NCBI GenBank assembly: GCA_035624455.1
Contig: DASPRM010000086.1
Location: 1-50,062, forward strand
Length of the DNA: 50,062 nucleotides
Source: Terriglobales bacterium
GTDB lineage: Bacteria; Acidobacteriota; Terriglobia; Terriglobales; Acidobacteriaceae
Direction of reading: 5' to 3'
The translations under genes were made by a program, and so were the position numbers. This document shows, in pieces, positions 1 to 50,062 of this stretch. The notes below the pieces were generated by a model. The model was not told the origin of the DNA, did not search any database, and saw only the letters and a list, made by a program, of their open reading frames with translations. How positions within the stretch are numbered: the first letter of the stretch is position 1; each line of letters begins with the position of its first letter.

Positions 1-141
1 GCTAGCGGCTCGCGTTTCTTGTCGCGTTCTGACCGCGAGCGGCGAAAGTTGCGGGCAACCGCAGCGGGAATGCGACTACGTATGTAGGCTCTTTACTGGC
101 AGCCGCTTCGGACGCGGGTTCGACTCCCGCCGCCTCCACCA
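1..141 (+). ncRNA. ssrA: tmRNA, 3' part (5' end lies before the window)
   Basis: Transfer-messenger RNA rescues stalled ribosomes. The tRNA-like 3' end is plain: a T-arm of GCGGG (114-118), loop TTCGACT, CCCGC (126-130), then the acceptor strand CGCCTCC, a discriminator A and an encoded CCA at 139-141. Upstream is stem-rich sequence typical of the pseudoknot region: GCTCGCG (8-14) can pair with CGCGAGC (34-40), followed by a GC-rich pseudoknot-like stretch at about 48-62. No D-arm or anticodon arm precedes the T-arm, which rules out an ordinary tRNA. The tag-peptide frame and the 5' acceptor strand must lie outside the window, so roughly 40% of a usual 350-nt tmRNA is present. Confidence 0.9.
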
Positions 142-456
142 GTCTTTGTAATTCTGGACACAACACTCTTCGCAACGCCCTCCACGGCGCGGCACCCAGC
201 TTGCCCCGCAGTCTCAAGAACATGGAGTACAACCAATTTGGCAAGCGACAGCTGCTCGCCGGCTGCTGTCTAACAGACCGGACGTATTAGACTAGCCTCG
301 CAGTTGGGAAAGGCTTAGCACGACTATCTGAAGGATCATTCCTGGCATCCCGGTTGCTCTTAGTCGGGCAGTGGGCCTACTGGCGCTGGCAATTGCCAGT
401 TTGTCCCTGGTTTGCCAACCGGGGGCCGGTGGCGTTGGCCATCATGGGAGGATTGC
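142..456. other. Intergenic region between tmRNA and cytochrome gene
   Basis: About 315 bases with no convincing gene; the open frames here have no ribosome-binding site and no family resemblance. The stretch just before 457 holds the ribosome-binding site GGGAGGA (446-452) of the cytochrome gene. I could not pick out a confident promoter or a terminator for the tmRNA. Confidence 0.5.
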
Positions 457-1902
457 ATGAGCGAAGATCCGAAGCGGCCCATACTTGTACTGCTTACCAG
501 TCACTGGGTCAGCATGCTGGGCGTGGCGCTGGTGACCACCGCCGGGTTTTCCTGGCTCTTCGTTCTGCCGATCCAACTTCGTGGACATGCCAGCAACCCC
601 TACATCGGGATTGTGGTTTTTATTTTCATCCCGGTTATTTTCGTCTTAGGCCTGATATTGATCGCGCTTGGGGTTTTCCTTGCCCGGCGGCGCATTGAAC
701 GCGCCGAGCAAGCGCTCCTGGCGACCGCTGACCGGCGAACCTACATTCGGAGGTTCGCGATTTTCTTCGCGGCGACCACCGCGGTCAACATCGTGATTGG
801 GACCCAGGGCACCTACCGTGCTGTTCAGCATATGGAGACGCCGCAGTTCTGCGGACAGAGCTGCCACGTCATGAAACCGGAATTTACCGCCCACGAAAAA
901 TCGCCGCACGCGCGAGTGGAGTGCGTGGATTGCCACGTTTCCCCCGGTGCTGTTGGCTGGGTGGAAAGCAAGAAAGCCGGCACGCGGCAGTTGATGGACG
1001 TGGTTTTCCATCGTGTCCACTACCCGATTGAATCCGCCATGGAAAGCAATCGTCTTGTCCCCGCCAGCGACACCTGTGAGCAGTGTCACTGGCCGCAAAA
1101 ATTTGACGCCGTAAAGCTACGTGTGATTTTCCACTTCCAGGACGACGCGGCCAACACTCAGACACAGACGGTTTTGATGATTCTTACGGGCGGGGGAGAG
1201 CTTGGCGGCATTCACGGGAAACACTTCGGCCCCGGAGTTGAAATCCATTACGCAGCTGCGGATGCCAAGCGTCAGACCATTCCCTGGGTGGAGTACCGGA
1301 ACCAGAGTACCGGCGAGTCCCGAACGTTCTTGGCGGATGGCTCAACCGCGCAGTCTGTCGCGAATCTACCGCGCTATCAGATGCAGTGCGTCGATTGCCA
1401 TAACCGTCCAACCCACACCTTTGAGCTTCCGGAGCGCGCCGTCGACCGAGCCATGGGGCTGGGAAACATTTCTCCAACCCTGCCCTTTATAAAAAAGAAG
1501 GCGGTGGAACTGCTCAAGGCGAACTATTCCAGTAACGAAGAGGCTTCGCGGATGATCCCGGCGGGATTAGCCGAGTATTACCGGCAAAGCGACCCGGTCA
1601 CCTCGTCGCAGCGCGGCAAGGATATATCGAAGGCTGGCGCTGAGATTGCCGCAATCTACAATCGGAATGTGTTTCCCGAACTCAAGGTCACCTGGGGCAC
1701 GTATCCCAACAATCTCGGACACACCGATTTCTTGGGGTGCTTCCGTTGCCACGACGGCTCGCACTCCACCTCCGATCAGAAGGCAACGATTACGCAGGAT
1801 TGCAGCACGTGCCACGAGCCGCTCGCCATCGAAGAGGCATCTCCTGGGGTATTGAAGACGCTTGGTCTTGAAGAACGCATTACCAGCCTGCAAAAACCCT
1901 GA
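457..1902 (+). CDS. NapC/NirT-family membrane-anchored multihaem cytochrome c
   Basis: A 481-residue membrane cytochrome likely to pass electrons from the quinone pool to a periplasmic partner. The start at 457 is set by GGGAGGA four bases upstream. Three hydrophobic segments lie in the first 125 residues, the third just before the haem domain. Haem motifs in order: CGQSCH (C132, a CX3CH variant followed by VM, the usual place of the NapC/NrfH Met ligand), CVDCH (C156), CEQCH (C207), CVDCH (C311), CFRCH (C428) and CSTCH (C449). The first three fall in the NapC/NirT-like N-terminal half; the others sit in a C-terminal extension longer than a classic NapC (about 200 residues). A rhodanese gene follows 106 bases downstream. 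No partner reductase is nearby, so the electron acceptor is unknown. Family confident, role inferred. Confidence 0.88.
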   Translation: MSEDPKRPILVLLTSHWVSMLGVALVTTAGFSWLFVLPIQLRGHASNPYIGIVVFIFIPVIFVLGLILIALGVFLARRRIERAEQALLATADRRTYIRRFAIFFAATTAVNIVIGTQGTYRAVQHMETPQFCGQSCHVMKPEFTAHEKSPHARVECVDCHVSPGAVGWVESKKAGTRQLMDVVFHRVHYPIESAMESNRLVPASDTCEQCHWPQKFDAVKLRVIFHFQDDAANTQTQTVLMILTGGGELGGIHGKHFGPGVEIHYAAADAKRQTIPWVEYRNQSTGESRTFLADGSTAQSVANLPRYQMQCVDCHNRPTHTFELPERAVDRAMGLGNISPTLPFIKKKAVELLKANYSSNEEASRMIPAGLAEYYRQSDPVTSSQRGKDISKAGAEIAAIYNRNVFPELKVTWGTYPNNLGHTDFLGCFRCHDGSHSTSDQKATITQDCSTCHEPLAIEEASPGVLKTLGLEERITSLQKP

Positions 1903-2008
1903 AGCTAAAGGAGCTAAACGATTTGGGATCAGATGGTACGTCCGTTGCAGAATCCTCTCGTGCGCCGCGAGAATCTGATTACCAGAGCCTGTTGAGGAGG
2001 AAGAGCGG

Positions 2009-2458
2009 ATGTCCCTTACGCTAATTGGCATTTGCCTTGCGGGATTGTGCCTGGTGATTGTAATTTGGATCAGACGCAGGAGAGATATGCGGGAGCTGGA
2101 GCTGCATAGCATTACACCAGAGGCTCTCCATGCATTGTTGGCCTCGAATCAAAAGTTACCACTTTTTGATGTTCGCCAGCCCCTGGATTTGTTGGCCGAT
2201 TCCGAGATTATCGCTGGCGCAACCAGGATTCCACCAAAAGAGCTGCTTCAGAGTCCATCCCTCATCCCGAACGATAAAGATGCTGTCATTTACTGCACCT
2301 GCCCTGGTGATAAAACCAGTCGAGCTGTCTTGCATCGAGCGCAGTCTCTGCATTTCACCAGGATCAAATTCCTCAGGGGTGGACTGGCAGCCTGGAAAGC
2401 AAAGGGCTATCCGGTTGAGCCGTACCTGAAGTCTTTCCACCTCGACACCAGGACCTAG
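2009..2458 (+). CDS. Membrane-anchored single-domain rhodanese
   Basis: A 149-residue rhodanese-fold protein, a family that moves sulfane sulfur through a catalytic cysteine. Residues 3-20 form one membrane segment followed by a run of arginines (positive-inside), so the rhodanese domain (about 35-140) probably faces the cytoplasm. The domain shows LFDVRQPLD near residue 52, the active-site loop YCTCPGDKTS with C96 as likely nucleophile, and the closing LRGGLAAWKAKGYPV. The start is supported by GAGGAGG 8 bases upstream. It lies 106 bases after the multihaem cytochrome gene in the same direction and may share its transcript. A link to sulfur redox chemistry is suggestive only. Confidence 0.85.
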   Translation: MSLTLIGICLAGLCLVIVIWIRRRRDMRELELHSITPEALHALLASNQKLPLFDVRQPLDLLADSEIIAGATRIPPKELLQSPSLIPNDKDAVIYCTCPGDKTSRAVLHRAQSLHFTRIKFLRGGLAAWKAKGYPVEPYLKSFHLDTRT

Positions 2459-2617
2459 CTTTACCTTTGACGGGATACGTCGGGAATGGCGGCACGCCTT
2501 CGCTCGCCGCGACCCGTCGGAGGACGAGGTCCGAAGCCGGAAATGCATCCGGCTCGGCAAGCGCGCGGAGCGCGGCATACTGCGCAGTCGTGTTCGCGCC
2601 CCTGACATTCCTCGCGG

Positions 2618-3232
2618 CTAACGACTCTCGCTGAAGCGCTCTTCCTTCCAGGGATCGCCGTGCATGTTGTAGCCGTTCTGCTCCCAGAAGCCGGCGATGT
2701 CGCGATTGAGAAATTCCAGGCCACGCACCCACTTCACCGACTTCCAGCCATAGAGATGGGGAACGATCAGGCGCAGCGGATAGCCGTGCTCGGGGGTGAG
2801 CGGCTCGCCGTCGTGGTGAGTGGCGAAGAGGACGTTGTCGCGGTCGAGGTCGGCGAGCGGAATGTTCGCGGTGTATCCCTGCTCGGCATGAACCAGGACG
2901 AAGGCTACACCCGGCTGGAGCCGGACAAGGCGAAGGATCTGGCGGAAGCCGACACCTTCCCAATGATTGTCGAAGCGGCTCCAGCGGGTGACGCAATGGA
3001 AGTCGCTTGTGACGGAGGTCTTCGGAAGGGCGTCGAACTCAGCCCACGTCAAACGAAGCGGGGCTTCCACGAGTCCGTAGAGGCGGAAATCCCAGGTGGC
3101 GGGATCGAAGCGCGGAATCGATCCATAGTGCAGCACCGGCCATTTCAGCGTGGCCGATTGCCCGGGTGGCAACCGGTGCTCCTGCCGCATCTTCTTCTCC
3201 AGTTCCCTGCGTTCATTGCCTTCAAATAGCAT
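2618..3232 (-). CDS. Sulfite-oxidase-like molybdopterin oxidoreductase
   Basis: A 204-residue protein matching the short, single-domain sulfite oxidase-like (MsrP/YedY-related) molybdopterin proteins. Recognisable segments are WDFRLYGLVEAPLRLTW, the cofactor region FHCVTRWSRFDNHWEGV with the Cys expected to ligate molybdenum, and GYPLRLIVPHLYGWKSVKWV near the end. No Tat signal peptide is visible, so it is probably cytoplasmic, unlike MsrP. Its length fits the small soluble branch. It converges with the rhodanese gene (158-base GC-rich gap, 2459-2617, without a gene) and is divergent from the ROK kinase gene. Substrate unknown; true sulfite oxidase activity cannot be assumed. Confidence 0.85.
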   Translation of the reverse strand: MLFEGNERRELEKKMRQEHRLPPGQSATLKWPVLHYGSIPRFDPATWDFRLYGLVEAPLRLTWAEFDALPKTSVTSDFHCVTRWSRFDNHWEGVGFRQILRLVRLQPGVAFVLVHAEQGYTANIPLADLDRDNVLFATHHDGEPLTPEHGYPLRLIVPHLYGWKSVKWVRGLEFLNRDIAGFWEQNGYNMHGDPWKEERFSESR

Positions 3233-3409
3233 TCAGCGTCTCGCCTGCGTGAGGTCCCAAGAATCTGATCCGCGGAGTGCGAGGAAGTTGCAAATTGTGT
3301 CAGGTCGCGCCGGCGCGCCTCCTCCTTGGCCTCGCCACTTGCCAGCCGGGTGCAAGTTGCCTATAGTCGCGTGCCCGGAATAGGGGAGCGTCGAAAGGAC
3401 ACGGAAGAA

Positions 3410-4402
3410 GTGGCTCATTATCTGCTGGGAGTAGATATCGGGGGCACAAAGGTTGCTGCCGGACTGGTGAACGATCAGGGCGCTCTGGTATTTAAGACGC
3501 GCAATCCCATGAATCCGACGGGCACGGCGGAAGAGGGCTTTGCGGCCGTGCGCACTGCAATCGATTCCACGTTCGCGCAAAACCCAGGCCTAAAGGTGGA
3601 GGGGATCGGCATCATTTCGCCCGGTCCGCTCGATCCCAAGCGGGGCGTAGTCATCAATCCTCCGAACATTCCTGGCTGGCGGAATTTCGAACTGGCCAAG
3701 GAAGTGGAGCGCGCGTACCACCTTCATGTCCTGCTGGATAACGATGCCAATGCCGCCGGCCTCGCCGAAGCGGTCTGGGGCGTTGGCAAAGGGTACGAGA
3801 ACGTACTGTACGGCACGTTGGGCACAGGCTTTGGTACCGGAATTATTCTCCATGGCCGCATATATCACGGGCGCACTGGCGCGGCGGCCGAAGGCGGACA
3901 CGTATCGATCGACTATCGCGGCGCCGTGTACTGCAATTGTGGCAAGCCGGGATGCATCGAGGGATTGGTATCGGGGACTGGAATCGCGCGACGTGCCCGG
4001 GAGAGGGTGGCAAAGGGTGGACAGGCTGGAGCCACGATTCTCGAGCTTGCGGGCGGCCGAATTGAGAACGTCCACGGAGAAACCGTAGGATCGGCATGGC
4101 ATCGGGGCGATCCGCTGGCCAAAGAAATTTTGCAGGAGACCGCGGATTTTCTCACCGTTTGGGTGGGCAATATGATCGATGTGCTGGAGCCGGACGTAAT
4201 CGTTTTCGGAGGCGGTGTCAGCGAGTTGATGCATCCCTGGTTCAGTTACATCCAGCAGCAGGCGCCGAAGTGGTCGGTGAATCAGCGCGCAGCGGAAATC
4301 CCACTGCTGGAGGCGAAATTCGGCGCCGATGCCGGGATCGCTGGTGCGGCGGCGCTCTGCCTGGGGATCAAAGCGAGTGCGTCGAGCGGCGTCACTGACT
4401 GA
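3410..4402 (+). CDS. ROK-family sugar kinase (glucokinase-like)
   Basis: An approximately 330-residue ROK kinase, expected to phosphorylate a hexose such as glucose in the cytoplasm. It shows the N-terminal phosphate loop GVDIGGTK, the sugar-binding region with LDNDANAAGLAE and a catalytic Asp, GTGFGTGI, the EGGH motif and the zinc-binding CNCGKPGCIEG signature, followed by the adenosine-site VIVFGGGVSE. I prefer the GTG at 3410 (AAAGGA at 3394-3399) because the ATG at 3326 adds 28 residues without family likeness. The neighbours do not reveal a dedicated sugar pathway. Substrate specificity among glucose, ManNAc or fructose cannot be read with certainty; glucokinase is the commonest assignment. 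Confidence 0.88.
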   Translation: MAHYLLGVDIGGTKVAAGLVNDQGALVFKTRNPMNPTGTAEEGFAAVRTAIDSTFAQNPGLKVEGIGIISPGPLDPKRGVVINPPNIPGWRNFELAKEVERAYHLHVLLDNDANAAGLAEAVWGVGKGYENVLYGTLGTGFGTGIILHGRIYHGRTGAAAEGGHVSIDYRGAVYCNCGKPGCIEGLVSGTGIARRARERVAKGGQAGATILELAGGRIENVHGETVGSAWHRGDPLAKEILQETADFLTVWVGNMIDVLEPDVIVFGGGVSELMHPWFSYIQQQAPKWSVNQRAAEIPLLEAKFGADAGIAGAAALCLGIKASASSGVTD

Positions 4403-4499
4403 GAAAACACCTCAGGAATTGGTGAAGTCCTGTCCTGAAGAGCATTCGTTACAGCAACCATTTAAACTAGTCGCCCAGCATCACAAATGAGGACCAGCC

Positions 4500-6029
4500 A
4501 TGGCTGTTAAGCCGATCACCTTTGCAAAGGGCAAACACGACATTTCATTGCTTCCTGGGATGGCGAATCGCCATGGATTGATTGCCGGCGCTACCGGGAC
4601 CGGAAAGACCATCACGCTGCAAGTCCTGACCGAGCAATTCAGCGAGCGCGGTGTGGCGGTGTTCTTGGCGGATGTGAAAGGCGACCTGGGGGGTATCAGT
4701 CAGCCCGGTGGAGACAGTTCAAAGGTACAGGAGCGAGTGAAGGAGCTCAAACTCAGCGCTTACAAACCCACTGGCTATCCGGTGGTCTTCTGGGATGTCT
4801 TCGGGGAGCAGGGCCATCCAGTGCGAGCCACCATCTCGGAAATGGGACCGCTCTTGCTCAGCCGCATGTTGAACCTCAACGAAACACAAACCGGAGTGCT
4901 CAGCATTGTCTTCAAAGTGGCCGACGACACCGGATTACTGCTGCTGGACATGAAAGACCTGCGGGCGATGCTGGAATATGTCAATGAGCATGCGGCGGAG
5001 ATTCAGGGACAGTATGGCAACGTCTCTGCCGCCAGTGTGGGCTCAATTCAGCGCGGATTGCTCTCGCTTGAGCAGCAGGGAGGCGAGAAGTTCTTTGGTG
5101 AGCCAGCTCTGAATCTTGAAGATCTGCTGCAGAGCGACGCCAGCGGCAGGGGCATGATCAACATTCTGATGGCGGGCAAGTTGATGCAGACGCCGAAACT
5201 CTATGCCACGTTCCTGTTGTGGATGCTCTCCGAGCTGTTCGAGCAGCTGCCTGAAATTGGCGATCCCGAGAAACCCAAGCTGGTTTTCTTTTTCGACGAA
5301 GCGCATCTGTTGTTCAGTGACGCACCCAAGATTCTGCTCGACCGCATCGAGCAAGTCGTGCGCCTGATCCGCAGCAAAGGGATTGGAGTGTACTTGGTGA
5401 CGCAGAATCCTTTGGACGTGCCTGACACCGTGCTCGGCCAACTGGGGAACCGGGTGCAGCACGCGCTGCGGGCTTTCACACCGAAAGATCAGAAGGCAGT
5501 CAAAGCCGCCGCTGAGACGTTCCGCGCCAATCCCGGGCTGGACGTCGCCAAGGCCATAACCGAACTGGCGGTAGGTGAAGCCCTGATATCCACCCTCGAC
5601 GAAAAAGGCATGCCTGGTATCGTAGAACGTGCCCTGGTTTTCCCGCCGCAGAGCAAGCTCGGTCCCATCACTCCCGAACAGCAGCGCCAGATCATCCAGC
5701 AGTCGGTATTGTTTGGTCACTACGAGCAGGCCGTGGATCGCGAATCCGCTTACGAACGTCTGAAGCAAAAGGCTGGCGCCTCTCCCGCCCCGCTTCCAGC
5801 TGGACAAGAGCAACCCACGAGCGGCTGGAGCCTGGGCAGCGTGCTGGGACAATTGGGATTGGGCGGTGCAGGCACACCGGCATCGCGTGGACGAGGACGT
5901 CCTCCAGAGACGCTGGCACAGGCAATGGCAAAAAGCGCAGCTCGAGCCATGGGAAGTTCGGTGGGACGGCAGATCGTGCGAGGAATTATGGGTTCAATCC
6001 TGGGCAGTTCGCGTTCCAGCAGGTACTGA
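4500..6029 (+). CDS. HerA-like ATPase, DUF853 (YjgR-type)
   Basis: A 509-residue P-loop ATPase of the DUF853 group within the HerA/FtsK superfamily. The Walker A motif GATGTGKT sits near residue 30, the following strand gives DVKGDLGG, and Walker B is [12 protein letters not shown]. Downstream [29 protein letters not shown] forms the sensor/arginine-finger region, as usual in this family. The C-terminal tail is low-complexity (Gly/Ala/Ser). The start is supported by GAGGA at 4489-4493. There is no NurA nuclease gene next to it, so a HerA-NurA end-resection role is not supported. The physiological function of DUF853 proteins is not established. Confidence 0.88.
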
Positions 6030-6041
6030 GGCCCAGCCTGG

Positions 6042-6557
6042 TCAGCTGATCAGCCCCCGAGCCATAAACACAACTCCGATCACCATAAACACAAACGAGA
6101 ACAGCCAAAAGTTACGCAAGTCAGTGAGCAGCGCGATCGAGCAGAGGACGATGGCGATCTCCAGGAAGATCTCCGCGGTATCGAACTGATTGGCTTTGCG
6201 GGAAGCGGCATTGGACTCAGCCTCCAGTTCCTGGGCTTTATGCTGGATCTCTTCGGCATCATTCTTCTGGACTCCGGCGCGGCTGTGGAAGTCCTCCGCC
6301 AGCTTCTGGCCGCTTGCGATAATGCCGGCCAGCTGCGAGTCCGCTTCGTACATATGCGAGCGGACGTTCTTTGCCTGGTAATAAGCCCATTGGTCATTGG
6401 CCTTCGTCTGAATGAGCACCTCTTCGGTGTGAGCACGGTGGCCGAGCATGGTCGCAACGGCTAACAACACCGCGATGATGGCCATGGTCAGGCCGATCCT
6501 GCGCTCTTCCGACCGCTTAGCTTTTTCCAGACCTTCCTTCAGCTCTTGCGTTTCCAT
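6042..6557 (-). CDS. DUF4337-type membrane protein with central coiled coil
   Basis: A 171-residue protein starting METQELKEGL. One membrane helix lies near residues 24-41 and two at the C-terminus (about 125-170). Between them is a long helical, Glu/Ala/Gln-rich segment likely to form a coiled coil (DAEEIQHKAQELEAESNAA). This layout and the N-terminus match proteins annotated DUF4337; function unknown. I chose the ATG at 6557 because the seven extra residues from an upstream ATG (6578) are encoded by an intergenic repeat rather than family sequence. It converges on the HerA-like gene with only 12 bases between stops. Confidence 0.75.
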   Translation of the reverse strand: METQELKEGLEKAKRSEERRIGLTMAIIAVLLAVATMLGHRAHTEEVLIQTKANDQWAYYQAKNVRSHMYEADSQLAGIIASGQKLAEDFHSRAGVQKNDAEEIQHKAQELEAESNAASRKANQFDTAEIFLEIAIVLCSIALLTDLRNFWLFSFVFMVIGVVFMARGLIS

Positions 6558-6561
6558 GCTT

Positions 6562-6618
6562 TTCACCACAGAGGACACAGAGGATAGCAGACACCAAACC
6601 CAAATTCACCACAGAGGA
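6562..6618 (+). repeat. CACCACAGAGGA direct repeat pair
   Basis: TTCACCACAGAGGA occurs at 6562-6575 and again at 6605-6618. A related inverted word, TACTTTGTGGTTCA, lies near 6759-6772. Such CACCACAGAG(GA)CACAGAGG words are typical dispersed intergenic sequence, not coding. The first copy overlaps the false N-terminal extension of the DUF4337 gene. Confidence 0.6.
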
Positions 6619-6781
6619 TACGAAGGGGCGCGAAGGCATTTGAGCATCCGGCTGGCTTTCGTTAAGTGATCATTTTAAGTTGGGAAAGCAGAGAGGCATC
6701 GCCCGCTGCCGAGGCTCAGCATGACCCGAGTGCTATTTCCTATTTCTGTTGTGTGGGTTCGTGTACTTTGTGGTTCAGTTC

Positions 6782-8161
6782 TTACCGCGTCACCCGCTCC
6801 TCGGGCATCACTTGGCTTCGGACGCGTTCCAGCAACCGCTTCAGCTCGCCACTGAACTGCACGGGATAGGTGTCGGCGGAAGAAAGGTCACGATAGCGCT
6901 CAGGAATTCGTTGCAGTTGCTGCCGGAAACGGTTTTGAATCTGAGGCAGGGTCGGTGATCGATCGGTACGCCTGCCGTCTTTCATCACGCACGTCAAGAG
7001 AGGTTCTGTGTCAGGGCATTTTTCTCCGGCGCAGGCGACCAGATCATGTGAGTAGTGTCCGCCGGCGTTGGCAAAGCGAAAGATCTGCTTCGTTCCGGGA
7101 TAGTTCATCTTGTCCTGGCTAAACTTGGCGTGGTAGCTCTTCTGACTGCCTTCCTTTACTTCCACCAGTTTGTATACGCCGCTGAGCGCGGGAGCGTCGG
7201 AAGAGGTGGCCAGCGCCGTGCCTACTCCGAAAGCGTCAATGGCCGCGCCCTTGCGGATCAAGCTGGCTATTTTTGTTTCGTCAAGATCGCCGCTGGCAAA
7301 GATGCGCGTACTGCTGAGCCCTGCCCGGTCCAACTTATTGCGAACGGCACGCGAGAGCTCCACCAGATCGCCGCTGTCCAGGCGTATTCCCTGCGGTTTG
7401 AGGCCTGCCGCGATGATCTTGTCTACAGCGGCTAGGGTGTCGTAGGTGTCGACGAGGAGCACCGATGTTTCGGGAAACACCTGGCAGTAACGGCGGAAGG
7501 CTTCCAGCTCATCGGGCATTGCCATCACGAACGAGTGGGCCATGGTGCCAAGCGTAGGTATTGCGAAGCGGAAGCCCGCCTCCACATTCGAAGTGCCCGC
7601 TAAGCCGGAAAGATATGCCGCCCGCGCGGCCAGCACGCCCGCTTCCGGACCATGCGCGCGGCGCGCGCCAAACTCGACGACATCTCTGCCCTGGGCGGCA
7701 TCGACAATGCGCGCGGCCTTGCTCGCAATCGAAGTCTGAAACGTGATGGTGGTAAGCAGGAATGTCTCGACCAGTTGCGCCTCTATGATTGGCGCCGTGA
7801 TCCGCAACAGCGGCTCGAGCGCGAATACGGGAGTTCCCTCCGGCACCGCCCAGACTTCGCCGGTAAAACGGAGACTCGCGAGATAGTCAAAGAAAGCCGG
7901 GCCCACGTGCTTAAAGGAAGGGTGCGCGCGAAGAAAATCGATTTCCTCAGGCGAGAGACAAACGGATTCCAGGAAATCGAGCGCCTGTTCCAATCCGGCG
8001 GCGATCAGATAGCGGCGCTCGGGCGGCAGATGGCGGACGAAGAGTTCGAAGCTGGCCACAGGTTGAAAGCGGCTTTCAAAGAAAGCTGCCGCCATGGTGA
8101 TCTCGTAAAGATCAGTGAGCAGCAGTGATCGCGGGCAAGCTGGATCGAAAGGTTGGTTCAT
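6782..8161 (-). CDS. pncB: Nicotinate phosphoribosyltransferase
   Basis: A 459-residue enzyme that joins nicotinate to PRPP with ATP to give nicotinate mononucleotide in NAD salvage. It opens with LLLTDLYEITMAAAFF, the typical N-terminus of this family. Further marks are VVEFGARRAHG (containing the phosphorylated His region), GTSNVEAG, GIRLDSGDLVELSR and IDAFGVGTAL. Length is normal. TATAAT on the minus strand (8190-8185) is a possible -10 element upstream but has no good -35. It is separated from the deacetylase gene by 64 bases, same strand, so co-transcription is possible. Confidence 0.93.
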   Translation of the reverse strand: MNQPFDPACPRSLLLTDLYEITMAAAFFESRFQPVASFELFVRHLPPERRYLIAAGLEQALDFLESVCLSPEEIDFLRAHPSFKHVGPAFFDYLASLRFTGEVWAVPEGTPVFALEPLLRITAPIIEAQLVETFLLTTITFQTSIASKAARIVDAAQGRDVVEFGARRAHGPEAGVLAARAAYLSGLAGTSNVEAGFRFAIPTLGTMAHSFVMAMPDELEAFRRYCQVFPETSVLLVDTYDTLAAVDKIIAAGLKPQGIRLDSGDLVELSRAVRNKLDRAGLSSTRIFASGDLDETKIASLIRKGAAIDAFGVGTALATSSDAPALSGVYKLVEVKEGSQKSYHAKFSQDKMNYPGTKQIFRFANAGGHYSHDLVACAGEKCPDTEPLLTCVMKDGRRTDRSPTLPQIQNRFRQQLQRIPERYRDLSSADTYPVQFSGELKRLLERVRSQVMPEERVTR

Positions 8162-8225
8162 TGGGTACGATTTGTGCCCTAGCGATTATAGGCGGAAGCC
8201 CCTGGAGGAGAGGACAGGGCTTGCC

Positions 8226-9044
8226 TCACTGCCCGCTGGTCGCACTCAGATTGGCGGCTGGCCGCACCAGACGCATGTACTCTTCCAGGGTCACAAACCG
8301 GTATCCGTGGCTCTTGAGCTCAGGGATCAGCTTCTCGATGGCTGGATAGGTAGTGGAAAGCTCGTGGAAGGTGAGGATGTGCGTGGTCACGCCATGCTTC
8401 TCGCGGTCAGCGATCTGTCGCAGCACGGAGTCGGTCAACGACGGCTTGGGGCACTGACTTGCCCTGCCTGCACAGAGATAGTCCAGCGAGTTCACATCGC
8501 GCAGGGCGATCGGCAGCTCCGATGAGATGGTCAGGATGTGATAGCCGCGAGCTTGGAGATCACGCGCCAGTTCGGGAGTCATGATCCAGTCCGGGGGACG
8601 AAGATAGAGCGGCGTCCTGCCGGTGACCGACTTCACCATTTGCGCGCCTTTGTCTACGTCGGCAACAGCCCCAGTTTCGCCTTTCTGTTTTTCCAATAGG
8701 CGCAATTGGACGTGGCTGTAAGTGTGATTTTCGATCTCGTTGCCGCGGCGGAACGTTTCGCGCGCAGCATCGAGGCAAGTTTTATCGATCCTGGGCTCGC
8801 GGCGGTCGCCGTAACTTCCAGGAGTCAGTCGCCATCCCATCACAAAGAAAGTAGCCTTGACCTGATCTTTGTCGAGCAGATCGAGCAGGCTTGGCGTGGG
8901 CTTCTCCGCTCCTGGGGGCGTGCCAAAGAGCACGTAAGGGCGGGGGCCGTCATCAAAAGTCAGCGCAATCAGCTTTTCCTGCGACGCAAAAGAGTTTGCG
9001 GTAGTAGCGAGTAGGGCGACAAGCAGGCCGATAATTTTCTTCAT
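8226..9044 (-). CDS. Exported polysaccharide deacetylase (NodB/CE4 family)
   Basis: A 272-residue protein. The start at 9044 gives a clean signal peptide (MKKIIGLLVALLATTANSFAS), so upstream in-frame starts are less likely. CE4 marks: TFDDGP with the two catalytic/metal Asp residues, ENHTYSH (metal His pair HxxxH), and RPPDW in place of the usual RPPYG. The last metal/catalytic region is ILTFHEL. The family removes acetyl groups from chitin-like, peptidoglycan or xylan polymers in the envelope or outside; the actual substrate cannot be told. No polysaccharide cluster surrounds it. Confidence 0.85.
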   Translation of the reverse strand: MKKIIGLLVALLATTANSFASQEKLIALTFDDGPRPYVLFGTPPGAEKPTPSLLDLLDKDQVKATFFVMGWRLTPGSYGDRREPRIDKTCLDAARETFRRGNEIENHTYSHVQLRLLEKQKGETGAVADVDKGAQMVKSVTGRTPLYLRPPDWIMTPELARDLQARGYHILTISSELPIALRDVNSLDYLCAGRASQCPKPSLTDSVLRQIADREKHGVTTHILTFHELSTTYPAIEKLIPELKSHGYRFVTLEEYMRLVRPAANLSATSGQ

Positions 9045-9242
9045 ATAGTTCTGGAGCGGGGGCTTCAACACCATCTTTCTACGGAAGGGACCCACGCGTC
9101 ATGTCGCAATGGTGCTGATACCAACCGGCATGTCAATATGGGATTCTGTGGATCGTGTCAGGCGTGGGCACTCATACCCGCGGGTTTAACCGAAGTCGCA
9201 GGCGAGAGTTGACTGTAGTGTGCAATTTCCGGGAGAGCGGCT

Positions 9243-10094
9243 CTAAATGGCTTCTTCGCGTGCAGGCAGCTGTTGCCCATCGACGACGATGCCGTACTTG
9301 GCACCCAGGAAGCTGCGGAGTTCGACAGGGAGCGCTTCCGCCAGTTCCTGCCAGGTAAGCACTTTGCAGCGGCGACGCAGGTCGCCCGGCTTCACCGCCC
9401 GCACCACCAAGAACCATGCTTCAATCAAGTCGGGGCGCCGGGCATCGGTGATCACGCAGAAAGAATCTCCAGTCGCGTGAGCGGCCATGACATTCCGCAA
9501 CAGCTGGTAGGAGAGATATGTTTCCCTCGTCTGCGGCAACAGGCTACGCTGGAAAATCACATCGAAATCGCGATATTGCTGTACGAACTTTTTCGTCTTC
9601 TGCTGAAAGCCAGGTTCGGTCAGCTTCGACTCGACCAGCAGATTCCCCAGGCGCATATCAACTTCAGTGCGGTCGAAGCGGCCGTTCAGCAGGGGTACCC
9701 GGGCTCTCATCCCGAATTGTGGGGCACATCCCAGTTCCACTCCCATCATTCCAATCAGTGAGCTGCTTTCACACACGCAGGGATAGCAGAAGACATTCAT
9801 CAGCAGCGCATCGGAGCTGTTGCACGAGTCGAGCTCGCGCCACCTGCGGTCGCTCCGCGGCAGCGAGCTTTTCGATTGGCTGTGCGGCTTATTCAGCCGA
9901 CGCTTCCAGTCCGGCTTGGCGAGGATCGCGGCGTAGCTGGCGTCAAGAAAATTTCCGTGCCGCAAGGCATCGGCGGAGGGCTCGTAGGCAACGGTGGGTT
10001 CGGCACCGTAGCTGAGCTGATGTGGCAGCCGATGAACCTGTGCGTACTCCTGATTACGACGATTCAGTTCCAGGCGAAGAGCAGTGGCGAACAT
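9243..10094 (-). CDS. PD-(D/E)XK nuclease-like protein (PGN_0703-like)
   Basis: A 283-residue protein with a plausible PD-(D/E)XK nuclease core: E144 and D146 in RTEVDMRLG, then E155 and K157 in LLVESKLTE, giving D-x8-E-x-K spacing. The surrounding sequence resembles PGN_0703-type putative restriction endonucleases. The C-terminal part (KVLTWQELAEALPVELRSFLGAKYGI) is well ordered. No methyltransferase, specificity subunit or helicase lies beside it, so there is no restriction-modification system here. It may instead act in DNA repair or be an orphan defence nuclease. Start ATG at 10094 has no clear ribosome-binding site. Confidence 0.6.
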   Translation of the reverse strand: MFATALRLELNRRNQEYAQVHRLPHQLSYGAEPTVAYEPSADALRHGNFLDASYAAILAKPDWKRRLNKPHSQSKSSLPRSDRRWRELDSCNSSDALLMNVFCYPCVCESSSLIGMMGVELGCAPQFGMRARVPLLNGRFDRTEVDMRLGNLLVESKLTEPGFQQKTKKFVQQYRDFDVIFQRSLLPQTRETYLSYQLLRNVMAAHATGDSFCVITDARRPDLIEAWFLVVRAVKPGDLRRRCKVLTWQELAEALPVELRSFLGAKYGIVVDGQQLPAREEAI

Positions 10095-10201
10095 AGAAGA
10101 ACCGGGATCAGCAGTCAGCAGTCAGTAATCTGAGCGATGGTGGCGCAGCCTTCAGCCACTCAGATTGGCGGACTACAAAATTGCCCGATTGCAGTGTGAT
10201 T

Positions 10202-10642
10202 TTATGCGGCTACCACTGGCTTTGGCACGATCCGGTATTTCAAGAATTGCTGACCCTGCCGGGTGATGACAACCTTGTAATCGATACAGGAGATCAGTTC
10301 AGCGCTTTCCAGGAAGTGCACCCATTGTTCGAAGCTGCTTCCATCGTAAAGCTCGGGATAGCGGGATGCGAGTTCGATGTACAAACGCCGGAAGCGAACC
10401 AGCGCGATCCCGCGGGTTCCGGCGGCAGCGGTCGTTTGCAGAGCGCAAACCTGGCTTTCCCAAAGAATGGCGGAATCTTCTTCAAAGGCGTGCGCGACGG
10501 AGAGTACAGAAAAAGGCTTATCCGATAATTGCAAGCACAAATGCCGCGATTCCCGCTTTTCCGCCAGGTGAGCTATGCCCAAAGCCACAATGACAAGGAT
10601 GAAGAAAATGAACGAGGCGAGAGTCACGAAAACCACGGGCAT
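10202..10642 (-). CDS. Small membrane-anchored protein, unknown
   Basis: A 146-residue protein with one strongly hydrophobic N-terminal segment (residues 3-25) followed by a soluble, mixed helix/strand domain (FRRLYIELASRYPELYDGSSFEQWVHFLESAELI). I do not recognise the family. It lies between the nuclease-like and receiver-domain genes on the same strand, with gaps of 107 and 50 bases, so a shared transcript with the receiver gene is possible. Composition is protein-like throughout, which is the main support. Confidence 0.5.
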   Translation of the reverse strand: MPVVFVTLASFIFFILVIVALGIAHLAEKRESRHLCLQLSDKPFSVLSVAHAFEEDSAILWESQVCALQTTAAAGTRGIALVRFRRLYIELASRYPELYDGSSFEQWVHFLESAELISCIDYKVVITRQGQQFLKYRIVPKPVVAA

Positions 10643-10692
10643 AAATCACCCCAGACCACATCCCAGACTCAACTAAGTTACCCCAGTTTTCT

Positions 10693-11100
10693 TCACCCAG
10701 CAACGGCTCGTTTGACCTTCTGGCAATTTTCTGGGTCGAGATATTGCTGAACGCTCTCCAGGATCTCCCGGTGACGCCATTTATTGACAAACGCGCTGCC
10801 ACCGAGCGAGGCAAAATGTTGCTCGGCAAAGGCATCCGTTTCTCTTGACTCCAGAATGATGATCGGGGTTGCCTGTTGGTGGGTGCGGGCGGCGTCTAGA
10901 ATCCGCTTGCAACTGAGCTCTGGGGGATGGTCTGAGGCGAGGATGAGGTCAAAGGAGCGGGACTCCAGCAAGCCCAGGGCCTGATCGGTGTTCCAGGCCG
11001 TGGTGGTTTCATGGCTCTGGTCTTGAAGCAGGCGCTCCAGCTTGATCAAAACTTCCTCGTCGCTGTCAGCAATCAAGATGTGCTTCTGGCTATGGTTCAT
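10693..11100 (-). CDS. Stand-alone receiver-domain protein, atypical acceptor site
   Basis: A 135-residue CheY-like receiver with no output domain. The acidic pocket is present (D12, D14, E15 in LIADSDEE), as is the C-terminal Lys (NKWRHREIL). In the strand that normally ends with the phospho-accepting Asp, the residue in register is S56 (FDLILAS), with D57 one step later and the conserved Pro at 60. It may therefore be a non-phosphorylated pseudo-receiver, or use D57 by a shift. No histidine kinase gene is close. The 291-base gap 11101-11391 after it contains the divergent upstream regions of this gene and the flavoprotein gene, without a clear promoter. Confidence 0.75.
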   Translation of the reverse strand: MNHSQKHILIADSDEEVLIKLERLLQDQSHETTTAWNTDQALGLLESRSFDLILASDHPPELSCKRILDAARTHQQATPIIILESRETDAFAEQHFASLGGSAFVNKWRHREILESVQQYLDPENCQKVKRAVAG

Positions 11101-11391
11101 GAAAGTTCCTCATTTAAAGTGTTCAGCCTCCTGCCGCGCAACTTCTTTCTGCCAGAGCAATGCGATTTACAAGAAACTATCAGGCACAAGACCCAGAGGC
11201 TGTGACGGAAATCACGAATTGGGCGCGATTTCTAGCCATCAGTAGGGCGCATTTAGAATCGGGACAACGGCCATCCGTAACGCCAGGCTCGGAATCTATT
11301 CTGGGACACTAATTTTGCCAGCAAACCGTCTATATATCGGCATTTATCGGGCTATGTTGAAGTAGTTTCTAGCGCCCTCTCGGGAGGTCTC

Positions 11392-12768
11392 ATGACCACT
11401 AGTTATGACGCCATCATCGTTGGTACCGGGCAAGCTGGCCCATCCCTGGCAGTTCGCCTTGCCAGCTCGGGAATGAAAGTCGCAATCATCGAGCGCAAAC
11501 TTTTCGGCGGCACTTGCGTGAACACTGGATGCATTCCCACCAAGACGATGGTGGCCAGTGCTTACGCAGCTCATATCGCCCGGCGGGCTAGCGATTACGG
11601 CGTAGTCGCAGGAGAGATAAGTGTGGATATGAAGGCAGTGAAGGCGCGCAAAGATATGATTTCTGGAAAATCCCGCACCGGCGTCGAGTCCTGGCTGGAG
11701 AACACTCCCAACTGCACCGTTTATCGTGGGCAAGCGCGGCTGGAATCGGCGGGCGAGGTCACAGTGGGAGATCAGCGGATCACCGGGGAAAAGGTCTTCC
11801 TCAATGTAGGTGGCCGCGCAGTCGTGCCGGACATGCCGGGGGTGAAGGAAGTTCCCTTTCTAAACAATTCTTCGATGATGCAGGTGGATTTTCTGCCCCG
11901 GCATTTGATCGTTGTGGGTGGCAGTTACGTAGGACTGGAGTTTGGGCAGATGTTCCGGCGCTTCGGGAGTGAGGTGACTATCGTAGAGATGGCGGCGCGT
12001 CTGGTTCACCGCGAGGATGAGGATGTCTCGACTGCGATTCAGCAGATCCTGGAGAAGGAAGGCATCAACCTGCGTCTGAACGCCAAGTGCATTCGCCTCG
12101 CGAGGCATCCCCAAGGCCTGGCCGTGGGAGTGGAGTGCGATACCGGCGCGCCCGAGGTGATCGGATCGCACGTGCTTCTTGCCGTGGGCCGGCGGCCGAA
12201 TACCGATGATCTTGGGCTGGAGAAAGCCGGAGTCAGGCAAGATGAGCATGGTTACATCGTGGTTGACGATCAGCTGCGCACGAATGTGCCTGGCATCTGG
12301 GCTTTGGGGGACTGTAACGGCAAAGGCGCGTTCACCCATACCGCCTATAACGACTATGAAATTGTAGCGGCGAATCTGCTGGACAATGACCCGCGCCGCG
12401 TCAGCGACCGCATTCTCGCTTACGCTCTCTATATCGATCCGCCGCTGGGACGTGCAGGAATGACCGAGGCCGAAGTTCGCAAGTCCGGCAAGCGCGCGCT
12501 CATCGGTACCCGTGCAATGACGCGGGTAGGGCGCGCGGTGGAAAAGGGCGAGACGCAAGGGTTCATGAAGATCCTGATCGACGCGGAGAGCAAGGCGATT
12601 CTAGGGGCGTCTATTCTGGGTACCGGCGGCGATGAGGTGATTCATTGCATCCTCGACATCATGTACGCGAAGGCACCGTACACGGTGATGCAAAGAGCCG
12701 TGCACATTCATCCCACGGTTTCGGAACTCATCCCTACGATGCTGGGTGAGCTGAAGCCGCTGGGGTGA
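11392..12768 (+). CDS. FAD-dependent pyridine nucleotide-disulphide oxidoreductase (MerA/Lpd-like)
   Basis: A 458-residue class I flavoprotein disulphide reductase. It has the FAD Rossmann motif IIVGTGQAGPSLA, redox-active C42 and C47 in GGTCVNTGCIPTK, the NAD(P)-binding VVGGSYVGLEFGQ, the second FAD motif GIWALGDCNGKGAFTHTA, and the C-terminal HIHPTVSELIPT with the catalytic His-Glu pair. A heavy-metal-binding N-terminal domain and the C-terminal Cys pair of true MerA are absent, so mercuric reductase is unlikely. There is no lipoyl-enzyme operon either. It fits the broad 'FAD-containing oxidoreductase' group of unknown substrate. The start has GGGAGG about 6 bases upstream. Confidence 0.87.
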   Translation: MTTSYDAIIVGTGQAGPSLAVRLASSGMKVAIIERKLFGGTCVNTGCIPTKTMVASAYAAHIARRASDYGVVAGEISVDMKAVKARKDMISGKSRTGVESWLENTPNCTVYRGQARLESAGEVTVGDQRITGEKVFLNVGGRAVVPDMPGVKEVPFLNNSSMMQVDFLPRHLIVVGGSYVGLEFGQMFRRFGSEVTIVEMAARLVHREDEDVSTAIQQILEKEGINLRLNAKCIRLARHPQGLAVGVECDTGAPEVIGSHVLLAVGRRPNTDDLGLEKAGVRQDEHGYIVVDDQLRTNVPGIWALGDCNGKGAFTHTAYNDYEIVAANLLDNDPRRVSDRILAYALYIDPPLGRAGMTEAEVRKSGKRALIGTRAMTRVGRAVEKGETQGFMKILIDAESKAILGASILGTGGDEVIHCILDIMYAKAPYTVMQRAVHIHPTVSELIPTMLGELKPLG

Positions 12769-12775
12769 GGAGATG

Positions 12776-13564
12776 TCAGGCATATTTGCAGCGCGTCGCC
12801 AGCAGGCCTGTGGCGGCACTGAGATCAATGTCCGCGATGAGCAAGCCTACCTGGCCGTAGGGCTGGCAGGCGAGCAGAGTTCCGTCGGGCCGAACGACCG
12901 CTGAAGTAGTGGGCGATCCAGTGCTGGCGCAGTTCACGGATGCGAAATAGCAGGTATTCTCAGCCGCCCGACACAACATTGCTTTCTCGTGAAATGTATT
13001 CGCGGGATCGGCAAAACTGGAGGGCGCATAGCCGCCATCCTCGTGCTCATGGAAATGCGGGTGGAATACGACCTGTGCTCCCCGGCGGGCGGCCCAGCGA
13101 ACCGTCTCCGGATAGCGCCAACCTTCATGGCAGATCGCGATCCCGAATGTCAACGGACCGGATTGGAAGAGTCGCCTGCCAGTACCAAAGGAATAGGTGC
13201 CCTCTTCGGAAGGATCGAGCTGGACTTTGTCCTGGAAGCCGGCGATCGTTCCATCGCGATTGATGACCACGGCCGTGGCGAGCAAGCCATGATCGACGAC
13301 GCGTTCGGTGCCGAGAACGACTGCGATATTCGCCTTGGCAGCAGCGGCCGCGATAGTGGACCAGGCCCGCTCGAGAAATGCGGGATCGGGTGGGTCTATC
13401 TCCCTTCCCTTTGCCCGGTAACCGGGAACGTAGCACTCCGGAAAACACACGATCTCGGCCCGCTCGGTAGACGCCTGGGCGATCGCTTGCTCGGCCAACG
13501 TGAGCGACTCGTCGGCAGTTGCTGGAAATCGCAGGTTGGCGAGGGCGATGCGAATTGGGTTCAT
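12776..13564 (-). CDS. Carbon-nitrogen hydrolase (nitrilase superfamily)
   Basis: A 262-residue amidohydrolase. The catalytic triad is visible: Glu in CFPECYVPGY, Lys in GFQDKVQLD, and Cys in AICHEGWRYPE. The family hydrolyses nonpeptide C-N bonds (amides, carbamoyl groups); the substrate cannot be read from sequence. It is convergent with the flavoprotein gene, with stops only 7 bases apart. No signal peptide, so cytoplasmic. Confidence 0.88.
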   Translation of the reverse strand: MNPIRIALANLRFPATADESLTLAEQAIAQASTERAEIVCFPECYVPGYRAKGREIDPPDPAFLERAWSTIAAAAAKANIAVVLGTERVVDHGLLATAVVINRDGTIAGFQDKVQLDPSEEGTYSFGTGRRLFQSGPLTFGIAICHEGWRYPETVRWAARRGAQVVFHPHFHEHEDGGYAPSSFADPANTFHEKAMLCRAAENTCYFASVNCASTGSPTTSAVVRPDGTLLACQPYGQVGLLIADIDLSAATGLLATRCKYA

Positions 13565-13627
13565 GGCGGAATTCTAAATGTGGCTAAGGCTGGAACAGCG
13601 GCGGTGTGCTCGCACTCGGGCTTGAAA

Positions 13628-13667
13628 ACTGCAGATCCCTCGCTCGCTGCGCTCGCTTGTGATGACA
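13628..13667 (+). repeat. Dispersed intergenic repeat, copy 1 (GATCCCTCGCTCGCTGCGCTCGC)-type
   Basis: A 40-base element beginning ACTGCAGATCCCTCGCTC, continuing with CGCTGCGCTCGCT and ending near GTGATGACAA. It recurs almost unchanged at 23978-24017 (about two differences by eye). It lies in the 360-base gap 13565-13924, which holds no gene, only repeats. Confidence 0.7.
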
Positions 13668-13715
13668 AAAAAGAGGACTCCTTCGCCGCTGTGCTCTGTT
13701 TGGGATGATAAGAAT

Positions 13716-13801
13716 AACCGCAAGATCCTTCGACTGCGCGCCCGCCGATCCGCAAGAAACTGCGGATCGAAATACATCTGCGGGCGCTTCGCTCAGGATG
13801 A
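13716..13801. repeat. Structured dispersed repeat with nested palindromes
   Basis: The element begins AACCGCAAGATCCTTCGACT and ends CTCAGGATGACAG. Inside are an outer stem GCGCCCGC (13738-13745) with GCGGGCGC (13780-13787) and an inner stem GATCCGCA (13747-13754) with TGCGGATC (13761-13768), so it can fold into a long interrupted hairpin on either strand. The same opening word recurs at 27139-27158 with one change. A similar but diverged element lies at about 39540-39597. It sits between the nitrilase and RND-pump genes. The rest of the gap (13800-13924) carries GCTGAGTGC-type words and no gene. Confidence 0.65.
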
Positions 13802-13924
13802 CAGACAAGGCGTCAAAATGCTGAGTGCGGATGACTGAGTGCTGGTTGCTGATGGCCCTATTCACCCGGAGAGAGCGTTCCGATCTTGCTGGAACGCCCA
13901 TCACCGGGGTCTCTGGAGGAGAAA

Positions 13925-16900
13925 TCAGAATTCGGTGAGCACGCCTGCGACCTGTTCCGCTTCTGCCGTGCCGCGTGCCTTGCCCCTAAAACGCATCTTC
14001 CTACCAGCCCAGTTCTGGAAGCGATCCAGATACAGGTAATAGACCGGCGTGATGTAGAGCGTCAGCAATTGCGAGACTACCAGGCCGCCGACAACCGCCA
14101 AGCCCAGCGGCTGACGCGATTCGGCACCGGCACCGTATCCCAGCGCAACCGGCAAAGTACCCATCAGGGCCGCCATGGTGGTCATCATGATCGGCCGAAA
14201 ACGAATGAGGGCGCCGTGATAGATCGCATCCTCTGGCCTTTGCCCGGAATGCTGGGCTTCGAGCGCGAAGTCAATCATCATGATGGCATTCTTCTTGACG
14301 ATGCCGACCAGCATGATGATGCCCACAAACGCATAAAGATTCAGTTCAAGATGGAACAGCTTCAGCGTCAGCAGCGCGCCCAGACCTGCGGCGGGCAGCC
14401 CAGACAAGATAGTAATGGGATGAATGAAGCTCTCATAAAGGATGCCCAGCACGATATAGATCACGGCGATGGCCATCACCAGCAGTAATCCCATGCCGCG
14501 GAAGGAGGATTCAAATGCCTGAGCAGTCCCCTGGAAGCTGGTCGTGATGGTGTCGGGCAGGATTCGGCGCGCAACCCGGTTGACCTCGGAAACGGCATCA
14601 CCCAGTGCCACTCCCGGCGCGAGATTGAACGACATGGTTACTGCAGGCAGCTGGCCAAGATGGTTCACAACCAGCGGACCCAGGGTGTTGGTCAGCTTGG
14701 CCACGGTGTTGAGGGGGACGAGTTGCCCACCGCTGGAGCGGATGTAAAGCATGGACAAAGCGGAGGGGTCCATCTGGAACTCAGGCAGAACTTCCATCAC
14801 CACCCGGTAAGCATTGTTGGGGGCATAGATGGTAGAAATCTGGCGTGCTGAGTAAGCGGTGTAGAGTGCGTCCTCCACTTGTGCGGCGGTCACTCCGAGT
14901 GCAGCGGCTTTATCGCGGTCAATCTCGATGTTGACCTGCGGATTTTTCATCAACAGGTCGCTGGTCACGTCCTGCAGACCGGAAACTTTCTTCAGTTCAT
15001 TCTCGAATTTCGTGGCATAGGAATAGAGCTCGTCGGTGTCGGGGCTCTGCAAGGTGAACTGGTATTGGCTCTTGGTGAGTTGACCGCCGATGCGAATCAA
15101 CGGCGGATTCTGCAGATACACGTTAATGCCGGGAATTCTGGCGAGAACGGGACGAAGCTCCTGCTGAATCTGATCCACGTGTGGCCGTTGGGCGCGCGGC
15201 ACAAAGCGCATTACCAGGAAACCCTGGTTGTTGGCGCCGCGGGGCACGGCCATAAAGAATGAGTTGATGTACTTGCCATTCTTCGATTCCAGGATGGTAT
15301 TCGCCACCGCCAGCTGATGGCGCACCATGTCGTCGAAAGAAATTCCTTGTGCCGCTTCGCTGAAGCCATAGAGCTGGCCCTGATCCTCACTGGCCAGAAA
15401 ACCCTTCGGCATGCTGCTGAACAGATAGCCGGTGGCGACCAGCAATATGAGTGAAACCGTCATGGTCGCCAGCTTATGGCGCAGGACTACCTGGAGGGTG
15501 CGATCGTAGACGTGGAGCATGCCATCGAACACCCGCTCTGAAGCCATGTAGAGCTTTCCATGCCTGGCTTCGCTTCCCTGCTGCTGGGCACGCAGGATGC
15601 GGCTGCACAGCATGGGCGTGAGGCTGAGAGAAACAAATCCGGAAACGAGGATGGCCACACCGATGGTGACGGCGAACTCGTGCAGCAACCGGCCTACGAT
15701 TCCGCCCATGAACAGGACCGGCAGGAACACGGCGGCCAGCGAGAGCGTCATGGACACAATGGTGAAGCCAATTTCGCGCGCACCGCGCAATGACGCCTGA
15801 AAGGGCTGCTCGCCCATTTCCATGTGGCGGACAATGTTCTCCAGCATCACGATGGCGTCATCGACTACGAAGCCCACGGAGAGCGTCAGCGCCATGAGCG
15901 AAAGATTGTCCAGCGAATACCCCAGCAGGTACATCACCGCGAACGTGGCAATGATGGAGAACGGCAGAGCGAGACTGGGGATCAGCGTCGCTGAAAGATT
16001 GCGCAGAAAGAGAAAGATGACCAGAATCACCAGGACGAGGGCGAGAAAGAGCGTGAACTTCACATCGTTCACCGACTCGCGGATCGTCTTGGAGCGGTCA
16101 TAAAGAACGTCGAGGCGAACTGAGCCCGGCATCTGCTGGCGGAAGGCGGGCATCAGCGCGCGGATGTTATCGACGACTTCCACCGTGTTGGTTCCCGGCT
16201 GGCGTTGAATGGCGAGCACGATAGCTCGATCCAGATTGCCGGGACCGCTGGAGAACCAGCCGGCGTTCTTGTCGTTTTCCACGCTGTCGAAGACATGACC
16301 GATTTGTTGCAGCCGGACCGGTGATCCATTGCGATAGGCCACAATCAACGGTTGGTATTCGGCGGCACGCATCAGCTGGCCGTTGGCCTGCAGGGTGAAA
16401 GCCTGACGGGTGCCCCACAGTGTCCCGGTCGGGACGTTCACATTGCCGTTTTGAACTGCATTGTTGACCTCATCGATGCCGATTTTTTGAGTGGCAAGCG
16501 CGCGCGGATCCAGTTGCACGCGGACGGCATACTTCTGTGCGCCAAAGACACTAACCTGGGCCACGCCGCTGACCATGGAGATGCGCTGCGCCATCAAGGT
16601 TTCGGCATACTCGTCCACATCGGACAGCCGCAACGTGGGAGAACTCAAGGACAGATATAGAATCGGCTGATCGGCAGGATTCACCTTCTGGTAGGAAGGC
16701 GGATAAGGCAGGTTCTGTGGCAGATCCCGCCCTGCCTTGGCGATCATTGACTGGACGTCCTGGGCGGCGGCGTCGAGGCTGCGGCTGAGCTCAAATTGCA
16801 GTGTGATTTGGGTGCTGCCCAACATGTTGACCGAGGTCATCTGGTCCAGGCCGGCGATGGTCGAGAACTGCTTTTCCAGCGGCATGGCAACGGAGGACGC

Positions 16901-17077
16901 CATGGTGTCGGGACTGGCGCCCGGCAGAGTGACGCTTACCTGAATGGTGGGAAAATCGACATTGGGCAGATCGCTGACCGGCAGGGCGCGATAGCCCATG
17001 ATTCCGAACAACAGAATCGCCAGCATGACCAGGGTGGTCATCACCGGCCGCCGGATAAATAGTTCAGCGATGTTCAC
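13925..17077 (-). CDS. RND efflux transporter, MdtB/MdtC/HAE1-like inner-membrane pump
   Basis: A 1050-residue RND pump, the inner-membrane part of a tripartite drug/metabolite efflux system driven by proton influx. It starts MNIAELFIRRPVMTTLVML, typical of the family, and has the full two-fold repeat of 6 membrane helices with two large periplasmic loops. The proton-relay Asp pair is D406-D407 (SVGFVVDDAIVMLENI). MdtB/C-like features include LPGASPDTMASSVAMPLE. Its start overlaps the stop of the adaptor gene by 4 bases (ATGA), showing translational coupling. No outer-membrane TolC-type gene is present in the window, so that component must be supplied from elsewhere. Confidence 0.95.
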   Translation of the reverse strand: MNIAELFIRRPVMTTLVMLAILLFGIMGYRALPVSDLPNVDFPTIQVSVTLPGASPDTMASSVAMPLEKQFSTIAGLDQMTSVNMLGSTQITLQFELSRSLDAAAQDVQSMIAKAGRDLPQNLPYPPSYQKVNPADQPILYLSLSSPTLRLSDVDEYAETLMAQRISMVSGVAQVSVFGAQKYAVRVQLDPRALATQKIGIDEVNNAVQNGNVNVPTGTLWGTRQAFTLQANGQLMRAAEYQPLIVAYRNGSPVRLQQIGHVFDSVENDKNAGWFSSGPGNLDRAIVLAIQRQPGTNTVEVVDNIRALMPAFRQQMPGSVRLDVLYDRSKTIRESVNDVKFTLFLALVLVILVIFLFLRNLSATLIPSLALPFSIIATFAVMYLLGYSLDNLSLMALTLSVGFVVDDAIVMLENIVRHMEMGEQPFQASLRGAREIGFTIVSMTLSLAAVFLPVLFMGGIVGRLLHEFAVTIGVAILVSGFVSLSLTPMLCSRILRAQQQGSEARHGKLYMASERVFDGMLHVYDRTLQVVLRHKLATMTVSLILLVATGYLFSSMPKGFLASEDQGQLYGFSEAAQGISFDDMVRHQLAVANTILESKNGKYINSFFMAVPRGANNQGFLVMRFVPRAQRPHVDQIQQELRPVLARIPGINVYLQNPPLIRIGGQLTKSQYQFTLQSPDTDELYSYATKFENELKKVSGLQDVTSDLLMKNPQVNIEIDRDKAAALGVTAAQVEDALYTAYSARQISTIYAPNNAYRVVMEVLPEFQMDPSALSMLYIRSSGGQLVPLNTVAKLTNTLGPLVVNHLGQLPAVTMSFNLAPGVALGDAVSEVNRVARRILPDTITTSFQGTAQAFESSFRGMGLLLVMAIAVIYIVLGILYESFIHPITILSGLPAAGLGALLTLKLFHLELNLYAFVGIIMLVGIVKKNAIMMIDFALEAQHSGQRPEDAIYHGALIRFRPIMMTTMAALMGTLPVALGYGAGAESRQPLGLAVVGGLVVSQLLTLYITPVYYLYLDRFQNWAGRKMRFRGKARGTAEAEQVAGVLTEF

Positions 17078-18267
17078 GAACCGTTGCCTTGTCTCACTGG
17101 AGCCTGCTCAGTCGTAGCGGTGGAATTGCCACTGCCGCCCAGCGCACTGAATGCGACCTTCGCTCCCGGAACCAGCCGCAATTGGCCGTCGATCACCACG
17201 CGCTCACCTCCCTGCACACCTGAGCTGAGCACAGTCTGGCTTTCAATGGCGCGGTCCACCTTAACCGGGCGCATCTCCACCGTGTTGTCGTGCTTGACTA
17301 CAAAAACAAAGGGACCCTGTTGTCCTGTCTGGATCGCAACCGAGGGAACCAGGAGTGCATTGGCCTGCGTTCGCAAGGTCAAAACAGCATTGGTGAACAG
17401 TCCGGGCCACAGCCGATGATCGGTATTAGCAAACTCGCCTTTCAACTTGATCGTCCCGGTCATCGGATCGACGGTGTTATCGATGAAGGCGAGCTTTCCG
17501 ATCGCCGGTTTTGGATCGTTGGGAATATAAGCCTCTACGATTAACGGGCGCGTAGCCATTTCCCTTTTGATCTCCGCCAGAGCTGCCTCGGGAACCGAGA
17601 AGGTGGCATAGATGGGCTGGATCTGGTTGATCGTAACCAGTCCGGTGTCGGCATTCGCCTTGACCATGTTGCCGCGGTGGACAAGCAAGTTGCCGGTGCG
17701 GCCGTCGATCGGGGAGTAGAGATTGCAGTAGGTCACCTGGACCTTGGCGTTCGCGACTGCCGCGCGGTCAGCGGCTACGGTAGCTTCCATCGCGTCATAA
17801 GACGTACGCATAAGGTCGTTTTGCTCGTCCGAGATGATGCCGTCCTTGTTCAATCCGGCATAGCGCTCCGCCTGCGCCTTGGCGTGCGCCAATTGAGCGA
17901 TGTCGCGGGCAAGATTGCTCTCCGCCTGTTTCAGCTCGGCTTCAAATTGCCGCTGGTCGAGGGTGAAGATCAGTTGCCCCCGTTTGACGAAATCGCCCTC
18001 TTTAAAGAGGACGCCAGTCAATTCACCACTGACCTGGGTTTTCACCGATACCGTCGAATAGGATTCGATGTTGCCGACGGCCCGCAGCTGCACCGGCATG
18101 TCTTTTTGAACGACCGCGGCGACCACTACGGGCACACCTTCCTTGGGCGGCGGCGGCGATTTCTTGGGGCGGCACGATGGGAGCAGGATGATGGCAACAG
18201 CAATCGCGAGCGAGCTGGCCACCGCGATGACAGCTCTGCGTCGGTAACTTAGAGGTGCTCGCGCCAT
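17074..18267 (-). CDS. RND periplasmic adaptor (membrane fusion protein, MdtA/AcrA-like)
   Basis: A 397-residue adaptor linking the pump to an outer-membrane channel. One N-terminal membrane segment (about 12-30) ends in LLPSC; C32 may be lipidated, though Pro in the lipobox is unusual. The order is lipoyl half (VKTQVSGELTGVLFKEGDFVKRGQLIFTLD), a coiled-coil hairpin (QAESNLARDIAQLAHAKAQAERY), second lipoyl half (YSPIDGRTGNLLVHRGNMVKAN), beta-barrel and membrane-proximal domains. Its start overlaps the TetR stop (TGATG) and its stop overlaps the pump start, so the three genes form one minus-strand operon. Confidence 0.93.
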   Translation of the reverse strand: MARAPLSYRRRAVIAVASSLAIAVAIILLPSCRPKKSPPPPKEGVPVVVAAVVQKDMPVQLRAVGNIESYSTVSVKTQVSGELTGVLFKEGDFVKRGQLIFTLDQRQFEAELKQAESNLARDIAQLAHAKAQAERYAGLNKDGIISDEQNDLMRTSYDAMEATVAADRAAVANAKVQVTYCNLYSPIDGRTGNLLVHRGNMVKANADTGLVTINQIQPIYATFSVPEAALAEIKREMATRPLIVEAYIPNDPKPAIGKLAFIDNTVDPMTGTIKLKGEFANTDHRLWPGLFTNAVLTLRTQANALLVPSVAIQTGQQGPFVFVVKHDNTVEMRPVKVDRAIESQTVLSSGVQGGERVVIDGQLRLVPGAKVAFSALGGSGNSTATTEQAPVRQGNGS

Positions 18268-18938
18268 CAGTTCCCAGTTCCCTTTCTCGCCTTTAAACGG
18301 CGCGCATGATTGCCGTTGCCCGAGGAAGCTGATTCAGTACGCATCCCATCCAGCCATATTTTGACGAAGGTGGAGCAAACAAGTTCGGGATCGAAATGCT
18401 GGATTTCTTCCCCGCCATAGAGTCCCTGTACCAGGAAGTGGTAGAAGATGGTTCCGAAAAAGCCGCGAGCGGCCAGCAGCGGATCGACTTCGCGAAAGCG
18501 GCCTTCGCGAATGCCCTGGCGAATGAAGTCGGCCAGCAAGTCGTAGCAGCCGGTAACATGCGAGCAGAAGAACCGGTAGGAGAGCTCGTGGTTTTCCAGC
18601 GCGCTGAAGAGCAGCAAGCGGGTCAGGGTGGTATCGCGATCGAGCAGCATGCGGGCGATATCGCAAAAAATCTGCTCGTCACCTCCTTTTTGTGAAAGGC
18701 GAGTGAGCAGCTTCTCGCGAATTCCCTGCTGCTGGGTCTGGTTTTCGATGATGGCCCAGTAAAGCTCTTGTTTGCTGGGAAAATGGCGGAAGATGATGGC
18801 TTCGTTGACCCCGGCCTGCTCAGCAATCTGGCGCGTGGTCGTCCCCTGGTAGCCCTGGCGGGCAAACAATTCCGTGGCCACGGTCAGGATCTGATGGCGG
18901 CGGTCCACGGCCGGAATACGGGCGTGGGTGAGAGACAT
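18267..18938 (-). CDS. TetR/AcrR-family repressor of the RND operon
   Basis: A 223-residue regulator. The N-terminal helix-turn-helix is clear: RRHQILTVATELFARQGYQGTTTRQIAEQAGVNEAII... followed by FRHFPSKQELYWAI. The C-terminal domain would bind an inducer. It is the first gene of the three-gene efflux operon (TetR, adaptor, pump) and most likely represses it and itself through the palindrome directly upstream of its start codon. There is no convincing ribosome-binding site before the ATG; the palindrome occupies that place. Confidence 0.92.
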   Translation of the reverse strand: MSLTHARIPAVDRRHQILTVATELFARQGYQGTTTRQIAEQAGVNEAIIFRHFPSKQELYWAIIENQTQQQGIREKLLTRLSQKGGDEQIFCDIARMLLDRDTTLTRLLLFSALENHELSYRFFCSHVTGCYDLLADFIRQGIREGRFREVDPLLAARGFFGTIFYHFLVQGLYGGEEIQHFDPELVCSTFVKIWLDGMRTESASSGNGNHARRLKARKGTGN

Positions 18939-18952
18939 AGTAAGTGCTTACT
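18939..18952. promoter_or_regulatory. Putative TetR operator
   Basis: AGTAAG-TG-CTTACT is a perfect 6-base inverted repeat with a 2-base spacer touching the TetR start codon; a further CTTACT overlaps to the right (18951-18956, ACTTACTC context). Place and symmetry suit autorepression of the efflux operon. Inferred from symmetry and position only. Confidence 0.55.
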
Positions 18953-19076
18953 TACTCTATCCCAAAGTCGCGCCGTGTCAATCGCACCGGTCACAAAGAA
19001 TCAGGTTTCCCTGCCCGCCTCTTCCCAGTGAAAGGGACACCGCTGTATGAGGGCTTATTTGGTTGATTGGCGATGG

Positions 19077-19736
19077 CTAGCTGTGGGCCACGAAGCGCAG
19101 GAAGGAGATCCCCACCCGCATGTGGCGCATGATTGAATCAGGAAAGGACAAGGCCAGGGCCAGCCCCAGCATGCCATGAGCGACCGCCAGGGGATAGAGA
19201 GTGCGCCAGCGGCGGAAGGCTTCCACGAAGAAGATTCCTCCCAGCAGGGTTGCCGGTACGAGAATAGGGTTGGGAATGTGCGCCAGCGAGAAAAGAGCAG
19301 CGGACATCACCACGGCTTTCCAGTTATCTCCAACCGCGGCTCGAATTCGCCAGAAGAAGAAGGCGTTCAGAATGAACTGCTGCTCGAACGCCCAGACCAG
19401 ATATAGCAATGCATGTAAGGCTGGGGAGTGCGATGCGTATACGGGCTTCAGTGTACCCAGCGCCCAGGCCGTCCCCAGAACCGAGGAAGCCACCAGTGCG
19501 GCAATGGCTATGACCCATATGGAGCCGCGTGCGCCGGAAATCCGAAAACCAATCTGGCGCGGATCGGGGCGGTTCAACAGGGTCAGGAAAACGATCAGCA
19601 GCAGAGAAACCATGTACCAGATCTTCTGGGCTGATCCCTCACTCCACAACGACATCTCGATGGCGCCGTAGACGAGAGCGACCTGCGTCCACTGCCACCA
19701 CGTCCCGACCCGATTCACCTGGGCTTCACATTTCAT
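19077..19736 (-). CDS. CPBP/Abi-like membrane protein with altered motif 1
   Basis: A 219-residue polytopic membrane protein with about six hydrophobic segments. It resembles the CPBP intramembrane protease family: FSLAH (F149, H153) matches motif 2 (FxxxH) and the AVAHGML His (H187) matches motif 3. Motif 1, normally EExxxR, here reads E118-Q119 in FEQQFILNAFFFWR. The second Glu is Gln and the usual Arg position is Leu; an Arg lies at 130. It may be a divergent or inactive member. It stands alone, on the opposite strand to the nucleotidyltransferase gene. Confidence 0.6.
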   Translation of the reverse strand: MKCEAQVNRVGTWWQWTQVALVYGAIEMSLWSEGSAQKIWYMVSLLLIVFLTLLNRPDPRQIGFRISGARGSIWVIAIAALVASSVLGTAWALGTLKPVYASHSPALHALLYLVWAFEQQFILNAFFFWRIRAAVGDNWKAVVMSAALFSLAHIPNPILVPATLLGGIFFVEAFRRWRTLYPLAVAHGMLGLALALSFPDSIMRHMRVGISFLRFVAHS

Positions 19737-19886
19737 GGCAAACGTTTCGATAGATGAGGCTTGCGCCGTAGGGGTTTCACGTATTGTGCATCAACTCGCA
19801 CGGTTTGTGCGCACGCGACGAAAATTTTTTGAACGCCGGTAACCGATCACTGACACGGTAGTGCAATCTGCTACCCTGTTTTCGTG

Positions 19887-20513
19887 ATGGCACGAGCGCC
19901 GAGCTTCTGCGGAGTAATCCTGGCTGCCGGGGAATCTTCCCGTATGGGTCGCAGCAAGGCATTGCTGCCCTGGCGGGAAGGGACCTTCCTGAGTACCGCG
20001 ATTGCGACGCTCAGCATTCATACCGACCTGGTTATCGTCGTAGGGGGGAGAACCGCGGACGAAATACGGCCAGTGGTGTATGCCAACGGCGGTTTCCTGG
20101 CGGTGAATCCGGCGGCCGAGCGGGGTCAGTTCAGCTCCTTGCAAGTCGGTGTACAGGAAGTTCTTAACCGCGGCAGGGACGCCGCCGTGGTGACTCTAGT
20201 GGACCGGCCGCCGCCTCGCAGCGAAACTGTCGGCCTTCTCCTACAGAGTTTTTTGGACAAATTGTCGCAGGGGAGCTGGGCAGTAGTGCCAGAATACGGC
20301 GGACGCCATGGGCATCCCATCGTCATTGGCCGGGAAATGATCACCACCATCCTGGAAGCACCTTCCACTTCCAATGCCCGCGAGATCGAGCATGCTCATC
20401 AATCCCAGGTCGCATACATTGCGGTTGACGACCCCCTGGTGGCGGTCAATATCGACACCCCCGAAGAATATGCCGAGTTGATAAACTCGCTGGGACCTAC
20501 CGTGAAGCAATGA
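19887..20513 (+). CDS. MobA/MocA-like nucleotidyltransferase
   Basis: A 208-residue NTP-transferase with the N-terminal signature GVILAAGESSRMGRSKALLPW and the later GHPIVIGREM typical of molybdopterin cytidylyl-/MobA-like transferases. The usual DQPPP motif reads DRPPP (LVDRPPPRSE). MocA-type enzymes add CMP to molybdopterin for xanthine-dehydrogenase-family enzymes; no such enzyme or coxL/M/S gene is in the window, so the substrate is open. ATG at 19887 chosen; a GTG three bases earlier is equally possible. The stop overlaps the HAD phosphatase start by 4 bases (ATGA). Confidence 0.8.
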   Translation: MARAPSFCGVILAAGESSRMGRSKALLPWREGTFLSTAIATLSIHTDLVIVVGGRTADEIRPVVYANGGFLAVNPAAERGQFSSLQVGVQEVLNRGRDAAVVTLVDRPPPRSETVGLLLQSFLDKLSQGSWAVVPEYGGRHGHPIVIGREMITTILEAPSTSNAREIEHAHQSQVAYIAVDDPLVAVNIDTPEEYAELINSLGPTVKQ

Positions 20514-21262
20514 ATCCCCCCCAAGCAGACCAGACGGCCGAAACCCGACTTGCCCCCGCGGCGGCACGGTTCATTGACTCGGTGCTGGCGTTGGAAGCGC
20601 GTCTGGCGGTCTTCGATTGCGATGGCACCCTCTGGAAAAACGATTCCGGAGAGCTCTTTTTCTATTGGGAAATGGAGCGGGGCCTGGTCTCGGCGGAGGT
20701 CGCGGCCAAGCTCAGGAAGCGCTATGACGACTACCGGGCCGGGCTGGTGGGCGAAGAGCAGATGTGCGGCGAAATGGTGACTATGCACGCTGGATTGCGC
20801 CAGGTCGACTTGCAGCGCGCCGCCGCCGAATTTTTCCCCCTTAAGATCGCGCCGGGCATCTTTCGGGAAATGAAGGTGCTCACGGAACGGTTACGAGCGA
20901 TGGGGTGCGAGCTCTGGGCGGTTTCCTCCACCAATGACTGGGTGGTGATTGTAGGCGCCAAGGAATTTGGTATCCCGGCTGAGCGAGTCCTGGCCTGCAG
21001 CGTTTATATCGAAAACGGGATGGCAACCGACCGGTTGGTGAGGGTGCCTTCCGATGAAGGTAAAGCTCTGGCGATTCGGGAGGTGATTGGGCGCGTCCCC
21101 GACGTGGCATTCGGCAATTCCATCCATGACGCTGCCATGCTGGAGATGGCGGGTCATCCCTTCGTGGTGAACCCTAATCCGGACCTGGAGGGGCTGGCGC
21201 GGAAGCGGAGTTGGCCGATCCACAGGCCTGGCGAGGAAACTGGGTTCCTTGCGAAACCCTGA
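20510..21262 (+). CDS. HAD-family phosphatase (SerB-like, HAD-IB)
   Basis: A 250-residue haloacid-dehalogenase-type phosphatase. Motif I is VFDCDGTLW (D36 nucleophile, D38), motif II lies in WAVSSTNDW, and motif III/IV region is KALAIREVIG...VAFGNSIHDAAML with the metal-binding Asp. A helical cap follows motif I, as in phosphoserine phosphatase-like enzymes. Translational coupling to the nucleotidyltransferase (ATGA overlap) suggests a shared pathway. Its stop codon TGA (21260-21262) is the first three bases of a dispersed hairpin repeat, so the C-terminus may have been set by the insertion or drift of that repeat. Confidence 0.82.
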   Translation: MNPPQADQTAETRLAPAAARFIDSVLALEARLAVFDCDGTLWKNDSGELFFYWEMERGLVSAEVAAKLRKRYDDYRAGLVGEEQMCGEMVTMHAGLRQVDLQRAAAEFFPLKIAPGIFREMKVLTERLRAMGCELWAVSSTNDWVVIVGAKEFGIPAERVLACSVYIENGMATDRLVRVPSDEGKALAIREVIGRVPDVAFGNSIHDAAMLEMAGHPFVVNPNPDLEGLARKRSWPIHRPGEETGFLAKP

Positions 21263-21301
21263 GGGTGCCCCAGTCTAGCCTTCCTTTGGCTAAGGTGGGG
21301 G
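21260..21301 (+). repeat. GGGTGCCCC hairpin repeat, copy 1
   Basis: TGAGGGTGCCCC followed by an imperfect hairpin: CCCCAGTCTAGCC (21268-21280), a 7-base loop, GGCTAAGGTGGGG (21288-21300). Related copies at 25241-25276, 46213-46253 and 47258-47297. It may serve as a terminator between the convergent HAD and scaffold genes. Confidence 0.7.
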
Positions 21302-21320
21302 TTTCTGGCTCAATCTTCGA

Positions 21321-21695
21321 TCATTCTCTAAATCGGATATCACCGATCTTAGCCAATGCCTCACGCAGGGCGTCCATCGCCAGGTGGCTGGCATGGGTCG
21401 AAGCGGGGGGCAGACCGCCGAGCGCCTCTACCAGCTCTTCCCTGCTGATCTGGCGGCTGTCGGCCACTGTTCTGCCCGCCAGGAGTTCGGCCAGCTTGGA
21501 TCCGCAGGCGATCGCGGGCACGCAGCCCATGGCCCGGAAGCGCACTTCTTCGATCCTGCCGTCGGCCACGCGTAACGACAGCTTCAGAACGTCACCGCAG
21601 GCGGGATTTTGAATCTCGACGGTGACTGTCGGGTTGGAGAGTTCCCCAACGAATCGTGGGTTCTGAAAGTGATCGAGCACCTGGGGCGAATACAT
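21321..21695 (-). CDS. IscU/NifU-like Fe-S cluster scaffold, third Cys missing
   Basis: A 124-residue protein starting MYSPQVLDHFQNPRFVGEL, the classic N-terminus of IscU/SufU/NifU-N scaffolds; in-frame upstream codons add non-family sequence, so 21695 is chosen. Cluster ligands: NPACGD (first Cys with its Asp) and GCVPAIACGSKL (second Cys). The third, normally in LPPxKxHCSxLA, reads LPPASTHASHLAMDAL, with Ala in place of Cys. Family members bind Fe-S clusters for transfer to apoproteins in the cytoplasm. Without the third Cys, cluster chemistry may differ, or C in ACGS may substitute. No iscS/sufS neighbour is seen. Confidence 0.82.
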   Translation of the reverse strand: MYSPQVLDHFQNPRFVGELSNPTVTVEIQNPACGDVLKLSLRVADGRIEEVRFRAMGCVPAIACGSKLAELLAGRTVADSRQISREELVEALGGLPPASTHASHLAMDALREALAKIGDIRFRE

Positions 21696-21844
21696 GGAGA
21701 AATTTGTAGTTGAGTAAATTGTAATGGCTTGACCTTGCGGACAGCGCTGGCGAGTTTCTACGTATTTGACGCAGACTGGTATTCGATTGGGGGATTTTGA
21801 GTGCAATCGGGATTTATCGCCAACAGCCTTGGGGGGAATGAAAC

Positions 21845-22210
21845 CTAACGCCCGATTGAACGCTTCAGCAGCCTGAAACCCAAGACCGCGAACACAAGTG
21901 CGACTCCCGTCATCAATAGAGCGGGAACAATCATCACTGCGCCGAAAGTACGCGAATCTACTTCGTTTGCGACCATTCTCGGCATAAAGAAGCTTGCGAT
22001 TCCGAGTCCGAGGCCGAGCACAAGTCCAAACAGCCCCTCGATAAAAGCCCCGACCCTCTCCACCGTGCTCAGTTTCGGAGCGGAAAGTAGGTGTCGGTAG
22101 CCTTCGGCTTCGTTGCGAACAGTATCGGGAAAGACAATGTTCCTCTGACGCGACAGCGTGTCGTGTTGCAGCATTTCCGATGGCTGCTTTTGTTTAGATC
22201 GGCTTGTCAC
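21845..22210 (-). CDS. Small two-helix membrane protein, unknown
   Basis: A 121-residue protein with a charged N-terminal half (about 55 residues) and two membrane helices, GLFGLVLGLGLGIASFFM and AVMIVPALLMTGVALVFAVLG, ending in a basic tail. Not recognised. It lies downstream of a 424-base gap and next to the scaffold gene on the same strand, separated by 150 bases. An alternative start is the Met 13 codons later. Confidence 0.5.
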   Translation of the reverse strand: MTSRSKQKQPSEMLQHDTLSRQRNIVFPDTVRNEAEGYRHLLSAPKLSTVERVGAFIEGLFGLVLGLGLGIASFFMPRMVANEVDSRTFGAVMIVPALLMTGVALVFAVLGFRLLKRSIGR

Positions 22211-22521
22211 GCCAGCACTTTACGCTGAAACAGCAAGACTTACCACGATGATTTACCTAATCAGGCGTTAGCGCAAGCTTGCGCCGTTTATTCGCCGCTT
22301 AGCCGTTGCGCTCAAGACCAGGCTGAGGCTCTTGGTTGACGGGCAGCGACCCCATCGGACGGCGTGGCATGCAAGCTCAAGTCTTGGCTATCACAAGTAA
22401 ATTGTAATCGGGCAATTGGAAGGGACATGTGGTCATTTCGCGGCGAGGCCGTTCGCCTTTTCCCGGATGCTGCAATCTTCTCTCCCTCCGCAAGTCGAAA
22501 CATCCAGCAGGAGAATTCGGA
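22211..22521. other. Intergenic region with a 14-base perfect palindrome
   Basis: No gene seen between the two divergent genes. It contains GCGCAAGCTTGCGC (22271-22284), a perfect palindrome, and a GTAATCGGGCAATT word near 22404-22417 of a type also found (inverted) near 10177-10192. The palindrome could be a regulator site or part of a hairpin; nothing else is clear. Confidence 0.45.
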
Positions 22522-22551
22522 TTGACATGCCGAAGCGCACAACGCTAGATT
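22522..22551 (+). promoter_or_regulatory. Candidate sigma70-type promoter for the secreted-protein pair
   Basis: TTGACA (22522-22527), 18 bases, TAGATT (22546-22551), about 84 bases before the start codon at 22635. Both boxes are near consensus. Predicted from sequence only. Confidence 0.5.
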
Positions 22552-22634
22552 GCTACCGCTTTTCCTAACAGGCCCGGTCCGGTTTCCCCGAATCCCGATT
22601 GGTTCCCCCAGTGCATCCGATTGGAGGTGCCTCC

Positions 22635-23249
22635 ATGAGAAAGTGTTATTGCTCATCGTGCACTGTCATCCGGGCCATGGTGTTGGTGGCGATTGTCGTC
22701 GCCGCTACCTTTTCGGGGCGAGCGCAAGATGACGTTTACCAACTCAGCTTTTACGCGAATGCCAATAGCCAGATCAGCGATCAGACGATAAACATCCTGA
22801 ATCCGGGCTGGCAGGGCGCACCCCTCAGCGCTGATCATGGCACGGTTTGCGCGGATATCTACGTCTTCGACGCAAATCAAGAACTTGAGACCTGCTGTGC
22901 GTGTCGCATCAGTGCAAACGGAATCCTGACCCTCTCACTGCGCTTGAATCTACTGCCTGCAGCCGCTTTTCCGGGTGGGAGAAGACCCGACACGGGAGTG
23001 ATCAAGATTGTGTCCGACGCTCTTGCCAACTGCAATGCCACTCACCCTAATCCGGTTCCACAGCTGCGCACTTCGATGACGCACCTGGAACTTGCACCTC
23101 CGCTTAACCTCTTTCGGATCGCGAACTCCGAAAGCGATGTTCCATTCGCGGATAGTTTTCTTTCGCAAGAAGAATTGGTTTCCTTGGCGCAGCGATGCCA
23201 CAAGGCGGCCGGCACGAAGAGAGTGTGCCTCTGCCCGGCAAGCAGTTGA
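22635..23249 (+). CDS. Secreted Cys-rich protein, tandem paralogue 1
   Basis: A 204-residue exported protein of unknown function. The start at 22635 is supported by GGAGG (22623-22627). A hydrophobic segment (about 13-26) ending near GRAQ looks like a signal peptide. The mature part opens DDVYQLSFY, then VCADIYVFDANQELETCCACRI (C72, C87, C88, C90), ISANGILTLSL, GVIKIVSD and a further Cys (C133), ending with Cys in RVCLCP. The next gene repeats the same order of motifs. I recognise the general ECCxC...NGLxTLS pattern as recurring in Acidobacteria secreted proteins. The cysteines suggest disulphides outside the cell. Confidence 0.75.
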   Translation: MRKCYCSSCTVIRAMVLVAIVVAATFSGRAQDDVYQLSFYANANSQISDQTINILNPGWQGAPLSADHGTVCADIYVFDANQELETCCACRISANGILTLSLRLNLLPAAAFPGGRRPDTGVIKIVSDALANCNATHPNPVPQLRTSMTHLELAPPLNLFRIANSESDVPFADSFLSQEELVSLAQRCHKAAGTKRVCLCPASS

Positions 23250-23303
23250 AGGCAGGGCGGCCGATCAGTCTCCAGGGCGCGATTCTCTCATTGAGGTGTG
23301 AAG

Positions 23304-23927
23304 ATGGGCGACAGGAATACGAAATCCAGTTCATGCCCGATTCAGCGCTGGCTTTGGATTGTGGCCGTGGCCCTAGCCGTGGCAAGTTGCGTGCCGTGTC
23401 TCGCGCAAGTATCAGATGTATACCTACTCACTTACTACAACCAGAATTATTCCAATCTTGGCGTCTTTTCACAGTTCAGTTCCGACCAGACAGTTCGGAT
23501 TGTCAACCCGGGTGTTCAGCGGGAGATCTGCGCCGACCTCTTCGTATTCGACAATCAACAGGAAATGCTGGAATGCTGTGCCTGCCGAATCAGCGCCAAT
23601 GGCCTCCTTACGCTCTCCCTACAGTACAACCTGTTACAGGCGCCGCTTGTTCCTGGTTCTGGTTTCTTTCTGGGCCTTCTCAACTCTGGAGTCATTAAGA
23701 TTGTTTCTGACCACCCTCAAAACTGCGACCCAACTTCACCGGTTCCAGTACGGAACCTGCGGGCCTGGATGAGTCATGTGCAGGGCACCACAATCTCGGA
23801 CCAGGCTTTTGACTCGAGTGTCCTGATGCAAGGCGAACTCCTTTATCTGGGGCAGACGTGCGGATTCATTGAGAACATAGGCGTGCCTGTCGGTGTGGGC
23901 GTTTGTACGTGCCCGACCGGGGCTTAG
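23304..23927 (+). CDS. Secreted Cys-rich protein, tandem paralogue 2
   Basis: A 207-residue paralogue of the preceding protein. ATG 23304 is preferred over GTG 23298 because GAGG (23293-23296) is correctly spaced only for the ATG. Signal segment about 16-35. Shared core in the same order: DVYLLTYY, SDQTVRIVNPG, ICADLFVFDNQQEM (C76), ECCACRISANGLLTLSL (C91, C92, C94), GVIKIVSD, NC (C141), and a C-terminal VCTCP. The 54-base gap suggests one transcript with paralogue 1. Divergence between the copies outside the core is large, so duplication is old or the copies differ in role. Function unknown. Confidence 0.75.
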   Translation: MGDRNTKSSSCPIQRWLWIVAVALAVASCVPCLAQVSDVYLLTYYNQNYSNLGVFSQFSSDQTVRIVNPGVQREICADLFVFDNQQEMLECCACRISANGLLTLSLQYNLLQAPLVPGSGFFLGLLNSGVIKIVSDHPQNCDPTSPVPVRNLRAWMSHVQGTTISDQAFDSSVLMQGELLYLGQTCGFIENIGVPVGVGVCTCPTGA

Positions 23928-23977
23928 GGCCGAGCGCTGACTTATTTGTGAGCTGCGGCGCGTTGGCTCAAGGCCCA

Positions 23978-24017
23978 ACTGCAGATCCCTCGCTCGCTGC
24001 GCTCGCTGGTGATGATA
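23978..24017 (+). repeat. Dispersed intergenic repeat, copy 2 (GATCCCTCGCTCGC-type)
   Basis: Near-identical to 13628-13667: ACTGCAGATCCCTCGCTC then GCTGCGCTCGCT and GTGATGATAA. It lies between the secreted-protein pair and the radical SAM gene, 38 bases before the latter's start, so the radical SAM gene is probably not in the same simple operon. Confidence 0.7.
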
Positions 24018-24054
24018 ACGGACTCAAAAGCGCAAATGCCGTATCATTCCGGCT

Positions 24055-25224
24055 GTGGGGTTTAACTATTTTCATTACGCGAAGAGTGCATTCCGCCCGA
24101 TTTCGCTGGAGTCGGTCTTTCTGTTCGTCACCTCCAATTGCAATTCACTGTGCCGCACCTGCTTCTATTGGGACGAGCTGAACCAGGGCCGTGATCTCAG
24201 CTTCCAACAGATCGAGAAACTCAGTCTCAGCGCGCCTCGGTTTCACAAGCTCTGGCTTTCGGGCGGCGAGCCCTTCATGCGCAAGGATCTGGCCGAGATT
24301 ATTGAGCTGTTCTACATCAACAACCAGATGCGCCATGTGAATCTCCCCACCAATGGCCTGCTTCCCGCCAAGCTGGATGCGGTGATTACGCATCTGCTCG
24401 AACGCTGCCCTGAGCTGGTAATTGATTTGAACTTTTCGCTCGACGGTCTGGCCAACACACACGACGCCATCCGTGGCGTTCCCAACAATTTTCAGAAGAC
24501 AGTGGCCACGATGGAGATGGTGGCGGCGAAATGGAAGCGTGTACGGCGGCTGCGGCGCAATGTCGTCAGTTGTGTCACCTCAGAGAATTACCGCGAACTG
24601 GTCACGCTCGGCCTGAAGATGATGGGGGAAGCCAATCCGGATGGCCATTATTTCGAGATTATTCGCGGCAATCCCATGGACCCGGGGCTGAAGCGAATTC
24701 CCCGAGAAGATTTGAGCAGACTGCATCGGGAGTTGATGTGGTTTCACGACCGCTATGCGGACAGGCTGTTCTCACATCTGGGGCAGGCGGCACGCTGTCT
24801 GGCGCGGGCCTACTATCTGGGAAATATCAGGCTTCACTTCGACATTCACGAGCAAAATCATTACAGCGACAAAGCCTGGCCGATGCCGTGTACGGCTGGG
24901 CAAACTACAATCGTCATTGACCATGACGGCCACTTCCGCGCCTGCGAATTGCGGCCGAAGCTGGCGCGTTTGCAGGACTTTGACTTCGATCTGACAGCAG
25001 CGATGAATTCTCGCGAGATGAAGGATGAAATTGCTGCCATCCCGAGCGCCAAATGCTGGTGCACGCATTCATGTTGGATACATACCTCCTCAAAATTCAG
25101 CCCCAAGGTTCTGCTGTTCCATATTCCGTGGGCCTATCTGAAGCACCGCTGGCGCCGCCTACCCGAAATCAAGGCCACGGAAATTGAACCCTTCAGGGTG
25201 AAGGACTCGCCCCTGGCGTCGTAG
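24055..25224 (+). CDS. Radical SAM protein with SPASM-like C-terminal cysteines
   Basis: A 389-residue radical SAM enzyme. C29, C33 and C36 form the CxxxCxxC that binds the 4Fe-4S cluster, followed by FYWDELN, the GGEPFMR motif (SAM methionine end) and LNFSLDG. The C-terminal part has further cysteines (MPCTAGQTTIVIDHDGHFRACE and KCWCTHSCW), as in SPASM-type proteins that carry extra clusters. GTG start at 24055 fits the usual start of such proteins (MGFNYFHYAKSAFRP). The reaction cannot be read; related proteins modify peptides or lipids/sugars. It follows two Cys-rich secreted proteins, but with a repeat between. Confidence 0.85.
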   Translation: MGFNYFHYAKSAFRPISLESVFLFVTSNCNSLCRTCFYWDELNQGRDLSFQQIEKLSLSAPRFHKLWLSGGEPFMRKDLAEIIELFYINNQMRHVNLPTNGLLPAKLDAVITHLLERCPELVIDLNFSLDGLANTHDAIRGVPNNFQKTVATMEMVAAKWKRVRRLRRNVVSCVTSENYRELVTLGLKMMGEANPDGHYFEIIRGNPMDPGLKRIPREDLSRLHRELMWFHDRYADRLFSHLGQAARCLARAYYLGNIRLHFDIHEQNHYSDKAWPMPCTAGQTTIVIDHDGHFRACELRPKLARLQDFDFDLTAAMNSREMKDEIAAIPSAKCWCTHSCWIHTSSKFSPKVLLFHIPWAYLKHRWRRLPEIKATEIEPFRVKDSPLAS

Positions 25225-25240
25225 TGCTCTATGCAAACGA

Positions 25241-25276
25241 CCCCGCCCAAGCTTTCGCTTGAACGGGGCACCCTCA
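25241..25276 (-). repeat. GGGTGCCCC hairpin repeat, copy 2 (inverted)
   Basis: CCCCGCCCAAGC (25241-25252), loop TTTC, GCTTGAACGGGG (25257-25268), then CACCCTCA. Possible terminator after the radical SAM gene. The GGGGCACCCTCA arm is the shared part of the family. Confidence 0.65.
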
Positions 25277-25327
25277 GGAGCAGAAGGGACTCGGGCAAGT
25301 TGTAATCATTCGTCCAGTTAGAATGAA

Positions 25328-26170
25328 GTGGTGCCGCAGTCCTTTTTTCCCACCCGAATCGTTTCGCTGCAGCCCAGTGCCACGGTGATCCTCAAGTGTC
25401 TCGGGCTGCTGGACCGGCTGGTGGCCTGCACCAAGTATTGCGCCGATGTTTGCCCGGAGGTGGACGACGGCCAGCGGATTCTCGTGCACGATTCCTGGAC
25501 CGCGCAGGCACAGCAAATCCTCGCCGCCAAGCCCGATTTGGTGATTGCCTCTGTCCCTTACCAGGAAAAGGCTGTGGCCGAGATTCTGAGAGCGGGAGTC
25601 TCGTTCCTGGGATTGGCTCCACATAGCCTGAACGACATTTATGGTGACATTGCCAAAATTGCGGGCGTGCTGGGAGAACCTGGGCGCGCTGAAAGCGTAA
25701 TCAAGCAAATGAAAGCAGACATCGCCGAAGTCGAGTCGCGTGCTCGCGGGTGCGAGCGGCCGCTGGTCTTCTGCGAGGAATGGGGAAAACCCATCATCCA
25801 TTCGCAGGCTTGGGTGGCTGAGCTAGTTGGTGCGGCTGGAGGCGAATTCCTGGGCGAACCGGGAAAGCAGACGACCGCCGAAACGGTCCGCGCGGCCGAT
25901 CCCGAGGTCGTAATTGCAGCCTGGTGCGGCGCCGGTGACAGGGTCCCGCTGGAGAAAATTATTCGCGAGCGCGGGTGGAGAGAAATGCGTGCCGCGCGCC
26001 AGGGGCGCGTCTACTGCTTGCGCGATGAGTGGCTGAACACTCCCGCACCGACGCTAGTGGTCGGATTACGCGCCGTGGCGCACGCGATTCACCCCGAGCT
26101 CTTTCCTCCAATCACCGGAATCCGGAGGATCATTTCGGAGGGATCACCTTCCCCTGCGCGTGTGCTCTAA
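25328..26170 (+). CDS. BtuF-like cobalamin/Fe-siderophore-type binding protein, no signal peptide
   Basis: A 280-residue protein of the periplasmic-binding fold used by BtuF (class III, two lobes joined by a helix): RIVSLQPSATVILKCLG..., KPDLVIASVPYQEKAVAEILRAG, VFCEEWGKPIIHSQAWVAELVGAAGG, and NTPAPTLVVGLRAVAHAIHPE. BtuF normally delivers vitamin B12 to BtuCD in the periplasm, but no signal peptide is seen and no permease or ATPase gene is near, so a cytoplasmic or orphan role is possible. The start is a GTG (25328 or 25331); neither has a strong ribosome-binding site. The next gene starts 11 bases after the stop. Confidence 0.8.
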   Translation: MVPQSFFPTRIVSLQPSATVILKCLGLLDRLVACTKYCADVCPEVDDGQRILVHDSWTAQAQQILAAKPDLVIASVPYQEKAVAEILRAGVSFLGLAPHSLNDIYGDIAKIAGVLGEPGRAESVIKQMKADIAEVESRARGCERPLVFCEEWGKPIIHSQAWVAELVGAAGGEFLGEPGKQTTAETVRAADPEVVIAAWCGAGDRVPLEKIIRERGWREMRAARQGRVYCLRDEWLNTPAPTLVVGLRAVAHAIHPELFPPITGIRRIISEGSPSPARVL

Positions 26171-26180
26171 TAGGCTGCCC

Positions 26181-26672
26181 ATGCCCGCTACCAAATCGGA
26201 AGAGCTGAATCGAGAGATCATCGCTAAAGAGGTTGAGACTCTGGCTACAACCGCCGGCTCGGCTGAGGAACTGATGATGCGCATTGTCCAGTTGTTGAAC
26301 GAGCGCATGCTGAAGTACAACTGGGTGGGCTTCTACATGATCGACCTGCAAGATCCTAATTACCTGGAACTGGGCCCATTCGTGGGCGCCATGACCCCAC
26401 ACACCCGCATTCCTCTGAACCAGGGTATCTGCGGCGCTGCTGCCTTGACCGGCACAACCATCGTGGTGGATGACGTGAACGCCGATTCGCGCTACCTGGC
26501 TTGCTCGCTGGAAACCAAATCGGAGATTGTCGTGCCCATCTTCGCCAAAGGAAAAGTAGTCGGCGAACTTGATATCGACAGCCACTTTGCTGCCGCCTTT
26601 TCGGAAGACGATCGGCACCTGGTGGAGCACTGTGCCGCCGTGGTCGGCAAATTTATCGAACGATCGGCATGA
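26181..26672 (+). CDS. GAF protein, free methionine-(R)-sulfoxide reductase-like
   Basis: A 163-residue GAF-domain protein of the fRMsr family, which reduces free methionine-R-sulfoxide with thioredoxin. Marks: WVGFYMID, LGPFVGAM, QGICGAAALTGTTIVVDDVN and ACSLETKSEIVVPI. Two of the three family cysteines are kept, C84 and C108 (24 apart, as in the E. coli enzyme); the third, ten residues before C84, is His (H74). C108 would be catalytic. ATG 26181 is used; a GTG at 26160 overlaps the upstream gene. The stop overlaps the mutT start (ATGA), linking two oxidative-damage functions. Confidence 0.8.
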   Translation: MPATKSEELNREIIAKEVETLATTAGSAEELMMRIVQLLNERMLKYNWVGFYMIDLQDPNYLELGPFVGAMTPHTRIPLNQGICGAAALTGTTIVVDDVNADSRYLACSLETKSEIVVPIFAKGKVVGELDIDSHFAAAFSEDDRHLVEHCAAVVGKFIERSA

Positions 26673-27061
26673 AGTACGTGGTCGCAGCTTTAATCCTGCG
26701 CGACGGCAAGATTCTTATCTGCCAGCGCACCAAGCATCAGAGCATGCCTCTGAAATGGGAGTTCCCCGGCGGCAAGATCGAGACCGGAGAACAACCTCGC
26801 GATGCCCTGAGGCGGGAACTGGAGGAGGAACTGGGCATCAACGCGCAGATTGGCGATGAGGTGTCGCGCATCCGCCACGTCTATGACGGCGGCGGGGCGG
26901 TGGAGTTGCGCTTTTACCTGGTACACGGCTACGAGGGCCAACTGGAGAACCGCATTTTTCGAGACGTGCGCTGGGTTGGACCCGAGGAACTCCCGCACTT
27001 TGAATTCCTTGAGGCCGACCGGGAGTTCGTGGCGGACCTGGCGAGCGGGAAGATTCCGTAG
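26669..27061 (+). CDS. mutT: MutT-like NUDIX hydrolase (8-oxo-dGTP diphosphatase type)
   Basis: A 130-residue NUDIX protein. The Nudix box is complete: GGKIETGEQPRDALRRELEEELGI (G-x5-E-x7-RE-x2-EE-x-G-I). The flanking VVAALILRDGKILICQRTKHQSMPLKWEFPGG is very close to MutT-type enzymes, which destroy 8-oxo-dGTP and prevent A-to-C transversions. It is translationally coupled to the free-Met-sulfoxide reductase-like gene. Length normal; the symbol is by similarity, since several NUDIX paralogues share this look. Confidence 0.87.
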   Translation: MKYVVAALILRDGKILICQRTKHQSMPLKWEFPGGKIETGEQPRDALRRELEEELGINAQIGDEVSRIRHVYDGGGAVELRFYLVHGYEGQLENRIFRDVRWVGPEELPHFEFLEADREFVADLASGKIP

Positions 27062-27205
27062 ATAGCAGTCAGCAATCAGCATTCAGCAGTCAGCTAAGAG
27101 TCTCGAATTTGCGGCAGTACCGACATATTGGAATAAGAAACCGCAAGATCGTTCGACTCGGACGGGGTGTGGTTTACCCCATCCTGCTCAAAATGACAGC
27201 TCAAG
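27062..27205. repeat. Repeat-rich gap: AGCAGTCAGC words and a diverged structured repeat
   Basis: 27062-27098 is a run of AGCAGTCAGC, CAATCAGCATTCAGC and similar words. 27139-27158 is AACCGCAAGATCGTTCGACT, one base different from the word at 13716, followed by GGGGT...ACCCC (27164-27180) and TGACAGC. No gene. Probably inert intergenic repeats; the hairpin may act as a terminator for mutT. Confidence 0.55.
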
Positions 27206-27271
27206 ATGACACAAGATGAAAGCTACTGCCGCACATGGTTCCAAACTGAACTAGCTATGTGCTGAATGCTT

Positions 27272-29308
27272 CTACTTATTCGCCTCCATCCACTCCTGCT
27301 CGCCACGCTCCAGGATTGGGGCTAAGTCTCGTTGTAGAAGGAACCGCTGTTTGATTAGAGCCAGGGCCGCTTCCGCGTAGAGTCCCATGTACTGCGCGCG
27401 GCTTTGGTAGCGTTCAGTGATGGAGAGCCGGGGATCGCCGGTCTTGCGGCGGTCGGCCGCGGTCTTGGCAAATGGAATGTAGGAACCCACGAAGCTGCAG
27501 CGCTGCGTGGGAGCGCCAATCGAGGGATCGCGCAAATTCCATCCCGTATATGTCGCCAGCGGCACTGTCAATGACGGCAGCCGCACGCCCCCCAAATCGT
27601 TGCCGTCCTTATCCACCTGCGGAACAAGCGCGGGATAGGAGCCGAGAACTTTGGGAGGCTCGTTACTTATGATTCCGCGATTCCAGTCCGGCCCGAAATC
27701 CAGCCGCCAACCCAGATTCACGTCCTGGGGAAGTTTGACTCCGGGTATACGCGGAAAGAGCAGCTTCGCTGGTGGCACCAGGCTAGCATCCGCCAGGTGT
27801 GGATAGACGCTCGCCGGTGGTGCAATTCCTTCTCGCGCCCACTGGTCCATATCTGTGATCAATGCCCGCCAGAAAAACGCGACCGGGTTGGGATTAGTCT
27901 TCTGCTGGCACTTGTATTCGCCGTCGCCGTGAGCCGGCGGAAACGGCCCAGTGAAATGCTGCAGGCCGGCCAGGAGGTAAATCCGGACATGGTCCGACAC
28001 CCTGGCATCCAGTTTGCCTTGCGCATCGGTATGGATCAATGAAGCGGCACGCGACCAGTACTCGTACGAGGTATTGGTGAAGAAAATCTTAGGAACAGTA
28101 TTGGAGACGGTTGTGGCATCCAGGAGTCCGCCTCCCTTGCTGCCGGTCACATCCGCTTCGGGCAGGTCGGTGAAGGGGAAAATATCGGTCGGGTAGAAGA
28201 CCGAGGACATCGGCTGCGCATCCCGGGAGGGTTGGGCGAAACGATGGTTGAAGCTGCCGCGGCCGGCTCCGGCAACGTGTGCGATTATGCCATCGAAGAC
28301 CTGCTGGCCCTGTTCATCGTCGTTGAAATCCTGATAAAGAAAATGCCGGAGAAAGCGTCCGCTCTGGGAGATGCCGACGCCGTAGGCATAGCGCACGGGC
28401 GCCACCGCGGCCTCACCGTGCTTCAAGTAAGAGATGAAGTCGCGCACGGCAGCCAGCCCTAGCCCGGCGACTGCAGGATCCTGCGCCACGTAAACCACTT
28501 CATAGATCTTCCCCGCCTCGAAGCCGGTCTTGAGATGAATGTAGCGCTTGTCGGGAACAACTTTGTGATCCACCTCGCGGGCAAAATCCCACTGCGTTCG
28601 CGGAATGACTCGTCGTGGTGCGGTTGCCGAATCGCGTACGGTGAGGACATTCTGCGGATTGGCAGGATCGGCAACCGGGTAACCGATCCCGCCCACGGTT
28701 CCACTCGGAGTGGTGAGAACGTGTCCCACGGGCGCATCGAGTGTTTTAGCCGACGGTGTGAAATCACTCCGAACCAGGCCGCGAATCGGGCCTGCGGAAT
28801 CTTTGGCTATAGGCGCATAGAGATGGAGTAAACCGGGCTCATCGCGAACGTCCCATTGCCAGCCGAGCCAGGCCACGGTGTAGCCGTTTTCCATCAGAAA
28901 GCCGTCGCCGAAGTCTGATTCCTGAGTGGGATCGAAGCTGGTGGTCCCGCGGTTGGCAATGGCGAGAATGCTCTTGCGGCCACGGTTGGAAACCTCGAAC
29001 AAGGCCACGTGATTGCCGCCGTTCCTGGGCCGCAGCACGTAGAAATCGGCCGAAAACTCGACTTCACCACTCGCGTTGCGTTCCGCCTTGTCGAGATCGA
29101 TGATCCGGCGATTGTGAGGATTGTCGGGACGGACTTTGAAATACACGCGTCCCACAATCTTTTCGTAACGTCCCGCCAGTCCGAACGCCTTGCCTTCCAG
29201 CACATCGCTGCGCCGTGTGATCTCGACGCGATCTACCTTTGCAATCGCGCCGGTTGTAAACCAGAAAACAAATGCCGAAAGGAAAACCCAGGATCGGAAT
29301 GGCCGCAC
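27272..29308 (-). CDS. Exported alpha/beta-hydrolase domain protein (large)
   Basis: A protein of about 678 residues. GTG 29308 is chosen because GGGAG lies 5 bases upstream and it yields a signal-like N-terminus (VRPFRSWVFLSAFVFWFTTGAIA); longer frames upstream are low-complexity sequence opposite the heptad-repeat gene and are not real. The serine nucleophile motif GxSxSG is YGVGISQSGRFLRHFLY. The rest (ANRGTTSFDPTQ, HLKTGFEAGKIYEVVYVAQDPAVAGLG, PSLTVPLATYTGWNLRDPSIGAP) is like the 'alpha/beta hydrolase domain' family of large secreted hydrolases with unknown substrate. Probably periplasmic or extracellular. Confidence 0.8.
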   Translation of the reverse strand: MRPFRSWVFLSAFVFWFTTGAIAKVDRVEITRRSDVLEGKAFGLAGRYEKIVGRVYFKVRPDNPHNRRIIDLDKAERNASGEVEFSADFYVLRPRNGGNHVALFEVSNRGRKSILAIANRGTTSFDPTQESDFGDGFLMENGYTVAWLGWQWDVRDEPGLLHLYAPIAKDSAGPIRGLVRSDFTPSAKTLDAPVGHVLTTPSGTVGGIGYPVADPANPQNVLTVRDSATAPRRVIPRTQWDFAREVDHKVVPDKRYIHLKTGFEAGKIYEVVYVAQDPAVAGLGLAAVRDFISYLKHGEAAVAPVRYAYGVGISQSGRFLRHFLYQDFNDDEQGQQVFDGIIAHVAGAGRGSFNHRFAQPSRDAQPMSSVFYPTDIFPFTDLPEADVTGSKGGGLLDATTVSNTVPKIFFTNTSYEYWSRAASLIHTDAQGKLDARVSDHVRIYLLAGLQHFTGPFPPAHGDGEYKCQQKTNPNPVAFFWRALITDMDQWAREGIAPPASVYPHLADASLVPPAKLLFPRIPGVKLPQDVNLGWRLDFGPDWNRGIISNEPPKVLGSYPALVPQVDKDGNDLGGVRLPSLTVPLATYTGWNLRDPSIGAPTQRCSFVGSYIPFAKTAADRRKTGDPRLSITERYQSRAQYMGLYAEAALALIKQRFLLQRDLAPILERGEQEWMEANK

Positions 29309-29435
29309 GTTGTCTCCCGAGGTCGTGAAAATGACAGCCCAAACGGAGAACGGGAATTCTATCGCGAGCCGCGACTCAAAAAAACAGGCACGGAACGAAG
29401 TCCGTGCCTGATTCAGGGAGGCAACGCGGAAACTT

Positions 29436-29996
29436 CTACCTGTGATTCCGGTCGTTGTGCAAATCGCGCCGGTCAGCCCGGATGTCTTTCTTGTCGTGGT
29501 GGACGTCGCGATAGTCGTGGCGCAGGTCGGACCGATCATGATGCACGTCGGCGTAGTCTTTGTGCAGGTCCTTGCGATCGCTGTGAATGTCACGCTGGTC
29601 CTGATGGATGTCGGTACGATCATGATTCAGATCGCGGCGATCGTGGTGAAGGTCAGCTTTATCGCGGGCGACGTCGTCTTTGTCGTACTTTTCATCGTGC
29701 GCCAGCTTTCTGTCATCGCGGTAGATGTCATTGCGGTCGCGATAAGCGTCTCGCCGATCGCGGTTGACGTCGGTCTGATCTTTTGATAGATCGCGGCGGT
29801 CGTGGTTGATGTCGCGATAGTCCTGATGCAGATCGCGACGGTCATTGTGGATGTCGTTGTAATCGCGATGCAGGTCGCGCTTGTCCTGGTGCAGATCCCT
29901 GGCATCGTTTTGTTGGTCGGTGGTTTGTGCGATAGCGCCTACGCCGAGGGCGAGCACTCCCGCCAACAGTGAAGACACGAACAGATGTCGCTTCAT
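29436..29996 (-). CDS. Exported Asp/Arg/His heptad-repeat protein
   Basis: A 186-residue protein. ATG 29996 has GGAGGAG upstream and gives a signal peptide (MKRHLFVSSLLAGVLALGVGAIAQ). The mature chain is almost wholly a seven-residue repeat of the form x-D-(L/I/V)-(H/N/R)-x-D-(R/Y/K): examples RDLHQDK, RDLHRDY, NDIHNDR, RDLSKDQ. I count about 10 repeats, an 11-residue interruption (KYDKDDVARDK), then about 10 more. Asp falls on positions 2 and 6 of nearly every heptad; there is no Cys and little hydrophobic residue beyond the L/I/V at position 3. The DNA shows a 21-base periodicity. A metal- or surface-polymer-binding role is conceivable but unsupported. Function unknown. Confidence 0.75.
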   Translation of the reverse strand: MKRHLFVSSLLAGVLALGVGAIAQTTDQQNDARDLHQDKRDLHRDYNDIHNDRRDLHQDYRDINHDRRDLSKDQTDVNRDRRDAYRDRNDIYRDDRKLAHDEKYDKDDVARDKADLHHDRRDLNHDRTDIHQDQRDIHSDRKDLHKDYADVHHDRSDLRHDYRDVHHDKKDIRADRRDLHNDRNHR

Positions 29997-30203
29997 ACGG
30001 TTCTCCTCCAGATCCGGATGGGCTAATCGGATTATTGAAGTGGCTGCCAATAGGAACCCTGAAGCTCGAGAAAGTCGCGGTGTGGGATAAACGCCGAAGA
30101 ATTCCTAGCAGTGACCAGTGCCAGTTTTTGTCAACAATACAGACTTGCAAGTAGGCGGTAACGGAGATTCCTGTGCTGCGGCCTATAATCGATAGATTAA
30201 GCC

Positions 30204-31406
30204 ATGTCCGTCGCCCAGCAAGAACGAGACAGCCGGCAGCTACCTGCTCAGCCTGGCCCGCCGCCACGCGAACCCAATTTCTTCCGCAGGATTGAGAACT
30301 TCTGGGAGCGTGTAACGGAAGGTCTGGAACTGGAGCAGTTGTGGGCGCAGTTCAAGCAAGAGGCGCGCGTCGGCTATCAGCTCTATTCGCGGGAGGTGCA
30401 GCCGCAGGAAAGCCGGCGTACGGCTCGTGACTGGTTCCAACTGATCACCCAGTTCTTCTGGTCGATCATCATGAAGCTCTCTCCCGCCAAGCGGGTGCTC
30501 CTCCTGGTAGGACTGGCCCTGATGCTAATTCCTGGTGAGATCCCAGGCGAGAAGGGTCCACACGTTCTTGGCGACTTTCATTTCTATGGAGCGCTGATTT
30601 TCCTTCTGCTGCTGGTTTTGGAAATTGCGGATCGCGTGACCATGAAGCGCGATCTGCAGATTGCGCGCGAGATTCAGATGTGGCTGGTGCCCGAGGTTTC
30701 ACCTGCGCTCCCGGGGCTCGATGTCGCTTTTATTACTCGTCCGGCGAATACCGTAGCCGGGGATTATTACGACATTTTCCTGCGCGATGGCTCGAATCCA
30801 GGAAAAGTTCTGATGGCGGTTGCCGACGTTGCGGGCAAAAGTGTTCCAGCCGCTTTGCTTATGGCCACGTTTCAGGCGAGCTTGCGAACTCTGAGCGCGA
30901 CGTCATCTACCATGCCCGAGCTCGCCGCCGGCCTGAATAAATATGCCTGTGAGAACAGCCGGGGAGGAGTGCGCTTCACGACCGCGTTCCTGGCGGAATT
31001 TGACCCCACCACGCGCGAGTTGACATACAGCAACGCCGGACACAATGCTCCCATGCTGCGCCGCGTATCGGGCGCAATGACACGGCTGGAAGCTGGTGGA
31101 CTCCCACTTGGAATCCAGCAGCCCACCGTCTACCAGACCGCGATCGAAAGACTTTCGCCCGGCGATATGTTGCTGATCTTCACCGACGGAGTGATCGAGG
31201 CGGTGAACGAGTCCGGACAGGAGTACGGAGAGGACCGGCTGAAGGTCCTGCTGCAAAGCAGTACGGGTCTCGCTGCCAGTGCCTTCGTCGACCGACTGAT
31301 GCGTGATCTGGACGCCTTCACTGGCGCAGCCAGCCAGCACGATGACATCACCTGCATGGTGGTGCGCCTGGTGGAGACAGCGGAAGGACAAAGTACGATC
31401 GGGTAA
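30204..31406 (+). CDS. RsbU/SpoIIE-type PP2C phosphatase, membrane anchored
   Basis: A 400-residue protein. The N-terminal cytoplasmic part (about 1-90) is followed by two hydrophobic helices (about 95-112 and 127-143), then a PPM/SpoIIE phosphatase domain from about 160: IAREIQMWLVPEVSPALPGLDVAF, NTVAGDYYDIFL (first metal Asp), VADVAGKSVPAALLMATFQASLR, LTYSNAGHNAPML, LLIFTDGVIEAVN and QHDDITCMVV. Such proteins dephosphorylate anti-sigma antagonists or other Ser-phosphorylated partners. No sigma-factor partner genes are adjacent, so the target is unknown. A start ATG lies 30 bases after a TATAAT-like word (30184-30189) with no -35. Confidence 0.85.
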   Translation: MSVAQQERDSRQLPAQPGPPPREPNFFRRIENFWERVTEGLELEQLWAQFKQEARVGYQLYSREVQPQESRRTARDWFQLITQFFWSIIMKLSPAKRVLLLVGLALMLIPGEIPGEKGPHVLGDFHFYGALIFLLLLVLEIADRVTMKRDLQIAREIQMWLVPEVSPALPGLDVAFITRPANTVAGDYYDIFLRDGSNPGKVLMAVADVAGKSVPAALLMATFQASLRTLSATSSTMPELAAGLNKYACENSRGGVRFTTAFLAEFDPTTRELTYSNAGHNAPMLRRVSGAMTRLEAGGLPLGIQQPTVYQTAIERLSPGDMLLIFTDGVIEAVNESGQEYGEDRLKVLLQSSTGLAASAFVDRLMRDLDAFTGAASQHDDITCMVVRLVETAEGQSTIG

Positions 31407-31412
31407 AGTGTA

Positions 31413-31469
31413 ATCGGGTGAAGTTAGAAGTAAAAGCATATCTTGCTCATACTTCGCGCTTCACCCGAT
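31413..31469. terminator. Possible bidirectional terminator hairpin
   Basis: ATCGGGTGAAG (31413-31423) pairs with CTTCACCCGAT (31459-31469), 11 bases, with a 35-base loop, between the convergent phosphatase and RNA-binding genes. The loop is long and no U-run follows directly, so termination is uncertain; a GATCGGGTAAAGTGTAATCGGGTGAAG context recurs in diverged form near 46129. Confidence 0.4.
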
Positions 31470-31511
31470 CAAACTTTTAACTTATCGGCAATTAGCGCGA
31501 ATCAGTTTTGG

Positions 31512-31841
31512 CTACCAGCGTTGGCCCCGGCCCCCGCGATCACGGTCGCCGAAGCGTCCGCCACCGCGCCCGCCACGTTCTCCGGCGGGACGCTCAGTTT
31601 TGGGTCGCGCCTCGTTGACGTTTAGCGCTCGACCCCCAACCGCCCGGCCGTTGATCTCCGCGATTGCTTTTTCCGCCTCTTCGTCGTTGGACATCTCGAC
31701 GAACGCAAAGCCGCGCGGCTGGCCAGTATCCCGGTCGCGAACCACATTGACCCGATCCACCTGCCCGTAGGCTTCAAACAATGAGCGCACTTCTTCTTCC
31801 GTGGTGCGGAAGCTCAGATTCCCCACGTAAATATTCTTCAC
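31512..31841 (-). CDS. RRM-type RNA-binding protein with RGG tail
   Basis: A 109-residue single-RRM protein like the bacterial/cyanobacterial Rbp family. GTG 31841 is preceded by GGGGAGAAG and places the RNP-2 motif IYVGNL at the N-terminus, as in the family. RNP-1 is RGFAFVEM. The tail is Gly/Arg-rich (GERGGRGGGRFGDRDRGGRGQRW), as in RNA-binding RGG tails. Longer upstream frames are ignored since they carry no family sequence. Likely binds RNA in the cytoplasm, perhaps as a cold-shock-type chaperone; role inferred. Confidence 0.88.
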   Translation of the reverse strand: MKNIYVGNLSFRTTEEEVRSLFEAYGQVDRVNVVRDRDTGQPRGFAFVEMSNDEEAEKAIAEINGRAVGGRALNVNEARPKTERPAGERGGRGGGRFGDRDRGGRGQRW

Positions 31842-32060
31842 GAACTCTTCTCCCCTGGTTTTAGCGGTTGTAGGAAATCCCCGGACAAACAAGGCGGTCA
31901 ACTTCGGCTCGCTGGTTGAACGGAGGGTGACTAGCAGATACGCCCCTAGGCTACCCTTTTCCGGGCTCCACGTCACGGGAAACCTTGCAGAATTCCGCAG
32001 AGCGGTGCCTGGGTCGCAATGGCGTTGGATGACGAAGCCGATTCGGCTGGATATTTAGGC

Positions 32061-33074
32061 TCACACCATGCGGCTGGCGGCAGAAAGAACGAAGATGGAA
32101 ATCACCAGCACGACGACGCCTAGCGCGAGGATTCTCAACGGACGCGGTCCCGCCTGCTTCCACTCGCCCGTCACGATCCCCCAAAAGGTGGCGGCAATGA
32201 CGATGAGAGACATGAAGATAGGCCAGCCGATAATGGTCCCTAAGTCCCCCATTTTGCTGGCGGCAACCCCGTAGATCACCGTGCTGCCAAACCACAGCAG
32301 GGCCATGGTGACAGCCAGAGGCCAGTGCGCGGATGTCCCGGGAACGGACAAACGCCCGAGGGTACGATTCTTGTTCATCAGATAGAAGCAGTACGCGAGG
32401 TTGGGAATGCCTCCTGCGAGCATCAACGGCAGCCACGCGGCATTGTTGGCGGAATTGGCAGAGGCGCCGGCGGCTGCCGCATCGGTCACAAGGGGGTGTC
32501 CGTAGGTCAGTCCCAGATTCACAAACGCTGAACCGACTCCGCTGATGGTGCAGAAAAACAAACCCTTGGCCAGGGAAATCTTGTGCGATCCAGCTGCGAC
32601 GTTCTCGCGCATCTTCCCGGCTGCGCCACAAATGCCCACTCCAATCAGAACGATCACAATTCCGGCGATCACTGCCAGGCCACCTCGAGTGGCGATCTGC
32701 TCAGGGTGATCCTTAACCAGAGGAACGATCGATCCCACAGCCGCCGAGAGGCCCAGGATTACGGCAAAAGAGAGAGCCATGCCGACGCCATCCACCGCCA
32801 GCCCCAAGAATATTTGGGAGAGGCCCCAGGAAAAACCGAACGCCGCCACGCCCGCTGCGATGGCGGCCGCACCCGGGCGGCGGTAGAGGTCCATCAAGCC
32901 GGGAACGGTTCCGAAGCTAAGGACAATGGGGAAAACGAACAGCGCAAACAGCGTCCAGACCAGCCAGGTATTCTCCCAGGCCCACTTGCGAGTGAATTTC
33001 ATCGGCAGGGTGAAGCTGCCGTTCATCGCTCCCGCCAATACCAGGAGGAACAACCCGAATGCCGTTTGTGGCAT
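32061..33074 (-). CDS. rhaT: L-rhamnose/proton symporter, RhaT family
   Basis: A 337-residue polytopic membrane protein with about ten helices, of the RhaT (drug/metabolite transporter-like) family. Recognisable: GAMNGSFTLPMKFTRKWAWENTWLVW, FSWGLSQIFLGLAVDGVGMALSF, and GTIIGWPIFMSLIVIAATFWGIVTGEW. The start has GAGGAG upstream. No rhamnose catabolic gene (rhaA/B/D) and no regulator are in the window, so rhamnose as substrate is by family only. Confidence 0.85.
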   Translation of the reverse strand: MPQTAFGLFLLVLAGAMNGSFTLPMKFTRKWAWENTWLVWTLFALFVFPIVLSFGTVPGLMDLYRRPGAAAIAAGVAAFGFSWGLSQIFLGLAVDGVGMALSFAVILGLSAAVGSIVPLVKDHPEQIATRGGLAVIAGIVIVLIGVGICGAAGKMRENVAAGSHKISLAKGLFFCTISGVGSAFVNLGLTYGHPLVTDAAAAGASANSANNAAWLPLMLAGGIPNLAYCFYLMNKNRTLGRLSVPGTSAHWPLAVTMALLWFGSTVIYGVAASKMGDLGTIIGWPIFMSLIVIAATFWGIVTGEWKQAGPRPLRILALGVVVLVISIFVLSAASRMV

Positions 33075-33181
33075 GCGTTCGAACTCCTCAGAAGTTCCGT
33101 TTAAATCGAAATGGATCAGCCTGAACGACTCGAAAGACCTTGCATTCTTGCTTTGGGCCGTATCAAATCCGTAGCGTTCAG

Positions 33182-33814
33182 CTACCAGCGAACTCCTATC
33201 GTCACCGGAAGCAGTTGTGTGCTTCCCTTGCGCGTCGAAGCGTAGTGGTAACGAGCTTCGACGTAGAACCTTAACGATTGCTCGCCTCCGAAGCGGCGTG
33301 TTACTCCACCTCCGCCATTGAACCCCGGAGCATTATCGGCTACGTCGCTTAGCACCTGGCCTGTGGGACTGAGGATCGGGGCAGCTTTCGGATCTGTAAT
33401 CACAGCGTTTGTGGGACTGCTCACGGCCATCGCTCGCCGATACAGTCCGCCACCTCCCATGACGTACCCTCCCCACTTGCCGCGAGAGATCAGGCGGTAA
33501 CGAGCGTCGGCAGTGTAGCCGAAGATATTTCCGTCGCCACCACTTACTTGCAGTAGATGCAGCATGGAATCGGGCATGCCAAATTGGTTAAAGAGAAATT
33601 CACCGACGAGATCCAGGCGGCCGAATGTCCTTCCTCCGCCGACTGTCAATACTCCGCTCTGCTTGGCGAAGTCGTTCAGGGCGCCTCGGGGATTGGCGAC
33701 GCCAAGGCTGAGGTGAAAGGTCCAGCGTGGCTTCGTCTCCTGCTGCGCGCTGGCAGACCAGAAGCTGACGCAAATGACAAGAAATGCGCAAACACCCCGA
33801 AGCGCCTTATTCAT
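33182..33814 (-). CDS. Small outer-membrane beta-barrel protein, unknown
   Basis: About 210 residues from ATG 33814, which gives the signal peptide MNKALRGVCAFLVICVSFWSASA followed by QQ. Alternating hydrophobic/polar strands (WTFHLSLGVANPRGALND, GRLDLVGEFLFNQFG, YVMGGGGLYRRAM, RFYVEARYHYAS) and the final aromatic residue (TIGVRW) are typical of OmpA/OmpW-like outer-membrane barrels. Starts further upstream add non-signal sequence. No specific family assigned. Confidence 0.6.
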   Translation of the reverse strand: MNKALRGVCAFLVICVSFWSASAQQETKPRWTFHLSLGVANPRGALNDFAKQSGVLTVGGGRTFGRLDLVGEFLFNQFGMPDSMLHLLQVSGGDGNIFGYTADARYRLISRGKWGGYVMGGGGLYRRAMAVSSPTNAVITDPKAAPILSPTGQVLSDVADNAPGFNGGGGVTRRFGGEQSLRFYVEARYHYASTRKGSTQLLPVTIGVRW

Positions 33815-33959
33815 TCGGATAATGGCAACCATCTTAAGCAGCATTACAGAGCAGCTTGAGGGCACACATGGAGTTCAATTCTACATTTCCCCTCAGACTC
33901 AACCCTCAGAGTTGATTTCCGTCACTATCGGGCTACCCGAATCCTGTAGCATGGTCGAT

Positions 33960-34565
33960 ATGGAGCAGATCTACATCGCCAGCTCAAATCCCGGGAAGTT
34001 GCGGGATTTCTCGGCCGCCGGCCGCGCCCACCAGGTTGAGATCGTCCCCGTGCCGGATTTTGAGGACATTAGTGCCGTGGCTGAAAATGCGGATTCTTTT
34101 GAAGGCAACGCGCGTGCCAAGGCGGAGCACTACAGCCGGTACTGCTGCGGGCACCTGATCGTGGCTGACGATTCCGGCCTGGAAGTCGATGCTTTAAATG
34201 GCGCGCCCGGTATCTACTCCGCTCGATACGCCTCGGGTCCTCATCATCAATCCACTGATGCTGAGAACAACGCCCGTCTGATCTACGAACTGAAAGATGT
34301 ACCGGAAGGAAAGCGCACCGCCCGCTTCGTTTGTGCGCTGGCAGTGGCGCGCAACGGCGAAACTGTCGAAACCTTCAGCGGTGAAGCTCGGGGGCGCATA
34401 CTCCTCGGGCCGCGCGGCTCCGGGGGGTTCGGTTACGATCCTCTTTTTCTCCATCCAGAACTGCAAAAGACCTTCGCCGAGTTAACCGCGGAAGAAAAAA
34501 TGGAGGTCAGCCATCGGGGCCAGGCGTTTCGGTATTTTCTGGATTGGCTGCGAACACAGAAGTGA
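33960..34565 (+). CDS. rdgB: RdgB/HAM1 non-canonical purine NTP pyrophosphatase
   Basis: A 201-residue HAM1-family protein that hydrolyses dITP, ITP and XTP to monophosphates and PPi, keeping deaminated purines out of nucleic acids. Marks: IYIASSNPGKLRDF at the N-terminus, FEGNARAKAEHYSR, VADDSGLEVDALNGAPGIYSARYA, GSGGFGYDPLF and MEVSHRGQAFRYFLDWL. ATG 33960 is used; an in-frame ATG nine bases earlier (33951) is also possible, and neither has a clear ribosome-binding site. Length agrees with E. coli RdgB (197). Confidence 0.92.
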   Translation: MEQIYIASSNPGKLRDFSAAGRAHQVEIVPVPDFEDISAVAENADSFEGNARAKAEHYSRYCCGHLIVADDSGLEVDALNGAPGIYSARYASGPHHQSTDAENNARLIYELKDVPEGKRTARFVCALAVARNGETVETFSGEARGRILLGPRGSGGFGYDPLFLHPELQKTFAELTAEEKMEVSHRGQAFRYFLDWLRTQK

Positions 34566-34726
34566 AGCGGATGGCGACGTCTGTCGCTGATCTGCACTCC
34601 TCCTCCCACCCTGGCTGTTCTCTCGAACCGGCACCTAGGGTGCGCATCCTTGTCGCGAATGTGCGCGGACGCACGCTCGCGCAGTGACCTGTGACACAGC
34701 CAAGCCCTTATGTGGCTTGTAGTTTG

Positions 34727-34755
34727 TTGACTTCCCTTTTTGGGCCGCGAATAAT
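34727..34755 (+). promoter_or_regulatory. Candidate sigma70-type promoter for sdhCAB
   Basis: TTGACT (34727-34732), 17 bases, AATAAT (34750-34755). Each box is one base from consensus and the spacing is ideal. It lies about 43 bases before the sdhC start codon, which has AAGGAG at a proper distance. Prediction only. Confidence 0.65.
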
Positions 34756-34797
34756 AAAAGCTTGGTCTGAAAGCATTGAAATCCTAAGGAGTTTTCT

Positions 34798-35529
34798 GTG
34801 GCTTCCACTGCCAGAAGCGAAGTGGCTGCAATTGCCCCCGGGGTGGCTCCTTTGCGGGCAGGTCAGGGCATACAGTTCGTGCTGCGCCGCTTGCACTCAC
34901 TCACTGGAGTCTTTCCGATCGGCGCATTTCTGATCGAGCATTACGTCTCGAACGCCTATGCCACAAATGGGGTCCACGCTTATAACAAGCAGGTAGAGTT
35001 TCTGACCAGCGTGCCGTTCGTGTGGGCGCTGGAATGGCTTTTTATCTACATTCCGATTCTGTATCACTCGCTGTACGGGTTCTACATCTGGTATCGCGGC
35101 GACGGCAATGCAGGCGGGGATTATCCCTGGCTGGGCAACTGGATGTACACTGCGCAGCGCTGGACGGGCGGCATCGCATTCGTCTACATGGTCTACCACG
35201 TGTGGACGATGCGCTTCAGCGGCATACACATTATGACAAACTCAGCCGCTGCGTTCACCAAAGTCTATGACGCATTCGCTGCCAGCGGCTTGATCGTGGC
35301 GTTCTATTTCATCGGGATTATCGCCGCCTCCTGGCACTTCGCTTATGGCTTGTGGCTGTTTGCCGCGAAATGGGGATTCGTCACCGGAGACAATGGCCGG
35401 CGAAAATTCGGCTATGTCTGCCTGGTGATCGGCATTGGCTTGGTGGCAATGGGCGTGGCCACGATGGTGGCGTTTCTCATAACGTCCCCGCACGATGTGC
35501 CGCGGGCGACGGAAGCACTGCTGCGCTAA
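34798..35529 (+). CDS. sdhC: Succinate dehydrogenase cytochrome b subunit (type B)
   Basis: A 243-residue membrane subunit with five transmembrane helices, of the single-polypeptide (type B, diheme-type) anchor family. Conserved histidines sit in RLHSLTGVF, EHYVSNA, LYHSLYGFY, YHVWTMRF and SWHFAYGLW, enough to ligate two haems b. GTG start with AAGGAG a few bases upstream. First gene of sdhC-A-B, expected to anchor the enzyme and pass electrons to the quinone. Confidence 0.92.
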   Translation: MASTARSEVAAIAPGVAPLRAGQGIQFVLRRLHSLTGVFPIGAFLIEHYVSNAYATNGVHAYNKQVEFLTSVPFVWALEWLFIYIPILYHSLYGFYIWYRGDGNAGGDYPWLGNWMYTAQRWTGGIAFVYMVYHVWTMRFSGIHIMTNSAAAFTKVYDAFAASGLIVAFYFIGIIAASWHFAYGLWLFAAKWGFVTGDNGRRKFGYVCLVIGIGLVAMGVATMVAFLITSPHDVPRATEALLR

Positions 35530-35572
35530 TTCATGGTGACGGCGAAGCCGTCGTCGAAAGCTGGTTTCGTTC

Positions 35573-37363
35573 ATGGCAATCAATCCGAAGATCATCGTGG
35601 TGGGCGGCGGACTGGCAGGGCTTTCCGCTGTGATCAAAGTGGGGGAGATGGGAGGAACGGTCGACCTGTTCTCCATCGTGCCCGTGAAACGCTCGCACTC
35701 GGTATGCGCCCAGGGCGGCATCAATGCAGCCAAGAACCTGAAGGGTGAAGGCGATTCCACCTGGCAGCATTTTGACGACACGGTCTACGGCGGCGATTTT
35801 CTTGCCAACCAGCCGCCGGTGAAAGAAATGTGCGATGCCGCCCCGGGCATTATCGATCTGCTGGACCGCATGGGTGTTCCCTTCAACCGGACGGCCGAAG
35901 GCCTGCTTGATTTTCGGCGCTTTGGTGGAACCCTCTACAACCGCACCGCCTTTGCCGGAGCTACGACCGGCCAGCAATTGCTGTACGCCCTTGATGAGCA
36001 GGTTCGGCGCTTTGAGTCGGAGGGAAAGGTTCGGAAGTACGAGCACTGGGAATTTCTGTCGGCTGTGCTCGACGGCAACCAAGTCTGCCGTGGGATCTGC
36101 GCCATGGATCTGCGTTCCATGGAGGTTCGCACCTTCCCGGCTGATGCCGTAATCATCGCCACCGGCGGCATCGGGATGATCTTCGGCAAGTCCACGAATT
36201 CGGTTGTCTGCACCGGATCAGCCCAGTCGGCGCTTTATCAGCAAGGCGCCTATTACGCCAATGGCGAATTCATCCAGGTGCACCCCACCGCCATTCCTGG
36301 GGAAGACAAGTTGCGCTTGATGTCGGAATCGGCGCGCGGTGAGGGGGGACGAGTCTGGGTTCCCAAGAATCCTGGCGACAAGCGTGATCCGCGCAGCATT
36401 CCCGCAAGTGAGCGCTGGTATTTTCTGGAAGAGTGGTATCCCAAGTACGGCAACCTGGTGCCGCGCGACATCGCAACGCGTGCGATCCACAAAGTGGTTT
36501 ACGAGTGCAACCTCGGGATCGACGGGCAGCCGATGGTCTATCTCGACCTGACGCACATCGACCGCAAGATTCTGGATCGCAAGCTGGAAGGTATCCTGGA
36601 AATTTATGAGAAGTTCGTAGGCGACGATCCCCGCGATGTGCCCATGAAGATCTTTCCCGGCATGCACTACACCATGGGCGGGCTGTGGGTGGATTACCAG
36701 CAGCAGACCAACATCAAAGGACTGTACTCGGCGGGTGAGTGCGAATACCAGTATCACGGCGCGAACCGGCTGGGCGCCAATTCGCTGGTCTCTTGCATCT
36801 TCGGAGGGTTCGTGGCAGGTCCAGCGTCGGTCCAGTATGCGCGCTCGACAAGCTTTCCAACGGATGCCGTAAGCAATGGTCACTTCGACACCGAGCGCAA
36901 GCGGCAAGAAGCGTTCAACGCCCAGCTGATCAACAACCAGGGCAATGAAAATCCTTTCCAGATCTGGCGTGAGCTGGGCGACATCATGAGCAAGAACGTC
37001 ACTGTCGTCCGCTACAACAAGAATCTGGAAGAGACCGATAACAAGCTTTGCGATCTGCTGGGGCGCTTCCGGCACGTGAATCTTAGCGACCGGACGATGT
37101 GGGCGAATACCAGCTTTATCTTCACCCGGCAGCTCTACAACATGCTGCAGTTGGCTCGTGTAATCACGCAGGGCGCCTACCTGCGCAATGAGTCGCGGGG
37201 TGCGCACTACAAGCCCGACTTTCCCGAGCGCGATGACGCCAACTGGTTGAAGACCACAAAGACTTACTTTGCTCCGGATGCCGACGAGCCCCGGTTTGAG
37301 TTTGAGCCTGTGGATGTAGGCCTGATTCCGCCTCGCGCTCGCAGATACGACGTGGCGAAGTGA
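35573..37363 (+). CDS. sdhA: Succinate dehydrogenase flavoprotein subunit
   Basis: A 596-residue flavoprotein that oxidises succinate to fumarate. FAD Rossmann motif VVGGGLAGLSAVIKV at the N-terminus; covalent-FAD His in RSHSVCAQGGINAA; FAD/substrate motif FIQVHPTAIPG; HYTMGGLWVDYQQQT; and GANRLGANSLVSCIFGG. Fully consistent with the B-type family (longer than or equal to 590). It is 43 bases after sdhC and 48 bases before sdhB, so one operon. Confidence 0.96.
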   Translation: MAINPKIIVVGGGLAGLSAVIKVGEMGGTVDLFSIVPVKRSHSVCAQGGINAAKNLKGEGDSTWQHFDDTVYGGDFLANQPPVKEMCDAAPGIIDLLDRMGVPFNRTAEGLLDFRRFGGTLYNRTAFAGATTGQQLLYALDEQVRRFESEGKVRKYEHWEFLSAVLDGNQVCRGICAMDLRSMEVRTFPADAVIIATGGIGMIFGKSTNSVVCTGSAQSALYQQGAYYANGEFIQVHPTAIPGEDKLRLMSESARGEGGRVWVPKNPGDKRDPRSIPASERWYFLEEWYPKYGNLVPRDIATRAIHKVVYECNLGIDGQPMVYLDLTHIDRKILDRKLEGILEIYEKFVGDDPRDVPMKIFPGMHYTMGGLWVDYQQQTNIKGLYSAGECEYQYHGANRLGANSLVSCIFGGFVAGPASVQYARSTSFPTDAVSNGHFDTERKRQEAFNAQLINNQGNENPFQIWRELGDIMSKNVTVVRYNKNLEETDNKLCDLLGRFRHVNLSDRTMWANTSFIFTRQLYNMLQLARVITQGAYLRNESRGAHYKPDFPERDDANWLKTTKTYFAPDADEPRFEFEPVDVGLIPPRARRYDVAK

Positions 37364-37411
37364 TCGATTGCAGATCGTAGATCTCAGATCGGCGATTTAA
37401 CTTGGTTCCTC

Positions 37412-38164
37412 ATGGCTAATAACAAAACCGTTCTTTTCAAAATCAAGCGGCAATTGAATCCCCAGGCTAAGCCTTACTGGGAGGAATTTGAGATCCAGCA
37501 CCGGCCGGGATTGAATGTGATTTCCGCGCTCATGGATATTGCCTTCAAGCCGGTGACTCGCGACGGCAAAGCCACGGTTCCTGTCGCCTACGATTCCAAC
37601 TGCCTGGAAGAGGTGTGTGGTTCCTGCGCGATGCTGATCAATGGACGCACGCGCATGGCCTGCTCGGCTTTGGTCGATCATCTGGAGCTGCCGATCCGGC
37701 TGGAGCCCTTCAGCAAGTTTCCTGTGATCCGCGATCTGCAGGTGGATCGCGAGGTGCTTTTTGAGGACTTGAAGCGGGTGAAGGCGTGGGTTCCGATCGA
37801 CGGCACCTATGATCTTGGTTCCGGACCCAAACAGAGTCCTGAGGACCAGGAGGCGGCATATCCGTTGTCGCGCTGCATTTCCTGCTGCTGCTGCATGGAG
37901 GCATGTCCTCAGTTCAATGAAGGTACCGGGTTTGTGGGGGCGGCGGCGATCTCGCAGGTACGGCTGTTTAATACCCATCCCACGGGAAAGGCCCTGAAGA
38001 CGGAACGCCTGCGCGCCCTGATGGGCGACGGCGGCATCCACGAGTGCGGCTATGCGCAGAATTGCGTGGAGGTGTGCCCCAAGGAGATTCCGTTAACCAA
38101 GTCCATCGCCGAGGTGGGCGGGCAGGTAATGAAGCAGGCAATTCTGGACTTTTTCCGAAGATAG
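37412..38164 (+). CDS. sdhB: Succinate dehydrogenase iron-sulfur subunit
   Basis: A 250-residue electron-transfer subunit. [2Fe-2S] ligands are in CLEEVCGSCAMLINGRTRMAC; the [4Fe-4S] and [3Fe-4S] ligands in CISCCCCMEACPQF and CGYAQNCVEVCPKEIP. Complex II subunit joining SdhA to the SdhC anchor. Last gene of sdhCAB. The spacer before it carries a short GATCG..AGATC..AGATCGG repeat-like stretch. Confidence 0.95.
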   Translation: MANNKTVLFKIKRQLNPQAKPYWEEFEIQHRPGLNVISALMDIAFKPVTRDGKATVPVAYDSNCLEEVCGSCAMLINGRTRMACSALVDHLELPIRLEPFSKFPVIRDLQVDREVLFEDLKRVKAWVPIDGTYDLGSGPKQSPEDQEAAYPLSRCISCCCCMEACPQFNEGTGFVGAAAISQVRLFNTHPTGKALKTERLRALMGDGGIHECGYAQNCVEVCPKEIPLTKSIAEVGGQVMKQAILDFFRR

Positions 38165-38279
38165 GACATCCATCTGCGGTTTCGCTTTACGTCAGCTTTC
38201 GGCACTCAGCTGGTTGTGCGATTACCAATTGGTAAATACAACCCACTTCCTGCGATTCTTATCCTACAATCGTAAATCT

Positions 38280-38609
38280 ATGTTCGATTTCCTCGACGAT
38301 CCCAGACATCGTCCGGCCTGGCTGGTGGCTATTGCCGCCGACTGCCTGCAAATTGCTGGGCTCCCGCTATTTGCTGCCGGAGCGATTTCACCGGCCGACG
38401 ACCTGCTGGACGTGGTTGTCGCATTGGTGTTAGTCCGGTTACTGGGGTGGCACTGGGCTTTCCTGCCCTCTCTGGTTGCTGAATTGGTTCCCGGACTGGA
38501 CCTGTTTCCCACCTGGACGGCAGCCGTTTATTTCGTTACCCGTAAGCAGACGGCGAGCGCAGAACCGGAAATCCTGCCTCCCGGACCGGCTCCGGCAAGG
38601 CGCTCTTAG
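38280..38609 (+). CDS. Small membrane protein, unknown
   Basis: A 109-residue protein with two or three hydrophobic segments (PAWLVAIAADCLQIAGLPLFAAGAI, LLDVVVALVLVRLLGWHWAFLPSLVAELVPGL and TWTAAVYFVTR) and a Pro-rich tail. Not recognised as a named family. It is 116 bases after sdhB, same strand, but has its own possible upstream region; the start ATG at 38280 has no strong ribosome-binding site, so confidence is moderate. Confidence 0.45.
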   Translation: MFDFLDDPRHRPAWLVAIAADCLQIAGLPLFAAGAISPADDLLDVVVALVLVRLLGWHWAFLPSLVAELVPGLDLFPTWTAAVYFVTRKQTASAEPEILPPGPAPARRS

Positions 38610-38784
38610 TGGGCGCGGATGACATTTTTCGTCATGACTGCGGTAATGCCCGGCCGTCCCGAGGCGGACGTTCCCCGTGGCCTTTTTGCTTCGATTACCG
38701 AAGTAAGCTTTTGGAATTGGAAGTGCTCCTTGTACAATTTAAGCCTCGTTTCCTTAATGCAGCGTTAACAAAAGGCTTGAGTTC

Positions 38785-39498
38785 GTGCACGTCAGAACCA
38801 CAAGTGCTTTGTTGTTAGCAGCCCTGGTCGCAGCTGTCGCGCCTCCGAACGCGGCTGCGCTGCATACACGGACCCAGGTGCGTCATATCCATCATTCGAG
38901 GCACCTGCGCCGCGTAGTTTGGAATCCAGTCTTCAAGGGCTCCCACGAACTACTGTTGAAGCAGAACGAGGAACTCGATCGCCTGCAGCTCCCACGCATC
39001 GCCAATGACGAAGAGCTGGAGCGATTGGAGTTTTCAGAAGAACTGGTTCCATTGCAGGAAAACCGCAACCTGCGGATCGCTTCCAACCTGAGCGAAAACC
39101 GGCGTTACTGCCGGCCTTGGACGCGGGACTTCGTCGAGGATATGAGCTTGGCGTATTACGAGCAGTTCCATCAGTTCCTGCAGGTGAATTCCGCTGTCCG
39201 CACGATAGAGCAGCAGCACAAATTGCGCCGCCACAATCGCAACGCCGGCCCGGAATCGGGTGAAACCGCTTCTACCCACTTGACCGGTGTCACCCTCGAT
39301 ATCTCCAAACGAGGCATGACCCGCAAGCAGCATCAGTGGCTTGAGGCCTACATGATGCCGCTCAAAGACATGGGATTAATTGATCCCGTCGAGGAGCGGC
39401 GGCAACCGGTCTTCCACGTCGTAGTCTTTGACCGCTACAGCGACTGGCACCATGCCCAATACGCGGAGATCGGCTCCGACGAATTTTCGTACTACTGA
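38785..39498 (+). CDS. Exported DUF5715-type protein, D,D-carboxypeptidase-like
   Basis: A 237-residue protein with a signal peptide (ALLLAALVAAVAPPNAAA). It matches DUF5715-annotated proteins. The C-terminal half resembles M15 D,D-carboxypeptidases: NSAVRTIEQQ, then THLTGVTLDISKRGM (like the SxHxxGxAxD zinc motif) and FHVVVFDRY (the last His of the metal site). It could trim peptidoglycan in the periplasm, but the activity is inferred. GTG start at 38785 with GAGTTC only; start is uncertain by a few codons. Confidence 0.75.
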   Translation: MHVRTTSALLLAALVAAVAPPNAAALHTRTQVRHIHHSRHLRRVVWNPVFKGSHELLLKQNEELDRLQLPRIANDEELERLEFSEELVPLQENRNLRIASNLSENRRYCRPWTRDFVEDMSLAYYEQFHQFLQVNSAVRTIEQQHKLRRHNRNAGPESGETASTHLTGVTLDISKRGMTRKQHQWLEAYMMPLKDMGLIDPVEERRQPVFHVVVFDRYSDWHHAQYAEIGSDEFSYY

Positions 39499-39665
39499 AG
39501 CGATCAGCCCTCAGCACTCACCAATCAGTAACCCCTACAAACCCGATCCCTCGACTCCGCGCTCGTGGCCTGCAGAAAACACGTTCGGGATGACAATGAA
39601 TTTGCTGATAGCCGAGTGCTGACTACTAAATGCTGATTGCTGACAGCTAACTGCTGATTGCTCTA
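39499..39665. repeat. Repeat-rich gap of GCTGATTGCTGA-type words
   Basis: Runs of CTGATTGCTGACAGC, AACTGCTGATTGCT and CAGCACTCACCAATCAG words surround a diverged structured repeat (about 39540-39597: GATCCCTCGACTCCGCGCTCG ... CGGGATGACAATG). Similar words also occur near 10101-10128, 13818-13855, 27062-27098 and 40450-40490. Non-coding; no gene. Confidence 0.6.
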
Positions 39666-39730
39666 CAAGTAGTACACTCTTGTGGCTCTAATTCTCTTCA
39701 GAATTCAAACCGCGAAGGAGAACCAGCGCC

Positions 39731-40366
39731 ATGCGCAAATTCGTTTCAGGAGTTCTACTGCTGATGGCAGCGGCGGCTGCATTCGGCCAGGCAAGCAAAG
39801 CCAATCCCAAAGCAATCATTCATACTTCTGATGGCGACATCACCTGCGAATTGTTTCCCGACAAAGCTCCGATCACGGTGGCGAACTTCATTGGCCTGTC
39901 AGACGGCTCCAAAGAATGGTTCAGCCCGATTGGGCACGTGAAGAAGCATGGAACGCCGCTGTACGACGGAACCATCTTTCACCGCGTGATCCCGCAGTTC
40001 ATGATTCAGGGCGGCGATCCCATGGGCAATGGTACGGGCGATCCCGGATACACCTTTAAAGATGAGATCAGTGATTTGCGCTTTGACCGGCCAGGGCGGC
40101 TCGCCATGGCCAATTCCGGCCCCAATACCAACGGCTCGCAATTCTTCATCACTGAGGTGGCGACGCCGCATTTGAACGGACATCACACCATCTTTGGGCA
40201 ATGTGAGCCGATCTCGGTAATAGCGAAGATCGCGCGCACGCCTCGCGATCCCAATGACAAGCCGTTTCATCCGGTCAAGATCACACATATCGAGATTGTG
40301 AAACCGGGCACCACCGCCGCAGCCGGAACTTCCAAGAGCGGGTCGCCGAGCGCACCCAAGAAGTAG
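39731..40366 (+). CDS. Exported cyclophilin-type peptidyl-prolyl isomerase
   Basis: A 211-residue PPIase (cyclophilin) for folding outside the cytoplasm. Signal peptide MRKFVSGVLLLMAAAAAFGQA, start preceded by AAGGAG at 39714-39719. The fold core is clear: FHRVIPQFMIQGGDPMGNGTGDPGYTFKDE, ANSGPNTNGSQFFIT and HTIFG. The C-terminal tail is Ser/Pro/Ala-Gly-rich and probably flexible. It is 145 bases upstream of a second, cytosolic cyclophilin, an apparent duplication with divergent localisation. Confidence 0.93.
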   Translation: MRKFVSGVLLLMAAAAAFGQASKANPKAIIHTSDGDITCELFPDKAPITVANFIGLSDGSKEWFSPIGHVKKHGTPLYDGTIFHRVIPQFMIQGGDPMGNGTGDPGYTFKDEISDLRFDRPGRLAMANSGPNTNGSQFFITEVATPHLNGHHTIFGQCEPISVIAKIARTPRDPNDKPFHPVKITHIEIVKPGTTAAAGTSKSGSPSAPKK

Positions 40367-40511
40367 CTGTGGCATCGGCGCCGTAAGGGCCGCCGGCGGC
40401 GAAGGATTTGTGATTTTCGCGGGGGTCGCCAGTTGCTGAGCGCGGGGTTTACTAATCGCTAATTGCTAGTTGCCAACTGCTAATTGCTGTTTTCATCGAA
40501 AGGATTCCATC

Positions 40512-41042
40512 ATGCCGAGAACGCCAGGAACCTACGCACATCTCGAGACCAGTGAAGGCACGATCATCTGCCGCTTGTTTGAGAAAGAAGCACCCAAAAC
40601 AGTAGCCAATTTCGTAGAACTAGCGGAGGGCAAGCGGCAATGGACTCATCCCAAGACACGCCAGAAGACTGGCGAACCTCTATACGCGGGCACGATTCTG
40701 CATCGCGTCATCCCCGATTTCATGATTCAGGGCGGCGATCCCCTGGGCACGGGTTTTGGCGGCCCGGGATATCAGTTCGAGGACGAGATCAAAGGCTCGC
40801 CGCACATGTTCGATAAACCGGGAAAGCTGGCCATGGCCAACGCCGGACCCAACACCAACGGATCGCAGTTCTTCATTACGGTGGCGGCCACGCCCTGGCT
40901 CACAGGAAATCACACGATATTTGGCGAGGTGGTGGAAGGGCAGGAGGTCGCCGATAAGATCTCCAAGCTGCCGCGCAGCTCGCAGGACAAGCCCAAGCAG
41001 GACGTGGTCCTAAAATCCGTGAAGATTGACCGGGTGGCCTGA
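40512..41042 (+). CDS. Cytoplasmic cyclophilin-type peptidyl-prolyl isomerase
   Basis: A 176-residue PPIase without signal peptide. ATG 40512 has AAAGG upstream and matches the family start (TYAHLETSEGTIICRLF); earlier in-frame codons encode non-family residues. Core: LHRVIPDFMIQGGDPLGTGFGGPGYQFEDE, MANAGPNTNGSQFFIT, HTIFGEV. Close paralogue of the preceding exported PPIase. Likely PpiB-like; symbol not given because the tandem copies obscure orthology. Confidence 0.92.
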   Translation: MPRTPGTYAHLETSEGTIICRLFEKEAPKTVANFVELAEGKRQWTHPKTRQKTGEPLYAGTILHRVIPDFMIQGGDPLGTGFGGPGYQFEDEIKGSPHMFDKPGKLAMANAGPNTNGSQFFITVAATPWLTGNHTIFGEVVEGQEVADKISKLPRSSQDKPKQDVVLKSVKIDRVA

Positions 41043-41085
41043 AAAGGATGCTCACCGGGGCTCGCCGGCTTGCGAAACGAGCACC

Positions 41086-43509
41086 TCACTCCGGGTGCTG
41101 TGCCCGGTACGCCAGAAATTTCTTTTGGCAATCGATCCCTGCCGCGCGGATCTGCTGGAATTCGGCGGTGTGCCGCAATTGCGCAAACAGCGGATCATTA
41201 TCCATGGCGGGATAAGAGCAAAATCGGCCATTGACCGCCAGCCGAAGGAAGTACAAGGCATCTTCATTTCTTCCACAAAATGCTTCCAGTCCCGCCGTGA
41301 AGTAATGAATTTCGGGATCGGAAACAGCAGCCTCGCGGACCTTCCTTGCCAGCGCATCGATCTCGGAGGCGGGCCGGTTTTGCAGGCAGGCCTGTAGCAT
41401 CAAAAAATCAAATTCGTCGGATAAAGGATGGAAAGTTTCAAATTTCCCCAGCGCCTCCTTCCTCTTGCCCTCACGCAGAAGTATCCCAATTTGGTTGCGA
41501 TCCGAGTAACTCGATCCCGTATCCAGCGCAAGGTATTCCAGGGCGCGCTGATCATTTCCGTCGAGGGAAAATACCCGCGCGCAGGAACGGAATTGATAAT
41601 TGCCTGGATCCAGGGCTAATGCGGTATCGCACTCACGCTGCGCTTCTTTCAGGAGACCGGCATAGCGGAGCAGATAGGCGAGCGAAAAGTGCGCCAGACC
41701 GCTGTCCGGACGGCGCTTCACCAGTGCCGCCGCTTCGGCGTAAGACTTCTCCAGCTCTCCGCGTTCAATATGGTTGAGCGAGACGTTGGCCGCCGCTGAG
41801 ACGAGGTCCGGATCGAGCGTGGCAGCGCGCTCGGAAGCGGCTGTCGAACGGTTAAATGCGGCTTCCCCACCATCGGAATAGCGGGCATCATAGTAATAGC
41901 GCAAGCCAAGTGCGTCCCATGCCGGAGCATAGGTTGGGTCCAGTCCAACGGCGCGTTCCAACATCCGAATGCCATCTTTGTTGGGCAGGGGATCATGTGA
42001 CACCGCGGCGCTACGCAAGAACAGGTCGTAGGCCTCTTCGTTCTTGGGTTGAGATCCTAATTCCGACGCGCTCGTCGCAGGCCGCAGGGCCGGAACAAGT
42101 CCATTGCTGATCCTGGCCAGGACTTGCTCACGCATGGCAATCATGTCCGAATGCGCGACGCTAAGCGTGTCTCGCCACACCGTCTGATTGGTGTCGACGT
42201 CAATGGCTTCCAGGGTCAGCTGCAACTGCGCCCCGGCCTTCAAGAAGTGGCCGGTGACGATGTCGTTCACCTGCATCTCCCGCCCGGCCTTCTGCAGGTC
42301 GGTGTCGGGGCCCATGTATTTGCTGGTGGTGGCGAAGGGGCGGATCGATAGGGAACGCACGTGGCTGAGGGTGGTTGCGATTTCATCGGGCAAGGCCAAG
42401 CGCAGAAAATCGACGTCTTTGTCGCCACCCATATTTCCGAATGGAAGCACCGCCACGGTGACTCGGCTGGCGTGCCGGCCGGTCAGCTGGGGCCGACCAC
42501 GCTTCCACCAGCCCAGCGCCAGCAGACCAATCACCAGCAGACCGAGTACCACCGCAATGCCAATCCAGCTCCCCCGCGATTTCGATCGAGCCGGCATGAC
42601 CACCGCAGTCGCCGAATCGGTATTGCGCTTCAGCCGCAGCAGGTCGCTGCGGATATCTGCTGCATGCTGGTAGCGGATGTCGCGATCCTTCTGCATCGCC
42701 TTATCAATGATTCGTTCCAATTCCGGCGGAACTTCCGGATTGAGCCGCACCGCAGCGGTAGGCACGCGGTTCAAAATGGCCTCAAAAATCACGCCGGTAC
42801 TCTCACCGCGAAACGGCAAGGTGCCGGTCGCCATTTCGTAGAGCACGGCGCCAAAGGAAAACAAGTCCGTGCGCGCGTCCAAATCCTTCGCCCGAATCTG
42901 TTCCGGAGACATGTAAGCCACCGTTCCCAAGGCGGTGCCCGGACTGGTGAGGTGCTCGGCACTGGCGCCGGCGGTGACCTCCGTCATTACGGCGGCTGCT
43001 TCCGCAACGCGGGCTGAAGTGGGCGTCAGCTTGGCCAGACCGAAGTCGAGGATTTTGGCGTGGCCGCGCTTGGTGATGAAGATATTTGCCGGCTTGATAT
43101 CGCGGTGAACGATGCCAGCGCTGTGGGCGGCGTCGAGCGCGTCGGCAATTTCGATGGCCAGCGGCAGCAGAGTATCGATTTCCATCGCCCGCCCGGAAAT
43201 GCGGTGCTTGAGGGTCATGCCTTCCAGAAACTCCATGGCAATGAAGGAATGACCATCGTGGCGGCCAATTTCGTAGATCGTGCATATGTTGGGATGGCTA
43301 AGAGCGGAAGCGGCGCGAGCTTCGCGACGAAAACGCTCCAGCGCCTGCGGGTCGTTGGCCAGATCGCCGGGCAGCAGCTTCAGCGCTACGAAGCGCCCGA
43401 GATTGGTGTCTTCGGCCTTGTAGACAACCCCCATACCGCCACCACCCAACTGCTCCAGGATGCGGTAATGCGAGATTGTTTTCCCCAGCAGGTCAGAGGG
43501 ATCGATCAT
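41086..43509 (-). CDS. Membrane Ser/Thr protein kinase with TolB-like and TPR C-terminus
   Basis: An 807-residue Hanks-type kinase. Kinase domain about 14-290: [11 protein letters not shown] (Gly loop), K44 in [16 protein letters not shown] with H135-R136-D137, and DFG at 155-157. The activation segment is unusually long ([26 protein letters not shown]...SPG). A membrane helix at about 315-335 is followed by a TolB/adenylate-cyclase-associated N-terminal-like domain ([11 protein letters not shown]...EIATTLSHV) and TPR-type repeats. This architecture is common in Acidobacteria. Substrates and input signal are unknown; the C-terminal half probably acts as an external or internal sensor-binding scaffold. 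Confidence 0.9.
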
Positions 43510-43620
43510 GTGCCAGCCATGTTAGGGAGGAGGAGAAGGTGAAGTCAACGCTGGCAGCAAGAAAAGCTGCGCCGCTCCAAGATTCACAGATTACGTTAGA
43601 ATCCGGGAACGGAGCCTTAC

Positions 43621-45534
43621 ATGCACATTGATTCGGCTACACTCTCTTGCTACCTGCTGGGCGCGCTCGCTTTGCTTGCTACTTCAACACTCGCTTTGCC
43701 GGCGGAGCAGCGCGACCGGAGCAAGATTCCAGACCAATACAAGTGGGATTTGACTGCGATTTATCCCTCGGATCAGGCCTGGAGAAGCCAGAAAGAAAAG
43801 CTGCTCGCGGAACTGCCCAAGATCCGTGAATACCAGGGCAGTCTTGGCTCGTCCGCACAACGACTGGCAGATGCTCTCGAGTTGCAGAGCCGCCTGGACA
43901 AACAACTCGAGCGCCTCTCCGCCTATGCCAGCATGACGTCGGATCAGGACACGCGGGTGAGTGCTTATCAGCAGATGCAACAAGAGGTAGTACAGCTCCA
44001 GGCCGCGCTTGGCACGGAAACGGCCTACATCGAGCCAGAGATCCTGAAGATAGAGAAGGCCACCCTGGACCGGTTCGTCGCGCAAGAGCCGCGGCTGCAG
44101 GTCTACCGCCACTATCTCGACGATATTTCGCGACGACGCGCGCATACTCTCAGTAGCGCGGAAGAGAAACTGTTGGCAGGTTCGACGGTGATGGCGAGCG
44201 GTCCTGGGAGCGTCTACAGCATATTCTCCGACGCGGACTTTCCCTATCCCTCGCTCGCTTTGAGCGATGCCAAGGCCGTGAAGCTGGACAAAGCAACATT
44301 CGAATTGCACCGCGCTTCGCCGTCGCGGGAGGAGCGGCAGAAGGTCATGGGAGCATTTTTCAACGCGCTCGGCAGTTACCGCGGGACGTTTGGCTCGATG
44401 ATGAACAGCAATGTCGAGGCAGCGACTTTCTACGCTCGTGCCCGTAAATACGACACTGCTCTGGAAGGGTCATTAGATGGTCCGAATATTCCGACGTCGG
44501 TTTATGCGCGCCTGATCGAGGGAGTTAACCGCAATTTGCCCGCGTTCCATCGCTACCTGAACCTCCGCAAACGCATGCTTGGTCTTTCTGAGCTACACTA
44601 CTACGATTTGTATGCGCCCCTGGTGAAATCGGTAGACACGGATTATCCGGTCGAAGTAGCTCAGCGCAATATTTTGCAGGCTCTTGCCCCACTGGGACCC
44701 GAGTATGCGGCGGCCGCGAAACGCGCTTTTTCCGAGCGTTGGATCGATGTTTATCCCAGTGAGGGGAAGTCTTCCGGCGGCTATATGAACGGACTGGCGT
44801 ACGACGTTCATCCTTACATCCTGCTCAACTACAACGGCAAGTACACCGACATGAGCACGTTGGCCCACGAACTGGGCCATGCTATGCACAGCTACTTCTC
44901 TAATAAGACGCAACCCTATCCGCTGGCCTCATACGTTTTGTTCGTGGCCGAAGTCGCTTCTACGTTCAATGAGGCCCTTCTCGTTGATCACATGATCCAG
45001 ACAATGAACAATGACGACGGCAAGCTGTCTTTGCTTGGCAGGTACCTGGAGAGTATCAAGGGAACCGTCTTCCGGCAGACACAGTTTGCTGAGTTCGAAT
45101 TGCGCATGCACGAGATGGTCGAAAAAGGTCAACCCCTCACCGGAGATGCCCTTTCCAAGCTCTACAGCGAGATCGTGAAGAAATACTACGGTCATGATCA
45201 GGGCATTTGCATCGTCGATGATTACATTGCCAACGAGTGGGCGTACATTCCTCATTTCTACAACGACTACTATGTGTACCAGTATGCAACCTCGTTTACT
45301 GCATCCTCGGCGTTGTCGGAAAAAGTGCTTGCGCATGATCCTGGTGCGGTGGAGCGTTATCTCAAATTCATCTCTTCGGGAAAGTCAAAGTATCCGATCG
45401 AGCTGCTCAAGGATGCCGGGGTTGACATGACCACGGACGAGCCGCTTGATCTGACCATGAAGAAAATGAATCGTGTGATGGATGAAATGGAAAAGCTGTT
45501 GGACCACAAAATGAGTACATCGGCAGGAAATTGA
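43621..45534 (+). CDS. pepF: Exported oligoendopeptidase F (M3 metallopeptidase)
   Basis: A 637-residue M3 metallopeptidase. N-terminal hydrophobic segment (about 8-26) ending LALPA looks like a signal peptide, unlike cytosolic PepF. The body starts IPDQYKWDLTAIYPS, as in PepF. The zinc motif is HELGH at 416-420 with downstream E in FNEALLVDHM. Family members cleave short peptides of about 7-17 residues. Export would place it in the periplasm, perhaps for signal-peptide or nutrient-peptide turnover. The gene symbol is by family. Confidence 0.9.
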   Translation: MHIDSATLSCYLLGALALLATSTLALPAEQRDRSKIPDQYKWDLTAIYPSDQAWRSQKEKLLAELPKIREYQGSLGSSAQRLADALELQSRLDKQLERLSAYASMTSDQDTRVSAYQQMQQEVVQLQAALGTETAYIEPEILKIEKATLDRFVAQEPRLQVYRHYLDDISRRRAHTLSSAEEKLLAGSTVMASGPGSVYSIFSDADFPYPSLALSDAKAVKLDKATFELHRASPSREERQKVMGAFFNALGSYRGTFGSMMNSNVEAATFYARARKYDTALEGSLDGPNIPTSVYARLIEGVNRNLPAFHRYLNLRKRMLGLSELHYYDLYAPLVKSVDTDYPVEVAQRNILQALAPLGPEYAAAAKRAFSERWIDVYPSEGKSSGGYMNGLAYDVHPYILLNYNGKYTDMSTLAHELGHAMHSYFSNKTQPYPLASYVLFVAEVASTFNEALLVDHMIQTMNNDDGKLSLLGRYLESIKGTVFRQTQFAEFELRMHEMVEKGQPLTGDALSKLYSEIVKKYYGHDQGICIVDDYIANEWAYIPHFYNDYYVYQYATSFTASSALSEKVLAHDPGAVERYLKFISSGKSKYPIELLKDAGVDMTTDEPLDLTMKKMNRVMDEMEKLLDHKMSTSAGN

Positions 45535-45559
45535 CTCCAAGCGCGCGTGAGGATTCGCC

Positions 45560-46117
45560 GTGAGCCTTAATGCCTTTACGCGAATCACGTCTGACCTGGC
45601 CACCACCGACCTGGGAAAAGTCGGAATTCTTGCCGGTTGTGTCGCTCTCTTGTTTGCGCTGGCCCGCTGGGCATCGCGGCTGGGCGAGTCGAGCGCGGCC
45701 GAAGTTCCGCCGGATCCTCTGCTGGCGACTGTTGTACCCATTAATTCGCGGCGCGATCACTACTTCCCAGCCTTTCCCGCCGAATCCAGCCTGGGCTCCT
45801 GGCAGATCACCAACATGTATTTCACTAAGTACGATCTGTTACCTGGGCCGCCCGATCCGGAGAGCTTCAACGACGAGCTGTTCGTCGATTTGTACGACAC
45901 AGTGACAGGTTACAAATGGACGCAATCGTTCTATGTGGCCAGCCCCAAGGGCCTGGAACAACTACTGGAAGAAAAAAGCTGGACCTATGCGTATGCCGAT
46001 TCGGTGTTTGTGTTTGACCATTACGATCTGCATGAATTGCGGCGCGCAGTGGTAGACCACCTCGCCGGAATGCGGGAAATGCCACGACAGGAGAACAATC
46101 AGGATAATCTGCTGTGA
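45560..46117 (+). CDS. Membrane-anchored protein, unknown
   Basis: A 185-residue protein with one N-terminal membrane helix (about 19-36) and a soluble domain rich in aromatic residues (SLGSWQITNMYFTKYDLLPGPPDP, DELFVDLYDTVTGYKWTQSFYVASPKGLEQLLEEKSW). I do not recognise it. GTG start at 45560, 25 bases after pepF, suggesting co-transcription. Probably real: composition is protein-like and the opposite frames are not. Confidence 0.6.
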   Translation: MSLNAFTRITSDLATTDLGKVGILAGCVALLFALARWASRLGESSAAEVPPDPLLATVVPINSRRDHYFPAFPAESSLGSWQITNMYFTKYDLLPGPPDPESFNDELFVDLYDTVTGYKWTQSFYVASPKGLEQLLEEKSWTYAYADSVFVFDHYDLHELRRAVVDHLAGMREMPRQENNQDNLL

Positions 46118-46212
46118 GGGAGGTTGCTGATCGGGTAAGTGTAGACCGGGTGATTTCTGATCTAGAGGTGATTGAATATCGAGCGAGGTGTCAAGATTCA
46201 GAAGATCAAATA

Positions 46213-46253
46213 CCCCACCCTAGCCAAAGGACGGCTAAGATGGGGCACCCTCA
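46213..46253 (-). repeat. GGGTGCCCC hairpin repeat, copy 3 (inverted)
   Basis: CCCCACCCTAGCC (46213-46225), 7-base loop, GGCTAAGATGGGG (46233-46245), 11 of 13 pairs, then CACCCTCA. It lies between convergent genes (45560 gene and mdh) and could terminate both. Confidence 0.7.
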
Positions 46254-46268
46254 AGTTCCTTCTATTTT

Positions 46269-47195
46269 CTAGACTCCGATCACGGCGACCAGCTCTTGGA
46301 CGGCGTCGGCACTCTTTTTGAGGGCGGCTGACTCGGCCGGGGTTAGTTTGATCTCGATGATCTGCTCCACTCCCCTGGCGCCAAGCTTCACCGGCACACC
46401 CACAAATAAGCCGTGAATGCCGTATTCGCCATCCAGGTGCACGGCACAAGGCAAAATCTTCTTCTTGTCTTTGAGAATTGCCTCCACCATTTCGGTGAAT
46501 GCCGCTGAGGGGGCGTAATAGGCGCTGCCGGTCTTCAGATATTTGACGATCTCGGCGCCGCCATCGCGCGTGCGCTGTACCAGGCGATCGATGGTTGTCT
46601 GGTCCATCAGCTCAGTGATGGGGATGCCTGCCACCGTGGAATAACGCGGCAAGGGGACCATGGTGTCGCCATGCCCGCCCAACACAAACGCGGTCACGTT
46701 TTCTACGCTGACGTCTAATTCCTGGGCGATAAAGGTGCGGAAGCGCGCTGAATCCAGCACGCCGGCCATGCCGATCACACGCTCACGGGGAAAACCACTC
46801 ATCCTGTGGGCCGCCTGCGCCATCGCGTCCAGGGGATTGGAAACCACGATCAGGATGGAATTGGGCGAGTACTCGACAACCTTGCCTACCACGTCCTTCA
46901 TGATCTTGTGGTTGATATTCAGCAGATCGTCGCGGCTCATACCCGGTTTTCGCGGGACACCTGCAGTGATCACCACCACGTCGGAGTCGGCGGTATCGGC
47001 ATAATTCTGGGTGCCCAGCACGTGGGAGTCGCGCTTCTCGATGGGCATGGCTTCCAGCAGGTCGAGTCCCTTGCCTTGCGGAATTCCGTCCAGGATATCG
47101 ACCAGAACTACATCGGCGAGCTCTTTGGCTGCGATCCAGTGAGCGCCGGTTGCGCCCACATTTCCCGATCCTACGATGGTTACCTTTTTACGCAT
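46269..47195 (-). CDS. mdh: Malate dehydrogenase (LDH-like type)
   Basis: A 308-residue NAD-dependent MDH of the LDH-like class. N-terminal [18 protein letters not shown]; nucleotide Asp in LVDILDG (D favours NAD); substrate loop with arginines [14 protein letters not shown]; and catalytic [20 protein letters not shown]. Oxidises malate to oxaloacetate in the TCA cycle. A hairpin repeat lies between it and the upstream icd gene on the same strand. Confidence 0.96.
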
Positions 47196-47257
47196 AGTTT
47201 TGAGTCCTCTTCACATGAAGTACGCTGGCACAGCGCTGCGTGCCAAAGGACAATCCC

Positions 47258-47297
47258 TGAGGGTGCCCCATCCTAGCGGTTGTTTGGCCAGGATGGG
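47258..47297 (+). repeat. GGGTGCCCC hairpin repeat, copy 4
   Basis: TGAGGGTGCCCC then CCCATCCTAGC (47267-47277) pairing with GGCCAGGATGGG (47286-47297). It sits in the 115-base gap between icd and mdh, both on the minus strand, so it is in the transcript if they are co-transcribed and could act as an mRNA hairpin. Confidence 0.7.
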
Positions 47298-47310
47298 CAG
47301 TTAGAATTCG

Positions 47311-48735
47311 TCAGTCTGCTGCCACCAGGCTTGGCGCTTCCATGTTCTTGATAATGTAATCCGCGAACTCGCTGGTCTTGACCTTGGTGGCTCCCTCCAT
47401 CAACCGGTGGAAGTCGTAGGTGACTTTTTTCTGCTCAATGGTCTTGCGGATTCCATCTTCTACCAGCCGAGCAGCTTCCTTCCAGCCCAGATATTCGAAC
47501 ATCATCGCGCCCGAGAGCATGACCGAGCCGGGATTGATGACGTCTGTGTCTGCGTATTTGGGAGCTGTTCCGTGAGTGGCTTCGAACATGGCATAGCCGT
47601 CGCCGATATTCGCACCTGGCGCGATGCCCAGACCGCCAATCTGCGCGGCGCATGCGTCTGAAATGTAATCGCCATTCAGGTTAGGCGTGGCCAGAACACT
47701 GTACTCGTCGGCCCGGGTCACCACTTGTTGGAAGATGGAGTCGGCAATACGGTCATTGACCATCAGCTTGCTCTTCCAGGCGCCATGGCCATGGCTGACG
47801 TAGATCGAATCCAGCACTCCTCTAACTTCGGCATAAACGGCCTCGCGGAAGTCGGGAGTTGCGAACTCCAGTCCTGGCTCAACCAGATTGGCGTTTTGCT
47901 CGACAGTCAGGCTGGGATTGCGATCTTTGTTATCGATGATCCAGCTCTCGCGTTCGGTCACCACCTGATCACGGAATTCCTCTGTCGCCAGTTCGTATCC
48001 CCACTCGCGGAAAGCACCCTCGGTGAACTTCTGGATATTGCCCTTGTGCACCAGGGTTACAGACTTGCGGCCGTTTTCCAATGCATAGAGGATGGCCTTG
48101 CGTACCAGGCGCTTGGTGCCGGTGATGGAGATCGGTTTGATGCCAATTCCTGAATCTTCGCGAATCTTCTTGCCGGTGCCCTTCAGCATCTCGTTATTCA
48201 GGAAGTCGATGAGCTTCTTCACTTCCGGCGTGCCTTGCTTCCATTCGATACCGGCATAGACATCTTCGGTGTTCTCACGAAAGATGACTACGTCCATGCG
48301 TTCTGGATGCTTGACCGGAGAGGGCGCGCCATACCACTTCACCGGGCGCCAGCAGGCATAGAGATCGAGGATCTGGCGCAGGGCCACGTTGAGCGAGCGA
48401 ATTCCTCCTCCTACCGGCGTGGTCAGTGGGCCCTTGATGCCGATGCGGAACTCCTTCATGGCATCGATGCTGTCGTTGGGAAGCCAGTGGTTGAACTTGG
48501 CCATCGCTTTTTCGCCGGCAAAAATCTCGTACCACGCGACTCTGCGTTTGCCCTGGTAGGCCCTTTCGACCGCAGAATCGAACACGCGGACCGAAGCTTT
48601 CCAGATATCGCGGCCGGTTCCGTCCCCTTCGATGAAAGGAATAATCGGGTTATCGGGGATGTTGTACTCACCGTTGGCATAAGTGATGCGGGCGCCGTTG
48701 GCTGGCACCGCAAGACCGTTAAAGGAAACCGGCAT
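47311..48735 (-). CDS. icd: Isocitrate dehydrogenase, NADP-dependent
   Basis: A 474-residue IDH, longer than E. coli's 416 but of the same family. Marks: [20 protein letters not shown], the phosphorylation/active loop region [57 protein letters not shown] and [35 protein letters not shown] in APKYAD is the NADP-specific signature. Oxidatively decarboxylates isocitrate to 2-oxoglutarate. Next to mdh and in the same 14 kb as sdhCAB, giving a loose TCA cluster. Confidence 0.95.
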
Positions 48736-49264
48736 CTACCACCTCCAAGAAATTTTGCAAGGACGGGGCATTATACGGAACCCGCGCACAGCGGCTGATG
48801 ACGTCTATCACAAGTCCATGTGACAGCTGAACTGGGGATCAATGGAACTGCTGACCCTGACCGCCGCTGATTTAGGCTGATCCGTAAGTACAAGTTTTCA
48901 GGGAAGTTGCACATCTGCGTGCCGCTTCCATGATACCTCAAATTCTGGATAGCGAGATTCTGTTGCCGGCTGAAATTCGAACGCTCGGCGAGGGGATATA
49001 CTGGATCAGAATGCGCGCGAAGCTGAAGTCGATGGTGCTGCCGGTAATCGCTGTGATCATGTTTGCGGCGCCGATGGCTGCGACTTCTTCGCCCTCTCCC
49101 GCAATAAGGAGCAGAACGAGTTTGTCGCTCGGGTCCAATCCCGCCATTGCAGGCCTACAATGTGAGCGCCCTCGCAGTCATCCGCTGGATACGATGCTAG
49201 TAGTGCTGGGGAACGTGGCTTTCCTTGGGTATGCGTGGACGGCGGGGAACAAAGCCGGCAAAAA
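48736..49264. other. Intergenic region with a doubtful small frame
   Basis: About 529 bases between icd and glnE. An open plus-strand frame from 49011 to 49286 could encode a small exported peptide (RAKLKSMVLPVIAVIMFAAPMAATSS) but runs past the glnE stop and shows no ribosome-binding site, so I leave it uncalled. No repeat or RNA gene identified. Promoters for icd should lie near 48740-48900. Confidence 0.4.
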
Positions 49265-50062
49265 TCAATGTAGCACTCGGTCGTAGATCTCCCGAACTGC
49301 GGCAAGCGTTTCCTTCAATTCGGTCTCCAGTCCTACCGGAAAATTGCGACGCAAAATCCTGGCGCTTAAGTTCTCTGTGTTTTGCAATGAGTTCTCGGAA
49401 ATCGGCAAGGTCTTCTGAGCCCGCCCGCTCACCAGGCGCACAACGTGCTCGACGGCGCGATAGAGCTCAGCTGCTCGCGCCAACCGCTCACCATCCTCGG
49501 ATCCGAGCAAACCGCTCGCGAGCATCCGGCCAATGCGTTCGTGCATATTTCCGGGTGAACTCGGCAGATGATGGCGAACCTCGTAATACCCGAGAACGAA
49601 CTCGATGTCGTAGAGTCCACCCGCCCCGGTTTTGAGATTGAGTTGGCCGGGCAACACCTCCGACTGTTCCAGGCGCACACGCATGTCGCGCAACTCCGAA
49701 CAAAATTTTCTTTCCTTCGCAAATCGATTGCGTAACTGCTGGATTGAGCGCAGCGCACGAATAGCAACTTTTTCGCTTCCGGCCACAAAACGGAGCTTGT
49801 TATAGCTGAGCGCTTCCCAGGGTTGAGCTTCAGCCTGGAAATAGGCGGACAGCTGGGTCGGGGTGACGGTGAGTTCCCCTTCCCCACCCCGCGGACGCAG
49901 GCGCGCATCCACTGGAAAAGCAGTGCCCTCCTGCGTGTACGCGGAGAGAGCATCCATGAGGAGTTCAGCGGTGTGATTAGCGGTGCGCAAGCTGAGCTTA
50001 GCATCGCGCACGAAAAGCAGATCGGCATCGGAGAGGAGGTCAAATTCATTTGTGCCCAGTCG
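49265..50062 (-). CDS. glnE: Glutamate-ammonia-ligase adenylyltransferase (partial; start beyond window)
   Basis: The 3' part of glnE, whose bifunctional enzyme adenylylates and deadenylylates glutamine synthetase. Reading from the window edge inward, codons give RLGTNEFDLLSDADLLFVRDAK, including the nucleotidyltransferase SDADLLF (D-x-D metal ligands). Then DARLRPRGGEGELTVTPTQLSAYFQAEAQPWEALSYNKLRFVAG, and later LKTGAGGLYDIEFVLGYYEVRHH, which in GlnE belong to the catalytic core and following helical region. The stop at 49265 fits a normal C-terminus. Only about 265 codons are in the window; which of the two transferase halves this is cannot be decided from this part with certainty. Confidence 0.85.
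   Translation of the reverse strand, partial: RLGTNEFDLLSDADLLFVRDAKLSLRTANHTAELLMDALSAYTQEGTAFPVDARLRPRGGEGELTVTPTQLSAYFQAEAQPWEALSYNKLRFVAGSEKVAIRALRSIQQLRNRFAKERKFCSELRDMRVRLEQSEVLPGQLNLKTGAGGLYDIEFVLGYYEVRHHLPSSPGNMHERIGRMLASGLLGSEDGERLARAAELYRAVEHVVRLVSGRAQKTLPISENSLQNTENLSARILRRNFPVGLETELKETLAAVREIYDRVLH

Follow-up and report, generated by a model that had tools for sequence, protein, structure and literature searches.

A predicted charge-matched helical hairpin in an exported heptad-repeat protein family of Acidobacteriota

Group 3 LEA proteins are built on an 11-residue repeat, and a single alpha-helix (SAH) domain is one uninterrupted charged helix. The helical hairpins of SMC, EnvC and YscO proteins are accompanied by other parts of the molecule or by hydrophobic cores, and LTxxQ is the motif of the CpxP/Spy group, whose cradle has a basic concave face. 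Spy itself is described as a small helical periplasmic chaperone that makes antiparallel coiled-coil contacts and captures its clients electrostatically, with four helices per chain in a cradle-shaped dimer (PMC8144458). In the charge-zipper model of TatA, helices are joined by ladders of complementary charges; according to one report, in vivo work gives this zipper no support (PMC5601993).

In this study, we analysed a 50,062-nucleotide stretch of DNA from a soil Terriglobales bacterium of the family Acidobacteriaceae (contig DASPRM010000086.1; the window), which encodes an exported heptad-repeat protein. We consider it highly probable that the protein is exported and that two helices pair within it in antiparallel fashion. 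On balance, we favour the fuller reading of an exported, unanchored antiparallel alpha-hairpin whose charge-matched arms could shield or chaperone envelope components under stress; the stress-shield function is put forward tentatively. Like Spy, the window protein is small, exported and, by prediction, all-helical with antiparallel contacts; unlike Spy, its family carries heptads in two helices and varies in length. In contrast to SMC, EnvC and YscO, the hairpin would be the whole mature protein, and half of its core would be Arg. The predicted ladder of complementary charges recalls the TatA model, although TatA is a membrane protein. By analogy, we propose that such a rod could work like Spy or a LEA protein while belonging to neither group. 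Among the titles and abstract openings listed by topic searches of a largely open-access literature, no paper on the family appeared, and in that literature the motif strings occurred only in four physics or engineering papers.

The coding sequence and its heptads

The gene, referred to below as the hairpin gene, is a complete coding sequence of 186 amino acids plus a stop on the reverse strand (29436 to 29996; ATG at 29996, stop at 29436) and is single-copy in its genome. A Shine-Dalgarno sequence, GGAGGAG, lies 6 nt 5' of the ATG (30003 to 30009, same strand), and an intrinsic terminator with a 10-bp stem, a 6-nt loop and 7 T (29385 to 29410, same strand) closes the gene; no sigma-70-like promoter was found between 29330 and 30250 (0, versus 0.5 in shuffled sequence). 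The protein begins with MKRHLFVSSLLAGVLALGVGAIA followed by Q, a putative signal peptide of 23 residues that ends in AIA before Q24 (29928 to 29996, reverse strand), placed both by visual inspection and with a simple rule and ending alike in homologues. The export proposed in the earlier note holds. Ten heptads follow, then KYDKDDVARDK (residues 103 to 113), then ten further heptads.

These units, some 20 in all, are rich in Asp, Arg and His. When block 1 is framed from R33, nearly all of its units read x-D-[LIV]-x-x-D-x, which confirms the rule of Asp at positions 2 and 6 and an aliphatic residue at position 3; printed from N30, block 1 has Asp at its two places in 10/10 and 9/10 units, and block 2 has Asp in 10/10 at both. 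The division into two blocks of about ten repeats parted by KYDKDDVARDK was likewise evident from the sequence. Counts of Asp-Asp pairs are highest at lags 7, 14 and 21 (41, 38 and 35 pairs); when the mature chain was shuffled 20,000 times, lag 7 averaged 12.2 pairs and never exceeded 23. The count at lag 11 is 22, and the 11-residue repeat of group 3 LEA proteins was rejected on these peaks. There is no Cys, and residues 27 to 182 contain 37 K+R against 47 D+E, bearing out the extreme charge described beforehand.

The suggestion that the protein belongs to no recognised family also stands: no Pfam model reached its cut-off for the window protein, 11 aligned relatives or 8 further ones, and no NCBIfam model did so for the window protein. 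Matches in Pfam, NCBIfam and PDB sequences were sub-cut-off coiled-coil look-alikes (the latter two searched with the window protein only). For the window protein the strongest Pfam hit was DUF3450 (PF11932; E 3e-5), whose 23.7 bits fall short of the 32.6-bit cut-off; it matched 1/12 members. SMC (TIGR02168) scored 22.2 bits against a cut-off of 567 with the window protein. Metal_resist (PF13801) appeared for one of the 8 relatives (14.5 bits, E 0.04, cut-off 29.2) and was not listed for the window protein. As for CpxP/Spy (LTXXQ), the string LT..Q occurs in 1/87 proteins, and the window protein has no LTXXQ Pfam match up to E 10.

Distribution and genomic setting of the family

Matches were found, with the genome of origin included, in 14/61 genomes of the closest set (E <= 0.001), 69/398 genomes of the bacterial family (E <= 1e-6) and 24/396 genomes of the phylum (E <= 1e-6; some of these spurious). 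The closest and family sets included a single genome of this genus. Occurrence is patchy: 33/79 sampled genera of the bacterial family and 21/211 of the phylum sample (a few spurious in the latter) were positive. The earlier note had called for homologues combining a signal peptide with heptads in related genomes, and many were found; judged on sequence, the window protein belongs to a real exported family. Searched with the window protein, genome_contigs gave no match; searched with a relative, it gave 7 loci, of which six carry acidobacterial titles (several of these from genomes already counted in the other searches) and one is titled Thermoflavifilum, a possible contaminant. Neither the window protein nor one relative matched any plasmid, and the window protein matched no phage, in BLAST searches whose low-complexity masking could hide some.

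A sample of 87 proteins, the reading frames from fetched loci and a subset of the family and phylum matches, was assembled at E below 1e-12 in a first batch and up to 1e-8 in a second. Three phylum matches that by eye carry unrelated repeats (L108, L110 and L111) were left out, as were five duplicates and, by rule, further same-ended copies; since picking was score-based, irregular relatives such as L112 are under-sampled. Arms were counted in 76 of the 87, nine being dropped because the hinge rule failed (among them L114, L115 and L122, in which a hinge is visible, and L127, which has one Cys in an arm) and two for want of an Asp pattern. Under our own simple rule for signal-peptide ends, 74 of these 76 proteins have a signal peptide, and Gln follows the cut in 44 of the 74, as called by this heuristic, which favours Q/E/D.

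Several variants were observed beside the main family. Genomes of two genera encode a minimal version, some 85 residues long, with arms of about 18 to 36 where measured and the family hinge (L129, L131, L134-L139, L141, L142). Genomes of one genus encode, directly downstream of a short hairpin gene, an additional relative that is shorter and less regular (L092, L117, L120), and three of these genomes also have a long hairpin gene elsewhere. Eight less charged, apparently exported proteins in which the hinge differs (GA-x-S-x-Q or YGKKS-like; L013, L112, L128, L130, L133, L143, L144, L146) may form a sister group.

In the window, the hairpin gene is flanked downstream by an alpha/beta hydrolase gene (PF20091) and upstream, divergently, by a gene for a SpoIIE-type phosphatase. 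The phosphatase occurs in 15/61 genomes, its own included (E <= 1e-60); a hairpin gene lies within 1.5 kb of it in only two of the 15, its own genome and G015 (arms 43/43), and a PF20091 hydrolase lies within that distance in none of the 14 other genomes, two of the stretches being cut by contig ends. The hydrolase had been said to share export with its neighbour, and a hydrophobic leader is present if GTG 29308, a start chosen by hand, is the start; a partnership, however, is not borne out, with a terminator between the genes and the hydrolase absent at the other SpoIIE loci. Because the terminator closes the gene and its neighbours differ between genomes, the hairpin gene seems to be its own transcription unit, which sits in different places and suggests no partner. 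At 13 of 44 loci examined, a CutA1 gene (one representative matching PF03091) is convergent with the hairpin gene; since all 13 share this arrangement, these hairpin genes are probably orthologous.

Other features of the window were noted in passing. Intergenic arrays of 7-bp, TGCTGAT-like units lie at 27064 to 27094 and 39602 to 39662 and also elsewhere in the genome, where TGCTGATTGCTGA occurs 32 times as against 0 for the reversed control. Heptanucleotide arrays occur in some cyanobacteria, and the TGCTGAT-like arrays recall them. A further array of 7-bp period, with the unit CTAATTG, lies at 40452 to 40488 between two cyclophilin-type isomerase genes (PF00160). Two adjacent open reading frames at 22599 to 23927 encode Cys-containing proteins, each about 210 residues long and apparently exported, that are similar by eye and have no Pfam match; they are possible tandem duplicates.

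Hinge, matched arms and predicted structure

The 11-residue interruption described in the earlier note is present, but it is best read as the conserved hinge of a two-helix hairpin, given the helix break in the AlphaFold2 model and the conserved columns of the relatives. In 59 hinge-aligned proteins the consensus is D-L-R-x-G-[DN]-x-A-x-A-x-x-E-R-x-[DE]-I, running from D(-4) and L(-3) through G(0), [DN](+1) and A(+5) to I(+12); column 0 is Gly in 53 and column +1 is Asp or Asn in 58. A tight helix-turn-helix requires a Gly stop followed by an Asn or Asp helix cap. The window protein has a variant one residue shorter, HDEKY-DKDDVARDKADL (aligned by eye), in which Tyr-Asp replaces the usual Gly-Asp/Asn. 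Its predicted hinge turn comprises residues 102 to 105 (EKYD; 29682 to 29693) and separates a putative N-terminal helical arm (residues 27 to 101; 29694 to 29918) from a C-terminal one (residues 106 to 185; 29442 to 29681), each of about ten heptads and all on the reverse strand, as delimited by AlphaFold2, arm measurement and heptad count.

Arm length was taken from the hinge to the first or last patterned acidic residue, with the hinge placed by profile alone in 59 proteins and by hand-written patterns in 17, the window protein among them. Across the 76 proteins the arms range from 15 to 95 residues and their lengths are closely correlated (r = 0.926; 0.936 for the 59 profile-placed hinges). 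They are equal in 32, within 4 residues in 55 and within 7 in 64, and more than 7 apart in 12; those of the window protein measure 77/78. On average the two arms of a protein differ by 4.2 residues; when arms are reassigned at random across proteins, this mean rises to 20.2 and in 20,000 permutations is never lower than 14.0, a comparison uncorrected for kinship. Among the 13 CutA1-convergent loci, arms of 43-92 and 36-95 residues still correlate (r = 0.94). In 24 disjoint nearest-neighbour pairs (r = 0.74), 17 differ: both arms changed in the same direction in 6, one arm only in 10, and the two in opposite directions in 1. Because 10 of these 17 pairs changed a single arm, matching as read from these sequences returns over longer times and not at each step, and single arms do change. 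The best reading is that selection acts on the paired arms and not on a fixed length.

A register for the two arms was indicated by L062 and L089, the only proteins of the 76 with Cys in the patterned region, each having exactly two, at -3 and +5 around the hinge; this pair suggests a register in which residue -x sits across from x+2. Of the 1016 charged facing pairs that result at offset 2, 924 combine opposite signs, the best result among the 15 offsets tried, although opposite charges also exceed 79% at offsets -5, 9, -2 and 5. Individually, 42 of 59 proteins score best at offset 2 (offsets -1 to 5) and 17 at another; the window protein has 12 opposite and 5 like pairs at offset 2 and 15 and 0 at offset 3. 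At offset 2, an aliphatic residue faces Arg or Lys in 222/320 cases from the N-arm and 218/320 from the C-arm. We infer a hairpin in which each layer combines an aliphatic side chain with that of an Arg, and in which Asp rows face Arg rows.

AlphaFold2 was run on alignments of 8 sequences each (pTM 0.59 for the window protein, 0.56 for a 120-residue relative). It predicted helices at residues 15-101 and 106-185 of the window protein (mean pLDDT 84.9; 112/186 residues at 90 or above), and at 31-71 and 75-119 of the relative, on a like plan. The earlier note had left the choice between helix and polyelectrolyte to structure prediction; these models show two helices with a break at the hinge. Because Foldseek superposed the window model on the EnvC hairpin (8tzl_E) with a TM of 0.73 over 185 columns, the helices probably lie side by side; no Foldseek match reached E <= 0.001, and the rows listed were generic coiled coils. 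The model resembles in gross shape EnvC 8tzl_E (Z 11.7, rmsd 3.6, 174 aligned), the SMC arm 5xg2 (Z 12.3, rmsd 2.9, 172 aligned) and YscO 4mh6 (Z 11.8, rmsd 2.5, 154 aligned), but the matches given by VIA are likewise generic coiled coils, and the aligner cautions that long helices often reach Z values of this size; the lack of a closer family among the Foldseek and VIA matches carries no weight. An SAH domain was rejected on the conserved hinge and the two predicted helices.

Alternative readings and a possible role

Equal arms and a -3/+5 Cys offset would also be expected of an arm-swapped antiparallel dimer centred on the hinge, in which N-arm and C-arm pair between two extended chains. We regard this as unlikely: in most hinges Gly, a helix stop, precedes Asp/Asn, a helix start; the aliphatic stripe changes phase from one side of the hinge to the other (-7 to +12); and both AlphaFold2 models have a helix break at this point.

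It is quite improbable that the protein is an intrinsically disordered polyampholyte, of LEA-like or polyelectrolyte type, with an Asp periodicity that merely records how the repeats arose, even though 84 of the 156 repeat-region residues are charged and each heptad holds a single aliphatic residue. The 21-bp units are 47% identical on average and their Asp codons are mixed (GAC 30, GAT 16), and TRF found only a 2.2-copy 42-bp array within the gene; with such identity and codon use, the repeats are old at the DNA level and do not stem from recent expansion. The Asp positions have nevertheless been kept in repeats down to 47% identity, a conserved hinge with matched arms requires a defined fold, and the AlphaFold2 helices are confident.

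The window protein is the most His-rich of the 76 (11.5%), and the CutA1 gene at 13 of 44 loci, through divalent ion tolerance, would fit a metal-binding (His/Asp) surface or periplasmic buffer protein. This reading is very unlikely: the family's His median is 4.3%, and none of 65 columns displayed has His in more than about a quarter of proteins; CutA1, moreover, lies on the opposite strand and is absent among the neighbours of the window gene. His richness is a peculiarity of the window member. Of the earlier alternatives, an extended charged coil or an assembly, metal- or polymer-binding protein, the extreme charge holds, the extended coil gives way to the more specific reading of a hinged hairpin, and metal binding is no family trait.

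A role as a tether or spacer of the envelope, comparable to Braun lipoprotein and secured by a lipid anchor or by a C-terminal Lys linked to peptidoglycan, is scarcely credible: a Gly-Lys C-terminus occurs in 17/87 proteins and the signal peptide of L094 contains a lipobox-like VSGC, but L094 is alone in this among the 87, further pattern matches in L087, L103 and L128 precede the likely start, the window protein has no lipobox and ends in NHR, and length varies several-fold, unlike that of a spacer.

Under the preferred reading of an antiparallel hairpin, the chain would leave the cytoplasm by Sec export without an anchor, presumably for the periplasm, and the hairpin would make up the whole mature protein. 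It would fold into one long antiparallel hairpin with arms of about 77 residues, or about 11.6 nm at 0.15 nm per residue. The Gly-Asp/Asn hinge, Tyr-Asp in the window protein, would stop helix 1 and begin helix 2. The aliphatic residue of each heptad would sit opposite mostly Arg or Lys of the partner arm and Asp rows opposite Arg rows, so that the arms zip through a thin aliphatic stripe and a ladder of complementary charges. The resulting rod, soluble, tolerant of length and covered in charge, could shield or chaperone envelope components under stress. Because the protein lacks an anchor and a conserved His column, varies in length and occurs patchily, a protective or chaperone-like rod fits better than a metal store or spacer.

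A paired rod may still expose an Asp face and an Arg face, and rods could then zip together. It can be envisioned, as an outside chance, that hairpins interlock sideways and build, within the envelope of these acidobacteria, a mesh that pH and salt could switch and for which the length of the rods would not matter. If so, they would represent a structural class of exported protein held mainly by salt bridges.

The envelope biology of the Acidobacteriota is poorly known, and these results would add an exported family to it. The family offers a natural series of putative hairpins, of about 18 to 95 residues per arm and with nearly the same unit throughout. Such a series makes it possible to test the reach of charge pairing, aided by a thin aliphatic stripe, in stabilising long antiparallel coiled coils, and to ask by what route arms stay matched in evolution when heptads often come and go one arm at a time.
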